From contig NZ_BBJR01000024.1 of assembly GCF_000739875.1 (NCBI RefSeq), forward strand, positions 62,001-126,000: DNA of 64,000 nucleotides. The letters are read 5' to 3'. Source of the stretch: Comamonas aquatica NBRC 14918. GTDB taxonomy: Bacteria > Pseudomonadota > Gammaproteobacteria > Burkholderiales > Burkholderiaceae_C. The translations under genes were made by a program, and so were the position numbers. Under the pieces are notes generated by a model that had not been told where the DNA came from, searched no databases, and saw nothing but the letters and a program-made list of their open reading frames with translations. Below, piece by piece: positions 1 through 64,000 of the stretch. Position 1 is the stretch's first letter, and each line of letters begins with the position of its first letter.

Positions 1-1892
1 ACTACGAAGCCATCACGCTGGACCGCCGGCGGGCCACGCTGCTGCGCCAGCAGATCCTGGCGCACATCGTCGCGCACGACCTGCACCAGGACCTGGGCAT
101 GGCGGCGCCGCGCTCCGAGGCCGAGGAGCAGGAGCTGCTGAACAAGACCGATGCCTACCTGTGCGAACTCAAGGAAAGCCAGATCCGCGACGGTCTGCAC
201 ATCTTTGGCCAGTCGCCCACCGGCCGGCTGGAGCGCGATACCTTGCTGGCCCTGGCACGCCACCCCGTGGGCCACGGCCAGGGCGCCAACAACAGCCTGA
301 TCCGGGCGCTGGCGCAGGACCTGCTGCCGGGCTGCGACTTCGACCCGCTGGACGCCGCCTGGGAGCAGCCCTGGAGCGGCCCGTTCCCCGAGCTGCTGCG
401 GCAGGTCGACCCCCAGCCCTGGCGCCACACCGGCGATACGCGCGAGCGGCTGGAACTGCTGGCACTGCAAATTCTGGAGCATGATGCGCTTGACAGCATT
501 GCGCTGGAGGCCAATTTTGTGCATGCCCGCCAGGTGCTGCAACGCGTGCAGCACGACCTGCGGCCACGCCTGCAGGACTGCGGCCCGCAGGAAATCCTGC
601 AGCTCAGTCGTGGCCTGCAGGGGCGCTTCGTGCCCGCCGGGCCCAGCGGTGCGCCAACGCGCGGTCGCCCCGACGTGCTGCCCACCGGGCGCAACTTCTT
701 TTCCATCGACACCCGGGCCGTGCCCACGCCCACCAGCTGGACCCTGGGCCTCAAGTCGGCCCAGCTGCTGGTCGAGCGCTACACCCAGGAGCATGGCGAC
801 TACCCCCGCTCGCTGGGCCTGTCGGTCTGGGGCACGTCCACCATGCGCACCGGCGGCGACGACATCGCCCAGGCCTTCGCCTTGCTGGGCGTGCGCCCCA
901 AGTGGGACGACGGCAGCTGGCGCGTGAGCGACTTCGAGGTGCTGCCCATGTCCATCCTGGGCCGCCCCCGGGTGGACGTGACCTTGCGGGTGTCCGGCTT
1001 CTTCCGCGACGCGTTCACGAACGTGATCCGCCTGTTCGATGCCGCCGTGCAGAAGGTCGCCAGCCTGGACGACGAGGATGCCTTCACCAACCCCATCCGC
1101 GCGCGCGTGCTGCAGGAAGCGGCCGAGCTGCAGGCCCAGGGCCTGAGCCACGAGGCGGCCCGCCACCAGGCCGGGTTGCGCGTGTTCGGCGCCAAGCCCG
1201 GCAGCTATGGCGCCGGCCTGCAGGGGCTGATCGACGGCCGCAACTGGGACAGCGACGAGGACCTGGCCACTGCCTACCGCAACTGGGGCGCCTATGCCTA
1301 TGGCCAGCAGGACGACGGCACGGCGGTGCCCGAGACCTTTGTGCGCCGCCTCAGCGAGATCCAGCTGGTGGTGCAGAACCAGGACAACCGCGAGCACGAC
1401 CTGCTGGACTCGGACGATTACTACCAGTTCCAGGGGGGCATGGCGGCCGCCGTGCGCCATTACAGCGGCCAGCAGCCGGACCTGTACTTTGGCGATCACA
1501 GCAACCCGCAGTCGCCGCGCATGCGCACGCTGCAGGAGGAAATCAGCCGCGTGGTGCGCGCGCGCGTGACCAATCCCAAGTGGATCGAGGGCATCAAGCG
1601 CCACGGCTACAAGGGCGCGTTCGAGGTCGCGGCCACGGTGGACTATCTGTTCGCCTTCGACGCCACGGCGCGCGTGGTGCGCGACGACCAGTACGCCCGC
1701 GTGACCGACGCCTTCGTGGCCGATGCCGCCACGCGCGATTTCCTGCAGCAGCACAATCCGGCGGCCTTCCACGGCATGTGCGAGCGCCTGCTGGAGGCCA
1801 TCGGCCGCGGCCTGTGGCAACAACCCGGTGAGCACCAGCAACTGCTGGAGCAGCACTTGCTGGCCACCGAGCAACTTTTGGAGAGCCGATGA
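1..1892 (+). CDS. cobN: Cobaltochelatase subunit CobN, 3' part (5' end outside window)
   Basis: This is the large, metal- and corrin-binding subunit of the aerobic cobaltochelatase, which inserts cobalt into hydrogenobyrinate a,c-diamide during cobalamin synthesis in the cytoplasm. The frame is already open at base 3 and runs about 630 codons to TGA, so only the C-terminal half of a normally 1100-1400-residue protein is present. The ATG at 99 is internal, not the start. The sequence has CobN/BchH-family C-terminal character, including GKPGSYG-like AKPGSYGAGLQ and the LSVWGTSTMRTGGDDIAQA stretch. The stop overlaps the ATG of the next gene (ATGA-type coupling), so it is translated together with the chlI/chlD gene downstream. 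BchH is the alternative family, but no chlorophyll genes are visible. Confidence 0.93.
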   Translation, partial: YEAITLDRRRATLLRQQILAHIVAHDLHQDLGMAAPRSEAEEQELLNKTDAYLCELKESQIRDGLHIFGQSPTGRLERDTLLALARHPVGHGQGANNSLIRALAQDLLPGCDFDPLDAAWEQPWSGPFPELLRQVDPQPWRHTGDTRERLELLALQILEHDALDSIALEANFVHARQVLQRVQHDLRPRLQDCGPQEILQLSRGLQGRFVPAGPSGAPTRGRPDVLPTGRNFFSIDTRAVPTPTSWTLGLKSAQLLVERYTQEHGDYPRSLGLSVWGTSTMRTGGDDIAQAFALLGVRPKWDDGSWRVSDFEVLPMSILGRPRVDVTLRVSGFFRDAFTNVIRLFDAAVQKVASLDDEDAFTNPIRARVLQEAAELQAQGLSHEAARHQAGLRVFGAKPGSYGAGLQGLIDGRNWDSDEDLATAYRNWGAYAYGQQDDGTAVPETFVRRLSEIQLVVQNQDNREHDLLDSDDYYQFQGGMAAAVRHYSGQQPDLYFGDHSNPQSPRMRTLQEEISRVVRARVTNPKWIEGIKRHGYKGAFEVAATVDYLFAFDATARVVRDDQYARVTDAFVADAATRDFLQQHNPAAFHGMCERLLEAIGRGLWQQPGEHQQLLEQHLLATEQLLESR

Positions 1893-2992
1893 TGTCGATA
1901 GCCACCCCGCCTGCCACCGCGCCCGTGGGATTCCCCTTCACGGCCATCGAGGGCCAGCCCCTGCTGCAACGGGCCCTGCTGCTGGCGGCCGTGGACCCCT
2001 TGTTGGGCGGGGTACTGGTTGAGGGGCCACGCGGCACGGCCAAGTCCACCAGCGCCCGCGCGCTGGCCGCGCTGCTGCCGGCCGGCCGCTTTGTGAATCT
2101 GCCGCTGGGCGCCACCGAGGAGCAGCTGGTCGGTTCGCTGGACCTGGAGGCGGCCCTGCAGCGCAGCGCCGTGCAGTTCCGCCCCGGCCTGCTGGCGCGC
2201 GCCCATGGCGGGATCCTGTATGTGGACGAGGTCAATCTGCTGGCCGATGGCCTGGTCGACCTGCTGCTGGACGTGAGCGCCAGCGGCATCAACCGCGTGG
2301 AGCGCGACGGTGTGTCGCACCAGCACGAGGCGCGCATCACCCTGATCGGCACCATGAACCCCGAGGAGGGACAGTTGCGCCCGCAGCTGCTGGACCGTTT
2401 CGGCCTGTTTGTGCGGCTGGAGAACGTGCCCAACGCCCAGGTGCGCAAGGCCATCGTGCGCACCCGCATGGCCTTCGATGCCGATCCGCAGGCCTTTGCC
2501 AGCCGCCATGCCGCCGCACAGACGGCCCTGGCGCTGCGTGTGGCGCAGGCCCGCGACCGGCAGGCCACCGTGGAGTGGCCCGAGGCCGTGCACGACGAGG
2601 TGGCCCAGCGCTGCCAGGACGCCGGTGTGGAAGGCGTGCGGGCCGATCTGGTGATGCTGCGTGCCGCGCGCGCCCATGCCGCGCTGGAGGCCCGGGCGCA
2701 GGTGACGCCGGCCGATGTGCAGGCCGTGGCCGAACTGGCGCTGGCCCACCGCCGCACCCAGGGGCAGCCGCGAACGTCTTCCAGCCCACCGGCCGAGCCA
2801 CCGCAGCAGCAGCCTGAGGCCCCGCCTGCGCAGGCGGCCACGAACCCACCACCCACGGACCCGGCGCCCGCACCGGACGCCGGCCCTGCGGACCAGAACC
2901 CGGCTGATGATTGGGGCGCCATGCCGGCTTCGCAGGCCGTGCCCCTGCAGGCGGTGAAAGCACTGAGGCCTTTTCAGCCAAAAAAAGCCTGA
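1889..2992 (+). CDS. ChlI-type AAA+ chelatase subunit (zero-frame product of a frameshifted chlD gene)
   Basis: A 367-residue AAA+ ATPase of the magnesium/cobalt chelatase small-subunit class that would power metal insertion by CobN. Walker A is GPRGTAKST (about residues 46-54) and Walker B is ILYVDEVNLL (Asp113-Glu114); the helical ATPase lid follows. From about residue 290 the chain becomes a Pro/Ala-rich linker, which is typical of ChlD rather than of free ChlI. The frame stops at TGA 2990-2992, directly after seven A residues. A -1 slip on that A-run joins this frame to the VWA frame and gives a protein of about 590 residues (1889-3660), a normal ChlD length. The start ATG overlaps the cobN stop by 4 bases. 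Which product dominates cannot be told from sequence. Confidence 0.9.
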   Translation: MMSIATPPATAPVGFPFTAIEGQPLLQRALLLAAVDPLLGGVLVEGPRGTAKSTSARALAALLPAGRFVNLPLGATEEQLVGSLDLEAALQRSAVQFRPGLLARAHGGILYVDEVNLLADGLVDLLLDVSASGINRVERDGVSHQHEARITLIGTMNPEEGQLRPQLLDRFGLFVRLENVPNAQVRKAIVRTRMAFDADPQAFASRHAAAQTALALRVAQARDRQATVEWPEAVHDEVAQRCQDAGVEGVRADLVMLRAARAHAALEARAQVTPADVQAVAELALAHRRTQGQPRTSSSPPAEPPQQQPEAPPAQAATNPPPTDPAPAPDAGPADQNPADDWGAMPASQAVPLQAVKALRPFQPKKA

Positions 2993-3660
2993 CGCGCTCT
3001 GCCCCCACGGGCCAGGCCGGACAGGCCGTGGCAGGGCGCGACAGCAACACGGCACGCAAGGGCCGCAGCCTGGGGCCGGCCAGCCGTCAGCTGGACTGGG
3101 CCGCCACGCTGGCGGCCAAGGGCCCGGGTGCGCTGCAACCGCAGCATCTGCACTTTCGCCGCCAGCCACAGGGGCGCAAGACCTTGCACCTGGTGCTGCT
3201 GGACCAGTCCGCGTCCATGCTGCGCGGGCAGAAGCTGGCCTGGGCCAAGGGCTGCTTGCTGGCCCTGTCCACGCTGTTCTACCGTCGCCGCGACGCGATG
3301 GCCGTCCTCGGTTTTTCGGGTGAGCAGGCGCAGTGGCTGCAAAAGCCCAGCAAGGCCGGGCTGTTCAACGAGCACTGGATCGCTCCGTTGCGCGGTGGCG
3401 GGGCCACGCCCATCCAGTCGGCCATCGATGCCGTGCAGGACGCTGTGCGCCGCGCCCCGGCTGGCACGCAGGTGGCCGTATGGCTGCTGACCGACGGCCG
3501 GTTCGACCCGTTGCCGCAACGCCCCGGGGGGGTCGACGACTGCTACATCATCGACTTTGAAGACGGGGCCGTGGCCCTGGGTCGCTGCCACCGCCTGGCC
3601 GAGATGTGGGGTGGCACCTGCGTGCCTGCCGCGCAGTGGGGCGCACCGACTGCGGGCTAA
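2911..3660 (+). CDS. VWA-domain half of ChlD-type cobaltochelatase subunit (reached by -1 frameshift)
   Basis: A von Willebrand A domain with the metal-ion-dependent adhesion site DQSAS (Asp98 in this frame) and TDGRFDP later in the fold, as in the C-terminus of ChlD/BchD/CobT, which organises the AAA+ ring against CobN. The first in-frame ATG (2911) lies 80 bases inside the preceding gene and has no convincing ribosome-binding site. Residues before about 2986 are the out-of-frame shadow of the ChlI linker. It is therefore more likely made as the tail of a frameshifted 1889-3660 protein than as a separate 249-residue protein. Independent initiation at 2911 cannot be excluded. No separate chlI or cobS gene is visible in the window. 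Confidence 0.85.
   Translation: MGRHAGFAGRAPAGGESTEAFSAKKSLTRSAPTGQAGQAVAGRDSNTARKGRSLGPASRQLDWAATLAAKGPGALQPQHLHFRRQPQGRKTLHLVLLDQSASMLRGQKLAWAKGCLLALSTLFYRRRDAMAVLGFSGEQAQWLQKPSKAGLFNEHWIAPLRGGGATPIQSAIDAVQDAVRRAPAGTQVAVWLLTDGRFDPLPQRPGGVDDCYIIDFEDGAVALGRCHRLAEMWGGTCVPAAQWGAPTAG
2980..3040 (+). promoter_or_regulatory. -1 programmed ribosomal frameshift signal in chlD
   Basis: The slippery heptamer A AAA AAA occupies 2980-2986, read in zero frame as CCA AAA AAA GCC TGA. Six bases later a stem-loop begins. Bases 2993-3003 pair with 3030-3040 (11 pairs, one G-U), and after a 3-base bulge 3007-3010 pair with 3026-3029. Heptamer, short spacer and strong hairpin are the three classical elements of -1 frameshifting, and the zero-frame stop follows at once. 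The -1 frame is open to 3660 and encodes the expected ChlD C-terminus. The arrangement is read directly from the sequence. Function is inferred, though chlD frameshifting beside cobN has been described as a class. Confidence 0.82.
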
Positions 3661-3794
3661 GCTGCGGCGGCCACCGGCGGGGGCGCAACGGGAATTGGCG
3701 CGATCCGTCAAGCCATATCCGAGCAGGCGGTCATGGTGCTGCCGGTGCAGGCATCGGCACTGCCCGCATAGTTGGGGCAAGGAGCTGATGCCGC

Positions 3795-6509
3795 ATGACC
3801 CCACGCCCAGACTGCCCCCCTCCCGCACCGCCTTGGCACGCGCAACCGGCCGAGCAGGCCCTGGCCGCGCTGGACAGCTGCCCCCAGGGGCTGACTGCCG
3901 CGCAGGCCGCGCAGCGCCTGGCCCAGCACGGACCCAATTGCCTGCAGGCGGCCCCCCGGCGCAGTGCCTGGCTGCGCCTGCTGCTGCAGTTCCACAACGT
4001 GCTGCTGTACGTCATGCTGGCCGCAGCGGTGGTCACGGCCTTTCTCGGCCACTGGGTGGACACCGGTGTGCTGCTGGCGGCGGTGCTGGTCAATGCCGCC
4101 ATCGGCTTTGTGCAGGAGGGCAAGGCCGAATCGGCGCTGGATGCCATCCGCGCCATGCTGTCGCCGCATGCCGTGGTGTTGCGCGATGGCCAGCGCCAGG
4201 AGATCGACGCTGCAGACCTGGTGCCCGGCGATGTGGTGCTGCTGGCCTCGGGCGACCGCGTGCCGGCCGACCTGCGGCTGCTGCAGGTCAAGGAGCTGCG
4301 CTGCGATGAATCCGCGCTCACCGGCGAGTCCATGCCGGTGGACAAACACATAGAGGGTGTGGTCGCCGAGGCCCCCCTGGGGGACCGCCGTGGCATGGCC
4401 TATGCCGGTACCCTGGTCGCCTATGGCCAGGCCACCGGCCTGGTGGTCGCCACCGCACGCGACACCGAGATCGGCCGCATCGACCGCCTGCTGGCCGATG
4501 TGGCCAGCACCAGCACGCCCTTGCTGCGCCAGATCGACCATTTCGGTCACCGGCTGGCCGGGGTCATCCTGGGGCTGGCGGTGCTCACCTTTGTCCTGGG
4601 GGTCTGGCTGCGCGGGCACCCTGCGGCCGACATGTTCATGCTGGTGGTGGCGCTGGTGGCCTCGGCCATCCCCGAGGGGCTGCCAGCCATCATGACCATC
4701 ACCCTGGCCTTGGGCGTGCAGCGCATGGCGCGGCGCCAGGCCATCGTGCGCCGCCTGCCGGCGGTGGAGACCCTGGGGTCGGTCACGGTGATCTGCTCGG
4801 ACAAGACCGGCACGCTGACCCGCAACGAGATGACGGTGCAGCGTGTGGTCTGCGCCGGGCTGGACGTGGCCGTCAGCGGTGCCGGCTACCTGCCTGAGGG
4901 GCGCTTCCAGGTGGGCGCACACGTGATCGACCCCGACCGCCACGAAGCCTTGGCGCTGGCCTTGCGGGCATGCGTGCTGTGCAACGACGCGCGCATGGCG
5001 CTCGATGAACAGGGCCAGTGGCATGTGGTGGGCGACCCGACCGAAGGGGCGCTGCTGGTGGCCGGCCACAAGGCGGGGCTGATGCAGGAGGTGGCGGCGG
5101 CCGCCTGGCCGCGCAGCGACTCCATCCCTTTCGAGTCGCAGCACCGTTTCATGGCCACGGCCCACCGCGATGATGCCGGCACGCCCTGGATCTTTGCCAA
5201 GGGTGCGCCCGAGAAGATGCTGGACATCTGCGACCGGGAATGGGGGCCACAGGGCGAGCGGCCCGTGGATGTCGACACCTGGCGGCGCATGGCCACCGAC
5301 ATGGCCGCGCGCGGCCTGCGCCTGCTGGGCCTGGCCTGCAAGCGGGCGGCCCCCGCCGGGCAGGGGCTGGCGTTTGCCGATGTGGCCCAGGGCTACACCC
5401 TGCTGGCCCTGGTCGGCATTGCCGACCCGCCGCGCGACGAGGCGGTGCGGGCCGTGGCCCAGTGCCATGCGGCCGGCATCCGCGTGAAGATGATCACCGG
5501 CGACCACGGCGAGACCGCGCGCGCCATTGGTGCGCAGCTGGCCATCGGGACGGGCAAACCCGCCGTCACCGGGGCCGAGCTGGAGCTGATGGGCGATGCC
5601 GAACTGCAGCGCGTGGCGCTGGAGGTGGACGTGTTCGCGCGCGCCAGCCCGGAGCACAAGCTGCGCCTGGTGCAGGCCCTGCAGCGGCACGGCCAGGTGG
5701 TGGCCATGACCGGCGACGGCGTGAACGACGCCCCGGCCCTGAAATGCGCCGATGTGGGCGTGGCCATGGGCGGCAAGGGCACGGAAGCGGCCAAGGAGGC
5801 GGGCGATGTGGTGCTGGCCGACGACAACTTTGCCACCATCGCCGCGGCCGTGCACGAAGGGCGCGCGGTGTACGACAACATCCGCAAGTTCATCCTGTTC
5901 ATGCTGCCCACGAACGGCGGTGAGGCGCTGGTGGTGATCGCGGCCATCCTGTTCCAGCTGACGCTGCCGATGACACCGGCCCAGGTGCTGTGGATCAACA
6001 TGGCCACGTCCTGCACCCTGGGGCTGGCGCTGGCCTTCGAGCCGGCCGAGCCGGGCATCATGCAGCGGCCCCCGCGCCCGCCGCAGGAGACCCTGATTTC
6101 GGGCCTGTTCATCTGGCGCGTGCTGCTGGTCTCGGTGCTGATGATGGCAACCGCGCTGGGCCTCTTCCTGTGGGAGCTGGCGCAGGGCACCGAACTGGCC
6201 GTGGCGCGCACCATGGCCGTCAGCACCATCGTGCTGGCGGAGATGGGCTACCTGCTCAGCAGCCGCTTGGTGCTGGCCCCGGCCTTCAGCCGGGAGGCCC
6301 TGAACGGCAACTGGGTGCTGGTGTGGACGCTGCTGGCCTGCCTGCTGCTGCAGCTGGGCTTCGTGCACCTGCCGGTGTTGCAGTCCATCTTTGGCTCGGC
6401 GGCGCTGGATGCGGCGCAGTGGGCCAAGGTCGTCCTGGCGGGGGGCGTGGTATTCCTGGGCGCCGAGCTGGACAAGTGGCGTGCCCGCCGGGCAGCGCAG
6501 CGCCGCTGA
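3795..6509 (+). CDS. P-type cation-transporting ATPase (P2/SERCA-like class)
   Basis: A 904-residue membrane pump that couples ATP hydrolysis to cation export. Seen in order: an N-terminal cation-ATPase domain, paired membrane helices near residues 70-105, an actuator domain with TGES (177-180), the ion-site helix motif PEGLP (293-297), the phosphorylated Asp336 in CSDKTGTLTRNEM, an ATP-binding domain with KGAPEKM, the hinge MTGDGVNDAPAL, and six C-terminal helices. PEGLP together with this layout places it with Ca2+/Na+/H+-type P2 ATPases and not with the CPC-type heavy-metal pumps. The cation is not determinable. An SD-like GGAG lies about 12 bases before the ATG. The 134-base gap after chlD shows no riboswitch I can recognise, so it is probably an independent unit. 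Confidence 0.92.
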   Translation: MTPRPDCPPPAPPWHAQPAEQALAALDSCPQGLTAAQAAQRLAQHGPNCLQAAPRRSAWLRLLLQFHNVLLYVMLAAAVVTAFLGHWVDTGVLLAAVLVNAAIGFVQEGKAESALDAIRAMLSPHAVVLRDGQRQEIDAADLVPGDVVLLASGDRVPADLRLLQVKELRCDESALTGESMPVDKHIEGVVAEAPLGDRRGMAYAGTLVAYGQATGLVVATARDTEIGRIDRLLADVASTSTPLLRQIDHFGHRLAGVILGLAVLTFVLGVWLRGHPAADMFMLVVALVASAIPEGLPAIMTITLALGVQRMARRQAIVRRLPAVETLGSVTVICSDKTGTLTRNEMTVQRVVCAGLDVAVSGAGYLPEGRFQVGAHVIDPDRHEALALALRACVLCNDARMALDEQGQWHVVGDPTEGALLVAGHKAGLMQEVAAAAWPRSDSIPFESQHRFMATAHRDDAGTPWIFAKGAPEKMLDICDREWGPQGERPVDVDTWRRMATDMAARGLRLLGLACKRAAPAGQGLAFADVAQGYTLLALVGIADPPRDEAVRAVAQCHAAGIRVKMITGDHGETARAIGAQLAIGTGKPAVTGAELELMGDAELQRVALEVDVFARASPEHKLRLVQALQRHGQVVAMTGDGVNDAPALKCADVGVAMGGKGTEAAKEAGDVVLADDNFATIAAAVHEGRAVYDNIRKFILFMLPTNGGEALVVIAAILFQLTLPMTPAQVLWINMATSCTLGLALAFEPAEPGIMQRPPRPPQETLISGLFIWRVLLVSVLMMATALGLFLWELAQGTELAVARTMAVSTIVLAEMGYLLSSRLVLAPAFSREALNGNWVLVWTLLACLLLQLGFVHLPVLQSIFGSAALDAAQWAKVVLAGGVVFLGAELDKWRARRAAQRR

Positions 6510-6632
6510 GCAGGGGGCGGTACCTGCCCGCCACAGCGCCCGGATGGGGGGCGGCTGTGCGATCTGCATGAAAAAGCCGCCGGCGCTTACTGGACAAGCG
6601 CGGGCAGCTATGTTTTTTTGGAGGGGCTGTGA

Positions 6633-7427
6633 TCAGCCCAGCAGCAGGGCGTCGTCGGCCAGCTTTTCGCCGCGCACCTTTTCGAACATCTGCAGCAGGT
6701 CGGGCACATCCATCTGGGCGCGCTCTTCGCCGCGCACGTCCAGCACCACCTGGCCCTGGTGCAGCATCACCGTGCGCTCGCCCACGTCCAGGGCCTGGCG
6801 CATGCTGTGTGTGACCATCATGGTGGTCAGCTTGCTTTCGGCCACGATGCGCGCGGTCAGCTGCAGCACGAAGTCGGCGGTGCGCGGGTCCAGCGCGGCG
6901 GTGTGCTCGTCCAGCAGCAGGATGCGCGAGGGTTGCAGCGCCGCCATCAGCAGGCTGACGGCCTGGCGCTGACCACCGGACAGCAGGCCGATGCGGTCGC
7001 TGAGGCGGTTTTCCAGGCCCAGGCCCAGGGTGGCCAGGCGTTCGCGGTACAGCTCGCGGTGCTCGGCCTTGACGGCCAGCGACAGACCGCGCGAGCCGCC
7101 CCGGCGGTGCGCCAGGGCCATGTTCTCTTCGATGGTCAGGTCTTCGCAGGTGCCGGCCATGGGGTCCTGGAACACGCGGGCCACGCGGTGGGCACGGTCC
7201 CAGACCGGGCGGCGGGTCATGTCCTCGCCGGAGATGTGGATGCTGCCCTTGTCCACGCTCTGGTCACCGGAGATGGTGTTCAGGAAGGTGGACTTGCCGG
7301 CGCCGTTGGAGCCGATGACGGTGACAAACTGGCCGTCGGGGATTTCCAGCGACAGGCCGCGCAGGGCGCGGGTTTCGATGGGGGTGCCGGGGTTGAAGGT
7401 GAGTTCGAGGTTTTTGGCGCTCAACAT
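6633..7427 (-). CDS. ABC transporter ATP-binding protein (TrpZ/COG1101-like)
   Basis: The cytoplasmic ATPase of a three-gene importer. Walker A is GSNGAGKST (residues 39-47), the signature is LSGGQRQAV, Walker B is ILLLDEHTAALDP and the switch His is in VTHSM. The DEHTAALDP form (His where most have Pro) is characteristic of the family that partners with COG4120 permeases and COG2984 binding proteins, typified by the streptococcal tryptophan importer TrpXYZ. It is the last gene of the minus-strand operon, 30 bases after the permease. The substrate is unproven: tryptophan or another aromatic compound by analogy only. Confidence 0.9.
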   Translation of the reverse strand: MLSAKNLELTFNPGTPIETRALRGLSLEIPDGQFVTVIGSNGAGKSTFLNTISGDQSVDKGSIHISGEDMTRRPVWDRAHRVARVFQDPMAGTCEDLTIEENMALAHRRGGSRGLSLAVKAEHRELYRERLATLGLGLENRLSDRIGLLSGGQRQAVSLLMAALQPSRILLLDEHTAALDPRTADFVLQLTARIVAESKLTTMMVTHSMRQALDVGERTVMLHQGQVVLDVRGEERAQMDVPDLLQMFEKVRGEKLADDALLLG

Positions 7428-7457
7428 AGGGGTTCGACTTTCTTCACAGTGGGCGCA

Positions 7458-8342
7458 TCAAGGCTTGCGGCTCAGCTTGCGCTTGAGCTGGGGGATCACC
7501 AGGGCGATGGTCACCAGCACGGCGGTGACCAGGTTCAGGTCCTGCGCCTTGAGGCCGATGAAGTCGCTGTTGAGTGCGGCGGCGATGAAGAAACGGTAGA
7601 CGATGGCGCCGACCACCACGGCCAGCGTGGCCCAGATGATCTTGCGCGAGGGCAGGATGGACTCGCCCACGATCACGGCTGCCAGGCCGATGACGATGGT
7701 GCCGATGCCCATGGAGATGTCGGAGCCGCCCTGGGTCTGCACGAACATGGCGCCGGCCAGGCCGACCAGGCCGTTGGAGACGGCCATGCCCAGCAGGATC
7801 ATCGCGCCGGTGTTCACGCCCTGGGCACGGGCCATGCGTGGGTTGGAGCCGGTGGCACGGATGGCCAGGCCACGCTCGGTGGCAAAGAACCAGTCCAGGG
7901 CCAGCTTGGCTGCGACCACGATCACCAGCAGCAGCAGGGGACGGAACACGTAGTCTTCCATGCCGGCGGGTTGCAGCAGGTTGAAGATGGTGGGGTCGTT
8001 GATCAGCGGCACGTTGGGGCCGCCCATGATGCGCAGGTTCACGGAGTACAGCGCGATCATCATCAGGATCGAGGCCAGCAGGTCCATGATCTTGAGCTTG
8101 ACGTTGAGCCAGCCCGTGACCATGCCGGCCACGGCACCGGCCGCCGTGGCGGCCAGGGTGGCGATCCAGGGATTGATGCCTGCGGCAATCAGCACGGCGC
8201 AGACCGCGCCACCCAGGGGAAAGCTGCCGTCCACGGTCAGGTCCGGGAAACGCAGCAGTCGGAAAGAGATGTACACACCCAGCGCGACGAGGGCGAAGAT
8301 CAGGCCAATTTCAATGGCACCGAACAGCGAAAACAGAGACAT
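7458..8342 (-). CDS. ABC transporter permease (TrpY/COG4120-like)
   Basis: A 294-residue inner-membrane protein with about eight hydrophobic segments, starting SLFGAIEIGLIFALVALGVY. It belongs to the branched-chain-amino-acid-type permease superfamily. Conserved motifs include FPDLTVDGSFPLGGA and RATGSNPRMARAQG, which match the TrpY-like group. It forms the channel for the neighbouring ATPase and binding protein. The ATG at 8342 has only pyrimidines (CTTCCTTCC) just upstream instead of a Shine-Dalgarno sequence, so its translation may be weak. An intrinsic terminator lies between the binding-protein gene and this gene, which suggests the permease is made at a lower level. Confidence 0.9.
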   Translation of the reverse strand: MSLFSLFGAIEIGLIFALVALGVYISFRLLRFPDLTVDGSFPLGGAVCAVLIAAGINPWIATLAATAAGAVAGMVTGWLNVKLKIMDLLASILMMIALYSVNLRIMGGPNVPLINDPTIFNLLQPAGMEDYVFRPLLLLVIVVAAKLALDWFFATERGLAIRATGSNPRMARAQGVNTGAMILLGMAVSNGLVGLAGAMFVQTQGGSDISMGIGTIVIGLAAVIVGESILPSRKIIWATLAVVVGAIVYRFFIAAALNSDFIGLKAQDLNLVTAVLVTIALVIPQLKRKLSRKP

Positions 8343-8375
8343 GGAAGGAAGGCGGTCGGTAGCTGGGGTTCAACG

Positions 8376-8412
8376 AAAAAAAGGCAGGGCCAAGGCGTTG
8401 GCACCTGCCTTT
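8376..8412 (-). terminator. Intrinsic terminator/attenuator inside the ABC operon
   Basis: Bases 8380-8388 pair perfectly with 8404-8412, and the loop itself pairs (8389-8393 with 8398-8402), giving about 14 pairs with one bulged base and a four-base loop. On the minus strand the hairpin is followed by seven U (8376-8382). It lies directly after the binding-protein gene and before the permease gene, so some readthrough is needed to express the permease and ATPase. Confidence 0.85.
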
Positions 8413-8427
8413 GGGAAGGGTGCAAGC

Positions 8428-9393
8428 TTACTGCACGACCTGCGCGGCGCTCTTGACCAGGGCGTCGGACAGCTTGACGCCTTGCTTTTCGGCGGCGCCG
8501 GGGTTCACGAACAGTTCCATCTTGGTGCTGACTTCGGGCTTGATGCTGCCAGCGGCTTCACCCTTGAGGATGCGCGCCACCATGCGGCCGGTCTGTTCGC
8601 CCAGGTCGCGGTAGTTGATGCCATAGGCCGCCACGGCGCCGCGCTTGACGGAGTCGGTGTCCGAGGCCACCAGCGGGATCTTGGCGTCCTGGCCGACCTT
8701 GACCAGGGATTCGTAGGCCGACACCACGTTGTTGTCGGTGTTGGTGTAGATCACGTCGACCTTGCCGATCAGCGAGCGGGCCGCGCTGCCCACGTCCACG
8801 GAGCGGGGGGCGGCAGCTTCCACCAGGGTCATGCCCAGGCTGGGCAGCAGCTTTTGCAGTTCCTTGACCACGACCACGGAATTGGCTTCGCCGGGGTTGT
8901 AGACCATGCCCACGCGCTTGGCACCGGGCACGACCTGCTTGACCAGGTCCATCTGCTTGTCCAGGGCCAGCAGGTCGGACACGCCGGTCACATTGGTCTT
9001 GGAGGGTTCCCACGAAGCCACCAGCTTGGCGGCCACGGGGTCGGTCACGGCGGAGAACACCACGGGCACGGTCTTGGTGGAGGCCACCACAGCCTGGGCC
9101 GAGGGCGTGGCGATGGCCACGATGGCGTCGGGCTTGTCACCCACGAACTTGCGGGCGATCTGGGCGGCTGTGCCGGTGTTGCCTTGGGCGCTTTGGTACT
9201 GCCACTTCAGGTTCTTGCCGGCTTCGAAGCCGGCGTCCTTCAGTGCCGCCTGCACGCCATCACGCACGGCGTCCAGGGCAGGGTGCTCGACGATGGCCGT
9301 CACGGCCACGGATTTGTCCGCCGCATGGGCGCTGGTCATCGAAGCGATTGCCAATGCGATGGCACCCAGTGGTGCCCAAGACTTGAAGTTCAT
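8428..9393 (-). CDS. ABC transporter substrate-binding protein (TrpX/COG2984-like)
   Basis: A 321-residue periplasmic binding protein that delivers substrate to the adjacent permease. The start at 9393 is chosen because a GGAG ribosome site sits about 9 bases upstream and because it yields a clean Sec signal peptide (NFKSWAPLGAIALAIASMTSAHA, cleaved before ADKSV). The longer frame to 9486 adds Cys/His-rich residues that spoil the signal. The mature part has the two-lobed ABC_sub_bind fold, with motifs such as GMVYNPGEANSV and YTNTDNNVVSAYESL typical of COG2984. It is the first gene of the operon and is followed by a terminator, giving the usual excess of binding protein over membrane parts. 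Confidence 0.92.
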   Translation of the reverse strand: MNFKSWAPLGAIALAIASMTSAHAADKSVAVTAIVEHPALDAVRDGVQAALKDAGFEAGKNLKWQYQSAQGNTGTAAQIARKFVGDKPDAIVAIATPSAQAVVASTKTVPVVFSAVTDPVAAKLVASWEPSKTNVTGVSDLLALDKQMDLVKQVVPGAKRVGMVYNPGEANSVVVVKELQKLLPSLGMTLVEAAAPRSVDVGSAARSLIGKVDVIYTNTDNNVVSAYESLVKVGQDAKIPLVASDTDSVKRGAVAAYGINYRDLGEQTGRMVARILKGEAAGSIKPEVSTKMELFVNPGAAEKQGVKLSDALVKSAAQVVQ

Positions 9394-9617
9394 TGCTTTT
9401 TCTCCACCATTGTTATGAAGCCGATGCGGCCTGCAACATGCACATGCAAAGAACGGGCCAGCTGTGGCTGCTTTGCAGCCGATCAAGTCTATAGCAGCGG
9501 ATGTTGGCTCCCTGGGCTGTCACGCAGGTTGTGTGACAGTTTTCCTACATTGCACAATTTTGTTGCGCAATGTATCGATATGGTGCGTTTTGCATGAGGC
9601 TGGTGCGTTCTGCAATG

Positions 9618-9646
9618 AAAAAAGACTCGCCAAGCGAGTCTTTTTT
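9618..9646. terminator. Bidirectional intrinsic terminator
   Basis: A perfect inverted repeat, 9618-9630 against 9634-9646, with loop CAA. The stem core GACTCGC/GCGAGTC is flanked by six A and six T, so it works on both strands. It ends the ETF-QO transcript on the minus strand. Confidence 0.92.
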
Positions 9647-9668
9647 GCACGATGCATGCGGCCAGGGC

Positions 9669-11369
9669 TTACATACCGGAGTAGTTCGGGCCACCACCGC
9701 CTTCGGGCGTCACCCAGACGATGTTCTGCGTGGGGTCCTTGATGTCGCAGGTCTTGCAGTGCACGCAGTTCTGCGCATTGATCTGCAGGCGCTTGCCGCC
9801 ATCGGCCTCGTTGTCCACGAACTCGTAGACCCCAGCGGGGCAGTAGCGGCTTTCCGGTCCTGCGTACTTGGCCAGGTTGATGCTCACGGGCACCGAAGCG
9901 TCCTTGAGCGTCAGGTGGGCGGGCTGGTCCTCGCCGTGGTTGGTGTTGCTGATGAAGACGCTGGACAGGCGGTCAAAGGTCAGCTTGCCATCGGGCTTGG
10001 GGTATTCGATGGGCTGGCATTCGGCCGCCGGCTTGAGGTAGGCGTGGTCCGGCTTGTCGCGGTGCAGCGTCCAGGGGATGTTGCCCTTGAGCAGGAACTG
10101 CTCGACCCCGTTCATGACGGTGGCGGTGGACAGACCCTTCTTGAACCAGGCCTTGAAGTTGCGGGCCTTCCACAGTTCGTCGTAGAGCCAGCTGCTTTCA
10201 AACGCGGTTTCGTAGGCCGAGAGCACATCGCCCTGGCGGCCGGCCACGATGGCTTCATAGGCGGCTTCGGCCGCCAGCATGCCGGTCTTGATGGCGGCGT
10301 GGCTGCCCTTGATGCGCGACACGTTCAGGAAACCAGCATCGCAGCCCACCAGCGCACCGCCGGGGAACACGAACTTGGGCAGGCTCAGGATGCCGCCGGC
10401 CGTGATGGCGCGGGCGCCGTAGGAGATGCGCTTGGCCGGCTTGATGCCGTGGGCCTCGTCGCCTTCCAGGTAGTAGCGGATGTTGGGGTGGGTCTTCCAG
10501 CGCTGCATCTCCTCGAAGGGAGACAGGTAGGGGTTGGCGTAGTCCAGGCCGACCACATAACCCAGCGTGACTAGGTTGTCCTCAAGGTGGTACAAGAAGC
10601 CGCCGCCATAGGTCTTGCTGTCCATGGGCCAGCCGCCGGTGTGCAGGACCATGCCGGGCTTGTGGCGGGCAGGGTCGATTTCCCACAATTCCTTGATGCC
10701 GATGCCGTAGGTTTGCGGGTCCTTGTCGGCGTCCAGCTGGAACTTGGCGATCAGTTGCTTGCCCAGGTGGCCGCGAGCGCCTTCGGCAAAGATGGTGTAC
10801 TTGCCGTGCAGTTCCATGCCCAGCTGGAAGTCGCCCGTGGGCTCGCCGTCCTTGCCCACGCCCATGTTGCCGGTGGCCACCCCCTTGATGGAGCCATCGT
10901 CGTTGAACAGCACTTCGGCCGCTGCAAAGCCGGGGAAGATTTCCACGCCCAGGGCTTCGGCCTGGTCGGCCAGCCACTTGGTCACAAAGCCCAGGCGGAC
11001 GATGTAGTTGCCTTCGTTGTGGAAGCACTTGGGCAGCAGGAAGTTGGGGGTGCGCAGCGAGCTTTTCTCGCTCAGGAACACCATGGCGTCCTCGGTGACG
11101 GGCTGGTTCAAGGGCGCGCCCTTGGCCTTCCAATCAGGGATCAGTTCGCTCAGGGCGATCGGGTCCATGATGGCGCCCGACAGGGTGTGGGCACCGGGTT
11201 CGGAGCCCTTTTCCAGCACCACCACCGAGACATCCTGGCCCTTCTCGGCCGCCAGTTGCTTGAGGCGGATCGCCGTGGCCAGACCGCCAGGGCCTCCGCC
11301 CACGATCACGACGTCGTATTCCATGGCCTCGCGCGGGCCGTACTGGGCCAAGATTTCTTCGTTTGTCAT
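9669..11369 (-). CDS. Electron transfer flavoprotein-ubiquinone oxidoreductase
   Basis: A membrane-associated enzyme that takes electrons from reduced ETF (fed by acyl-CoA and other flavin dehydrogenases) and passes them to ubiquinone. The start at 11369 gives MTNEEILAQYGPREAM followed by the FAD dinucleotide fold VIVGGGPGGLATAI. The 41 extra upstream codons look unlike the family and are left out. The C-terminus has the [4Fe-4S] ferredoxin-like motif CVHCKTCDIKDP with a preceding Cys in YCPAGVYEF, as in known ETF-QO. The length of 566 residues is normal. No etfAB is in the window. It is divergent from the dctA transport gene, with 500 bases between them. Confidence 0.96.
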   Translation of the reverse strand: MTNEEILAQYGPREAMEYDVVIVGGGPGGLATAIRLKQLAAEKGQDVSVVVLEKGSEPGAHTLSGAIMDPIALSELIPDWKAKGAPLNQPVTEDAMVFLSEKSSLRTPNFLLPKCFHNEGNYIVRLGFVTKWLADQAEALGVEIFPGFAAAEVLFNDDGSIKGVATGNMGVGKDGEPTGDFQLGMELHGKYTIFAEGARGHLGKQLIAKFQLDADKDPQTYGIGIKELWEIDPARHKPGMVLHTGGWPMDSKTYGGGFLYHLEDNLVTLGYVVGLDYANPYLSPFEEMQRWKTHPNIRYYLEGDEAHGIKPAKRISYGARAITAGGILSLPKFVFPGGALVGCDAGFLNVSRIKGSHAAIKTGMLAAEAAYEAIVAGRQGDVLSAYETAFESSWLYDELWKARNFKAWFKKGLSTATVMNGVEQFLLKGNIPWTLHRDKPDHAYLKPAAECQPIEYPKPDGKLTFDRLSSVFISNTNHGEDQPAHLTLKDASVPVSINLAKYAGPESRYCPAGVYEFVDNEADGGKRLQINAQNCVHCKTCDIKDPTQNIVWVTPEGGGGPNYSGM

Positions 11370-11573
11370 CGGGGGTCTCTCTTGGATGGTGAAAATTTTT
11401 TCTTGCCGTCTGCGTGTCAAGGCGCACGGACCAAAACTGCGGCCGATTCTATGCGGTGCTTGGTGTGGATCCAACGTTCTGCGCCGGGGCACAGCGTTGG
11501 CAAACGACCGAAACCGGCCTTCCTGGCCTCAGATGTGACGCCTGGGTGACAGTGGCCGTCGCAGAAGGCGATG

Positions 11574-11620
11574 TTCGGAATTCCGAATGTGTGGCTCTGT
11601 GGATTGTTCGGAAATCCGTG
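11574..11620 (+). promoter_or_regulatory. Tandem dyads upstream of dctA, probable DctD enhancer sites
   Basis: A perfect 14-base palindrome TTCGGAATTCCGAA (11574-11587) is followed by a near copy TTCGGAAATCCGTG (11607-11620). The centres are 33 bp apart, about three helical turns, so both face the same side of the DNA. A partial third copy (TGCGGAAAT) follows near 11629. They lie 65-125 bp upstream of a -24/-12 promoter, where a sigma-54 activator binds. DctD, encoded two genes downstream, is the obvious candidate. Confidence 0.65.
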
Positions 11621-11655
11621 CGATTTTATGCGGAAATGTTTGCTTCTTATAAGCA

Positions 11656-11668
11656 AATCAATCACTTG
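11656..11668 (+). promoter_or_regulatory. IHF binding site between enhancer dyads and sigma-54 promoter
   Basis: AATCAATCACTTG matches the IHF consensus WATCAANNNNTTR at every fixed position. It lies between the tandem dyads and the -24/-12 element, the position where IHF bends DNA to bring an enhancer-bound activator to sigma-54 polymerase. Confidence 0.65.
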
Positions 11669-11683
11669 GCGTTGATTTTAGAG

Positions 11684-11700
11684 CTGGCACGGTCCCTGCG
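11684..11700 (+). promoter_or_regulatory. Sigma-54 (-24/-12) promoter of dctA
   Basis: CTGGCACGGTCCCTGCG fits the consensus YTGGCACGNNNNTTGCW with one mismatch. The essential GG (11686-11687) and GC (11698-11699) are separated by exactly 10 bases. Transcription would start near 11711, leaving a leader of about 160 bases before the dctA ATG. Confidence 0.78.
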
Positions 11701-11869
11701 AATGCAAGCGCAGGCCACAACGGTGGCTGTGTATGCACGGGAGACAAACCATGCCTGGCACCCAGGGGCTTGAGGCCCTGGGGCTGCAGGCGTGGGGCAA
11801 GGGCAGGGCCAAGCACTGCCGCCCCTGGGGCTGACTTGCACGCCCGACCAACAATCAACGGAAAACCGC

Positions 11870-13174
11870 ATGAAATTCAATCGTTTGACCACCCTGGTCC
11901 TGATGGCCATGGTGCTGGGTGTGCTGGTGGGCTATGCCTGCCACAGCTACGCTCCCAGTCCCGAAGCGGCTAAGGAGATCGCCAGCTACTTCAGCATCCT
12001 GACCGACATCTTCCTGCGCATGATCAAGATGATCATTGCGCCCCTGGTGTTTGCCACCCTGGTCGCAGGCCTGGCGGGCATGGGCGATGCCAAGGCCGTG
12101 GGCCGCATCGGCAGCCGTGCTCTGGGCTGGTTCATTGCGGCCTCGTTCTGCTCGCTGTTCATCGGTCTGGTGTTCTCCAACCTGCTGCAGCCTGGCCATG
12201 CCCTGAATGTGCCGCTGCCCGATTCGGCCGCTGGCCTGCAGCTCAAGACCTCGGCGCTGAACCTCAAGGACTTCATCACCCACGTCTTCCCGAAGAACAT
12301 CTTCGAGGCCATGGCCACCAACGAGGTACTGCAGATCCTGGTGTTTGCGCTGTTCTTCGGTGTGGCCCTGGGCCATCTGCACAGCCAGACCGCGCGTTCG
12401 CTGGTCAGCACCATGGAGGAGGTGGTCCACGTGATGCTCAAGGTCACCGACTACGTGATGCGCTTCGCCCCCGTGGGCGTGTTCGGCGCCGTGGCCGCCA
12501 CCATCACCGTCCAGGGTCTGGGCATGCTGTCGGTGTTCGGCAAGTTCATGCTGAGCTTCTACCTGGCCCTGGCCACGCTGTGGCTGCTGCTGGTGGTGGC
12601 CGGATATGTGGTGCTGGGCAAGGACATCTTCCGCCTGCTCAAGCTGATCCGCGGCCCGCTGCTGGTGGGCTTTTCCACGGCCAGCAGCGAGTCGACCTAT
12701 CCCAAGCTGATGGAACAGTTGGAGAAGTTCGGCGTCAAGCCGCGCGTCACGGGCTTTGTGCTGCCCCTGGGCTACTCGTTCAACCTCGATGGCTCCATGG
12801 TGTACACCACCTTCCTGGCGATCTTCATCGCCCAGGCCTACGGCATCGAGATGTCGCTGACGGCGCAGATCACCATGCTGCTGGTGCTCATGGTCTCCAG
12901 CAAGGGGATTGCTGGCGTACCGCGGGCCTCGCTGGTGGTGGTGGCCGCCGTGCTGCCCATGTTTGGCCTGCCCGAGGCCGGCATCCTGCTGATCCTGGGT
13001 ATTGACCACTTCCTGGACATGGGCCGCACCCTGACCAATGTGCTGGGCAATGCGATTGCCACCGCCGTCGTGGCCAAGTGGGAAAACGCCATCGACCCCG
13101 TGGATGCGGCCCTGGCCGAGCGCGAAGAGGTCCTGCCCGCACCGGGTGAGGACGGTGCGCCCCAGGCCGCCTGA
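11870..13174 (+). CDS. dctA: Dicarboxylate/amino acid:cation symporter, probable C4-dicarboxylate transporter DctA
   Basis: A 434-residue inner-membrane secondary transporter of the DAACS family. Its features are a serine-rich re-entrant loop (STASSESTYPKLM), a NLDGSMVY motif in a core helix, and the second hairpin SSKGIAGVPRAS, which together form the substrate and cation sites. The start at 11870 is chosen because the family N-terminus begins here. The upstream 26 codons lie in the leader of the sigma-54 promoter. The neighbours dctB and dctD and the sigma-54 promoter argue for C4-dicarboxylates (succinate, fumarate, malate) over glutamate. No FNR-type site was recognised in the upstream region. 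Confidence 0.9.
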   Translation: MKFNRLTTLVLMAMVLGVLVGYACHSYAPSPEAAKEIASYFSILTDIFLRMIKMIIAPLVFATLVAGLAGMGDAKAVGRIGSRALGWFIAASFCSLFIGLVFSNLLQPGHALNVPLPDSAAGLQLKTSALNLKDFITHVFPKNIFEAMATNEVLQILVFALFFGVALGHLHSQTARSLVSTMEEVVHVMLKVTDYVMRFAPVGVFGAVAATITVQGLGMLSVFGKFMLSFYLALATLWLLLVVAGYVVLGKDIFRLLKLIRGPLLVGFSTASSESTYPKLMEQLEKFGVKPRVTGFVLPLGYSFNLDGSMVYTTFLAIFIAQAYGIEMSLTAQITMLLVLMVSSKGIAGVPRASLVVVAAVLPMFGLPEAGILLILGIDHFLDMGRTLTNVLGNAIATAVVAKWENAIDPVDAALAEREEVLPAPGEDGAPQAA

Positions 13175-13245
13175 ACGACCACGTGGCCACTCAGGGCGGC
13201 GCCCCCGGCGCAGCGGCGGGCGCTGCTACCATTGCCGCACTCACC

Positions 13246-15113
13246 ATGCCAGTCCGCCGCCCGCTGCGCCAGCTCCTTCTGTTCCTGCTTTGGCTTGCCT
13301 TGACGGGGCTGAGCGGCTGGCTGGCGCTCCAACTGGCCCAGCGCGTGGGCATCGCCGAGCTGCGCGCCACCGGCATGCACCGCCTGGAGCTGTACGGCGC
13401 CAGCCTGCAGCGCGAGATCGGCAAATACGCCTTCCTGCCCGGGGTGCTGGAGCTGGAGGGTGACGTGCTGGATCTGCTGCAGGCCCCGGACACGCCGGGA
13501 CTGGCCGGCAAGGTCAACGCCTACCTGGAGCTGCTCAATGACCGCGCCGGCACGTTGAGCATCTATGTCATCACGACCCAGGGGCGCGTCGTGGCCGCCA
13601 GCAACTGGCGGCGCGCAGACAGCTATTTCGGCGAGAACCTCGCCTTCCGCCCCTATTTCCGCGATGCCCTGGACACCGGCAGCGGGCGTTTCTTCGGCAT
13701 CGGCACCACCCGCGGCGAACCCGGCTACTACCTGGCCACGGCCCTGGGCAACAGCCATCACACGGTGGGCGTGGCCGTGGTCAAGGTCAGCCTGGACCAG
13801 CTGGAGCAGTCCTGGTCCACGGTGGAAGCACCGGTGTTGGTCAGCGACGAGCATGGGGTGGTCATTCTCAGCTCGGTCAGCGACTGGAAGTTCCGCGCGC
13901 TGCTGCCGCTGGATGCTGCCATGCGCGAAGCCTTTGATGCCAGCCTGCAGTACAACCGCCGTCCCTTGCAGCCCTTGGGCCTGCAGTCCATGCGCGAGCT
14001 GGACCAGGGTGCCCGTTTGGTGCGGCTGCGTGGCGACGGTGCGACCACGGCCTCGGTCTACCCGGTGTCGGGCCGCTTCCTGGCGCAGTCGCGGCCGCTG
14101 TCCGGCACGCCCTGGACGCTGACCGTGCTGTCCCACTTGGAACAGGTGGACCAGATTGCCCAGAGCCGGGCCCTGGTCGCCGCCATCGGTGCGGCTTTTG
14201 TCGGCCTGTTGGGCCTGCTGTACAACGAGCGCCGCCGCCATCTGCGCGACCGTCTGGCCGCGCGCGAGGCCCTGCAGACCGCCCACGATGAGCTGGAGCG
14301 CAAGGTCACCCAGCGCACGGCCGACCTGTCCTCGGCCAACCAGCTGCTGCAAGACGAGGTGGCCGAGCGCATCCGCGCCGAAGCCACGTTGCGGGCCGCC
14401 CAGGACGAGCTGGTGCAGGCCGGCAAACTGGCCGTGATCGGCCAGCTGTCCACCGGCATCGCCCACGAACTCAACCAGCCGCTGACGGCCTTGCGCACCC
14501 TGTCGGGCAACAGCCAGCGTTTCCTGGAACGCGGGGACCTGGACACCACGCGCGTCAACCTGCAGCGTATGGCGCAACTGGCCGACCGTATGGGCCGCAT
14601 CACGGGCCAGCTGCGCAATTTCGCGCGCAAGTCCAGCGGCGCTCCGCAGGCGGTGCCGCTGTCGCGCGCGCTGGACAATGCCCTGTCGGTGCTCGAGCCG
14701 CGCGTGGCAGAGACCGGGGCCGAGATCCTGCGTCAGACCGATGGGGCCGACCCCGTGGCCTGGTGTGATGGCAACCGCATCGAACAGGTGCTGGTCAACC
14801 TCATCAACAATTCCCTGGACGCGATGCGCGGCCAGTCCGCACCGCAGCTGGAGCTGGCCTGCGCCGAGGTCGATGGCGCGGCCCTGGTGACCGTGCGCGA
14901 CCATGGCCCCGGCCTCAGCGAGGCCGCGCAGCAGCACCTGTTCCAGCCCTTTTTCACCACCAAGGAAGCTGGGGTGGGCCTGGGTCTGGGGCTGGCGCTG
15001 TCGGCCGGCATCGTGCGCGAATGCGGCGGCACGCTGACCGGCACCAACCACCCTGAGGGTGGTGCCGTCTTCACCCTGCGCCTGCCGCTGGCGCCTTCCC
15101 CTCCGCACATCCC

Positions 15114-15117
<4 letters not shown>
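13246..15117 (+). CDS. dctB: C4-dicarboxylate sensor histidine kinase DctB
   Basis: A membrane histidine kinase that senses periplasmic dicarboxylates and phosphorylates DctD. From the N-terminus: a membrane helix (QLLLFLLWLALTGLSGWLAL), a roughly 280-residue periplasmic double-Cache domain, a second helix (ALVAAIGAAFVGLLGLLY), a coiled coil, the phospho-His box TGIAHELNQPL, N box NLINNSLDAM, and ATP-binding glycines in DHGPGLSEA and GVGLGLGLAL. I chose the ATG at 13246. A GTG at 13183 would add 21 Ala/Gly residues just before the membrane helix. The gene follows dctA by 71 bases and overlaps dctD by 4, so the three are probably cotranscribed. Confidence 0.93.
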
Positions 15118-16445
<1,328 letters not shown>

Positions 16446-16601
16446 CGGCGCGCACGGCCTTGCGCGATTGCGATGGATAGCTCGGGGTGGCGGCTCAGTG
16501 GGGGCCGTGAGTGCTGGGCTGAGTGCCGCGTCACCCGGGATTAGGGTCTGCCGGTGGGGCGCGCAGTGGTTAAACGCTTTGGGATGTGGTGTTTGGAATG
16601 A

Positions 16602-16649
16602 AAAATGGCTCTAGTGATTATCCAATAAGCGCTAGATGCTATAAATTTT
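16602..16649. repeat. Dispersed 48-base intergenic repeat, copy 1
   Basis: This matches, base for base and without gaps, much of the copies at 39958-40005 and 49786-49832. Shared features are the flank AAA-TGGC, a central imperfect hairpin around TCCAATAAGCGC and the end GCTAT. It lies in the 275-base gap after dctD and holds no gene. The central stem is partly decayed in this copy. Confidence 0.6.
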
Positions 16650-16703
16650 TTCATCTTCCACGTGGCGTTGTGGATACCCCCGCTGGGTGCGGTGGTGGCG
16701 GGG

Positions 16704-16727
16704 CAGCCTCAGCCTCAGCCTCAGCCT
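16704..16727. repeat. Four tandem CAGCCT hexamers across a stop codon
   Basis: Four perfect head-to-tail hexamers, read as AGGCTG on the minus strand. The stop of the AhpD-like gene (16721-16723) falls in the array, and further in-frame TGA triplets recur every six bases. Gain or loss of units would therefore not change the protein. Confidence 0.85.
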
Positions 16728-17302
16728 GCGGTCCTGGGCTGGCGGCCCATGGTGAAGAACTCCGGGTTGGGCAGCATGTTGCTGAAGCTGGCCATGCGGT
16801 TGGACAGCCCGAAGAAGGCCGTGATCGCGGCAATGTCCCAGATGTCTTCGTCGTCCAGGCCGTGGGCGTGCAGCAGCGCAAAGTCCGCATCCTCGACTTC
16901 GTGGCTGCGCTGGCAGACCTTCATGGCGAAGTCCAGCATGGCGCGTTGGCGTGGCGTGATGTCGGCCTTGCGGTAGTTCACGGCCACCTGGTCGGCCAGC
17001 TGTGGCTGCTTTTCGTAAATGCGCAGGATGGCGCCGTGGGCCACCACGCAGTACAGGCACTGGTTGGCGGCGCTGGTGGCGGTGACGATCATCTCGCGCT
17101 CGCCCTTGGTCAGGCTGCCTTCCTCCTTGAGCATCAGCGCATCGTGGTAGGCAAAAAAGGCACGCCATTCGGCCGGCCGGCGGGCCAGGGCCAGGAAGAC
17201 ATTCGGAATGAAGCCGGCTTTGTCCTGCACCTGCAGGATGCGCTCGCGGATGTCCGCAGGCAGGCTGTTCAGGTCCGGGAAAGGGTAGCGTACCGCTGGC
17301 AT
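16721..17302 (-). CDS. AhpD-like peroxidase-related protein (carboxymuconolactone decarboxylase fold)
   Basis: A 193-residue all-helical protein of the CMD/AhpD superfamily, matching the uncharacterised peroxidase-related group. The redox motif CLYCVVAHG (Cys82, Cys85, His89) is the AhpD-type CxxC with proton-relay His. AhpD proteins regenerate peroxiredoxins. The substrate of this subgroup is not known to me. The start at 17302 has a GGAGA ribosome site about 10 bases upstream and fits the family N-terminus PAVRYPFPD. The longer frame to 17416 is Pro/Gly-rich and unlikely. The gene is divergent from the DUF6882-like gene. Confidence 0.85.
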   Translation of the reverse strand: MPAVRYPFPDLNSLPADIRERILQVQDKAGFIPNVFLALARRPAEWRAFFAYHDALMLKEEGSLTKGEREMIVTATSAANQCLYCVVAHGAILRIYEKQPQLADQVAVNYRKADITPRQRAMLDFAMKVCQRSHEVEDADFALLHAHGLDDEDIWDIAAITAFFGLSNRMASFSNMLPNPEFFTMGRQPRTAG

Positions 17303-17435
17303 GGTCAAGGTCTCCGTTGTTCTGGGAAGAGGGTAGGGCTGCGCACCGCCACCCTGCGGCGGCGGTGGCACGCCCAAGCCCAGCATAGCGAGAAGGGCGC
17401 CCCGCGTGCCTGACAATCATGCCTATTGCAAAAAG

Positions 17436-17939
17436 ATGGAATCTGGAATGAGTGACGCACACGAAGCAACCGATTGGGCGGCCTGGAGCCGCGAGGCGGT
17501 CGAGACCATGGTGGCCCGCAATGCGGAATGGCCACGTCAGTTTGGCCTGCAGGGCCACCCGGCCTACCGCTGGGATCTGGAGCGTGCGCTGCTGGTGTTT
17601 GAAGGACCATTGCACGAGGTGGTGGCCACCGCCTGCCTGGTGGGGACGACCAGCGAGCGCGAAGGCAGCTTTGTCTGGAGCTGGGCCAACGAGGCCATTC
17701 CCCCTGTGCACGGCCAGGCGTTGGAGGTGGTGCATGAATTCGGGCGTGACCACCATCTGGCACTTTTGACGACCCCGCGCATCCAGGGCGGCCGCCCGGA
17801 GGCGACCGAATGCCTGTGCATTGCCGGTCGCCTGCAGCGCGCGGTGGGCACGTTCATCGACCAGCAGGGCGATGTGGCCCTGTACTTCACCATCCTGCAC
17901 CTGCAGGTGGCTGTGGACGACGATCTGGCGCTGAACTGA
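17436..17939 (+). CDS. DUF6882-like protein of unknown function
   Basis: A soluble protein of 167 residues with no signal peptide or membrane segment. The GSFVWSWANEAIPP segment and the overall pattern resemble the DUF6882 family (typical motif W-x-W-A-N), whose function is unknown. I assign this from memory with moderate confidence. Three starts are possible (GTG 17406, ATG 17436, ATG 17448) and none has a clear ribosome site, so the N-terminus is uncertain. It is divergent from the AhpD-like gene and convergent with the metallo-hydrolase gene that ends at 18042. Confidence 0.7.
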   Translation: MESGMSDAHEATDWAAWSREAVETMVARNAEWPRQFGLQGHPAYRWDLERALLVFEGPLHEVVATACLVGTTSEREGSFVWSWANEAIPPVHGQALEVVHEFGRDHHLALLTTPRIQGGRPEATECLCIAGRLQRAVGTFIDQQGDVALYFTILHLQVAVDDDLALN

Positions 17940-18041
17940 GGGCACGGCCGAGTCCCGGCGCTGGTACCGTGCCTGCCACCGTGGAGCGTACCGTCCGGGC
18001 CCAGGCGGCTTGCCCTCAGCGCCAGGCCACTGGCGCGGCGG

Positions 18042-19457
18042 TCACAGGGCGTACGCGCTACCGTGGCTGGGCACAACCACCTCGCTGGTGCCCCAGCCCT
18101 GTTGCTGGCGCAGTGCCGAGGCCAGTGCCTGCGAGGCCTGGGCCTCGCCATGGATGACATAGGCCTTGGCCGGTGGCCGCTCAAAAGCCCGTGCCCAGTC
18201 CAGCAGCGCCCGTTGGTCGGCGTGGGCCGAGAAGCCACCCAGGGTGTGGATCGATGCCTGGACTTCGATGTCGTCACCCAGCAGGCGCACATGGCGCTCG
18301 CCATCGACCAGCCGCCGCCCCAGTGTGCCCTGGGCCTGGAAGCCGGCAATCACCACGGCGCATTCGCGGCGTCCCAGGTTCTGGTGCAGGTGGTGGATCA
18401 CCCGCCCGGCATCGCACATGCCGCTGGCCGAGATGATGACGGCCCCGGACCGCACGCGCGTCAGCTTGATCGAGTCCTGGACATCGCTCACGAAATGGAT
18501 GCGCAGCTGCTGGGTCAGCTGCTTGGCCTGCGCAAACAGCTCGCGGGCTTCGTCGTCAAACAGGGTGAAATGCTTGCGGGTGACTTCCGTGGCGGCAATC
18601 GCCATCGGCGAGTCGATGAAGATGTCCAGCGGCCCCAGCCGCCCCTGCGAGGACAGCTTCAGGAATTCATAGATCAGCTCCTGGGTGCGGCCGACGGCGA
18701 AGGCGGGAATCACCACATTGCCCTTGGCGACCGTGCGCTGGACCACCTCGACCAGCTCGTCGAGCGTGGACGGCATGTCCTTGTGCAGGCGGTCGCCATA
18801 GGTGGACTCGATCAGCAGCACATCGGCACTGTCAATCGGCGTGGGGTCGCGCAGTATGGGCCGCCCCGGCTGCCCCAGGTCGCCGCTGGCCACCAGCTTG
18901 CGGGTGCGCCCCTGCTCGTCGGTCAGCCAGACTTCCAGGATGGCCGAGCCCAGGATGTGCCCCGCGTCACGAAAGCGCACCTTGACCGAGGCATGCGGTG
19001 AGAACTCGGAGTCGTAGTCCACGGTGTGGAACAGCCGCAGGCAGTGGTTCACATCGCGCAGCGTGTACAGCGGCGGCATTATCTTGTGGTGGCGGTGCCG
19101 CCCGTTGGGCTTGCTGGCCCGCTGGGTGCTGCGTTCAAAATCCGTTTCCTGGATGTGGGCGCTGTCCTTGAGCAGGACGTCGACCAGGTCCAGGGTGGCC
19201 GGCGTGGTGAAGATCGGCCCGCTGAAGCCCTGCATGGCCAGCCGCGGCAGCATGCCGCTGTGGTCGATGTGCGCATGGGTCAGCAGCACAAAATCGATGC
19301 GTCGCGGGTCGAAGGCAAAGGGTTCGTAATTGCGTTCCCGGGCTTCGCGGTTGCCCTGAACCATGCCGCAATCAATCAGGAAACGGCAGTCCGCCGCCTC
19401 CACCAGAAAACACGATCCCGTGACTTGCTGGGCGGCACCATGAAAAGTGATCTGCAT
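18042..19457 (-). CDS. MBL-fold/beta-CASP metallo-hydrolase (RNA-processing nuclease family)
   Basis: A 471-residue metallo-beta-lactamase protein of the beta-CASP group, relatives of CPSF-73 and archaeal/bacterial RNA-processing exonucleases. The zinc motif HAHIDHSG (His61, His63, Asp65, His66) is followed by the metal ligand in DAGHILGS, SGDLG, and the beta-CASP blocks including SASGMCDAGRV. GFSAHAD supplies a ligand and YVIHGE the C-terminal His. All catalytic residues appear intact. Its RNA target is unknown, and it is not RNase J, which has extra domains. It is monocistronic on the minus strand. Confidence 0.92.
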   Translation of the reverse strand: MQITFHGAAQQVTGSCFLVEAADCRFLIDCGMVQGNREARERNYEPFAFDPRRIDFVLLTHAHIDHSGMLPRLAMQGFSGPIFTTPATLDLVDVLLKDSAHIQETDFERSTQRASKPNGRHRHHKIMPPLYTLRDVNHCLRLFHTVDYDSEFSPHASVKVRFRDAGHILGSAILEVWLTDEQGRTRKLVASGDLGQPGRPILRDPTPIDSADVLLIESTYGDRLHKDMPSTLDELVEVVQRTVAKGNVVIPAFAVGRTQELIYEFLKLSSQGRLGPLDIFIDSPMAIAATEVTRKHFTLFDDEARELFAQAKQLTQQLRIHFVSDVQDSIKLTRVRSGAVIISASGMCDAGRVIHHLHQNLGRRECAVVIAGFQAQGTLGRRLVDGERHVRLLGDDIEVQASIHTLGGFSAHADQRALLDWARAFERPPAKAYVIHGEAQASQALASALRQQQGWGTSEVVVPSHGSAYAL

Positions 19458-19660
19458 GAATGAGGATCCGGGCCTGTCCCTGTGTTACAGGAGAGCACAC
19501 CACCCTCGGACAGGCCTGTGCAGCGGTGGTGCACAGGTCCACCATACGCCAGAAACGGAGGGCAGTTCAAGCCAGGCGCGGTGCGTGGCCCGCTGTGGCA
19601 GCCTGGCTTGATACAGGGCAAACCGTGCGCTGCCTGGCACCGTGGGTGCACGCTGCCATG

Positions 19661-19681
19661 AAAAAGCGCCCCGAAGGGCGC
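19661..19681 (-). terminator. Intrinsic terminator of katG
   Basis: GCGCCC (19666-19671) pairs with GGGCGC (19676-19681) across a four-base loop, read UUCG on the minus strand. Five U residues follow (19661-19665). It lies 45 bases after the katG stop. Confidence 0.85.
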
Positions 19682-19726
19682 GGCAGGAGCGGGTCAGCGC
19701 TGGGGCCGGGGCCCCAGGGCGGTGCC

Positions 19727-22413
<2,687 letters not shown>

Positions 22414-22956
22414 TCAGCCGGCCAGCAGCTTGTGGACCAGGTCTGCAGCGGTTGAGGCGCAGTACTTGCGCATCAGCCGGGCGCGGTAGATTTCCACGGT
22501 GCGGTGGCTGATGTTCAGGGCCCGGCCAATTTCCTTGGACGTCAGCCCCTCCAGCAGGCGTGCCGCCACCTCGCGTTCGCGGCCGGTGAGCTCGGCCTTG
22601 ACGGGGCGCTGGGCCGAGAGGTCCTCAAAGCTCCAGATACCCGCCGCATGGGGTTCGCTGCGGTCCAGGGCCCGGCCGCTGACGTGGCACCAGAAGGTTT
22701 CGCCCGTGCCCCGCTTCATGATGCGGTTGTCGGCGTAAAAGCCTTTGGCATTCAGAATGGGCGCCATGTGGGCCCCGAGGCGTTCGTATTCATCGGCCGA
22801 GGGGTAGAGCACCTGGAAGGATTGGCCGATCAGCAATTCGCGCGAGGTGGCGAACATCTCGCACACATGCTGGTTGCAGTCGACCATGATGCGGTTGCGG
22901 GAGATCACCAGCCCGACGGGCGCCAGATCGAATGCCAAACGGTGGTCCAGGTTCAT
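22414..22956 (-). CDS. PAS-LuxR transcriptional regulator
   Basis: A 180-residue regulator with an N-terminal PAS domain (about residues 8-118) and a C-terminal LuxR/NarL helix-turn-helix (LTGREREVAARLLEGLTSKEIG, then ISHRTVEIYRARLMRKY). It lacks a receiver domain, so control would come through ligand or redox sensing by the PAS domain. It is transcribed away from scoA, and the 79 bases between the two starts contain a perfect palindrome, so it probably controls scoA-DUF3806-scoB and itself. The signal is not known. Confidence 0.9.
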   Translation of the reverse strand: MNLDHRLAFDLAPVGLVISRNRIMVDCNQHVCEMFATSRELLIGQSFQVLYPSADEYERLGAHMAPILNAKGFYADNRIMKRGTGETFWCHVSGRALDRSEPHAAGIWSFEDLSAQRPVKAELTGREREVAARLLEGLTSKEIGRALNISHRTVEIYRARLMRKYCASTAADLVHKLLAG

Positions 22957-22975
22957 GTGGGTAAGACTTTAAGAA

Positions 22976-23001
22976 ATACTACGTACGTAGCTACGTAGTA
23001 T
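22976..23001. promoter_or_regulatory. Perfect inverted repeat in the divergent PAS-LuxR/scoA promoter region
   Basis: Arms ATACTACGTA (22976-22985) and TACGTAGTAT (22992-23001) are exact reverse complements around six bases (CGTAGC). Each arm carries TACGTA, and ACGTACGT and CTACGTAG are nested inside. The position between divergent starts and the half-site type suit dimer binding by the adjacent LuxR-type regulator. Binding is inferred. Confidence 0.72.
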
Positions 23002-23035
23002 CGTTGCAAGTGGCTCAAGATCAATAGGAGACAAC

Positions 23036-23734
23036 GTGAAAAAACTCTATCCCTCTGCGGCGGCGGCCTTGCAAGGCGTGGTGGCCGATGGGCAATTGCT
23101 GGCGGTTGGCGGCTTTGGCCTGTGCGGTATCCCCGAGGCACTGATTGACGCCCTGCGCGACAGCGGTGTCAAGGACCTGACGATCGCCTCGAACAATGCC
23201 GGCGTCGATGGCTTTGGCCTGGGCAAGCTGCTGGAAACCCGCCAGATCAAGAAGATGATCGCCAGCTACGTGGGTGAGAACAAGGAATTCGAGCGCCAGT
23301 ACCTGGCGGGCGAGCTGGAACTGGAATTCACGCCGCAAGGCACGCTGGCTGAGAAGATGCGCGCCGGTGGCGCCGGCATTCCCGCCTTCTTCACCAAGAC
23401 CGGCGTGGGCACGCAGGTGGCCGAGGGCAAGGAGCTGCGCGAATTCGACGGCGAAACCTATGTGATGGAACGTGCCATCGTGGCCGATGTGTCCCTGGTC
23501 AAGGCCTGGCGCGCCGACAAGAGCGGCAACCTGCAGTTCCGCCTGACGGCGCGCAACTTCAACCCGGCAGCGGCCACCTGCGGCAAAGTCTGCATCGTGG
23601 AGGTCGAGGAAGTGGTCGAGATTGGCGAGATCGCGCCCGACGACATCCACCTGCCCGGCATCTATGTGCACCGCATCGTGCACAACGCCACGCCCGAAAA
23701 GCGCATCGAAAAGCGCACCGTGCGCGAGGCCTGA
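23036..23734 (+). CDS. scoA: 3-oxoacid CoA-transferase subunit A
   Basis: The alpha subunit of succinyl-CoA:3-ketoacid CoA-transferase, which activates acetoacetate with succinyl-CoA for ketone-body and polyhydroxybutyrate breakdown. The glycine-rich [16 protein letters not shown] near residue 25 is the CoA-transferase family I signature, and [14 protein letters not shown] follows. The length of 232 residues is normal. The ribosome site AGGAG lies 9 bases before the start codon. A gene for a DUF3806 protein separates it from its partner scoB, which is unusual because the pair is normally adjacent. Confidence 0.95.
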
Positions 23735-23737
23735 GCC

Positions 23738-24223
23738 ATGGGGAAACTGTCGCATTCGCCCGATGCGTCCGAGGCAGTGGTCACAGCCAGCGTGCCGGTG
23801 TTTCGCGCCCTGGCGGCGCACGAGCAGGATCAGCTGGACCGCGAACGCCTGCTGGTGTGCCAGGTCGCAGCCCGTGAACTGGGGCTGAACGACTGGAGCA
23901 TGGACCGCTCAGGGCTGGTGCAGTTGCAGGCGCTGCTGGACCGGGGCCTGGTGCAGCCGGACAACCTGCTGCTGGCCCGCGGGCTGGGCGTGGTGCTGGG
24001 CGATGTGCTGACCTGCGAGCTGGACGATATGGACTGGCACATGGTGAGCAACGACTGGGGCACCGACCCCGTGGTTCGCTTTCGCGACTCCAGCATCCAA
24101 GTCGGGGCGCGCGACATGGTCCTCAAACGGCTTGAAGACGGTCAGGCGGTCGATCTGGTGCAGCTGCTCGACGGTGTGGTTTCTCACCTGCAGCCCATGA
24201 TCGACTCCGGCGACTACCAATAA
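23738..24223 (+). CDS. DUF3806-like protein between scoA and scoB
   Basis: A 161-residue soluble acidic protein. The stretch GLGVVLGDVLTCEL, then DWHMVSNDWGTDPVVRF and DMVLKRLEDGQAVDL, resembles the DUF3806 family, of unknown function. There is no signal peptide, membrane helix or catalytic motif. It starts 3 bases after the scoA stop and ends 30 bases before scoB, so it is surely cotranscribed with both. A role in assembly or control of the CoA-transferase is possible but rests only on position. Confidence 0.8.
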   Translation: MGKLSHSPDASEAVVTASVPVFRALAAHEQDQLDRERLLVCQVAARELGLNDWSMDRSGLVQLQALLDRGLVQPDNLLLARGLGVVLGDVLTCELDDMDWHMVSNDWGTDPVVRFRDSSIQVGARDMVLKRLEDGQAVDLVQLLDGVVSHLQPMIDSGDYQ

Positions 24224-24253
24224 CGTCAATCACGATTTATTCAGGAGGCTCTT

Positions 24254-24892
24254 ATGCCTTGGACCCAAGACCAGATGGCCGCACGCGCGGCCCAGGAACT
24301 CGAAGACGGCTTCTACGTCAACCTCGGTATCGGCATCCCCACCCTGGTGGCCAACCACACGGGCGACAAGGAAGTGTGGCTGCAGTCCGAGAACGGCATG
24401 CTGGGCATCGGCCCCTTCCCGACCGAAGAGGAGGTCGACGCCGACCTGATCAATGCCGGCAAGCAGACCGTGACCACCATCCCTGGCTCGGCCATCTTTG
24501 GCTCGGACCAGTCCTTCGCCATGATCCGTGGCGGCAAGATCAATCTGTCCATCCTGGGCGCCATGCAGGTGTCCGAGCGGGGCGACCTGGCCAACTGGAT
24601 GATCCCCGGCAAGATGGTCAAGGGCATGGGCGGCGCCATGGACCTGGTGGCCGGCGTCAAGCGCGTGATCGTGCTGATGGAACACGTGGCCAAGAAGAAG
24701 GATGGCACCACCGACCTGAAGATCCTGCCGCACTGCAGCCTGCCGCTGACCGGCGTGGGCGTGGTGGACCGCATCATCACCGACCTGGGCGTGATGGACG
24801 TCACGCCCCAGGGCCTGCGTCTGGTGGAGCTGGCCGAGGGCGTGAGTTTCGAGGAGATCCAGTCCAAGACCGGGGTGACCTTGCTGCGCTGA
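24254..24892 (+). CDS. scoB: 3-oxoacid CoA-transferase subunit B
   Basis: The catalytic beta subunit. The active-site glutamate that forms the CoA thioester is in SENGMLG (Glu46), and [10 protein letters not shown] is the family signature. The length of 212 residues is normal for bacterial ScoB. The ribosome site AGGAGG lies about 8 bases upstream. It is the last gene of the three-gene unit and is followed by an intrinsic terminator. Confidence 0.96.
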
Positions 24893-24914
24893 GCGCCGGT
24901 TTTTGACGACTGTC

Positions 24915-24945
24915 AAGCCCGCACCCAGTCCGGTGCGGGCTTTTT
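24915..24945 (+). terminator. Intrinsic terminator of the sco operon
   Basis: An 11-base perfect stem, 24915-24925 with 24932-24942 (core GCCCGCACC/GGTGCGGGC), loop CAGTCC, then a T-run to 24945. It lies 23 bases after scoB. Confidence 0.92.
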
Positions 24946-24995
24946 GACTTGGGGAATCCACTAACATCGGCACCGTCGCAACTTGCTTTTTACGG

Positions 24996-26372
24996 ATGAA
25001 TTCGGCCACAGCGGATGCTGCCTCCTTGCTTTTGAATGCGTCGTCCCTGCACAACGACGCGCACTTCCTGCGTGCCGTCACCGGCATGGCCGACAGCCAG
25101 GAGGTGGTGGCCGACAGCGCGATCTACTCCGAAAGCGGCATCAAGCTGCTGGACAAGGGCGGGCGCATCGACAGCCGCCTGTACGAGCAGCTGATCCAGC
25201 ACCGGCTGGCGACATCGATCGATGAGCAGCTGAGCACCCGCAATGCGGTGGACCGCGCCTGCCTGGAAGCCCAGGTGCTGCTGCTGTCCGGCTCGACGCC
25301 GCTGGGCCAGTTGCTGGCGCAGCACATGGGCGAGCGCCACCACCTGCTGCTGGAGGCACTGCGGCATTTGAAGTGGCCCCAGCCGGCCAGCTTCAAGATG
25401 ACGGTGATGCGCCACCAGATGCCGGAGCTGTTCGAGCACAGCGTGCTGATGATGATGGTGACGGTCTTTCTGGGCGTGCAGCAGGGCATGGAGCCTGCGG
25501 AGTGCGCGGACCTGGCGGCGGCGGCGCTGCTGCACGACGTGGGCATGCTCTATATGCCGCCCAACTGGTTGAACCCCCGGCACAAGCTGACACCGCAGGA
25601 GCACCGACAGCTGGCCGCGCATTCCATCACCGCCATGCTGGTGGTGCAGGGCGCCAAGGTCTACCCCCAGGCGGTGGCCGATGCCGTGCTGGAGCACCAT
25701 GAACGCCTGGACGGCAGCGGCTATCCGCGCCACACCAAGGGCGACGAGGTGGGGCCCTGGGGGCGCATTCTGATGCTGGCCGAGGTGGTGTCTGCGTTCT
25801 ACAGCAAGTTCTCGGACATGCCGGCCCAGCGCCTGTCGCTGATGCTGCGCATGAACCACAGCCGCTTTGACGCAGCGCTGACGAAGCACGTGTTTGCGCT
25901 GCTGGCGCAGGCCGTGCCGGCCGCGGCCACGGCGGTCACGCACACCAGCGCCGAGGTGCGCGAGGTGATCGCCACACTGGGCGCCGTGTTCCAGCACTGG
26001 ACGGCGTGCAAGCGCAAGTTCCCATCGCAGTGGCAGGCCCTGCCCGGTGGGCGCGCTGGCGTGTACGTGGACCTGCGCATGCAGGCGCTGGAAAAATCCC
26101 TGGCCGAATCGGGCTCGCACCCGCGCCAGCAGGCGGACTGGCTGCGCATGCTCGAGGAGGACCCCTCCAGCATGGGCGAGCTGGTGTTGATCAACAAAGA
26201 GGCGCTGTGGCAGGTCAACAATTGCATCGAGGCCTGCGTGCGGCGCTGGCCACAGCTGCTGCAGCCGCGCACCACCTTCGATGCGGCCATGCACGACTGG
26301 CTGCAGAGCTGCCGCATGGTGCTGGGCCATGCGGCCTTGCCCGCCACGGTCAATGCGGATGCTGCGATTTGA
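24996..26372 (+). CDS. HD-GYP domain protein, probable cyclic-di-GMP phosphodiesterase
   Basis: A 458-residue cytoplasmic protein with an uncharacterised N-terminal part (about 1-140) and a central HD-GYP domain. The metal pair is in LLHDVGM (His180, Asp181) and the signature is HHERLDGSGYP (234-244). The usual Lys after HDxG is Met here, although the GYP end is intact. HD-GYP proteins hydrolyse c-di-GMP and thereby reduce surface attachment. No receiver or membrane domain is present, so how activity is controlled is not visible. It is a single-gene unit with its own terminator. Confidence 0.85.
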   Translation: MNSATADAASLLLNASSLHNDAHFLRAVTGMADSQEVVADSAIYSESGIKLLDKGGRIDSRLYEQLIQHRLATSIDEQLSTRNAVDRACLEAQVLLLSGSTPLGQLLAQHMGERHHLLLEALRHLKWPQPASFKMTVMRHQMPELFEHSVLMMMVTVFLGVQQGMEPAECADLAAAALLHDVGMLYMPPNWLNPRHKLTPQEHRQLAAHSITAMLVVQGAKVYPQAVADAVLEHHERLDGSGYPRHTKGDEVGPWGRILMLAEVVSAFYSKFSDMPAQRLSLMLRMNHSRFDAALTKHVFALLAQAVPAAATAVTHTSAEVREVIATLGAVFQHWTACKRKFPSQWQALPGGRAGVYVDLRMQALEKSLAESGSHPRQQADWLRMLEEDPSSMGELVLINKEALWQVNNCIEACVRRWPQLLQPRTTFDAAMHDWLQSCRMVLGHAALPATVNADAAI

Positions 26373-26427
26373 GGAGCTGGCTGCGCGCGTATTTCAAGAG
26401 GTTTGAATACGTTAGATTCTGAATACC

Positions 26428-26459
26428 AAGGAGCTCCTGCGCAAGGTGCTCCTTTTTTT
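26428..26459 (+). terminator. Intrinsic terminator after the HD-GYP gene
   Basis: AAGGAGC (26428-26434) pairs with GCTCCTT (26448-26454), and a seven-T run ends at 26459. The loop is 13 bases. It lies 56 bases downstream of the stop. Confidence 0.75.
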
Positions 26460-26586
26460 ATGTAATCAGGCTGTCACGTGCCAGGCCTAAGCTGCGTTCC
26501 ACACGCTCCGATGTTGCACACCCGCGCGGCCATGACGGCTGCGTGCGGCCACCGATGCGGTGGCCCGATCACCCAGGATTTTTGCC

Positions 26587-26829
26587 ATGCACAGCCCCTA
26601 CGCCGGCGCCCACCCGGGCATCACCATGGACCGCTTCACCTTTGTGCCGCATGCACAGCCCACAGACGGGCCGGGCTTTGTGTCGCAGTTGCGCATCGAC
26701 AGCGGCGCCGGCGCGGCGCGCTACCAGCGCCTGTTCACCTTCACCCCGGTGTTCGAGTCGGCGGACGGTGCGCTGGCCTATGCCGTGGACCAGGCCAGTG
26801 CCTGGATGCAGCGCAAGACGCTGGCCTGA
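26587..26829 (+). CDS. Small protein of unknown function
   Basis: An 80-residue product with no signal peptide or membrane helix, and no family I recognise. It reads like a compact folded protein, with alternating hydrophobic and charged residues in RYQRLFTFTPVFESADGALAYAV. ATG 26587 is preferred over GTG 26560, since the nine extra codons lie in poorly structured sequence. It is followed after 20 bases by a hairpin that ends selD from the other strand. It may be real from codon use, but that is a judgement. Confidence 0.5.
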   Translation: MHSPYAGAHPGITMDRFTFVPHAQPTDGPGFVSQLRIDSGAGAARYQRLFTFTPVFESADGALAYAVDQASAWMQRKTLA

Positions 26830-26850
26830 AGCCGGCCCAGGAATAGATAC

Positions 26851-26883
26851 AAAAAAAGCCCCGGGTGCTGCCACCTGGGGCTT
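26851..26883 (-). terminator. Intrinsic terminator of selD
   Basis: Bases 26856-26867 pair with 26872-26883 (12 pairs, one G-U) around a four-base loop. On the minus strand the stem is followed by seven U (26851-26857), 29 bases after the selD stop. Confidence 0.9.
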
Positions 26884-26911
26884 GGGCATGGGCGCTGTGT
26901 GAACGCTGGCG

Positions 26912-27991
26912 TCAGGCCACGTGCACCTGGGCCGCGCCGGCTTGCATGCGACCCACGACGGCAGCTTGGGCAAAGCCGCTGCTGCTGAAGATGTCCAGCA
27001 CCTGGTCCACCGTTTCGGGGGTGCAGGACACCAGCAGGCCGCCGGAGGTCTGCGGATCGGTCAGCAGGGCGCGTTGGGCATCGCTGATGTGGCTGGCCAG
27101 TTGCACGGTGTCGCCGTACGAGGCCCAGTTGCGGCCGGACGCGCCGGTGAACACGCCTTGCTGCGCCAGTTCCATGACGCCGGGCAGCACGGGCAGGGCC
27201 TGCATGTCCAGGTGGGCCGTCAGCTGTGCGCCGCGTGCCAGTTCCAGGCTGTGGCCCAGCAGGCCGAAGCCGGTCACATCGGTCAGGGCGTGCACGCCGG
27301 CCAGCTGCGACAGTGCTGCGCCGGGGCGGTTGAGCTGGGTGGTGGCCGCCACCATGGCCTGGTAGCCCGCGGCATCCAGCAGGTTCTTCTTCAGCGCGGC
27401 CGACTGGATGCCCACCCCCAGGGGCTTGCCCAGCACCAGCACGTCGCCGGCCTGGGCGTCGGCGTTGCGCTTGATGTGCTGGGGGTTGACGATGCCAATG
27501 CCGACCAAGCCGTAAATCGGCTCGACCGAGTCGATGGAGTGCCCGCCGGCCAGGGGAATGCCGGCTTCCTGGCAGATGGAGGCCCCGCCTTCCAGGATGG
27601 CGGCGATGGTCTCGTGCGGCAGCACATTGATGGGCATGCCGACGATGGCCAGCGCCATCAGGGGCGTGCCGCCCATGGCGTAGATGTCGCTGAGCGCATT
27701 GGTGGCGGCAATCCGGCCAAAGTCGCGCGGATCGTCCACGATGGGCATGAAGAAGTCGGTGGTGGCGACGATGGCCTGTTCATCGTTGATCCGATAGACC
27801 GCGGCATCGTCGGCGGTTTCCGTGCCCACCAGCAGGTCCGGGAAGAACTGCTTGGGCAGGGTGCTCTGGCCGATCAGCTTGGCCAGAACGCCGGGGGCAA
27901 TCTTGCAGCCGCAGCCGCCGCCGTGCGACAGGGAGGTCAGGCGGGGGGGCGTGTGGGCAGAGGTGGTGGGGGAAGCTTGGGTCATGGTCAT
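26912..27991 (-). CDS. selD: Selenide, water dikinase (selenophosphate synthetase)
   Basis: SelD makes selenophosphate from selenide and ATP, the selenium donor for Sec-tRNA and for tRNA 2-selenouridine. The N-terminal catalytic loop GGGCGCK has Cys27 in the position that is Sec or Cys in the family, and the essential Lys30. GGHSID, ALTDVTGFGLLGH and TDPQTSGGLL are conserved nucleotide-site motifs. The length of 359 residues is normal. It shares a selenium role with selA, selB, selC and selU, but here it is separated from them by the chemotaxis cluster. Confidence 0.97.
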   Translation of the reverse strand: MTMTQASPTTSAHTPPRLTSLSHGGGCGCKIAPGVLAKLIGQSTLPKQFFPDLLVGTETADDAAVYRINDEQAIVATTDFFMPIVDDPRDFGRIAATNALSDIYAMGGTPLMALAIVGMPINVLPHETIAAILEGGASICQEAGIPLAGGHSIDSVEPIYGLVGIGIVNPQHIKRNADAQAGDVLVLGKPLGVGIQSAALKKNLLDAAGYQAMVAATTQLNRPGAALSQLAGVHALTDVTGFGLLGHSLELARGAQLTAHLDMQALPVLPGVMELAQQGVFTGASGRNWASYGDTVQLASHISDAQRALLTDPQTSGGLLVSCTPETVDQVLDIFSSSGFAQAAVVGRMQAGAAQVHVA

Positions 27992-28124
27992 TCAATGGCT
28001 GCACGCAGCACGACAGGTGGCTTGAGAGGCATGGAGAGACGGCACCCGCAGGTGCGCCCCACATTGTGCGCCAGTTCACGGCCTGGGCGGGTGGGGTGCG
28101 GCCATCGCCGCGGAGCGTGCGTGC

Positions 28125-29411
28125 TCAATCCAGGGGCGTGAGGGCTGGCGCCAGGGCGGGCGAGGGCTGCAGGCGCAATTCGGGCAGGCGGGCGCGGTGG
28201 CTGCGCAGCCAGGCCGGGATGTCCTGCGCCGGCATGGGCCGGGCAATCAGGTAGCCCTGGCCGACGGCACAGCCGCAGCGTTGCAGCAGGCACCAGTCTT
28301 CCATGGTCTCGATGCCTTCGGCCACGGAGACCAGCTCCAGGCGCTTGGCCATGTCCAGCGCCGACTCCAGAATCACGCCCAGGTTGCGGCGCTGGTGCGC
28401 GCCGTGCACAAAGCTGCGGTCGATCTTCAGCTCCGAGAAGGGCAGGCGCGCCAGCTGCTGCATGGACGAGAAACCGGTGCCGTAGTCGTCGATGGACAGC
28501 CCAAAGCCCTTGAGCCGCAGGCGGGTGAGCACGGCAATCGCCTTGCCCAGATGTTCCACGCCCGCGCTTTCGGTGATTTCCAGCACCACCTGGGATGGGC
28601 TGATGGCACTGCTTTCCACCAGGGAGGTGATCTCTTGCACGATGCCGGGGTTGTCCAGCAGCAGGGGCGACAGGTTGATGGCCAGCTTGGGGGTGAAGCC
28701 CATGTGCACCCAGGCAGCGGCCTGGCGTATCGATTTGCGCAGCACCCGCAGCGTCAGGTCGAAGATCAGGCCTTCCTTTTCGGCCAGCGCAATGAACTGG
28801 TCGGGGGGGATGCGGCCCAGGCTGGGGTGCGTCCAACGGGCCAGCACTTCCATGCCGCGCACCAGGCCCGTGCGGATGTCGACCTTGGGCTGGTAGTGCA
28901 CGTCGATGTGTTCGCAGTCGATGGCGTGGCACAGGTCCTGGGTGCTGATGGGCAGGGGCTGCCGCGGGCCGGACTGCAGCACATTGCCCTTGAGGCATTG
29001 GCTGTAGTGTTGCAGCGCGGACTCCAGCTGTTCCTGGCGCAGGGGCTTGGGCAGCGACCCCAGCATGGGCAGGCCCAGGGTGCTGCTCAGTTCCTGCACC
29101 GCGTTCAGGATGCCCTGCTGCTGGCTGGACACCACCAACATCGGGATCTTCCAGCCCTTGTCCTGCAGTTGCGTGATCAGCTCCACCCCGTCCATGACGG
29201 GCATGTGCAGGTCGATCAGCATCACATCGGGCTTGAGGCGCAGCATGGCCAGCTGCTCCAGCGCCTCCACACCGTGACAGGCCTCGTAAATCAGGCCGAT
29301 GCCGAGCTGGCGACACAGCTGCGCCGCGTGGTCGCGCTGCACGGGACTGTCGTCCACCACCATGATGGACTGCAGACCTAGCGATGACGGGACTGAGTGT
29401 GTCAATGGCAT
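28125..29411 (-). CDS. Response regulator with EAL c-di-GMP phosphodiesterase domain
   Basis: A 428-residue cytoplasmic protein. The N-terminal receiver has Asp67 (LIDLHMPVMDG). The C-terminal EAL domain has EVL in place of EAL (GMEVLARW, Glu189), an accepted active variant, and keeps the remaining metal and catalytic residues: NLS, LEITES, IDDYGTGFSS, LKIDRSFV, AEGIET and GQGYLIARPM. It should therefore break down c-di-GMP under phosphorylation control. It is the last gene of the chemotaxis cluster, 21 bases after cheW, so CheA is the likely kinase. It would link chemotaxis signalling to the motile/sessile switch. Confidence 0.9.
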   Translation of the reverse strand: MPLTHSVPSSLGLQSIMVVDDSPVQRDHAAQLCRQLGIGLIYEACHGVEALEQLAMLRLKPDVMLIDLHMPVMDGVELITQLQDKGWKIPMLVVSSQQQGILNAVQELSSTLGLPMLGSLPKPLRQEQLESALQHYSQCLKGNVLQSGPRQPLPISTQDLCHAIDCEHIDVHYQPKVDIRTGLVRGMEVLARWTHPSLGRIPPDQFIALAEKEGLIFDLTLRVLRKSIRQAAAWVHMGFTPKLAINLSPLLLDNPGIVQEITSLVESSAISPSQVVLEITESAGVEHLGKAIAVLTRLRLKGFGLSIDDYGTGFSSMQQLARLPFSELKIDRSFVHGAHQRRNLGVILESALDMAKRLELVSVAEGIETMEDWCLLQRCGCAVGQGYLIARPMPAQDIPAWLRSHRARLPELRLQPSPALAPALTPLD

Positions 29412-29432
29412 GGTGGCTTTAAAACGACAAGC

Positions 29433-29948
29433 TTAACCGTTTTCTGTGGCTGCCAGCGATTCTGAGAGGGTTTGCAGCTCGTCCAGATCCAGCACGCGCT
29501 GCACGTCCAGCAGGATGACGAACCGGCCCCGCACCTTGCCGATGCCGGAGATGAAGTCGGTGCGGATGTGGGTGCCGAAGGCCGGCGGTGGCTCGATGTC
29601 CTGCGGGACGATCTCCAGCACCTCGCTGACGGCGTCCACCACCACGCCCATGGTGTGGGGGCCTTCGCTGCCCGGCAGTTCCACGATCACGATGCAAGTG
29701 CGCTTGCTCACCGCGCTGGTGGCCAGGCCGAAGCGGACCTGCAGGTCCATCACCGGCACCACCGCACCACGCAGGTTGATCACCCCGCGGATGCAGGCCG
29801 GCATCAGCGGCACCTCGGTCATGTGCGTGTATTCGATGATTTCCTTGATCGACAGGATACCCAGGGCATAGGCCTCACCGCCCAGCAGGAAGGTGAGGTA
29901 CTGACTGGGAAGGGCCGGGGTGGCAGGGGACGATTGGCTTGCGTGCAT
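29433..29948 (-). CDS. cheW: Chemotaxis coupling protein CheW
   Basis: A 171-residue cytoplasmic adaptor that joins receptors to CheA. The sequence carries the CheW fold markers FLLGGEAYALGILSIKEI, RGVINLRGAVVPVMDL, and VVDAVSEVLEI. The start at 29948 has a GAGG ribosome site and gives the normal N-terminus. The longer frame to 30098 adds 50 Pro/Arg-rich residues from the end of the mcp gene. It begins 10 bases after the mcp stop. Confidence 0.94.
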   Translation of the reverse strand: MHASQSSPATPALPSQYLTFLLGGEAYALGILSIKEIIEYTHMTEVPLMPACIRGVINLRGAVVPVMDLQVRFGLATSAVSKRTCIVIVELPGSEGPHTMGVVVDAVSEVLEIVPQDIEPPPAFGTHIRTDFISGIGKVRGRFVILLDVQRVLDLDELQTLSESLAATENG

Positions 29949-29958
29949 GCCCGTCCTC

Positions 29959-31605
29959 TCAGAACTTGACGAAATCAGACTCGTCCAGGGTCTTGCCGCT
30001 GGTGCGGGCCACCATGGGGCCGCGTGCCAGCGTGGCCCCCTTGGGTTTGGCGGTCGTGCCTGTGCGTGGTGCATGGGGGGGCAGCGTGGTGGCCGCACTG
30101 CCGCTCAGCCGGAAGAAGGCAATCGCTTGCTGCAATTGCTCAGCCTGGGCGCTCATTTCCTCGGCCGTGGCTGCCAGCTCTTCGGAACTGGAGGCGTTTT
30201 GTTGGGTGGCCTGGCTCAGCTGCCCCATGGCCAGGTTGATCTGGCCGATGCCGCTGCTTTGCTCCTCGGAGGCCGCAGCAATTTCCTGCACCAGTTCCGA
30301 GGTTTTCTGGATGTTGGGCACCATCACATCCAGGAGCTGGCCGGCCCGTTCGGACAGCTGCACGCTGGAGGTGGCCACATCGCTGATTTCCTGTGCGGCC
30401 ACCTGGCTGCGTTCGGCCAGCTTGCGCACTTCGGCCGCCACCACGGCAAAGCCCTTGCCGTGCTCGCCGGCACGGGCAGCCTCGATGGCCGCGTTCAGGG
30501 CCAGCAGGTTGGTCTGGTAGGCAATGTCGTCGATGATGCTGATCTTCTGGGCAATCTGCTTCATGGCAGTGGCGGTGGCCTTGACGGCCTGGCCCCCTTC
30601 GGCAGCATCGCGGGCGGCCTTGGAGGCCATGCTGTCGGTCAGCTTGGCGTTTTCGGTGTTCTGCGTGACCGAGGCGTTCGCCTGCTCGATGGTGGCGCTG
30701 GTTTCTTCCACGCCGGCCGCCTGTTCGCTGGATGCCTGGCTCAAGGTCTGGGCGGTGGCGCTGACTTCTTCCGAGGCGCTGGCCAGTGCTTCGGAGCTGC
30801 TGTTGACCTCGCCGACCACCAGCTGCAGCTTGGCAACCATCTGCTTGACGGCGTGCAGCATGCTGCTGGTGTCGTTCTGGCGCAGCTGTACCTCCATGCT
30901 CAGATCCCCGGTGGCAATCCGGTTCATGATCTCAGCGGCATAGGCCGGCTCGCCGCCCAACCGGCGTGTCAGCCCGCGTGCGATCAGCCAGGCGGTCAGC
31001 ACGGCCACGACGATGGCCGCCACGGCGATGTACAGCAGCATCTGCTGGGTGGCCTGGGCCGTGCTCTGGGCCTCGACATTGGCCTCGTGCATGCGCGTGG
31101 CGATGAGGCGGGACAGGTCCAGCAGGTGCTGGGTCTGCAGGTCCTGGATGGTGGTGTATTCGCCGCGGATCAGGGCCAGCGCGCCATCCTTGTCTGCCTG
31201 GGCCAGTGCCGTGATCTGCTCGTACAGGGCATTGAGCTTGTGCGAGTTCAGGGTGATCAACTCCAGCAGGCGGCGGCCTTCGGACGATTGGATCGTGTCG
31301 CTGAGCTGCGCGATGTGTTTGACCACGTCGGCGCGGCCGGCATTCAGGGTCTGCAGGGCGCGGGCCAGCTCGACATCCGTGTGCGCGAACACCAGGTCGC
31401 GCACCAGAATCTTGGTGCGGTCGTTGGCGTCGATGATGTCGCGGCTCAGCGAGGCACGGGGGTAGTGCACGTCCATCACCCGTGCGCTCAGATCGCTCAC
31501 CGAACGCAGACGGTCCAGCCCGAACATGGAGCTGCCAAGCAGCATCAGAATCATCAGCCCAAAGCCAATGCCAAGTCGCGTCGCAACGCGCATATTTGCA
31601 AACAT
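29959..31605 (-). CDS. Methyl-accepting chemotaxis protein
   Basis: A 548-residue inner-membrane receptor. There is a first helix (residues about 10-30), a periplasmic four-helix-bundle sensor domain of about 160 residues, a second helix ([20 protein letters not shown]), a HAMP domain and a long cytoplasmic coiled coil. The conserved signalling tip [20 protein letters not shown] is present. No C-terminal NWETF-type docking peptide is seen. The ligand is unknown. It is cotranscribed between cheA and cheW. Confidence 0.93.
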
Positions 31606-31646
31606 GCCTGTCCTTGAAGGGATTAAGAGGTAATAAAGTCGGGCGC

Positions 31647-33746
31647 TCAGGGCGCAGTCGTCGTGAAGGCGGGGGCCTCGCTGCGGCGTGCGGTCAGCAC
31701 TTGCTGGTGCAAGGCGGCAATGTCCAGGATCAGCGCCACTTTGCCATTGCCCAGAATGCTGGAGCCACTGATGCCCCGCGCCTGTCGGAAGATGCGGGAC
31801 AGGGGCTTGATGACGGCCTGGGCTTCACCCAGCAGTTCGTCCACCAGCAGCCCAAAACGCTGGGTGCCATGCTGGATGACCACGATGTTGGGGCGTGCGC
31901 TGCCAGGACCCTGCAGGGCAAAGTGCTGGCGCAGGCGGATGAAGGGCAGCACCGTGCCGCGCAGGTCGGTGTAGTGCTGCGTTGCTGTGCCCAGGTATTC
32001 CACGCATTCGTCCACCATTTCCAGTGGAATCACGAACACGGAGTGGCCCACGCGCACCTGGAAGCCGTCGATGATGGCCAGGGTCAGCGGCAGGCGCACT
32101 TGCACCGTCGTGCCCTGACCCGGCACGCTGCGCACCTCGACCGTGCCGCGCAGCGCCGTGATGTTGCTGCGCACCACGTCCATGCCCACACCGCGCCCGG
32201 AGAGGCTGGTGATCTGCGTGGCGGTGGTAAAGCCGGGCTCGAAGATGAGGGCGTCGATGTCGTTGTCCGCCAGTTGCTGTCCTGGCTCGACCAGGCCCCG
32301 CTCCATGGCCTTGGCCAGGATGCGCTCGCGATCCAGGCCGGCACCGTCATCGCGGATCTCGATCACGATGTGGCCCGACTCATGGTGGGCGTCCAGGTAC
32401 ACTGAGCCCTGTGCAGGCTTGCCGTTGGCCAAGCGCACGGCCGCCGGCTCGATCCCATGGTCGATGGCGTTGCGCACCAGGTGGGTCAGCGGGTCGCCGA
32501 TGCGCTCCACCACGGTTTTGTCCAGTTCGGTGTCCTGGCCACTGATGTGCAGTGCGATGTCCTTGCCCATCTCGCGCGCCACGTCGTGCACGATGCGCTG
32601 GAACCTGTTGAAAGTGCCGCCGATTTTCACCATGCGCAGCTGCAGCGCATGGTCGCGGACCTGCTCGACCAGCGCGGCGACGGTGGCGGTGGCTTCCAGC
32701 ATCTCGCTGTGGCGCAGCTGGCGTGCCACTTCGGTGGCGCCGGCCGATGCGGTGATCAGTTCCCCGACCAGGTTGATGAGCTGCTCCAGCTTGTGGGCAT
32801 CGACCCTGAGGCTGGCGTGCTCGCCCTGGCGGGGGCCTGTCGTGCTTGCAGACGCGCTGGGAAGGGCCTCCGCGGATGGCACCACGGTGACCTGGGCAAT
32901 ATCCTGCCAGGTGTTGCTGGGGGGAGCATGGGGCGGTGCTTTTGCGGGGGGCTTGTCGCTACCGGCGCTGTCCTGCGCACTGGGCTGTGCGGGGCAGGGG
33001 GCAGCATGTGGCGATGCGAGCGGCGTGACCTGCAGCTCGCATTCGTCACGCACGAACTCGAACACGGACTCCACCTCCTGCTGGCTGGCGTGGCCGTGCA
33101 GGTGCACCACAAATCCCAGGTAGCACTGCTCGGCATCCAGCTGTTGCAGGTTCGGTACCGCCTGGCTCAGCAGTTCGGTGTGGGTGATGCGGCCCAGGGT
33201 GTGCAGGTAGCGCAGAAAGGACAGCGGGTCCATGCCGTTTTGCAGCACGGCCGGACCGAACCGGGCCGCAATCTGCCAAGCGCAGCTGGGGGCGTCGGTC
33301 TCGGCAGGCAGGTCGGGGGTGGCCGTCTGGGGCGGCCGCACGGACTTGCTGGGCGCCAGGCTGCGGGCGTGCAGGGCCTGCACCAGGGTGTCGCTGCGTG
33401 CCTGCAGCTGTGGGTCCTGGACAGCGCCATGCGCCTCGACGGTATTCACCAGGGCGTGCATGTGGTCGCAGCAGGCCAGCAGCAGCTCGACCAAGTCGGC
33501 ATCCAGCGGCACACAGGCCGCACGGACCTGGTCCAACAGGGTTTCGGCGACGTGGGTGAAGGCCACCACACTATCGAGCCCGAACAAACCGGCCGAGCCC
33601 TTGATGGTGTGGGCCGCGCGAAAGATGGCGTGGATGGCGTCGGGCGAGGGCGCTTCCGGCTGCAGGTGCAGCAGGCTGGCTTCCATGTCGGCCAGCAGCT
33701 CGCGGCTTTCTGCGATGAAGGTGTGCAAGGCGTGGTCCAGGTTCAT
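31647..33746 (-). CDS. cheA: Chemotaxis histidine kinase CheA
   Basis: A 699-residue soluble kinase that phosphorylates CheY and CheB. The Hpt domain has phospho-His46 in [14 protein letters not shown] long variable linker with a possible regulator-binding region follows, then dimerisation helices, the ATPase with N box [21 protein letters not shown] and [13 protein letters not shown], and the CheW-like C-terminal domain. All catalytic boxes appear intact. The ATG overlaps the stop of the STAS gene by 4 bases, which indicates translational coupling. Confidence 0.96.
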
Positions 33747-34051
33747 GGGGCGGTGGCCGCGGCAGGCGCGATCAGGTGTTCCAGTGCGGTCAGTTGCAGC
33801 ACTTCCATGACCGTTGGGCTGGCTGACTGCAAGGCCAGCCGGGCGCCGGCGTCTTCTGCGCTGCGCTGCAGTGCCAGCAGCAGCTGCAGGCCCGCGGTGT
33901 CCATGTCGGACACCTCGGCCAGGTCCAGAGACACGGCGTCATTACCGCAGGCCAGGGCCTGGGGCAGCCAGGCTTGCAAGGCCTGGCACAGCTCGGCCGC
34001 GCGGTAGATGCTCAGCTCGCCGGTGATGGTGAACACGGGGGCCTCGTTCAT
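33743..34051 (-). CDS. STAS-domain protein in the chemotaxis operon
   Basis: A 102-residue single STAS domain (anti-sigma-factor-antagonist type, also related to lipid-asymmetry MlaB proteins). It has the central motif VSLDLAEVSDMDTAGLQLLL, in which the Asp-Met-Asp-Thr-Ala-Gly stretch corresponds to the phosphorylatable Ser/Thr loop. The start 34051 overlaps the cheY stop and its own stop overlaps the cheA start, both by 4 bases, so it is tightly coupled to both. It may tune CheA or the receptors. The function is inferred from position only. Confidence 0.88.
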   Translation of the reverse strand: MNEAPVFTITGELSIYRAAELCQALQAWLPQALACGNDAVSLDLAEVSDMDTAGLQLLLALQRSAEDAGARLALQSASPTVMEVLQLTALEHLIAPAAATAP

Positions 34052-34416
34052 GGCAGCACCAGTTTTTGCACGACGGTCAGCAGCTGCGTGGGGTGGAAGG
34101 GCTTGAGCACCCAGGCCTTGGCACCTGCGGCCTGGGCCTGGGCCTTCTTCTCGGCCTGGGATTCGGTGGTCAACATCACGACCGGGGTGAAACGGTAAGC
34201 CGGCAACGCCTTGACGGCCTGGACCAAGCCGATGCCGTCCAGGTTGGGCATGTTCACGTCGGAGACGATGAGGTGCACCTTCTGGCCGGTGAGCTTGCCC
34301 AGCGCATCCTGGCCATCCCACGCTTCCAGCACCTCATAGCCAGCGCCCCGCAACGCAATGCACACCACTTGGCGCAGCGAGGCGGAGTCATCCACGATCA
34401 TGATGGTCTTGGGCAC
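34048..34416 (-). CDS. cheY: Chemotaxis response regulator CheY
   Basis: A 122-residue single receiver domain. The acidic pair is in MIVDDSASLRQ, the phospho-acceptor Asp53 in VSDVNMPNLDG, Thr in MLTTES and Lys in VLKPFHP. GTG 34416 is preferred because it gives the usual PKTIMIVDD N-terminus. TTG 34437 would add seven odd residues and neither start has a strong ribosome site. Phosphorylated CheY would bind the flagellar motor. No flagellar genes are in the window. Confidence 0.92.
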   Translation of the reverse strand: MPKTIMIVDDSASLRQVVCIALRGAGYEVLEAWDGQDALGKLTGQKVHLIVSDVNMPNLDGIGLVQAVKALPAYRFTPVVMLTTESQAEKKAQAQAAGAKAWVLKPFHPTQLLTVVQKLVLP

Positions 34417-34452
34417 GGTACAACTTTCAGAAAGCAAGCAGGCAAGGGGCGG

Positions 34453-35643
34453 TCAGAAGAAGGTCACGGCATCGCTGTCGTGGGTGGGCGTGGGTGGGGC
34501 GGCCTGGCCGCGCTGCGCGGCATGGGCCTGGCGCTCTTCGGCCATGGCGTAGGTGTTTTCCAGGGCGGCCAGCAAGCGGGGGATGTCGAGCCCCTGCGCG
34601 GATTGCAACTGGGCGCCCAACTGCTGCAGGCTGTCACCCACGTGCCCCATCATCTGGCTGACGCGGTCCTGGAATTGCAACTGGACCAGCGACTGCACGA
34701 TTTCGGTCTGGATGCCCCGGCTTTCATCCTGCAGCAGTTGCGCGGCATCGGTCAGTTGCCCTGTCAGTCCCTGGAAGCGGGTCAGCACCTGCTCCACGCT
34801 GTCCTGGGAGGCCGTCAGCGATGCGGTCTGCTGTGCAGCCGTGTCGGCGCCCTGGAGGCGGGTGTGGCTGATGGCCTGCGTGATCGCCGTGACTTTCTGG
34901 GTCATGCGCTGGCCCGTGGCACCGGACAGGGCGGCCAGCTTGCGCACCTCCTGCGACAGCACCGAGAAGCCACGGCCGACTTCGCCCGCGTGGGCGGCTT
35001 CAATCGCCGCGTTGATGGCCAGCAGGTTGGTCTGCGAGGCGATCGAGGCCACCTCCGCCGCCATGTCCTGCAACTCCTGCACGTAGCGCTCCAGGTCCTG
35101 CACCTGCTGGTGCAACTGCTGGTTGCAATCGATCGACGCGCGCAAGGCCTGCAGCACGGCCTGCAACTGCGTCTGGCTGTGCTGGAACGCCAGCACCCCC
35201 TCCTGGGTCCCGGCCTGCGAGGACAGGGTGGAGGTCTCCATGGCCTGGTCCAGCCGGTCCACGATGCTGGCAAAGCGGTGGGTCAGCTGCGTCACGGCCG
35301 TTTCCATCTGCCCCTGGGATGCGCCCAGGTGCTGGCGCCACAGTGGCAGCAGTTCGTGGCCCAAGGCCTGCAGGCCTTGGTGCTGCGAACTGTGCTGCGC
35401 ATGCACCTGTTGGAGGTGCCGGACATGCCGGCGGTGGGCCAGCCCCCCCCAGGCGCTGCAGGCCAGGCCTGCCAGCGCGGCTGCGGGGTGCCAGGCACTG
35501 GCCGCCCAGATGCCCAGGCCGGCGGCAATCCCCAAGGTGGTGGGACTGCCGGCCCATTCACCAAAGGTGTGCATGCGTGCGGCACAAGCCGCACATGCCG
35601 AAGCCGGCCGTGCGGCCGAGGCGCTGGAAGAAAGGGGGGGCAT
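34453..35643 (-). CDS. Short methyl-accepting chemotaxis protein without a periplasmic sensor domain
   Basis: A receptor-like protein of about 396 residues. Near the N-terminus are two closely spaced hydrophobic stretches ([17 protein letters not shown] and [16 protein letters not shown]) with no periplasmic domain between them, then a coiled coil and the signalling tip [21 protein letters not shown]. The N-terminal start is uncertain: ATG 35643 gives a Ser/Ala/Cys-rich leader and the frame is open to 35724. It would sense a cytoplasmic or membrane state such as energy status. It is in the chemotaxis operon between cheB and cheY. Confidence 0.85.
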
Positions 35644-35781
35644 GCCGTGCAGCGCGAGCGCCGGATGGCCCGGTGTGCGCTTTTTGTTAGAAAATGTATA
35701 CGGTGAGGATATGCGCAAACCCAAGGAATTACCGGGTAAACCCTAGAAATCCTGGGCAAGGTACACGGTTAAAGGCTTTAC

Positions 35782-36861
35782 CTAGCCGGTACTTTTGTTG
35801 TAGCGCGTGATGGCGTCCGGCATGTCGTGCAGGGCCAGCACCTGGGCTGCCGCACCGCGCTTGATGGCCTCCTTGGGCATGCCGAATACGACGCAGCTGG
35901 CCTCGTCCTGCGCCAGGGTGTGGGCACCTGCCTGGCGCATCTCTAGCAAGCCGGCTGCACCATCGTCGCCCATGCCGGTCAGCAAAATGCCCAGGGCATT
36001 GGCGCCAGCGGTTTGCGCCACGGAACGGAAGAGCACATTGACCGAGGGGCGGTGGCGGCTGACAAGGGGGCCATCCACAATCTCCACGCGGTATTGCGCA
36101 CCGCTGCGGCGCAGCAGCATGTGGCGCCCGCCCGGGGCGATCAGGGCATGGCCTGGCAGCACGCGGTCGCCGTTCTGGGCTTCCTGCACGGTGATGTCGC
36201 ACAACTGATTCAGGCGCTGGGCAAAGGCCGCGGTGAACTGCTCGGGCATGTGCTGCACGATGACCAGGCCCGGCGACAGCCGCGGCAGGGCGGTGAGGAT
36301 GCGCTCCAGGGCCTGGGTGCCGCCGGTGGAGGTGCCCACCGCCACAATCCGCTCCGTGGTGTGGGCCAGGGCATGCCGGGGCGCGGTGGCCGGCGGCACG
36401 GCGTCGGCGCTCAGCTTGGGGGCTGGTGCCGGCAAGGGCGCGCGCGGCACCAGGCGCCGCACGTTGGCCTGCATGGCGGCGCGGATGGTGGTGATGAACT
36501 CCTTGGCATGCTCGTCCAGAAAGTGGCGCAGGCCCAGCCGCGGCTTGGCCATGGCCGTGAATGCGCCGGCGGCCATGGCGTCCAGGGTGGTCTTCGCGCC
36601 CTGCTCGGTCAGGGTGGAGCAGATGATGACGGGTGTGGGCCGCTCGTGCATGATTTTCTTGAGAAAGGAGATGCCGTCCATGTGCGGCATCTCCACATCC
36701 AGCACGATCACGTCGGGCCACTGTTGCTGCATGCGCTTCATGGCCAGCAGTGGGTCGGAGACGGCGGCCAGCAGCTCGATGCCGGGGCTGTCGTGCAACA
36801 GGGCACCCAGTGTCTGGCGCATCAGCGCGGAGTCGTCGACCAGCAGAACGCGGATGCTCAT
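35782..36861 (-). CDS. cheB: Chemotaxis methylesterase/response regulator CheB
   Basis: A 359-residue enzyme that removes methyl groups from receptor glutamates for adaptation. The receiver has Asp55 ([13 protein letters not shown]). The C-terminal esterase has the triad Ser in [10 protein letters not shown], His in [11 protein letters not shown] and Asp in [12 protein letters not shown]. The start 36861 lies 2 bases after the cheR stop. The longer open frame beyond it overlaps cheR and is a shadow. Confidence 0.96.
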
Positions 36862-36863
36862 CG

Positions 36864-37676
36864 TCAGACGGCCGTGCCGGGCTTGCGGAAGATGGCTGGG
36901 GCCAGGGATTGCAGTGGGTGCTGTACATCGTTGAGGCTTTCCGAATGCCCGATGCACAGGAAACCACCGGGCCGTAGCTGCTGCGCCAGTCGGTTGACCA
37001 CGGCCTGCTTGGTCGCTGAGCCGAAGTAGATCATCACGTTGCGCAGAAAGATCACGTCGAACAGTCCGACCTGGGGCAGGCCCTCGTTGAGATTGATGTG
37101 GCAGAACTCCACGCGCTCGCGCAGGGCCTTGGTGATCAGGAAGGTGCCATCCTGCCGGCCGGTGCCGCGCAGGCAGTACTTCTTGAGCAGCTCGGGTGGC
37201 AGGTGCTTGTTGCGCGCCATCGGATAGTGCCCGGTGCGCGCACGCTCGAGCATGCGGGTGCTGATGTCCGAGCCCATCAACTGCCAGGCACATGGGCTGT
37301 ATTCGGCCAGCACCATGGCCAGGCTGTAGGTCTCCTCGCCGCTGGAGCAGGCCGCGCTCCACAGGCGCAGTGGCTGCGTGCCGGGCGACAGGCCCCGCAG
37401 GTAATCCGTCAGCCAGTCAAAGTGCTTGGGTTCGCGGAAGAAATAGGTTTCGTTGGTGGTCAGCAGGTCGATGCAGGTCTGGTGTTCACCCTGGCCTTCC
37501 GCGCTATGGATGAAGCGGAAGTAGTCGCCATAGCTGGGCATGCCGCATTGCTGCAGGCGCTTGGCCAGGCGGCCGCAGATCAAGGCTTTCTTGCCGCGGT
37601 GCATCTGGATGCCCGTCTGGCGATGGATGAAGCTTTGAAAGTCCAGAAACTCTTCGTCAGAAAGATGCAAAGACAT
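36864..37676 (-). CDS. cheR: Chemotaxis methyltransferase CheR
   Basis: A 270-residue S-adenosylmethionine-dependent enzyme that methylates receptor glutamates. The N-terminal helical domain is followed by the SAM-binding fold: [32 protein letters not shown] (methyl donor site), [12 protein letters not shown] and [11 protein letters not shown]. It is the first gene of the minus-strand chemotaxis cluster. The promoter must lie in the roughly 120 bases between it and the selC terminator. I saw no clear sigma-28 flagellar promoter there. Confidence 0.96.
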
Positions 37677-37797
37677 GGTGGCCTAAAACCATAGCGCGAA
37701 GCGCTTGATTCTCTTTGGATTGCAAGCAAAAGTAAAAGGAAAGGCCGAGTGAGCGGGCGCTAATTGCTCATTTATTTATACGAACGCGCGGTTCATT

Positions 37798-37830
37798 AAA
37801 AAAGCCCTGACTCCGGCAGAGTCAGGGCTT
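37798..37830 (-). terminator. Intrinsic terminator of selC
   Basis: A perfect 12-base stem, 37802-37813 with 37819-37830 (core GCCCTGACTC/GAGTCAGGGC), loop CGGCA. On the minus strand six U follow (37798-37803). It lies 8 bases after the tRNA 3' end. Confidence 0.93.
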
Positions 37831-37837
37831 GGATGTG

Positions 37838-37933
37838 TGGCGGAAAGCAGCAGGAGTCGAACCTACCCAGGAGTGGCTAACACCCCTCACCGGGTTTGAA
37901 GCCCGGCCGCACCACCGGGCACGATTGCCTTCC
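37838..37933 (-). tRNA. selC: tRNA-Sec (anticodon UCA)
   Basis: On the minus strand, a 96-base tRNA with the long form unique to tRNA-Sec: an 8-base acceptor stem (GGAAGGCA pairing with TGCTTTCC, one G-U), anticodon loop CTTCAAA with UCA, a long extra arm (GAGGGGTGTTAGCCACTCC), T loop GGTTCGACTCC and encoded G-CCA end. It closely parallels E. coli selC. It delivers selenocysteine at UGA with SelB. The spacing of 66 bases from the selB stop means it may be processed from the sel transcript or have its own promoter. Confidence 0.96.
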
Positions 37934-37999
37934 GAAGAAGCTGGCGCCGATTGTAACGCGCTGGCGTGGCGCAGCGCGGCAATCGGGGCGATGCCGCGC

Positions 38000-39922
38000 T
38001 CATGCCTGGGGGTGCCACTGCGCGTCCGGGCGCAGCACGTGGGCGTCGCGCACGCGCCGGGTGTAGCCCAGGCGGTCGAAGCACTCGATGATCTGGATGG
38101 CGCGCTTGCGGCCCAGTTGTGTCGCGTCGCGGAAGGCGCGGGCCTCGACCTCGCCGTGGGGCGTGGTGGCGGCCAGGTCCTGGACGATGGTGGCCAGCTG
38201 GTCCATGTTGGCGGCGGTGTAGAACAGGTCCTTGACCACCTGGAACAGCTGGCCCTGGCGGGCCAGCTTGCGCAGCAGCTGGCGCACCACTTCCTCGCCG
38301 CTGCTGGTGTCGCGTGCCAGGTCGCGCACCCAAGGTGGGTCAAAGCGGCCGTCCTGCAGGCGCGGCAGCAGTTGCTCGGCCAGGGCCTGCTCGGCGGCGG
38401 ACAGTTGCACGCTGTGGCCGGGCCGGTGCAGCCACGCCCCGCTGCTGGCCAGCTGCTGCGACTGCAGCAACTGGTCGATGATGGCGCGCCACAGCATGTC
38501 GTGTTGCGCATGGACCAGGCCGGGCCAGGCCATGCGGCGCAGGCGCGCGGCGTTGATGCCAGGCTCATCCGGGTACTTGTCGTGAAAGCGCGTGATGGTG
38601 TCCAGCACCTGGGCCTGCAGCTGGGCCAGGCGCTGGGCGTCGATCAGCAGCGCATCCCCGTCGGCCAGCGCAATGCGCTGTGTGTCAGCCAGGACAATGC
38701 CGTCCAGGCTGCGCCCGGTCAGGCGTTGCAACTGGGACAGGGGCAGGCCGTGGGCGGCCTGGGCGACCAGCGGCGTGGCATCGTGCGTGGCCACCAGGTG
38801 CTCCAGCGCATCCAGGGTGGCGCTGCGCTCTGGGCTGCGGCGCTTGCGCGCGGGGGCATACGGGTCCAGCACCATGCCGCCGGCAATGGTGCGGCTGGCC
38901 TGGGCGTTGCGCAGCACCAGGCGGTCGCCGGGCACGGTGAAGACCGGGGCGTCCAGCACCAGCTGCGCACGCACTTCGGTGCCGGGCTCGATCGGCTGGT
39001 CCTGCAGCAGGGCCACGTGGGCCGTGCCGCGCTGGGTGCCCAGGTGCACGTGCACCGGCGTCCACTGCGCCATCGCAGGGGCTTCGGCCAGCAGGTGCAG
39101 GCGGATGTCGATGCGGTCGGTGGCCTGCAGCACGCGGCCGTCAGCGATCCAGTCGCCACGCTGGATGTCGTCCTTGGCGATGCCGGCCAGGTTCAGCGCG
39201 CAGCGCTGGCCGGCCACGCCTTGCTCGGCCGCCTGGTTCTGGGCGTGGATGCTGCGCACCCGCACCGCCTGGCCACTGGCCGAATGCACCAGGCTGTCGC
39301 CCACGGCCACACGACCGTTGAACACCGTGCCGGTGACCACGGTGCCCTGGCCGGGCAGGGTGAAGACACGGTCCACCGCCAGCCGGAACAGGCCGTCGCG
39401 CGGGCGCGGGGGCATCAGCTGGGCCTGTACGTCCAGGTGCGCGCGCAGGGCCTGCACGCCGGGGGCGCCGGGCTGGGCGGCGGCGGTTTCAAAGATTGGG
39501 CTGCCGGCCAGGGCCGTGACGCTGAGGATGGCGGTGATTTCGTCGCGCACGTCCTGGATGCGCTCGGGCAGCACGCGGTCGACCTTGGTCAGGGCCACGG
39601 TGCCCTGGCGGATGCCCAGCAGTTGCAGGATTTCCAGGTGCTCCAGCGTCTGTGGCATGACGCCGTCGTCGGCGGCCACCACCAGCAGCGCGTGGTCGAT
39701 GCCCACGGCGCCAGCGGCCATGGTGTGCACAAACTTTTCGTGGCCGGGCACGTCGATGATGCCCAGCACGTCGCCGTTGGGCAGGGGGGCGTAGGCGTAG
39801 CCCAGCTCGATCGAGATGCCGCGCGCCTTCTCTTCCTTCAGGCGGTCGGTCTCCACCCCCGTGAGGGCGCGCACCAGCGTGGTCTTGCCGTGGTCAATGT
39901 GTCCCGCGGTACCGATGATCAT
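38000..39922 (-). CDS. selB: Selenocysteine-specific elongation factor SelB
   Basis: A 640-residue GTPase that brings Sec-tRNA to UGA codons marked by a SECIS hairpin. The EF-Tu-like N-terminus has the P-loop [13 protein letters not shown], then [17 protein letters not shown] and TKVD. Beta-barrel domains follow, and the C-terminal winged helices (residues about 370-640) bind the SECIS RNA. The length is normal. It lies between selA and selC on the same strand, as expected for a dedicated selenocysteine locus. Its target in the window is the fdoG mRNA. Confidence 0.97.
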
Positions 39923-39957
39923 GCAAACACTTTCCAGAACCCCGATGGTTCCTAGTC

Positions 39958-40005
39958 AAATTGGCATCCAGCGCTTGTCCAGCAAGCGCCAGTAGCTATG
40001 TATTT
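39958..40005. repeat. Dispersed 48-base intergenic repeat, copy 2 (best preserved hairpin)
   Basis: It lies in the 203-base selB-selA gap. The core GCGCTTG (39971-39977) and CAAGCGC (39983-39989) form a perfect 7-base hairpin, flanked by AAATTGGC and AGCTAT. It aligns without gaps with copies 1 and 3. No terminator T-run follows. Confidence 0.65.
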
Positions 40006-40125
40006 AGATGGCCCTGTGCAAACCTGGGCACGCCGTTGCGTGGGATTGTCGTACTGAAGAGCTACCTGCTGCTTCGCGCCTCGTTGCCATCGTCCATCGC
40101 CTGGGTCTTAGCGTGCGGGCCGTGC

Positions 40126-41529
40126 TCAGCGCAAGGCATGCAGCTGTTGTTCAAACTGCGGCTGGGCCGGGGCCTCCAGGCAGCGCAGGTCCAGCCACAG
40201 GGCATCGTCGTGCAGGCGGCCAATCACCGGGCGTGGCAGGGCGCGCAAGCGCGCTTCCAGCTGGGTCAGCTGGCGGCCCGCCTGCTTGCCGCTGGCGGGG
40301 TACAGCTTCAGGCCCCAGCTGGGCAGGTTGTCCACGGGCAGGGCGCCGCTGCCGATCTGGCTGTGCATGGCAGCGGTCTCGACGACCCAGGCATCGCCCA
40401 GCACGTCCTGCAACCGGGGGCGCAGGGCCTCAGCCTGGGCCTGCATGTCGGTGGGCGGGCGGGTGAACAGGCGCAGCGTGGTCAGGCGCTCGGCCAGCTT
40501 TTCCGGGTGCAGGTACAGGCGCAGCGTGGGCTCCAGCGCGGCCAGCGTCAGCTTGCCCACGCGCAGCGCGCGCTTCATGGGGTTCTTCTTGATCTTGGCG
40601 ATCAGGTCCTTGCGGCCCACGATGATGCCGGCCTGGGGGCCGCCCAGCAGCTTGTCGCCCGAGAAGGTGACGATGTCGGCGCCGGCCTCTACGGTCTCGC
40701 GCACCGTCACCTCGTGGGGCAGGCCCCACTGGCGCAGGTCCACCAGGGTGCCGCTGCCCAGGTCCACCAGCATGGACAGGCCGCGCTCGTGCGCCATGGC
40801 GGTGACCTCGGCATCCGAGACGCTCTTGGTGAAGCCCATGACCGCGTAGTTGCTGGTGTGCACCTTCATCAGCAAGGCGGTGGCGTCGGTCACGGCCTCG
40901 GCATAGTCCTTGGCGTGGGTGCGGTTGGTGGTGCCCACCTCGATCAGTTGGCAGCCGGCGCGCTTCATGATGTCCGGAATGCGGAAGGCGCCACCGATCT
41001 CGACCAGCTCGCCGCGCGAGACCACCACTTCCTGGCCAGCCGCCAGGGTGGACAGGGCCAGCAGCACGGCGGCGGCATTGTTGTTGACGATGGTGGCGGC
41101 CTCGGCGCCGGTCAACTCGCAGACCAGCTGTTCGACCAGGTCGTCGCGGTCGCCACGGCCGCCGGTGTCCAGGTCGTATTCCAGGTTGGCGGGGTGGGTC
41201 AGCGCTTCGACCACGGCGTCCACCGCTTCCTGGGGCAGCAGGGCGCGGCCCAGGTTGGTGTGCAGCACCGTGCCTGTGAGGTTGAACACGCTGCGCAGGC
41301 GAGGGGCAAAGCGCTCGGTCAGGCGCTGCTCGGTCGCTTGCACCAGGGCGGTCTCGGTCACCTGGTCTGCGTGCAGGCTGCCCTCGCGCAGCGCCGGGCG
41401 CAGCCCTTCCAGCACCTGGCGCACGGCATCCGTGGTGCTGCTGGTGCCGTACTGCTGCTGCAAGGCCTGCAGGGCCGGGGTGTGCAGCAGCTTGTCAACG
41501 GAGGGGAGGCGCGGGGTGGCAGCGTTCAC
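40126..41529 (-). CDS. selA: L-seryl-tRNA(Sec) selenium transferase SelA
   Basis: A 467-residue PLP enzyme that converts Ser-tRNA(Sec) to Sec-tRNA(Sec) using selenophosphate. The PLP lysine is Lys293 in FSGDKLLGGPQ (E. coli Lys295), with VNNNAAAVLLAL and DLGSGTLVDL conserved. GTG 41529 is chosen as the start because it gives a family-length N-terminus (NAATPRLPSVDKLLHTP). The frame to 41688 adds 53 unlikely residues. It lies 91 bases after fdhE and 203 before selB, all on one strand. Confidence 0.96.
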   Translation of the reverse strand: MNAATPRLPSVDKLLHTPALQALQQQYGTSSTTDAVRQVLEGLRPALREGSLHADQVTETALVQATEQRLTERFAPRLRSVFNLTGTVLHTNLGRALLPQEAVDAVVEALTHPANLEYDLDTGGRGDRDDLVEQLVCELTGAEAATIVNNNAAAVLLALSTLAAGQEVVVSRGELVEIGGAFRIPDIMKRAGCQLIEVGTTNRTHAKDYAEAVTDATALLMKVHTSNYAVMGFTKSVSDAEVTAMAHERGLSMLVDLGSGTLVDLRQWGLPHEVTVRETVEAGADIVTFSGDKLLGGPQAGIIVGRKDLIAKIKKNPMKRALRVGKLTLAALEPTLRLYLHPEKLAERLTTLRLFTRPPTDMQAQAEALRPRLQDVLGDAWVVETAAMHSQIGSGALPVDNLPSWGLKLYPASGKQAGRQLTQLEARLRALPRPVIGRLHDDALWLDLRCLEAPAQPQFEQQLHALR

Positions 41530-41620
41530 GGCGGGGAATCTCGCAGTCAAAAAAACAATGGTGCAATGAAGAAAGGCCGCCGCAGCGGCCTTTCGGCAGG
41601 GGCTGGCGGTGGCTGGCCTC

Positions 41621-42595
41621 TTATTGTGCCGCAGGGTCCACCAGGCCGGCCTCGGCGTCGGCCGCCTGCTCTTCGGCCACGGCCACAAACAGCAGGGGGT
41701 TGGCGCTGGAGCGCTGGAAGCGGGTGCTCTCGCTCATCAGCAGGTCCATGGTCAGGCTGGCCAGGTCGTCGGCCAGCGGCTCGGCCAAGGGGTCCTTTTC
41801 CTGGTTGATGACCTTGCGGTAGGTGCCGCACTGGTCGCAGGTCTCGGCGGTGATGACGTCCTTGCTGCCTTCGATGGTCTGGTAGTGGATGCCTTCGGTG
41901 GACTCGCAGTGCGAGCACTTGACGCGCACCATGTGCCATTCGGTGCAGCAGGTGCCGCAGTGCAGGTAGCGGTGGCCGCTGCTTTGGCCGCCAATACGCA
42001 GCACGCTGGCCACGGGCTCGCTGGCGCAGACGGGGCAGATGGTGGCCGGCTCGGTGTAGGGCACGTCGCGCACGCTGAGGGCCGCGGCGCGCTGGGCATA
42101 GGTCACTTGCAGCGCGGCCATGATGAAGGGGGCCATGCCGATGTGGCGGGCGGCCACTTCCTTCTGCAGCAGGCGCTGGGCGATTTCATCGCGCTCCTGC
42201 GGGCTGAGGGCGCGCAGCGAGGTGATCAGTGGCTGCAGCGGCTCGGGCAGGCCTTCGTTGCCCGCCAGGGTGTCCAGCATGGCGTCCAGCACGGCATGCC
42301 AGGCGGGGTCGATGTGGTCGGCAGCGGGCAACAGGGGCATGGAGTGCTGCTGCGCACGTTCCATGCTGCTGGTGTCCAGGGGCTGCAGCGTCACCTGGGC
42401 GGCGGCCACATGCTGGGCATCCACGATCTTGGCGGCAAACTGCAGGTAGTCCGCGATCGGGTTGCCGTCCGACAGCTGGCGCAGGCGCGCTGCGCGGTCT
42501 GCGAACAGGCTGGCGACCTGGGGCAGCAGGATGCGGGGGAAGCTGGTCTTGTCCAGCGCTTCGATTTCGCCGGGTTGAAGAATGCGTTGTTGCAT
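41621..42595 (-). CDS. fdhE: Formate dehydrogenase accessory protein FdhE
   Basis: A 324-residue rubredoxin-like protein needed for formation of active respiratory formate dehydrogenase before Tat export. The C-terminal half has four Cys-x-x-Cys motifs (CPVC, CGTC, CSHC, CDQC) that bind iron or zinc. The N-terminal helical part and length agree with E. coli FdhE. It follows the gamma-subunit gene by about 100 bases and precedes selA. Confidence 0.96.
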   Translation of the reverse strand: MQQRILQPGEIEALDKTSFPRILLPQVASLFADRAARLRQLSDGNPIADYLQFAAKIVDAQHVAAAQVTLQPLDTSSMERAQQHSMPLLPAADHIDPAWHAVLDAMLDTLAGNEGLPEPLQPLITSLRALSPQERDEIAQRLLQKEVAARHIGMAPFIMAALQVTYAQRAAALSVRDVPYTEPATICPVCASEPVASVLRIGGQSSGHRYLHCGTCCTEWHMVRVKCSHCESTEGIHYQTIEGSKDVITAETCDQCGTYRKVINQEKDPLAEPLADDLASLTMDLLMSESTRFQRSSANPLLFVAVAEEQAADAEAGLVDPAAQ

Positions 42596-42697
42596 AGAAA
42601 TAGGGGTCCAGAAATTGAAGCCGCCGGCACGCCCAGCAGAGGGCGTCCGGCGGCAATCAACAAGCGTCTAAGTGACTTTATCTAAAGACCGATCGGA

Positions 42698-43324
42698 TCA
42701 GTCGTTGTCGCCAGTCATCTTGCGATACCAGCCGCGGTGGTGTTGCTTGGCCCAAGCACGGGTCACTGTGCCATACAACATGGCGCGGATGGTGCCGCGG
42801 GTCCAAATAGCCGCATAGACGTGCATGATGATCAGTCCGATCATCCACACCGCAGCGATGGCGTGCACCACCGAAGCGGCACGCACCACGCCCACGGGCA
42901 GCGTCCACCAGGCGCGCCACATCAGCACGCCGGTGACCGTGATCAGCAGCATGCCGATCACCAGGCCCCAGAACAGGAGCTTCTGGCCACCGTTGTACTT
43001 GCCCTGTTCGGGCATGTCGTGGTCGTCGCCGTCGATCATTTTGTTGACGTTCTTGAGCCAGTCAATATCGCGGGGTTCCACGATGTTGAGCTTGGCAAAA
43101 CGGCACGCCATGATGATGAAGAACACGGCCATCACCACCCCGATGTAGGGGTGCAGAATGCGCGTCCAGGGGCCGCCACCGAACAGCTGGGTCAGCGGAA
43201 AGAAGGCGGGGTGGAAGAACGCCAGACCGGACAGGGCCAGCAAAATGAAGCAAATGCCTACCACCCAGTGGTTGGCGCGCTCCGATGCGTTGTAGCGCAC
43301 GAGGTCGCGAGGGTTGCGTTTCAT
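42698..43324 (-). CDS. fdoI: Formate dehydrogenase gamma subunit (cytochrome b556)
   Basis: A 208-residue inner-membrane dihaem cytochrome with four predicted helices (for example [18 protein letters not shown] and [14 protein letters not shown]). His residues in NHWVVG and LHPYIG are candidate haem ligands, with others near IIMHVYA. It passes electrons from the iron-sulphur subunit to quinone. Its start overlaps the beta-subunit stop by 4 bases. Confidence 0.94.
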
Positions 43325-44250
43325 TTGCCGTTCTCCTTGTTCAGCGCTTCAGCGTCCTTGCGCTCCATTTCATCTTCCAGTTCCTTGGACACGTCGTTCG
43401 GACCCTTGGTGATGTAGTGAAACAGGCTGCCGACAGCAGCTGCGCCCAGTGCGGCCATGGCCAGAGGCTTGGCAACACCCTTCCACAGGGATACCATCGG
43501 GCTGATCTTGGGATCGTCCGGCAGGCCCTTGTACAGCGAAGGCTTGTCTGCATGGTGCAGCACGTACATGACGTGCGTACCGCCCACGGCTGCGGGGTCA
43601 TACAGACCAGCGTTCGCGTAGCCACGCTGCTTCAGATCGCCGATGCGGCGCTCTGCCTGGTCGTGCATCGCCTTCTTGGTGCCAAACATGATGGCGCCGG
43701 TCGGGCAGGTCTTGACGCAGGCAGGTTCGCGGCCCACCGCCACGCGGTCCGAACACAAGGTGCACTTGTACGCCTTGTGGTCCTTCTTGGAGATGCGTGG
43801 AATGTTGAACGGGCAGCCGGTCACGCAGTAGCCGCAACCGACGCATTGGTCCTGCTGGAAGTCCACGATGCCGTTGGCGTACTGCACGATCGCACCGGGC
43901 GAGGGACAGGCCTTCAGACAGCCGGGGTCTTCACAGTGCATACAGCCGTCCTTGCGGATCAGCCATTCCAGATTGCCGGTGGCTTCGTTCTCGTACTCGG
44001 CAAAGCGCATGACGGTCCACGACTGATCGGTCAGATCGGTCGGGTTGTCGTACACGCCAGCAGCCGAAGTGCCGATTTCGTCGCGCAGATCGTTCCACTC
44101 CATGCAGGCGGTCTGGCAAGCCTTGCAGCCAATGCATTTGGAGACATCGATCAGCTTGGCGACCTCCCCGCTGTGTGCTTCACGCGCACTGGGAGCGGGG
44201 GTGGTCGTTGCGGAGCGACGCTTGATATCGAGGGACATGGTTGAGGACAT
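43321..44250 (-). CDS. fdxH: Formate dehydrogenase beta subunit (iron-sulphur)
   Basis: A 309-residue electron-transfer subunit with four [4Fe-4S] cluster motifs: [43 protein letters not shown] and CTLCSDR...[11 protein letters not shown]-terminal membrane anchor helix ([19 protein letters not shown]) is present, as in FdnH/FdoH. It links the periplasmic alpha subunit to the gamma cytochrome. It starts 13 bases after the alpha stop. Confidence 0.96.
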
Positions 44251-44263
44251 CAGCTATTTCTCC

Positions 44264-47200
44264 TTATGCCTTCTCAACCTTCACGAGGAAGGTCTTGGAT
44301 TCAGGGGTCATGCTGTTGCCGTCACCGACCGACGCAGTCAAGTTGTTCGCCAGGTAGCCCTTGCGACCTGTCGAGGCAAAGCCCCAGTGGATCGGAATGC
44401 CCACGTGGTGGATGGTCTTGCCGTCGATCTGCATGGGTTTGATGCGCTTGGTCACCACTGCCGCAGCCTTGACGAAACCACGCTTGGACGACACCTTGAC
44501 CTTCTGGCCGGTTTCGATGCCCAGCTCCTTGGCCAGCGCTTCACCAATTTCCACAAACTGTTCGGGCTGAACGATATTGTTCAGCTGAACGTGCTTGGTC
44601 CAATAGTGGAAGTGCTCGGTCAGGCGGTAGGTCGTGCCCACGTGTGGGTAGTCCTTGGGATCACCCGCAGTGCCCTTGGTGGATTCCAGGATACGCGCTG
44701 CAGGGTTGATGACCGCCAGCGGGTTCTTGGGATACATGGGGTTGTAGCCCAGCGGGTTGTCGAACGCCTCGTAGTGCGTGGGGAACGGACCTTCGTTCAT
44801 GCCCTTGCGTGCGAACAAGCGCGCCACACCCTCGGGATTCATGATGAAGGGGTTGATCACCTCGGGATCCAGGCCTACGGCCACGTCCGGCACGTCCGCG
44901 CCGCCCCACTGCTTGCCATTCCACTTGATCAGCACGCGCTTGGGGTTGAACGGATTGCCTTGGCGGTCGCACGATGCGCGGTTGTACAGCACACGGCGGT
45001 TGGCCGGCCAGGCCCAGGCCCAGTTCAGCGTGTTGCCGATCCCGGTAGGGTCGCTGTTGTCGCGGCGCGCCATCTGGTTGCCCGAAGACGTCCAGCTGCC
45101 TGCCCAGATCCAGCAACCACCCAGGGTAGTGCCGTCATCGCGCATTTCGCCAAAGCCCGCCAGCTGCTCGCCCGCCTTGCGGATGAGCTTGGTGGGGTCC
45201 TTGGGGTCGTACAGATCGACCAGGGCGCGACCGTTGTATTCCTTGGCAATTTCCTCGGAAGTGGGGTGGTCGGCGTGCGAGTACGGCCAGTAGAGGTTGA
45301 CGATGGGGTCAGGGAACTTGCCGCCGTCCTTCTCGTACAACTTCTTCAAGCGCAGGTGCAGGCCGGACATGATCGCGATGTCAGTCTTGGCTTCGCCCGG
45401 TGCATCGGCGGCCTTCCAGTGCCACTGCAACACGCGCGAGGAGCTCACGACCGCACCGTCTTCTTCGGCGAAGCAGGTCGTGGGCAGGCGGAACACCTCG
45501 GTCTGGATGGAGGCGGAGTCCACATCGTTGAATTCACCGTGGTTCTTCCAGAACTCGGAAGTCTCGGTGACCAGCGGATCCATCACGACCAGGAACTTCA
45601 GCTTCTTCAAGCCTTCGCGGACATTGTTGGAGTTGGCCAGCGCGGCCAGGGGGTTGAAGCCCTGCGCGATGTAGCCATTCACCTTGCCCTGCACCATCAT
45701 GTCGGTGACCTGCAGCATGTCGTACTGCTTGTCCAACTTGGGTAGGTAATCGAATGCCCAGTTGTTTTCCGCAGTCGCCGCAGGACCCCACCATGCCTTC
45801 ATCAGGCTGACGTGGAACTTGGGTGTGTTGGACCAGTAGTTCATCTGGCCGGGACGCAGCAGCTTGGGCGTGCGTGCGGCGATGTACTGTTGGTAGTCTT
45901 GCTCGCGCTCGTTGGGCAGCGTCAGGTAACCCGGCAACGAAGCGGACAAGATACCCAAGTCGGTCAAGCCCTGGATGTTGGAGTGACCGCGCAAGGCGTT
46001 CATGCCACCACCTGCAACGCCGATGTTGCCGCACAGCAGCTGGATCATGGCGCCGGTACGCAGCATTTGTGCGCCCGTGGTGTGCTGGGTCCAGCCCAGT
46101 GCGTACATGATGGTCGCCACGCGGCCTGCCACTGCGGTCGAGGCAAACTGCTCGGCCACGTGCAGGAACTTGGCCTGGGGGGTGCCGCAGATGCTTTCTA
46201 CCTTCTCGGGGGTATAGCCCGCGTAATGGCGCTTAAGCCACTGGTAGACGCAACGGGGGTGCTGCAACGTGGGGTCGGTCTTCACGAAGCCGTCTTCGCC
46301 CATCTCGTAGTCCCACGACGATTTGTCGTAAGTACGGGTCTCGGGGTTGTAGCCGGAGAAGATGCCTTCGTCGAACGCAAAGTCTTCGCGCACGATGTAT
46401 GTGAAGTCGGTGTAGTTCTTCACATATTCGTGGTGAATTTTGTCGTTGGTCAGTAGGTAATTGATGATGCCGCCCAGGAACACGATGTCCGAGCCCGAAC
46501 GGATAGGGGCATAGAAATCGGCTACGGAAGCAGATCGGTTGAAACGCGGATCGACCACCATGAAGTGCGCACCGTTGTGCTCCTTCGCTTCGGTCACCCA
46601 TTTGAAACCACAGGGGTGCGCTTCCGCAGCGTTACCGCCCATGATCAGGATCACATCAGCATTCTTGATGTCGACCCAGTGATTTGTCATGGCTCCACGG
46701 CCAAACGTCGGGGCAAGACCTGCCACCGTCGGGCCGTGTCAGACACGTGCTTGGTTATCGAGCGCCAGCAGGCCCCAGGAACGGGCAACCTTGTGGGTGA
46801 CGTAACCGGCTTCGTTGCTAGAGGCCGAAGCAGCCAGCATGCCGGTGGTGAGCCAACGGTTGACCGTTTGACCCTTTTCATTCTTCTCGACGAAGTTGGC
46901 GTCGCGGTCTTCCTTCAGAAGCTTGGCGATACGGTCCAGGGCTTCGTCCCACGACAGGCGCTTCCACTCGGTCGAGCCGGGAGCACGGTATTCGGGGTAC
47001 TTGAGGCGGTTGGGGCTGTGAACGAAGTCCAGCAGCGAGGCGCCCTTGGGGCACAGCGTGCCGCGATTCACGGGGTGATCGGGATCACCTTCAACGTGCA
47101 TCACCGACATCTTGGCGTTCTTGACGCCGTCGCTGTAGGAGTACATCAGGATGCCGCAGCCCACCGAACAGTACGTGCATGTCTGCCGTGTGACGGTGGT

Positions 47201-47329
47201 TGCGGCCAGTTTGAACTGACGGACTTCAGCCAGGGCAGCGGTGGGCGAGAAGCCCATCACTGCCAGACTGGATGCCGCCAGACTCGAGCCAGTCACTTGC
47301 ATGAACTGGCGTCTGGATAGTTGCACCAT
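44264..47329 (-). CDS. fdoG: Formate dehydrogenase alpha subunit, selenocysteine-containing (UGA at 46739-46741)
   Basis: A 1021-residue periplasmic molybdo/tungsto-bis-MGD enzyme that oxidises formate. The Tat signal SRRQFM (Arg6, Arg7) precedes the [4Fe-4S] Cys set CTYCSVGC (51, 54, 58) and Cys93. Codon 197 is TGA in QARV-U-HGPTVAG, exactly where E. coli FdnG/FdoG has Sec, and the frame stays open and family-like on both sides. The two halves (46742-47329 and 44264-46738) are therefore one gene, not a broken one. A SECIS hairpin follows the UGA. The ribosome site AAGG lies before ATG 47329. It is the first gene of fdoG-fdxH-fdoI-fdhE-selA-selB. Confidence 0.97.
46709..46728 (-). promoter_or_regulatory. 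Bacterial SECIS element for selenocysteine insertion
   Basis: On the minus strand, 11 bases after the UGA: CGG, bulged U (46725), GGCA, loop GGUCU (46720-46716), UGCC, CCG. The loop GGUCU and the bulged U below the upper stem are the features SelB recognises in E. coli fdhF and fdnG. The hairpin lies within the coding sequence. Confidence 0.9.
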
Positions 47330-47713
47330 GGGGTTACCTTTTAAAACTTGACGCTTGTAGGCGAAATTCTAGTTATGTGTCTCATACAAGACCCACTCCC
47401 AGCCTTTAACCGATGGCGCTTACCGGGGAATGTATGCATATGGTTGCATAGATCGGCGGCACATATAAGGCGGGAAGAACCCGAGTTTTGTAGGTGCTGG
47501 CCGTGTGTGCTTTATGGAAAATCCAGCAAGCGCCGCCTGCAGCGGCGACAATGCGGGCCATCAACAGCAAGGTGTGCGCAACCCGTGAAGGCGGGTGTGC
47601 CACGTGTCGAGGGTCGACCCATCTTCGTGTTGGCGTACAGCGGTGGCTGCTGTGCGCAGATGCGCCGGTCGTCTTGTCTGCGTCGGCTTTTGTTCCTTGT
47701 TGCGGTTTTTTCC
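47330..47713. promoter_or_regulatory. Divergent promoter region between fdoG and selU; no gene seen
   Basis: A gap of 384 bases holding both promoters. I see no convincing FNR, NarL or -24/-12 element. The segment from about 47420 to 47480 is locally AT-richer, with ATGTATGCATATGGTTGCAT. The long frames crossing it are extensions of selU or shadows. Confidence 0.5.
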
Positions 47714-48763
47714 ATGTCCCATCGCCAGCCCGTCCGTGTGGCCGATCTTGCTCAGTTCACGACCATCATCGACGCCCGCACGCCTGCAGAATTTGCCCTT
47801 GACCACATCCCCGGCGCGATCAACTGCCCGGTGCTGAGCGACGCCGAGCGCGCCACCATCGGCACCATCTACAAGCAGGTCAGCCCCTTCGAGGCCAAAC
47901 GCCTGGGGGCGGCCCTGGTGGCCCAGAACCTGGCCCAGCACCTGCACACCACCTTTGCCGACAAGCCCGAGAATTGGCGTCCCGTGGTCTATTGCTGGCG
48001 CGGGGGGCTGCGCAGCGGCTCCATGGTGACGTGGCTGCGTCTGGTCGGTTGGGATGCCCAGCAACTGGCGGGCGGCTACAAGTCCTTCCGCCACTATGTG
48101 GTCGACGAGATCGAGCGCCTGGTGCCGCAGTTGCAGCTGCGCGTGCTGTGCGGCGCCACCGGCAGCGCCAAGACCCGGGTGCTGCACGCCTTGCAGCAGC
48201 AGGGTGCGCAGGTGGTGGACCTGGAGGGGCTGGCCTGCCACAAGGGGTCGTTGCTGGGCGCCTTGCCGGGCGTGCCGCAGCCCTCGCAAAAGAGCTTCGA
48301 GACACAGCTGGTGGCCGTGCTGGAAACCCTGGACCTGAGCCGGCCGGTGTATGTGGAGGGGGAAAGCCCCAAGATCGGCCGCGTGGCCTTGCCCCTGCAA
48401 CTGGTGCAGCACATGCGCCAGGCGCCGGTCATCGAAATCCAGGCCACCGAGACGGCGCGGCTGGACTACCTGTTGCGCGATTACGCCTACCTGGGCGATG
48501 ACGTGGCCTCGCTGTGCGAGCGGCTGGCCTACCTCAAGGAAATCCAGGGCAGCGAGACGATTGCCCGCTGGCAGGACTGGGCCCAGGCTGGCGCGTTGCC
48601 GCAGCTGTTTGCCGAGCTGATGCGCCTGCATTACGACCCCCAGTACCAGCGTTCGCAGTCGCGCCACTTCGCCCAGTGGGGGCAGCGCCAGTCGCTGGCG
48701 GCCGACGACCTGTCCGAATCCGCCTTTGCCCGCCTGGCCGGCGCGATCGTCGCCCTGGGCTGA
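47714..48763 (+). CDS. selU: tRNA 2-selenouridine synthase SelU/MnmH
   Basis: A 349-residue enzyme that replaces sulphur by selenium at wobble uridine 34 of some tRNAs using selenophosphate from SelD. The N-terminal rhodanese domain has the active Cys94 in VVYCWRGGLRSGSM, and the C-terminal P-loop domain has GATGSAKT (147-154). The start at 47714 opens the rhodanese domain, and the 122 upstream in-frame codons are intergenic. Its place opposite fdoG keeps all selenium-using functions except selD together. Confidence 0.95.
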   Translation: MSHRQPVRVADLAQFTTIIDARTPAEFALDHIPGAINCPVLSDAERATIGTIYKQVSPFEAKRLGAALVAQNLAQHLHTTFADKPENWRPVVYCWRGGLRSGSMVTWLRLVGWDAQQLAGGYKSFRHYVVDEIERLVPQLQLRVLCGATGSAKTRVLHALQQQGAQVVDLEGLACHKGSLLGALPGVPQPSQKSFETQLVAVLETLDLSRPVYVEGESPKIGRVALPLQLVQHMRQAPVIEIQATETARLDYLLRDYAYLGDDVASLCERLAYLKEIQGSETIARWQDWAQAGALPQLFAELMRLHYDPQYQRSQSRHFAQWGQRQSLAADDLSESAFARLAGAIVALG

Positions 48764-48888
48764 CCGCGGGGCATCCAGGCGCCACGGCCTGGGTGCCTGC
48801 GGGTCTGGCGTGCCTGGATGACACCTGGCAGGCCCGCTGGGTGGTACAACGTCGCATGTTTGATGTGCCCCACCAGGAGTCCTGCACC

Positions 48889-49770
48889 ATGTCCGAAGCC
48901 CCCGTCCCGCCTGAACGCATCCTTGCCCGCCCCAGCAGCCTGGGGGAGGGCATGACGGTGGCCCGCGTCCTGCCCACCCGGTGGCGGCGCATGATCGGCG
49001 CCTGGTGTTTTCTGGACCACCTGGGTCCGGTGGACTTTCCCGCCGGCCAGGGCATGCATGTGGGGGCCCACCCGCACACCCGGCTGCAGACCTTCACCTG
49101 GATGATTGAGGGCGAAATCCTGCACCGCGACAGCCTGGGCTCGGAACAGGTGGTGCGCCCCGGTCAGGTGAACCTGATGACGGCGGGCTACGGTATTTCG
49201 CACACCGAAGACTCGGTCACGCCCGGTGCGCGCCTGCATGCGGCCCAGTTGTGGATTGCCTTGCCGGCGGCGGTGGCCGACCAGCCGCCCGCCTTTGCGC
49301 ATTACCCGGTGCTGCCCACCTGGCAGGCGCAGGGTTGTGACTGGGCCCTAATGGCCGGCAGCTATGGCGAACACACCGCGCCCACGCAGCTGCATTCCCC
49401 ATTGGTGGGCTTGGAGGTGCGCTGCGACCGCGGGGCCACCGTGACGTTGCCGCTGCGCGCAGACTTTGAATACGGCTTGCTGCCGCTGACTGGCGGGCTG
49501 GCCGTGGCCGGCGAGACCTGGATTGCCAACGAACTGGCGTACCTGGCTGCCGGGCGCACCGCGGTGACGCTCCAGATGCAGGCCGGCACCCGGCTGCTGC
49601 TGATCGGTGGCGCGCCGTTTGCCGACCCGGTGACCATGTGGTGGAACTTTGTGGGCCCGGATCTGGCGAGCATCCGCACCTACCGCGAGGCCTGGCAGGT
49701 CCAGAGCGAACGCTTTGGCAGCGTGCCCGGCGGGGAAGGGCGACGCCTGATGGCCCCGCCGCTGCCCTGA
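48889..49770 (+). CDS. Pirin family protein
   Basis: A 293-residue bicupin. The N-terminal cupin has the metal ligands in HPHTRLQTFTWM and GYGISHTE, matching the His-His-His-Glu site of human pirin and E. coli YhhW. Some pirins have quercetinase activity. The physiological role here is unknown. The start at 48889 has an AGGAG ribosome site 11 bases upstream. It may be an independent gene, 125 bases after selU. Confidence 0.9.
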   Translation: MSEAPVPPERILARPSSLGEGMTVARVLPTRWRRMIGAWCFLDHLGPVDFPAGQGMHVGAHPHTRLQTFTWMIEGEILHRDSLGSEQVVRPGQVNLMTAGYGISHTEDSVTPGARLHAAQLWIALPAAVADQPPAFAHYPVLPTWQAQGCDWALMAGSYGEHTAPTQLHSPLVGLEVRCDRGATVTLPLRADFEYGLLPLTGGLAVAGETWIANELAYLAAGRTAVTLQMQAGTRLLLIGGAPFADPVTMWWNFVGPDLASIRTYREAWQVQSERFGSVPGGEGRRLMAPPLP

Positions 49771-49785
49771 AAACGGGTTATTCGG

Positions 49786-49832
49786 TTTTGATAGCTGCCT
49801 GCGCTTGCTGCACAGGCGCTGCAGGCCAATTC
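49786..49832. repeat. Dispersed intergenic repeat, copy 3 (inverted relative to copy 2)
   Basis: The reverse complement of this segment aligns without gaps with copy 2: GAATTGGC, CAGCGCCTGTGCAGCAAGCGC, AGCTATC, each shared with few changes. It lies between the pirin and MCP genes, which converge here. The stem is only partly paired. Confidence 0.6.
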
Positions 49833-49965
49833 GGCTGATATTGGGCGGGTCGGTCTGGGCGTCATGGCACGTGTGGCCGCCCAGGGTGACGACCCCGCCG
49901 CTGGCCGAGGGCTCAGCGACGCTGGCTCACCCCCTGTGGCTGTACTCAAGGGGTGAAAATGGCCT

Positions 49966-51588
49966 CTAGCCTTGCAGCATAAGCGCGGGCTGCTCTGATT
50001 CCAGGAGTGCCTGTTCGGCCGACTGGGCGCTGCCGGGCAGGGTGAACTGCCGCACGGCCTGGTCCAGCACGCCGGCCTGGTCGCGCAGCGAGGCCGAGGC
50101 CGCGCTGGACTGCTCCACCAGGGCCGCGTTCTGCTGGGTCATCTGTTCCAGCTCGTCCACGGAGCGCATCACCTCCGCAATCTGGCGGTGCTGGGTGTGG
50201 GCTGCCTCGCTGATCTCGGCAATCACCTGGGCCACGCGGTGCACGCTGCCCACGATGTCGTCCATGGTGCTGCCGGCCTGCCGCACCAGGCTGGTGCCGC
50301 TGTCCACGCACTGGGTGGAGGCGGTGATCAGCGCCTTGATTTCGCGCGCCGCCTCGGCGCTGCGGCCGGCCAGGGCCCGCACCTCGTTGGCCACCACGGC
50401 AAAGCCGCGGCCCTGTTCGCCGGCGCGGGCGGCCTCCACGGCCGCATTCAGCGCCAGGATGTTGGTCTGGAAGGCGATGCCATCGATCACGCCGGTGATG
50501 TGGGCGATGCGCTCGGAGCTCTGGGCGATCTGCGCCATGGTCTGCACCACCTCCGCCGTCACCTGGCGCCCGCGCTGGGCCACGCTGGTGGCGGCCTGGG
50601 CGTGCTGGTGCGCAGTTTCGCTGGCCTGTGCGTTGTGCTGCACGCCCTGGCCCAGCTCTTCCATGGCGCCGGTGGTGGTCTGCAGGTGCGAAGCCGTGTC
50701 TTCCGTGCGCTCGCTCAGGTGGTGGTTGCCGGTGGCGATTTCCGCACTGGCGGTGGACACCTGGCCCGAGGCGGCCTGCACCTGGGCCACCAGGCTGCGC
50801 AGGGCGGCCTGCATGGTGGCCATGGCGGTCACCAACTGGCCGACCTCGTCGCGGTTCAGTGCCACGATGTCCTGCGACAGGTCGCCAGCGGCCACGCGCT
50901 GCGCCATGTCGCGCGCCATGGTCAGCGAACGCATGATGGTGCGCACGCTGACCACCGTCACCGGCAGCATCACCAGCACGGCGATCAGCACCACGGCGGC
51001 CATCAGCCGCTTCATCTGCTCGGCCTGGGCGGTGATCTGCTGGCGGGCGGTGTCCAGCTCGGCCTGGGCCTGCATCACGGCGGCGCTCAGCAGGGCGTCC
51101 GCGTCATGGATGGCCGAGCGCACGAACTCGGCCTGCTCGGCCCCCTCGGCCGGGCTGACCAGGCCCTGGCGCACCTGCTCCAGCAGCGGGGACAGGTCGT
51201 TGCCATAGCGCTCCAGCGAGGTGTGGACCACGCCCAGCTTCTGGGCATAGTCCGAGGTTTCGGGCTGCAGCATCCCCAGCATCTGGGCGCGTTCCTTGAT
51301 GCTGGCCAGCGTGGTCTGCCAGCGACCCAGCATCTCTTCGGCCCGGTCCGAGCTGTCGGCATTCACGATGGTGTTTTTTTCGGCGATCTGCAGGCTCCCT
51401 AGATTGGTGCGCAGCTCGCTGATATCGGTCAGGGTCTGCACCCGGGTGGCGAAGACCTCTTCCACCGTGTGGTGGGTCTGCTCCAGGGCATAAAAGCCCG
51501 CGCCGCCAATGGCGGCCAGCATGGCCAGGCAAAACAGGGTGCCGCAGTACAGGCGGCGCTTGATCGACAGGTTGGCAACGAAGTTCAT
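49966..51588 (-). CDS. Methyl-accepting chemotaxis protein with four-helix-bundle sensor
   Basis: A 540-residue receptor. It has an N-terminal helix ([23 protein letters not shown]), a periplasmic bundle of about 150 residues, a second helix ([19 protein letters not shown]), a HAMP domain and a signalling tip [19 protein letters not shown]. No C-terminal docking pentapeptide is seen. The start 51588 gives a standard [14 protein letters not shown]-terminus. Its gene follows trpB by 86 bases on the same strand. The ligand is unknown. Confidence 0.92.
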
Positions 51589-51674
51589 CACGAATCCTTG
51601 GGTATGCCCCGCTGCTTGTGGCAACGGTATACAAAATGTTTCGCAAATTTCGCGCCAACCTCTTGACGATCGTT

Positions 51675-52883
51675 TTACAGGTTGAGGATTTTGGCCACGT
51701 AGTCCGCATCCTTGTCGCCACGGCCGGACAGGTTGACCAGGATGTGCTGGTCCGCGCCCAGCGTGGGGGCGGCGCGCATGGCCCAGGCCACGGCGTGGGC
51801 GCTTTCGAGTGCGGGGATGATGCCTTCCACGCGCGACAGCGCCATGAAGGCGTGCAGGCATTCCTGGTCGGTGACCGACTGGTACTGCACACGGCCCAGG
51901 TCTTTGAGGTAGCTGTGCTGCGGGCCCACGCCGGGATAGTCCAGGCCGGAGGCGATGCTGTGCACGGCGGCCGGCGTGCCGTCAGCGTTTTCCAGCACAT
52001 AGCACTGCATGCCGTGGATGGCGCCGGGCTTGCCCACCGACAGTGTGGCCGCGTGGCGACCGGGCTTGTCCACGCCTTCACCGGCGGGCTCCACGCCGAC
52101 CAGCTGCACGGCGGCGTCGGGCAGGAAGGCGGTGAACATGCCGATGGCGTTGCTGCCGCCGCCCACGCAGGCGGCCACGAAGTCGGGCAGGCGGCCATGC
52201 TTGGCCTGGAACTGCTCGCGGGCCTCGCGGCCGATGATGCTCTGGAAGTCGCGCACCATCATCGGGAAGGGGTGGGGCCCGACCACCGAGCCAATCGCGT
52301 ACAGGTAGTCACTGGGGTTGGTCAGGTACTCCTCGAAGGCGCTGTCCACGGCCTCCTTCAGCGTGGCGGCACCGCGCGTCACGGCCACCAGCTTGCAGCC
52401 CAGGATGCGCATCTTGGTGACGTTGGGGTGTTCCTTCGCGATATCGACCTGGCCCATGTGGATCTCGCAGGGAATACCCACCAGCGCACAGGCCGTGGCC
52501 AGGGCCACGCCGTGCTGGCCGGCGCCGGTTTCGGCAATCACCTTCTTCTTGCCCATGAACTTGGCCAGCAGCGCTTCGCCCAGGCAGTGGTTGATCTTGT
52601 GGGCGCCGGTGTGGTTCAGGTCTTCACGCTTCAAGTGAATCTGCGCGCCGCCCAGTTGGGCGGACAGGCGCTTGGCGTGGAAGATGGGGCTGGGGCGGCC
52701 CACATAGTCGGCGAACAGCTCGGCCAGCTCTTGCTGGAAGTCCTGGCGCTGGGTGATCTGGGCGTAGGCGACGTTGATGTCGTCCATGGCCTGTTTCAGG
52801 TGCGGGGGCACCAACTGGCCGCCGTAGGGGCCGAAGAAGCCCTGGTCATCGGGCATGGGGGCAAACGTGGTGGCTGTGTGCAT
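51675..52883 (-). CDS. trpB: Tryptophan synthase beta chain without a neighbouring trpA
   Basis: A 402-residue PLP enzyme that joins indole and serine to make tryptophan. The PLP lysine is Lys96 in [15 protein letters not shown], the catalytic Glu118 is in AETGAGQHG and the phosphate loop is [10 protein letters not shown]. The features [17 protein letters not shown] and HKINH resemble TrpB of Gram-positive and Bacteroides type more than E. coli TrpB. No trpA or trpF is nearby. The neighbours are a SRPBCC gene upstream and a receptor gene downstream, so this may be a second, stand-alone TrpB that salvages indole. The sequence identifies the enzyme class firmly but not the physiological role. 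Confidence 0.93.
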
Positions 52884-52993
52884 GGCAGGGGTCACAAGGG
52901 TGGGGAGTGGGTCAAAGCAGTCCCCATCTTGATAGCACGCCAGGCTTACAGCCAGCCGTCTGTACAAACCCTGCCACGCAGGGCCGCCGCGGA

Positions 52994-53452
52994 TCAGGCC
53001 GTTGGCGGCGCGGACGGGATGTGCGCTTCCACCAGCAGCGCCAGCAGTTGCAGCGATTGCTGCCAGCCCAGGTAGCAGGCCTCGGCGGGGATCATGGCGG
53101 GCACGCCTTCCTGCACGATCTGCACCTCGGTGCCGCAAGGCACGGCACGCAGATCGACCGTGGTGGTCATGCTGCCGGGCAGGCTGGGGTCGTCGAACTG
53201 GTCGCTGTTGCGGATGCGCACGTTGGGCACCAGCTCCAGGTAGGTGCCGCCAAAGCTGCTGCGCTCGCCCGTGCCCAGGTTGATGAAGGCCATGCGAAAG
53301 CGTCCACCGGTGCGGGCGTCCATCTCCTCGACCTCGCAGACAAAACCGTGCGGGGGCATCCATTTGACCAGGGCGGCGGCACTGGTGAAGGCGCGGTAGA
53401 TGCGCTCCGGGGGCGCCTGGAGCACGCGGTGCAGGCGGATGGTGTGGGCCAT
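52994..53452 (-). CDS. SRPBCC/AHSA1-type protein
   Basis: A 152-residue START-like ligand-binding protein of the AHSA1 group: [22 protein letters not shown] at the start and [18 protein letters not shown] in the middle are typical. The group binds hydrophobic ligands or acts like Aha1. No substrate is known. The start 53452 is set by a perfect AGGAGG ribosome site 6 bases upstream, so the longer frame to 53746 is rejected. It lies 110 bases before trpB. Confidence 0.9.
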
Positions 53453-53947
53453 GGAAACCTCCTGGGTTGTGGCAGCCAGGGCCAGCCTAACCCCACCGCG
53501 GGAGCACTGCGCGGCAAGGCCATGGTGCCGGGATGGCGAATCGAGGGCGGCCGGGTGCTGTGTCAGGGGCTTGTCCTGCCCGGTCCAACTGCCCTGTGCT
53601 TGTGCGGTCACGGTGGGGCTCTGGGCGCGTTGGCCACGGCTTGGCGACTGAGCCAACGCTGGGGCGGCCGAATGGTTGGCCTGCAGGGCCTGGCAGGCCG
53701 AGTTCACGGCCCGCAACGATTCCCACCTGGGGTGTACTGGGTCCATCTGGCGCGGCCAGTCGCCGGCTGTTGGCGTCGTGTGGTCATGCAGGCGCTGCAG
53801 GCCCGGTCTGTGTGGCGTCCTCGCGGCGACCCCTGCATGGGCCTTGGCAAGACATCGTGGCCGGGCGGGCCGTGGGGTGGAAGGGCCGGGGCCTTGTCCG
53901 TGGGGTGGTCGGTTGGCGATGTGGGCGATGGCGCACGGGCCCGGGTC
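53453..53947. other. 495-base gap with no supported gene
   Basis: It lies between the SRPBCC gene and the end of the LysR gene. It is GC-rich with G-tracts. Open frames occur on both strands but have shadow-like, Arg/Pro/Gly-rich products and no ribosome sites. I see no tRNA, hairpin terminator or repeat. Confidence 0.5.
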
Positions 53948-54898
53948 TCACGGCGGGGGCGGTATGACCGAAGCCGCCCGCATGCCGCTGAGCTGCGGCA
54001 TGGCGGCACGCATGGTGTCCAGAAAGCAGCGCAGCCTGGCCGGGTAGAACGCAGCCTGCGGGTAGACCAGGGAGACGGGCAGGGGGGCGGCCTCCCAGCC
54101 CGGCACCAGGTGCTGCAGCCGGCCGGCGCGCAGATCGTCCTGCACCACCCAGGCCGAGGCGATGCCCACACCCAGGCCGGCCAGGGCCGCGCTGCGCAGG
54201 GCGTACAGGCTGTCGGTGGACAGACGGGGCTGGATGGCCAGGCGCTGCGTGCCGTGCAGGGCGTGTGTCAGGCCCACTTCGCGCTGGTAGAAGGTGTTGA
54301 GCGCCATCCACGGCCAGCCGGCCAGGTCCTGCGCGGTCGTGGCCGGCGGGTGCTGGGCCACCAGGGACGGCGCCGCGACCACGATGCGCGGCACCTCGGC
54401 CAGGCGCAGGGCGATGACGGCCGGGTCCTGCACCTGGCCCACCTGGATGGCGCAGTCAATGCCTTCGGCGATGAAGTCCGGGCGGCGGTCGTGCAGCATC
54501 CATTCCACCTGCACCTCGGGGTAGCGGCGCAGGTAGTCCAGCAAGGGCGCCATCAGCTGGTCCTGGCCAAAGGCATGCGGCACCAGCACGCGCAGCTGGC
54601 CCCGGGGCACGTCCTGCACGCCGCGCAGATCGGCCTCCATGGCCTCCCAGTCCCGCACCAGCGACTTGGCATGGGCGTAGCAGCGCTCGCCGTCCACGGT
54701 CAGCTTCATGCCGTGCGTGGAGCGTTGCAGCAGGCGCAGGCCCAGCGCGCGCTCGAGCTGTTGCAGGCGGCGGCTGACGGTGGGTTGGGTGGTGCCCAGC
54801 TGCAGGGCGGCGGCCGAGAGGCTGCCGGCTTCGACGATGCGCACCAGGGTGTGCAGCAGGGCAAGGCGGTCGCTGCCGCTGGAAGGCGAGGTTTCCAT
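53948..54898 (-). CDS. LysR-family transcriptional regulator
   Basis: A 316-residue regulator with a winged helix-turn-helix at about residues 10-68 (AGSLSAAALQLGTTQPTVSRRLQQLE) and a two-lobed effector domain. It is divergent from an MFS exporter gene with only 100 bases between them, the classic layout in which the regulator controls the transporter. A palindromic T-N11-A-like site overlaps its own start codon. The effector is unknown. Confidence 0.92.
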   Translation of the reverse strand: METSPSSGSDRLALLHTLVRIVEAGSLSAAALQLGTTQPTVSRRLQQLERALGLRLLQRSTHGMKLTVDGERCYAHAKSLVRDWEAMEADLRGVQDVPRGQLRVLVPHAFGQDQLMAPLLDYLRRYPEVQVEWMLHDRRPDFIAEGIDCAIQVGQVQDPAVIALRLAEVPRIVVAAPSLVAQHPPATTAQDLAGWPWMALNTFYQREVGLTHALHGTQRLAIQPRLSTDSLYALRSAALAGLGVGIASAWVVQDDLRAGRLQHLVPGWEAAPLPVSLVYPQAAFYPARLRCFLDTMRAAMPQLSGMRAASVIPPPP

Positions 54899-54911
54899 AC
54901 GTTAAGCGTAT
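54897..54911. promoter_or_regulatory. Candidate LysR operator overlapping the lysR start codon
   Basis: ATACG (54897-54901) and CGTAT (54907-54911) form a perfect 5-base inverted repeat around TTAAG. It has the size and form of a LysR-type half-dyad (T-N11-A) and overlaps the regulator start codon, so binding would repress the regulator gene itself. Confidence 0.45.
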
Positions 54912-54998
54912 AGCAAATCTACAAGCCAGACCACTACCCGCGCGCTGTTGATATACGGAAACTCTGCAGCATTGATAGCAAACATCTGGACGTTGAAC

Positions 54999-56249
54999 AT
55001 GTCATCCATTCCATCTACGTATGAAGCGCGCAGCACGCACACCACCCAGTCCACGCAGGGCGTGATCCACCCACCGGCGCCGCCGGCCATCGGCGCACGG
55101 CTGCTGCTGTTGCTGGCTACGGCCGCGGGTGTCAGCGTCGCGTCGCTGTACTACAGCCAGCCCATGCTGGGGGTGCTGGGCGCCGATCTGCAGGCCCCGG
55201 CCAGCACCGCCGGCTGGGTGCCCACGCTGACACAGCTGGGCTATGCATTGGGCATTTTGCTGCTGGCGCCGCTGGGGGACCGGTATGACCGCCGCCGCAT
55301 CATCCTGGCCAAGGCTGCGGCCCTGGTGCTGGCGCTGCTGGTCAGTGGCCTGGCGCCTGGCATGGCCAGCCTGCTGGCGGCCAGCCTGGGCGTGGGCCTG
55401 GCCGCTACCATGGCGCAGGACGTGGTGCCCGCCGCGGCCACGCTGGCCTCTGCGGCCCAGCGCGGGCGCATGGTGGGCACGGTGATGACCGGGCTGCTGC
55501 TGGGCATTTTGCTGTCCCGCGTGGTCAGCGGCCTGGTGGCCCAGCTCTGGGGCTGGCGCAGCATGTACCTGCTGGCCGCTGCCGCCATGGCCCTGTTGGC
55601 CGTGGCCGTGTGGCGCGGCCTGCCGCACTTTGCGCCCACCACCCAGCTGGGCTGGTCGGCACTGATGCGTTCCATGTGGGGGCTGTGGCGCCAGCATGCG
55701 GCCTTGCGCCGTGCGGCGCTGGCCCAGGGCCTGCTGGCGGTGGGTTTCAGCGCCTTCTGGTCCACGCTGGCGGTGATGCTGCACAGCCAGTTCCAGTTGG
55801 GGGCCGCCGCAGCGGGGGCCTTGGGGCTGGCGGGCGCGGCCGGGGCCTTGGCCGCCCCACTGGCCGGGCGCATGGCCGACCGCCGTGGCCCCGAGCTGGT
55901 GACGCGCGCCGGCGCCGCACTGGCAGCGGCCGCCTTTGCCAGCATGGCGGCGATGCCCTGGCTGGGGGCGCAGGGCCAGATGCTGCTGATCGTGGCGGCG
56001 GCCGTGGTGTTCGACTTTGGCGTGCAGGCTGTGCTAGTGGCGCACCAGACCATCGTCTACGGCATTGCGCCCGAGGCGCGCAGCCGCCTGAATGCGCTGC
56101 TGTTCACCGGCATGTTCGTGGGCATGGCCAGCGGTGCGGCCATCGGCAGCTGGGTGCTGGACCATGCGGGCTGGCTGGGCGTGGTCGTGCTGGCCACCGT
56201 GACGGCCCTGGCGGCCCTGGGGGTGTGCTGCTGGCCGCATGGCCGCTGA
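54999..56249 (+). CDS. MFS transporter (drug/metabolite efflux type)
   Basis: A 416-residue protein with twelve predicted membrane helices and the MFS loop motif GDRYDRRRI between helices 2 and 3. YYSQPMLGVLG and the drug-resistance-type spacing are like YnfM-type exporters. ATG 54999 is chosen. TTG 54948 would extend into the regulator region. It is probably controlled by the divergent LysR. The substrate is unknown. Confidence 0.88.
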   Translation: MSSIPSTYEARSTHTTQSTQGVIHPPAPPAIGARLLLLLATAAGVSVASLYYSQPMLGVLGADLQAPASTAGWVPTLTQLGYALGILLLAPLGDRYDRRRIILAKAAALVLALLVSGLAPGMASLLAASLGVGLAATMAQDVVPAAATLASAAQRGRMVGTVMTGLLLGILLSRVVSGLVAQLWGWRSMYLLAAAAMALLAVAVWRGLPHFAPTTQLGWSALMRSMWGLWRQHAALRRAALAQGLLAVGFSAFWSTLAVMLHSQFQLGAAAAGALGLAGAAGALAAPLAGRMADRRGPELVTRAGAALAAAAFASMAAMPWLGAQGQMLLIVAAAVVFDFGVQAVLVAHQTIVYGIAPEARSRLNALLFTGMFVGMASGAAIGSWVLDHAGWLGVVVLATVTALAALGVCCWPHGR

Positions 56250-56408
56250 GTGCTATGGATGCCATCCCGCTGCGCAGCGCCAAACCAGCACTTGGGTGGC
56301 AGGCCTAACGCGTGTGGCTGCAAGGGCCGGTGTGGGGGCCCGGCCTCGCCAGTGTCAAGCTGGGGTGGACGTGGGGGCGGTCAGCCTGGGCCGAGGCCGC
56401 TGCCCGTT

Positions 56409-57848
56409 TCAGCCGGGGTGACGCAGCGCGTGCAGCACCTGGGCCAACTGGCGCACCCCGGCCTCCAGTTCCATCGGGGTGTAGGCCGCAAAGCCCATCA
56501 GCACGCCTTGGTGGCGCGGTGGTCCGCTGTACAGCGCCGACAGGCCCGCCAGCGTGATGCCGGCGCGTGCGGCGGCCGCCACCAGCGGTGCTTCTTGCAG
56601 ACCGCCGCGCAGGTGGCAGGCCATCTGCATGCCGCCTGCGGGTACCTGGGGTTCCTGCCAGTCGGCCAGGTGCGTGCGCAGCAACTGGGCCAGCCGATCG
56701 CGCCGCTGGGCGTAGACGGTGCGCATGGTGCGGATGTGGGCCCCCAGGTGGCCGCCTTCGATGAAGCGCGCCAGTGTCAGCTGGGCCAGGGGCGCGCTGT
56801 GCCCGTCCTGCAGTGACCGGGCGACGGTCATGGGGGCCACCAGCGCGGGCGGCAGCACCATATAGCCCAGGCGCAGGCCTGGAAATAGCGATTTGCTGAA
56901 GGTGCCGATATAGAGCGTACGCCCGTGGGCGTCCAGCCCTTGCACGCAGGCCGTGGGTTTGCCGGCGTAGTGGAATTCGCTGTCGTAGTCGTCCTCGAGG
57001 ATCCAGCTCTGGTGCTCCCGGGCCCAGGCGATGGCGGCCAGCCGCCGCTCCAGCGACAGGGTGGCGCCGGTGGGGTACTGGTGGGACGGGGTCAGGAACA
57101 TGGCCTGGGCGGGCGGGGCGGCCGCGAGGTGCTGCACCTGCATGCCCTCGGCATCCAGTGGCACGGGCTGGCAGACCAGGCCGGCGGCGTCAAAGGCCTT
57201 GCGCGCACCATGGTAGACCGGGTCTTCGATCAGGATGCGGTCACCCGGGTCCAGCAGCACCTGCGCGCACAGGCTCAGCGCCTGCTGGGTGCTGGTCAGC
57301 ACCAGCACCTGCTCGGGCGTGGCGCGGGCGCCGCGCTCCAGGTTCACATAGTCGGCAATGGCCTGGCGCAGTGGCAGCACACCCTGCGCCGGGCTGTGCT
57401 GCAGCGCGCGGTGGCCGTATTCCTTGAGCACCTGGCGCTGCAGCCGCTCCCAGGTCGGCAATGGAAAGTTGCGGGTCTCGGGCACGCCGGGGACAAAGGT
57501 ATGGGGCGCCGGAAAGTCGCCAACACCGCCTGCAGCCAGCATGGCCTGGCAGCGTCGACTCAGTGGCGGCGCCGCGGCCGGGCCGGCTGCTGCGGGGCGG
57601 GCCGGCAGGCGCCGCGCCTGCTGGGACACCTGGCTGCCGCTGCCCACGCGCCGCGTGATGAAGCCTTCGGCGTGCAGCTGGCTGTAGGCCGTTTCCACCG
57701 TATCGCGCGACACCGCCAGCGATTGCGCCAGTGCACGCGAGGCAGGCAGGGGCCGCCCGGCCGCCAGTTGGCCATCGAGGATCAGCTGCCGCAGGCTGCG
57801 CTGCAGCCGGGCGTGCAAGGGCAGGGCCTGGTGGGCCGGATCGGTCAT
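56409..57848 (-). CDS. MocR/GntR-type transcriptional regulator with aminotransferase domain
   Basis: A 479-residue regulator. The N-terminal GntR winged helix (LHARLQRSLRQLILDGQL, then PASRALAQSLAVSRDTVETAYSQL) is followed by a fold-type I aminotransferase domain with the PLP lysine Lys319 in GTFSKSLFPGLRLGY. Such proteins sense PLP or amino compounds and often control the divergent gene. Here that is benE, 201 bases away. The start at 57848 is the family start. ATG 57932 is possible. Confidence 0.88.
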   Translation of the reverse strand: MTDPAHQALPLHARLQRSLRQLILDGQLAAGRPLPASRALAQSLAVSRDTVETAYSQLHAEGFITRRVGSGSQVSQQARRLPARPAAAGPAAAPPLSRRCQAMLAAGGVGDFPAPHTFVPGVPETRNFPLPTWERLQRQVLKEYGHRALQHSPAQGVLPLRQAIADYVNLERGARATPEQVLVLTSTQQALSLCAQVLLDPGDRILIEDPVYHGARKAFDAAGLVCQPVPLDAEGMQVQHLAAAPPAQAMFLTPSHQYPTGATLSLERRLAAIAWAREHQSWILEDDYDSEFHYAGKPTACVQGLDAHGRTLYIGTFSKSLFPGLRLGYMVLPPALVAPMTVARSLQDGHSAPLAQLTLARFIEGGHLGAHIRTMRTVYAQRRDRLAQLLRTHLADWQEPQVPAGGMQMACHLRGGLQEAPLVAAAARAGITLAGLSALYSGPPRHQGVLMGFAAYTPMELEAGVRQLAQVLHALRHPG

Positions 57849-58049
57849 CCAGGCTTTGACGGATTCGAGCAAGGCGTGTTTGAACAATTGGTCTGACCGG
57901 TGGTGGAAAAGTGGCTGGCTACAGCATGCCATTCGGATTTTATAAACGGCGCATGCCCAGGCAGCAGGCACACCGTGTTCCATCGGTCGAGCAACGCCTG
58001 GGCCGGTTGGATTGTTTGACTGTGTGATCTGTTGGAAAGTTGTTCAGGC

Positions 58050-59303
58050 ATGGCCCATACCCCGGCTTCCGTTTCTGTGTCCGCGCGGCTGCGTCTGCGC
58101 GATGTGTTCCATCCTGCCGTGGCGGGGCTGGTGTCGGTCATCGTCAACTACGGGGGCACCTTCATCCTGGTGTTCCAAGCGGCCCGGGTGGCTGGGCTGG
58201 ATGCCGCGCACACGGCGTCCTGGGTGTGGTCGCTCTCGATGGGCGTGGGGCTGACGGGCCTGCTGCTGAGCTGGCTGACGCGTGCGCCCATCATCACGGC
58301 CTGGTCCACGCCAGCGGCGGCGTTTCTGGTGACGGCACTGGCCAGCACGCCCTATGCCGAAGCTGTGGGTGCCTACCTGGTGTCGGCTGCTGCCTTTGTG
58401 GTGCTGGGGTTGTCTGGGGGCTTCGAACGTGTCATCCGGCTGATTCCCCCGGGCGTGGCCACCGGGCTGCTGGCGGGGATTCTGCTGCCCTTCGGCCTGC
58501 GGGCCTTTGGCGGCGTGGCGGTGGAGCCGGCGCTGGCGCTGCTATTGATCGTGGCCTATGTGGTGCTCAAGCGCATTGCCGCACGCTATGCGGTGGTCGG
58601 CATTCTGCTGCTGGGGCTGGCGTTCCTGGTGCAGCAGCAACGCGTGGACCTGGCGGGGCTGTCGCTGCAATTGGCGGCACCGGTGTACACCGCACCCACC
58701 TGGTCGCTGGACAGCTTGCTCAGCGTGGCCCTGCCATTGTTTCTGATCACCCTGACGGGTCAGTACATGCCGGGCATGCTGGTGTTGCGCAACGATGGCT
58801 TTGCCACCAGTGCCAACCCGATCGTGACTGTGACCGGTCTGGGCTCTTTGCTGATGGCTTCGTTTGGTGCGCATGCCTTCAATCTGGCGGCCATCACGGC
58901 AGCCATTGCCACGGGGCGCGAAGCCCATGAAGACCCGTCCAAGCGGTGGATTGCGGGAGTGACCGCAGGCCTAGCTTACTGTCTGGTGGGGGTGTTCGGG
59001 GTAACGCTGGCTGCCGTCTTCATGGCCCTGCCGGCTGCGTTCACCACCACGCTGGCGGGACTGGCCCTGCTGGGCACCCTGGGCGGCAGTCTGGCGGCCG
59101 CCCTGGCCGATGCCCGTACCCGCGAGGCGGCGCTGATCACCTTTCTGGCTGCAGCGGCCAACATCCAGTGGCTGGGCGTTGGCGGCGCGTTCTGGGGCCT
59201 GGTGATCGGTCTGCTGGCCCATGCCGTGCTGCATGGCCGCATGCCCTGGCGCCCGGGGAGTGCTGCACCGCTGGCAGCGACCTCCTCTGTCACCAAGGCC
59301 TGA
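58050..59303 (+). CDS. BenE-family benzoate/H+ symporter
   Basis: A 417-residue inner-membrane protein with about twelve helices. The family pattern includes ITAWSTPAAAFL, FGLRAFGGVAVEPAL and GAHAFNLAAITAAIATG. BenE proteins import benzoate with protons, although homologues are widespread and the substrate here is not proven. No benzoate-degradation genes are in the window. ATG 58050 is preferred to the upstream start at 58032. Confidence 0.9.
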   Translation: MAHTPASVSVSARLRLRDVFHPAVAGLVSVIVNYGGTFILVFQAARVAGLDAAHTASWVWSLSMGVGLTGLLLSWLTRAPIITAWSTPAAAFLVTALASTPYAEAVGAYLVSAAAFVVLGLSGGFERVIRLIPPGVATGLLAGILLPFGLRAFGGVAVEPALALLLIVAYVVLKRIAARYAVVGILLLGLAFLVQQQRVDLAGLSLQLAAPVYTAPTWSLDSLLSVALPLFLITLTGQYMPGMLVLRNDGFATSANPIVTVTGLGSLLMASFGAHAFNLAAITAAIATGREAHEDPSKRWIAGVTAGLAYCLVGVFGVTLAAVFMALPAAFTTTLAGLALLGTLGGSLAAALADARTREAALITFLAAAANIQWLGVGGAFWGLVIGLLAHAVLHGRMPWRPGSAAPLAATSSVTKA

Positions 59304-59307
59304 ACCT

Positions 59308-60156
59308 ATGTCGGCTCCAAATTTCTTTCCGACCCGCACCGGCCATGACCAGCATGGTCGCTATCCCCAGGCCCTGACTCTGGCGGACTTTCAACACAAT
59401 CTGGCTGCGGTCCAGGCCCGCATGGCGGCGGCCTGCCAACGCGCTGGGCGGGATGCGGCCAGCGTGCGGCTACTGCCGGTGAGCAAGACCAAACCCGAAG
59501 CCAGCCTGCGCCTGGCCCATGCGGCGGGTTGCCGGATGTTGGGCGAAAACAAGGTGCAGGAGGCCTGGGGCAAATGGGAGTCTTTGCAGGACCTGACCGA
59601 TCTGCGCTGGTCGGTCATCGGCCATCTGCAAACCAACAAGGCCAAGCTGGTGGCGCGCTTTGCCAGCGAATTCCAGGCCCTGGACAGCCTGCGCCTGGCC
59701 GAGGCTCTGGACCGCCGCCTGCAGGCCGAAGGGCGCGCGCTGGATGTCTTTGTCCAGGTCAATACCTCGGGCGAGGCCAGCAAATACGGACTGGCCCCCG
59801 AGGCGGTGCCGGCGTTCCTGCAGGCCTTGCCCGCCATGTCGGCGCTGCGGGTGCGCGGCCTGATGACGCTGGCGCTGTTCTCCGAGGACAGCGCGCGGGT
59901 GCGCCAGTGTTTCGTGCGCCTTCGCAGGTTGCGCGACCAGTTGCGGCAGAGTGCCCCGGCGGGCATGTCTCTGGAGGAGCTGTCCATGGGGATGTCGGGT
60001 GACTTTGATATCGCGATCGAGGAGGGTGCCACCGTGGTGCGTGTGGGCCAGGCCATTTTTGGTGCCCGGGCAGTCCCGGACCAGCACTATTGGCCAGGAC
60101 TTGCGGTGCCGGCGGAGGTGGACGGGGTGTCAGGGCCTCTGCCTCACCCGAACTGA
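59308..60156 (+). CDS. YggS-family pyridoxal-phosphate homeostasis protein
   Basis: A 282-residue alanine-racemase-fold PLP protein that controls free PLP. Lys60 in LLPVSKTKP binds PLP, and IGHLQTNK and MGMSGDFDIAI are conserved family blocks. The N-terminal extension of about 25 residues is longer than E. coli YggS. It follows benE by 4 bases, so the two are probably one transcript. Its 3' end overlaps the convergent aldehyde dehydrogenase gene by 13 bases. Confidence 0.92.
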   Translation: MSAPNFFPTRTGHDQHGRYPQALTLADFQHNLAAVQARMAAACQRAGRDAASVRLLPVSKTKPEASLRLAHAAGCRMLGENKVQEAWGKWESLQDLTDLRWSVIGHLQTNKAKLVARFASEFQALDSLRLAEALDRRLQAEGRALDVFVQVNTSGEASKYGLAPEAVPAFLQALPAMSALRVRGLMTLALFSEDSARVRQCFVRLRRLRDQLRQSAPAGMSLEELSMGMSGDFDIAIEEGATVVRVGQAIFGARAVPDQHYWPGLAVPAEVDGVSGPLPHPN

Positions 60157-61664
60157 ATGCCCTGGGCCAGGGGCAGCTCGCGCGAGTAGTTGATGGTATT
60201 GGTGGTGCGGCGCATGTACTGTTTCCAGGCGTCGGAGCCGCTTTCGCGGTCGCCACCGGTTTCTTTTTCGCCGCCAAAGGCACCACCAATCTCGGCACCG
60301 CTGGGGCCGATGTTGACGTTGGCAATGCCGCAGTCCGAGCCAGCGGCCCCGAGAAACGTCTCCACCTCGCGCAGATCGTTGGAGAAGATGCAGGAGGACA
60401 GGCCCTGGGGCACGCCGTTGTTCCAGGCGATGGCCTGCTCCAGCGTGTCGTAGGTCAGCACATAGAGCAGGGGCGCAAAGGTCTCGTGCTGCACGATGGC
60501 GGTTTGTGCCGGCATGTCCACAATGGCCGGAGCCGCGTAATAGCCTTGGGGGAACTGGTCTGCCAGCACGCGCTGGCCCCCTGTGAGCACGGTTCCGCCT
60601 TGAGTCTGGGCCTGGGCAAGAGAATGCTGCATCGCATCCAAAGCGGCCCGGTCGATCAGCGGGCCCACCAGTGTGCCGGCCTGCAGCGGGTCGCCGATGC
60701 ACAGGCTGGCATAGGCTTGCAAGAGTTTGTCCAGCAGCGCGGCCTTGGCACTGTGGTGCACGATCAGCCGGCGCAGCGAGGTGCAGCGCTGGCCTGCCGT
60801 GCCCACGGCGCTGAAGACGATGGCACGCACGGCCAGATCCAGATCGGCCGCGGGGGTGACCACCATGGCATTGTTGCCGCCCAGCTCCAGAATGCGCTTG
60901 CCAAAGCGGGCCGCCACCTTGGGGCCCACGGCGCGGCCCATGCGGCTGGAGCCTGTGGCGGACACCAGAGCGATCTGCGGGCTGTCCACCAGGGCCTCCG
61001 CGACATCGCTGTGGCCGAGCACGATCTGCGCCAGACCCGGGGGCGCACGGTCGCCAAAACGGGCGATCGCCCGCTCTAGTGCCTGGAAGGTGGCCAGGCC
61101 CGACAACGGGGCTTTTTCCGAGGGCTTGAAGACCACCGGGTCGCCGCATACCAAGGCCAACGCCGCGTTCCAGGCGAACACCGCGCTAGGGAAGTTGAAG
61201 GCCGTGATCACGGCCACCGGCCCCAGCGGGTGGTACTGCTCCATCATGCGGTGGCCGGGGCGTTCGGACACGATGGTCTTGCCATGCAGCTGGCGTGACA
61301 GGCCGACGGCAAACTCGCAGATGTCCACGCCTTCTTGCACCTCACCCAGGCCTTCCTGCAGGATCTTGCCCACCTCGCGCGAGACCACCTGGCCGATGTC
61401 GGCCTTGCAGCGGCGCAGTTCCTCGCCCCACAGCCGCACCAGTTCGCCGCGCACTGGCGCGGGCACCAGGCGCCATTGCAGGAAGGCCTGGGCCGCACGA
61501 TCGATCACTGCCGGCATGGCGGCTACGGGCACAGCAGCCAACTGGGCCAGCGTGGCGCCGTCGATGGGGGAGCACACGGTGATGTCATCGCCCTGGTGAG
61601 CGACCAGATCGATGCCGCAGTGCGACAGCACGGTGGAGAAGTCGGTGGCAGAAAGCGCGCTCAT
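60144..61664 (-). CDS. Aldehyde dehydrogenase family 7, probable piperideine-6-carboxylate dehydrogenase (AmaB-type)
   Basis: A 506-residue NAD(P)-dependent enzyme. The catalytic Cys294 is in TAGQRCTSLRRL, Glu260 in ILELGGNNAM and Asn157 in TAFNFPS. The features fit ALDH7/antiquitin, which oxidises aminoadipate semialdehyde (piperideine-6-carboxylate) to 2-aminoadipate in lysine breakdown. The gene sits in one minus-strand unit with a lysine-6-dehydrogenase-like protein, which would supply this substrate. It overlaps the membrane-protein gene by 4 bases. Confidence 0.92.
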   Translation of the reverse strand: MSALSATDFSTVLSHCGIDLVAHQGDDITVCSPIDGATLAQLAAVPVAAMPAVIDRAAQAFLQWRLVPAPVRGELVRLWGEELRRCKADIGQVVSREVGKILQEGLGEVQEGVDICEFAVGLSRQLHGKTIVSERPGHRMMEQYHPLGPVAVITAFNFPSAVFAWNAALALVCGDPVVFKPSEKAPLSGLATFQALERAIARFGDRAPPGLAQIVLGHSDVAEALVDSPQIALVSATGSSRMGRAVGPKVAARFGKRILELGGNNAMVVTPAADLDLAVRAIVFSAVGTAGQRCTSLRRLIVHHSAKAALLDKLLQAYASLCIGDPLQAGTLVGPLIDRAALDAMQHSLAQAQTQGGTVLTGGQRVLADQFPQGYYAAPAIVDMPAQTAIVQHETFAPLLYVLTYDTLEQAIAWNNGVPQGLSSCIFSNDLREVETFLGAAGSDCGIANVNIGPSGAEIGGAFGGEKETGGDRESGSDAWKQYMRRTTNTINYSRELPLAQGIQFG

Positions 61665-62017
61665 GGATGCTCCTTGGCAGAGGACAGGGTGTGCGGTGTC
61701 GTGGGTTTCAGGCCGTGGTAGAAGATCCAGGCCGTGGCGAGGTACACCAAGGGATAAGCCAGCACGTAGGCCGCCAGTTCCAGGTAAGTCGACAAACTGT
61801 CCGCTGCAAAAAACAAGGTGTGTACCAGTGCCGTCAGCAATCCCGTCGTGTATGCCAGCAACGCCAGATAGGCCGCAGCGGTGGCCACCAGCAGCATGGC
61901 GCGCCGCCGTTCCGAAACCCGCAAGGTCCCGGCGCGCATTTGCAGGGGGATGTGCAGCAGGCGGTAGACCGCCAGCATGAGCAGGAAGGGCAGGGCGATG
62001 GCGGGCAGAACAAACAT
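61661..62017 (-). CDS. Small membrane protein of unknown function
   Basis: A 118-residue protein with three to four hydrophobic segments (FVLPAIALPFLLMLAVYRLL, LLVATAAAYLALLAY, LTALVHTLFF, AAYVLAYPLVYLATAWIF). No family is recognised. The gene overlaps amaB by 4 bases and begins 36 bases after the lysine-6-dehydrogenase-like gene, so it is part of that operon. A role in lysine transport or pathway anchoring is only a guess. Confidence 0.75.
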   Translation of the reverse strand: MFVLPAIALPFLLMLAVYRLLHIPLQMRAGTLRVSERRRAMLLVATAAAYLALLAYTTGLLTALVHTLFFAADSLSTYLELAAYVLAYPLVYLATAWIFYHGLKPTTPHTLSSAKEHP

Positions 62018-62053
62018 GGCAGCGGGCGAAAGAGGCAGACCCTGGCTGGGTGA

Positions 62054-63172
62054 TCAGGCGTTGGTATTGCCTGGCGCCGCCGGAGCGGGCAGCAGGGCTT
62101 CAAAGTAGCGCCCCACACGGGTGTTGCGCAAGGCGGAAAGCGTGCATTGCTCCTGTCGCACAAAGCCTTGTTGCGGCAGCAGGCCCTGGGCCCACAGTTC
62201 CACCGCCGCCAACACGCCAGCGGCCGTGGTCAGTTCGATGGCCGTGCGCTGTCGCCCGCGCAGCGCTGCACCGTAGAGCCGGGTGCTGTGCGTGACCTGT
62301 TCCAGCCGACCGCTGCGCAGGCCCGTGGCCGTGGCGGCCACCACCACCATGTCGTCCCGGCTGTGGGGCACGGCACCATCCAGCACCTGGCGCAGCAGAT
62401 CGCGCCGCTCGATCAGGCGCAGCCCGTGCAGCAGCAGGTGCATGGCGTCGCGGTGGCCCGGGTGGCGAATGGTTTTGTAGTTCAGGTTGCGCACGCGGCC
62501 AGCCAGCGTCTCGCACAGCGTGCCCAGGCCGCCTGAGGTGTTGAAGGCCTCGAACACCTGCCCGTCGAGGCTGAGGCTTTCCAGGCCCTCCAGGGGTTGC
62601 ACATTAGCGAGCTGGCCGCCCACGATGGCGTCACAGGGGTTGCAGTATTCGTTGATAACGCCGTCCACGCTCCAGGTGAAGTGGTAGCGCAGCGCATTCA
62701 GGGCGTGCAGCGTGAGCGCGCCCACACGCAGTTGCAGGTCATAGAGCTCGTCAAACTGCCTGGCCAGATGCCCTCCCAGCATGCCGATCAGCCCAGGTGC
62801 CAGTCCGCACTGCGGCATCAGCACTGCCCGTGCCCGGGGTGCCAATGCGCGGATGGTGCGGGTGGCCGCCACATCCTCGGTCAGATCAAAGTAGTGCACG
62901 CCCCGCTGCGTTGCTGCCGTGGCCACGCGTGCCGCGCAGAAAAAGGGCAGGGCATTGATGACAAGGCTGTGGGCGGCCAGCGCGGCGGTGAGTGCCGCAT
63001 CGTCTTGGACATCCAACTGCAGGTGGCGCAACAGGGGATCGCTGTGGGGTGGAGCCGGCTGAACATCCGCCAGCGTGACCGGCATCTCATACAGCTCGGT
63101 CAGCATGTCGGCCAGGGTGGTGCCGATCTTTCCCGCGCCGAGAACCAGGATGTGGTGTGCATGCATGCTCAT
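62054..63172 (-). CDS. Saccharopine-dehydrogenase-fold protein, probable L-lysine 6-dehydrogenase
   Basis: A 372-residue NAD(P)-binding oxidoreductase with the Rossmann motif VLGAGKIGTTLA (Gly12-x-Gly14-xx-Gly17) and the saccharopine-dehydrogenase C-terminal domain. Stand-alone proteins of this length include the lysine 6-dehydrogenases of Geobacillus and Agrobacterium, which convert lysine to piperideine-6-carboxylate. The AmaB-type dehydrogenase in the same operon would use that product. The start 63172 has AGGAG 7 bases upstream. Saccharopine dehydrogenase (LYS9) itself is the alternative. Confidence 0.85.
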   Translation of the reverse strand: MSMHAHHILVLGAGKIGTTLADMLTELYEMPVTLADVQPAPPHSDPLLRHLQLDVQDDAALTAALAAHSLVINALPFFCAARVATAATQRGVHYFDLTEDVAATRTIRALAPRARAVLMPQCGLAPGLIGMLGGHLARQFDELYDLQLRVGALTLHALNALRYHFTWSVDGVINEYCNPCDAIVGGQLANVQPLEGLESLSLDGQVFEAFNTSGGLGTLCETLAGRVRNLNYKTIRHPGHRDAMHLLLHGLRLIERRDLLRQVLDGAVPHSRDDMVVVAATATGLRSGRLEQVTHSTRLYGAALRGRQRTAIELTTAAGVLAAVELWAQGLLPQQGFVRQEQCTLSALRNTRVGRYFEALLPAPAAPGNTNA

Positions 63173-64000
63173 GGCAGGCTCCTTTGCAGCGCCGCTGGCT
63201 GAGGGGCAGGGCTTGCTGTGGAAAGCTGGGGCAGCCGCTCAGACCATGCGGGTGATATCGCTTGATAGACCGCACCACTATTATGGGACGGTGCTTGTGC
63301 GTCTTGACCACGACATTTGCTTAATCCTGTGCAGCAGGGCTAATGGTGCAGGTGTGGGATGGGGTGCAAGAAACAGCGACGTCCGATACGGTCTGACCGA
63401 TGTTGCGCGGACTGAGGAAAGCTGTAACAACGCCCCCTTGGGATAGTGAGCGACTGCATGCCAGTGATGGGGGCGTATCAGCCCGGGCGAAATGTGGATT
63501 CGGGACGCAGATTTTCACCAGCCTGTGGGTATTCGGAAAGCAATCGCGTGGCGTGCATATTGAAGGTCATCTGGTATTCCATGATCTGGCCGCGGGTGTT
63601 GGGAATATTGGCATCCCACATTTGTTCCATTTTGGTGCGATGCTCAATTCGCAGCAGCAGCGATATTCTTCCCGGCTTGGCGATAGGCCGACGATGCGTC
63701 GAACCAAGATATTGATGGCTTGAATGCTTGTGCGTGACAACCCACCGGATGCTGTCAACGTCGTGGGTCAGCGAAGAAAGTCCATTTGAAATTTGCGAGA
63801 ATTGCAAGGCAATGAAGCAGCATCTGAAGCACGATTGATGAATAAATAATGGAAGGTATAAAGCAGTTTTTTTTGTTGTGTAGGACAAGCGCGCTTTCAA
63901 ATGCAATATGTCTGTATGTTGTTGTTTGTGATTATCACTGGACGGCGGTTGTGCCGATTTATTGCTTGCGTATCAAAAATAACTTATAGAATTTTTGACA
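63173..64000. other. Right-edge region without a supported gene, AT-rich from about 63740
   Basis: The 828 bases after the lysine-6-dehydrogenase-like promoter contain only short, unconvincing frames on both strands. A minus-strand frame at 63478-63906 has an unrecognised product. From about 63740 to the end, base composition changes sharply to AT-rich, with T-runs. TTGACA at the edge (63995-64000) could be a -35 box for a gene beyond the window. Confidence 0.5.

Follow-up and report, generated by a model that had tools for sequence, protein, structure and literature searches.

Downstream from cobN in Comamonas aquatica NBRC 14918, a ChlI-type AAA+ reading frame stops directly after a run of seven A, and a VWA domain follows in the overlapping -1 frame. 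Is this locus a damaged gene, a pair of adjoining genes, or one gene read in two ways? The stretch of DNA analyzed (64,000 nucleotides, the window, G000:C80:62001-126000) belongs to a genome of 3.73 Mb in 103 contigs (completeness 99.99); positions are those of the window unless another frame of reference is given. Very probably, the locus is an fs-chlD, in which one mRNA of a cobaltochelatase AAA+ gene gives rise to two proteins. Ribosomes remaining in frame would decode CCA AAA AAA GCC TGA and release a 367-residue AAA+ subunit (ChlI/CobS-like). A fraction of the ribosomes would pause at a hairpin that begins six bases past the run, helped in most relatives by an upstream pairing with the anti-SD sequence. 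Both tRNALys would then slip one base back on A_AAA_AAA into the VWA frame, with a 590-residue ChlD/CobT-like subunit as the outcome. The short and long products, with their common AAA+ domain, would together serve CobN as its ATPase when cobalt is inserted during B12 synthesis. What is observed is the signal and the extent to which it is conserved; the slippage by the ribosome, its frequency, and a requirement for the short form are inferred.

Frameshifting in chlD of cobalamin producers was reportedly described as a class by Antonov in 2020. The sequence-only reading of this locus had pointed to such a class, and it is indeed described earlier, in the available text of Antonov 2013 (PMC3711429), with 23 genes from six genera, among them Burkholderia and Delftia. 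As far as the published members are described there, the likeness extends to the overlapping ChlI and VWA frames, the -1 direction, the A_AAA_AAA or A_AAA_AAR site, the downstream stem, and the B12 context. According to the same text, cassettes with 11, 9, and 7 A shift in E. coli at 63%, 40%, and 10% (PMC3711429). Stems and a possible regulation of the frameshift are discussed in the accessible part of Atkins 2016 (PMC5009743), and the corresponding part of Kuznetsov 2022 (PMC9227772) argues for an ancient fs-chlD, with transfer in B12-only species. Comamonas is not found in the available text of the first two papers (PMC3711429, PMC5009743), and a literature search combining Comamonas, chelatase, and programmed frameshift found no paper in the collection covered. 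The fs-chlD class is already published; what is new, and well supported, is this Comamonas gene as a member.

Two overlapping frames downstream from cobN

The 3′ part of cobN (cobaltochelatase large subunit) occupies 3..1892 on the plus strand (TIGR02257, 829 bits above its cut-off; PF02514, 734.9 bits). The whole gene (contig coordinates G000:C80:60512-63832) reaches 1356.9 bits and encodes the single CobN of the genome. Its stop overlaps the ChlI start (ATGATG, with the ChlI ATG at 1889), and cobN is thus directly upstream, as first read.

The zero-frame ORF (1889..2992, plus strand, 367 amino acids), the predicted short product, consists of a ChlI-type AAA+ domain and a Pro/Ala-rich linker. 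It matches AAA_lid_2, AAA_5, TIGR02442 (388.6 bits), and TIGR02030 (304.2 bits), the last two scores both being under the whole-protein cut-offs, and its best match among solved structures is ChlI (PDB 6l8d, 3.9e-74). TIGR02442 is the putative cobaltochelatase model, the C-terminal part of which is matched by the -1 frame. That frame is open from 2911 to 3660 and matches VWA_2 (5.4e-07) and also ChlD models, in agreement with the VWA domain assigned to it earlier. Counted from AGC (Ser), the -1 extension (2986..3660, plus strand) comprises 224 amino acids with the VWA domain and matches PDB 2x31 (Mg-chelatase 60 kDa subunit, 1.3e-07). Read by eye, the VWA part contains DQSAS, T, and D of a MIDAS, and the Walker motifs of the AAA+ domain common to both products are intact. 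The long product is predicted to be an AAA-VWA protein of 590 amino acids. By protein identity, the closest named relatives are found in Comamonas avium (75%), Acidovorax sp. CCYZU-2555 (71%), and Comamonas sp. JUb58 (66%). The linker does precede the slip site, a feature singled out as notable in the sequence-only reading; it is, however, ordinary, being present in every protein that was aligned, eight shifted and four fused.

Slip site, spacer, and hairpin

The final zero-frame codons are CCA AAA AAA GCC TGA. They contain the slippery heptamer A_AAA_AAA (2980..2986, plus strand), an in-phase A7 with both codons for Lys; such an in-phase A-run is kept in the loci of the genus and the strong loci of the family. 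A six-base spacer, GCCTGA (2987..2992, plus strand), holds the zero-frame stop TGA (2990-2992) and leads into a candidate stimulatory RNA hairpin (2993..3040, plus strand), to which RNAfold, the folding energy of the family set, and covariation in relatives all point. RNAfold folds 2993-3040 into a stem of 11 pairs and, past a bulge, 4 more, with a few further pairs inside. The sequence-only observation of a cassette at the end of the ChlI frame is confirmed.

The segment 2987-3045 folds at -33.5 kcal/mol (z -2.28), and one of 200 dinucleotide shuffles folds equally well; with longer flanks, the z for the same hairpin drops to -1.22 and then to +0.06. Because of this fading, the energy of the single sequence is not decisive, and the family set was therefore used. 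The bare A7 run was also considered as a special signal and rejected, with nine matches in the 64-kb window against 0.87 expected. Since A7 by itself is not rare, it is the position, the phase, and the conservation that lift the cassette above chance.

Conservation across the genus, the family, and the order

The gene is present in 39 of 53 genomes of the genus, and at E ≤ 1e-20 ChlI is matched once in each carrier. In 42 of 42 genus loci (39 from the carriers and three named ones, so that some genomes are counted twice; 38 are distinct over 90 bases), A7 is in phase, the zero frame stops shortly after it, and the VWA domain is encoded in the -1 frame. Counted from the start of the A-run, the stop falls at 10 bases in 27 of these loci and at 31 bases, inside the hairpin region, in 15. 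In the 38 distinct genus genes, Lys codons outside the slip site are mostly AAG (285, vs. 93 AAA), whereas the slip pair is AAA AAA in all.

In the family, a match at E ≤ 1e-40 occurs in 39 of 150 sampled genomes, and 15 matches are strong (E ≤ 1.7e-93, this copy included). The cassette is present in all 14 other strong loci, from 13 genera outside Comamonas, one of them with A8, and the stop again falls at 10 or 31 bases. Among the 24 weaker matches, 15 loci could be read and are separate ChlI-type genes without the cassette; the remaining nine had no locus. At the level of the order, four of 250 genomes reach E ≤ 1e-75: this copy, another from the genus, and two from outside it (L156 and L157), which are shifted as well. 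Genes may have been missed in these two surveys, because only the best first-look candidates were scored per genome (nine for the order, 16 for the family). Conservation of the cassette is documented in this way for one genus and for 13 other genera of the family with this gene type.

An uninterrupted single frame, which the sequence-only reading had named as evidence against a frameshift, was not seen at any locus of this type, whether in the genus (42) or in the family (14). That an A was gained or lost in a single-frame chlD, through an error of sequencing or assembly or in a pseudogene undergoing decay, could be argued from the error-prone nature of poly-A runs and from the fused single-frame homologues (28 of 80 loci, see below). 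The comparative data refute this and leave it a negligible probability: the identical break recurs at this heptamer in all 42 loci of the genus and all 14 strong ones of the family, and the two frames are conserved along with the RNA hairpin. On comparison of the sequences, the frame break is not a sequencing error.

The VWA protein could also be the product of a separate gene, translated from an internal start or by coupling at the ChlI stop, with no frameshifting. The ORFs overlap, and in this copy an in-frame GTG lies 48 bases past the start of the A-run. However, the 40 codons that follow the slip contain no ATG, GTG, or TTG in 13 of the 38 distinct genus sequences, and in the others the start codons are scattered, whereas the heptamer is constant. 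Furthermore, the fused homologues align at full length across the join, weakly beside the join itself. A downstream gene with its own start was rejected on the lack of conserved internal start codons, and we regard it as very improbable. The reading as a -1 frameshift cassette is well supported by these sequence comparisons.

Signs of selection on the RNA: the hairpin and the SD-like element

In the family set, the 68 bases after the run (52 distinct sequences) fold more stably than their dinucleotide shuffles, with a mean z of -2.43 (below -1 in 46 sequences and below -2 in 31); the sequences are related and the z-scores are not independent. In each sequence, the best hairpin with a start 2-9 bases past the run was selected by script; its outermost pair lies at 2 bases in 21, at 6 in 18, and elsewhere in 13. 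Because of this choice, the presence of a hairpin is partly by construction, the shuffle energy being the control. Covariation was assessed in a chosen subset of equal hairpin length, 10 ungapped Comamonas rows, nine of them distinct. In these rows, 93.5% of the cells are paired, and changes on both sides are seen in 12 cells and for four pairs. The covariation score is 0.400 vs. 0.213 for shuffled rows, and none of 500 shuffles reaches it. Two of the five covariation measures are ordinary (matched by 78 and 77 of 500 shuffles), and slid partners are far worse. The conservation of heptamer and hairpin that was to be checked in relatives is thus borne out by the in-phase A-run in all genus and strong family loci, the mean z, and the covariation.

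A further element lies upstream. The duplex scan, run with what we take to be the anti-SD sequence, shows that the mean pairing energy in the 52 sequences dips to about -5.9 kcal/mol at 9-17 bases 5′ of the A-run, vs. roughly 0 to -3 kcal/mol elsewhere in the preceding 75 bases. Ranked within its own gene, the element is among the best 10% in 32 of the 52 and among the best 25% in 42; the 10 ranking worse than 0.25 include the sister locus L086, which is without the element. With one sequence per genus (14 genera), the combined p is 1.2e-05. The element is therefore found upstream of the slip site in most relatives and is moderate in this copy, where it is GAGG (2965..2968, plus strand), 11 bases 5′ of the heptamer (-5.6 kcal/mol; rank 0.166 when compared with the other windows of the gene). 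The peptides encoded beneath it differ between relatives (e.g., LEALAAKK vs. AGAPFAKK), which argues for selection at the RNA level. As judged from the alignments, the cassette signal is selected as RNA.

With an SD-like element, A7, and a hairpin, the cassette is dnaX-like across the clade, and less clearly so in this copy, where the SD-like element is moderate. In E. coli dnaX (DNA polymerase III tau/gamma), the shift makes the short product; here, it is predicted to make the long one, and the site is A7G, not A6G. The traits compared, an A-run site, an upstream SD-like sequence, and a downstream hairpin, are those given for dnaX in the available text of Antonov 2013 (PMC3711429). Neither an SD-like element for chlD nor a subclass with the stop in the hairpin is found in the accessible portions of three papers on the class (PMC3711429, PMC5009743, PMC9227772).

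The long form might be made by transcriptional rather than ribosomal slippage on the A-run, an origin that we consider improbable. RNA polymerase can slip on A-runs, and among the Chloroflexota members the runs are eight or nine A long; the run here has seven, and a single A8 occurs among the 14 family loci. The published efficiency climbs with run length, according to the available text (PMC3711429), as slippage of the polymerase would have it. On the other hand, the spacer-hairpin geometry, the covariation, and the SD-like element are stimulators of ribosomal slippage.

Probable operon and B12 context

A cobalamin riboswitch (RF00174, 102.7 bits) is located upstream at 9259-9474 on the plus strand of L154 (G000:C80:46001-62100). 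It is followed by cobO (from 9601 of L154), a periplasmic binding protein, a FecCD/BtuC-like permease, an ABC ATPase, cobW (TIGR02475, 507.7 bits), and cobN, and the chelatase gene is the last of this riboswitch-led cluster. From their order and strand, the genes from the riboswitch to the chelatase probably form one transcript. The sequence-only reading mentioned neither the riboswitch operon nor the SD-like element.

The genome has one CbiC/CobH (242.4 bits). Within the genus, CobH/CbiC occurs in 35 of 39 carriers (it was not found in the other four) vs. 0 of 14 non-carriers (Fisher p 1.3e-09, the species not being independent); its presence does not separate the aerobic from the anaerobic route. 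Taken with the riboswitch and the neighboring cobN and cobW, this co-occurrence links the gene to B12 synthesis. In the genome itself, further ChlI matches stay at or below 22.7 bits and CobS matches at or below 22.8 bits, in keeping with the earlier remark that no separate small-subunit gene was in view. A separate CobS-like protein of about 500 bits, under the family cut-off, occurs in 16 of the 39 carriers and also in two genomes of the genus without cobN or chlI/D. From the adjoining cobN and the B12 context, an aerobic-type cobaltochelatase with ChlI/D in place of CobS/T is predicted.

Fused homologues and the need for two products

Homologues at 80 loci (L008-L084, L155-L157) were classed by simple tblastn rules into 28 fused in one frame, 13 split, and 39 without a usable class (30 with no VWA found, six running off the contig, and three with the VWA far away). 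In L024 and L060, placed among those with no VWA, the frames are long enough for a fused gene. Fused homologues occur outside Burkholderiales.

The fused ChlID proteins of Halomonas and Marinomonas (TIGR02442-like) have the same AAA-linker-VWA order in one frame and are 50-52% identical to the Comamonas protein before the slip column and 28-29% after it. No slippery heptamer of the type sought (X_XXY_YYZ, with A or T in the middle triplet) is found in the Halomonas ORF. A separate chlI was expected in genomes with a fused gene; this prediction failed, since 19 of the 24 searched (of the 28 fused loci, four were left out; genome completeness not given) have a single ChlI match at E ≤ 1e-20. A ChlI model search at E ≤ 1e-6 finds nothing besides the fused gene in either Marinomonas gallaica or Halomonas JB37. 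In Halomonas JB37 (one 3.8 Mb contig), cobO, a CobB/CbiA-type gene, and cobW follow the fused gene, and cobN (55% identical) lies about 5 kb past it in the same cluster. In Marinomonas, a CobB/CbiA-type gene and cbiD, presumably an anaerobic-route gene, follow it, and there is no cobN within 20 kb on either side; the role of that fused gene is therefore less certain.

A single AAA-VWA product may thus be enough in Halomonas, or a partner may have escaped the search, which was made for ChlI. As the Halomonas gene clusters with cobN and no other ChlI was found, two products are perhaps not obligatory. The earlier claim that one mRNA could yield both subunits is accordingly divided: the cassette and the adjoining cobN agree with it as a prediction of the products, but the need for both is put in doubt by the fused gene.

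The frameshift could then be real and serve stoichiometry or regulation (e.g., by B12 or cobalt status), one AAA-VWA polypeptide being sufficient for catalysis. We take this as a possibility of some weight, though on balance doubtful. It has on its side the Halomonas cluster and the single matches in the fused genomes just described, and a regulatory role is raised in the available text of Atkins 2016 (PMC5009743). Against it, no fused form occurs among the Burkholderiales loci of this type that were read, and the Marinomonas gene, with cbiD and no cobN nearby, may do something else. Mg-chelatase, moreover, works with separate I and D subunits. The shifted Comamonas gene and the fused Halomonas gene, both with cobN, offer a contrast on the need for a separate small AAA+ subunit under our preferred reading of two proteins from one mRNA.

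Relation between shifted and fused genes

The published view has fs-chlD as ancestral and spread by transfer; a tree of 82 AAA domains is relevant to it. Repeated gain of the frameshift is favored by this tree, and at most favored, because it is unrooted, has several long branches, and leaves out the Pseudomonas fs-chlD, a published member. Tentatively, and with more doubt than confidence, the Burkholderiales frameshift may have arisen within a lineage of fused single-product genes, separately from that of the Chloroflexota, by gain of an SD, A7, and hairpin cassette in the linker, and would not be a relic of an ancient fs-chlD. If so, a working one-polypeptide ATPase became a two-subunit one, with the ratio set by the ribosome. 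In the tree, the 30 shifted genes of Burkholderiales form one clade (100/97), and its sister consists of four fused genes (Halomonas, Marinomonas, Hahellaceae, and Spongiihabitans; joint branch 100/93). The eight shifted genes of Chloroflexota form a clade of their own (99/98) amid fused genes, and a single clade of both shifted groups is rejected (AU p 0.0075).

Cassette subclass and split chlI/D genes

Among the loci read in relatives, the −1 frameshift signal of the chlI/D gene (an A7 slip run, the zero-frame ChlI stop, and a hairpin) occurs in a subclass (L108–L122, L135, and L137) with the zero-frame stop 31 bases past the start of the A-run, inside the hairpin region. Ribosomes finishing the short, ChlI-type protein would therefore need to open the hairpin. 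Over the window (1–64000), nine A7 matches are observed vs. 0.87 expected from dinucleotide shuffles, two of the nine falling in a single A8 run.

Outside Burkholderiales, eight chlI/D genes of Chloroflexota (loci L022, L026, L032, L037, L046, L054, L077, and L082) are split close to an A8 or A9 run, with the VWA domain in the −1 frame. Between the ChlI and VWA frames of L016 (Corynebacterium sp. 13CS0277) and L028 (Anaerolineales), the offset is +1. There is no A-run at the frame break of L016 and, in L028, an A5 is located 39 bases ahead of the break. Such +1 offsets could correspond to separate genes, +1 shifting, or decay.

CobN and CobS-like proteins in the genus

CobN-family genes are present in five genomes (G008, G011, G013, G037, and G039) with neither chlI/D nor CbiC; four of the five score ∼960–1025 bits, and that of G013 is in two pieces. 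A second CobN of this same class is found in G019, G026, G035, and G050. CobS-like AAA+ proteins occur in 18 of the 53 genomes, all (492–507 bits) under the CobS cut-off of 558.55. Two genomes, G047 and G033, contain such a protein with no cobN and no chlI/D, suggesting a different function for these CobS-like proteins.

Other elements in and near the window

Upstream of the window, L154 (G000:C80:46001–62100) contains a second, divergently oriented cobalamin riboswitch at 8425–8650 on the minus strand (RF00174, 92.9 bits), which precedes a gene for a periplasmic binding protein (7283–8395, Peripla_BP_2), for which the top NCBIfam model is a siderophore-type binding protein, with a score below cut-off. 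Within the window, a selenocysteine tRNA (RF01852, 37842–37933) and a SECIS_3 element (RF01989, 46686–46744), both on the minus strand, are signs of a selenoprotein system.
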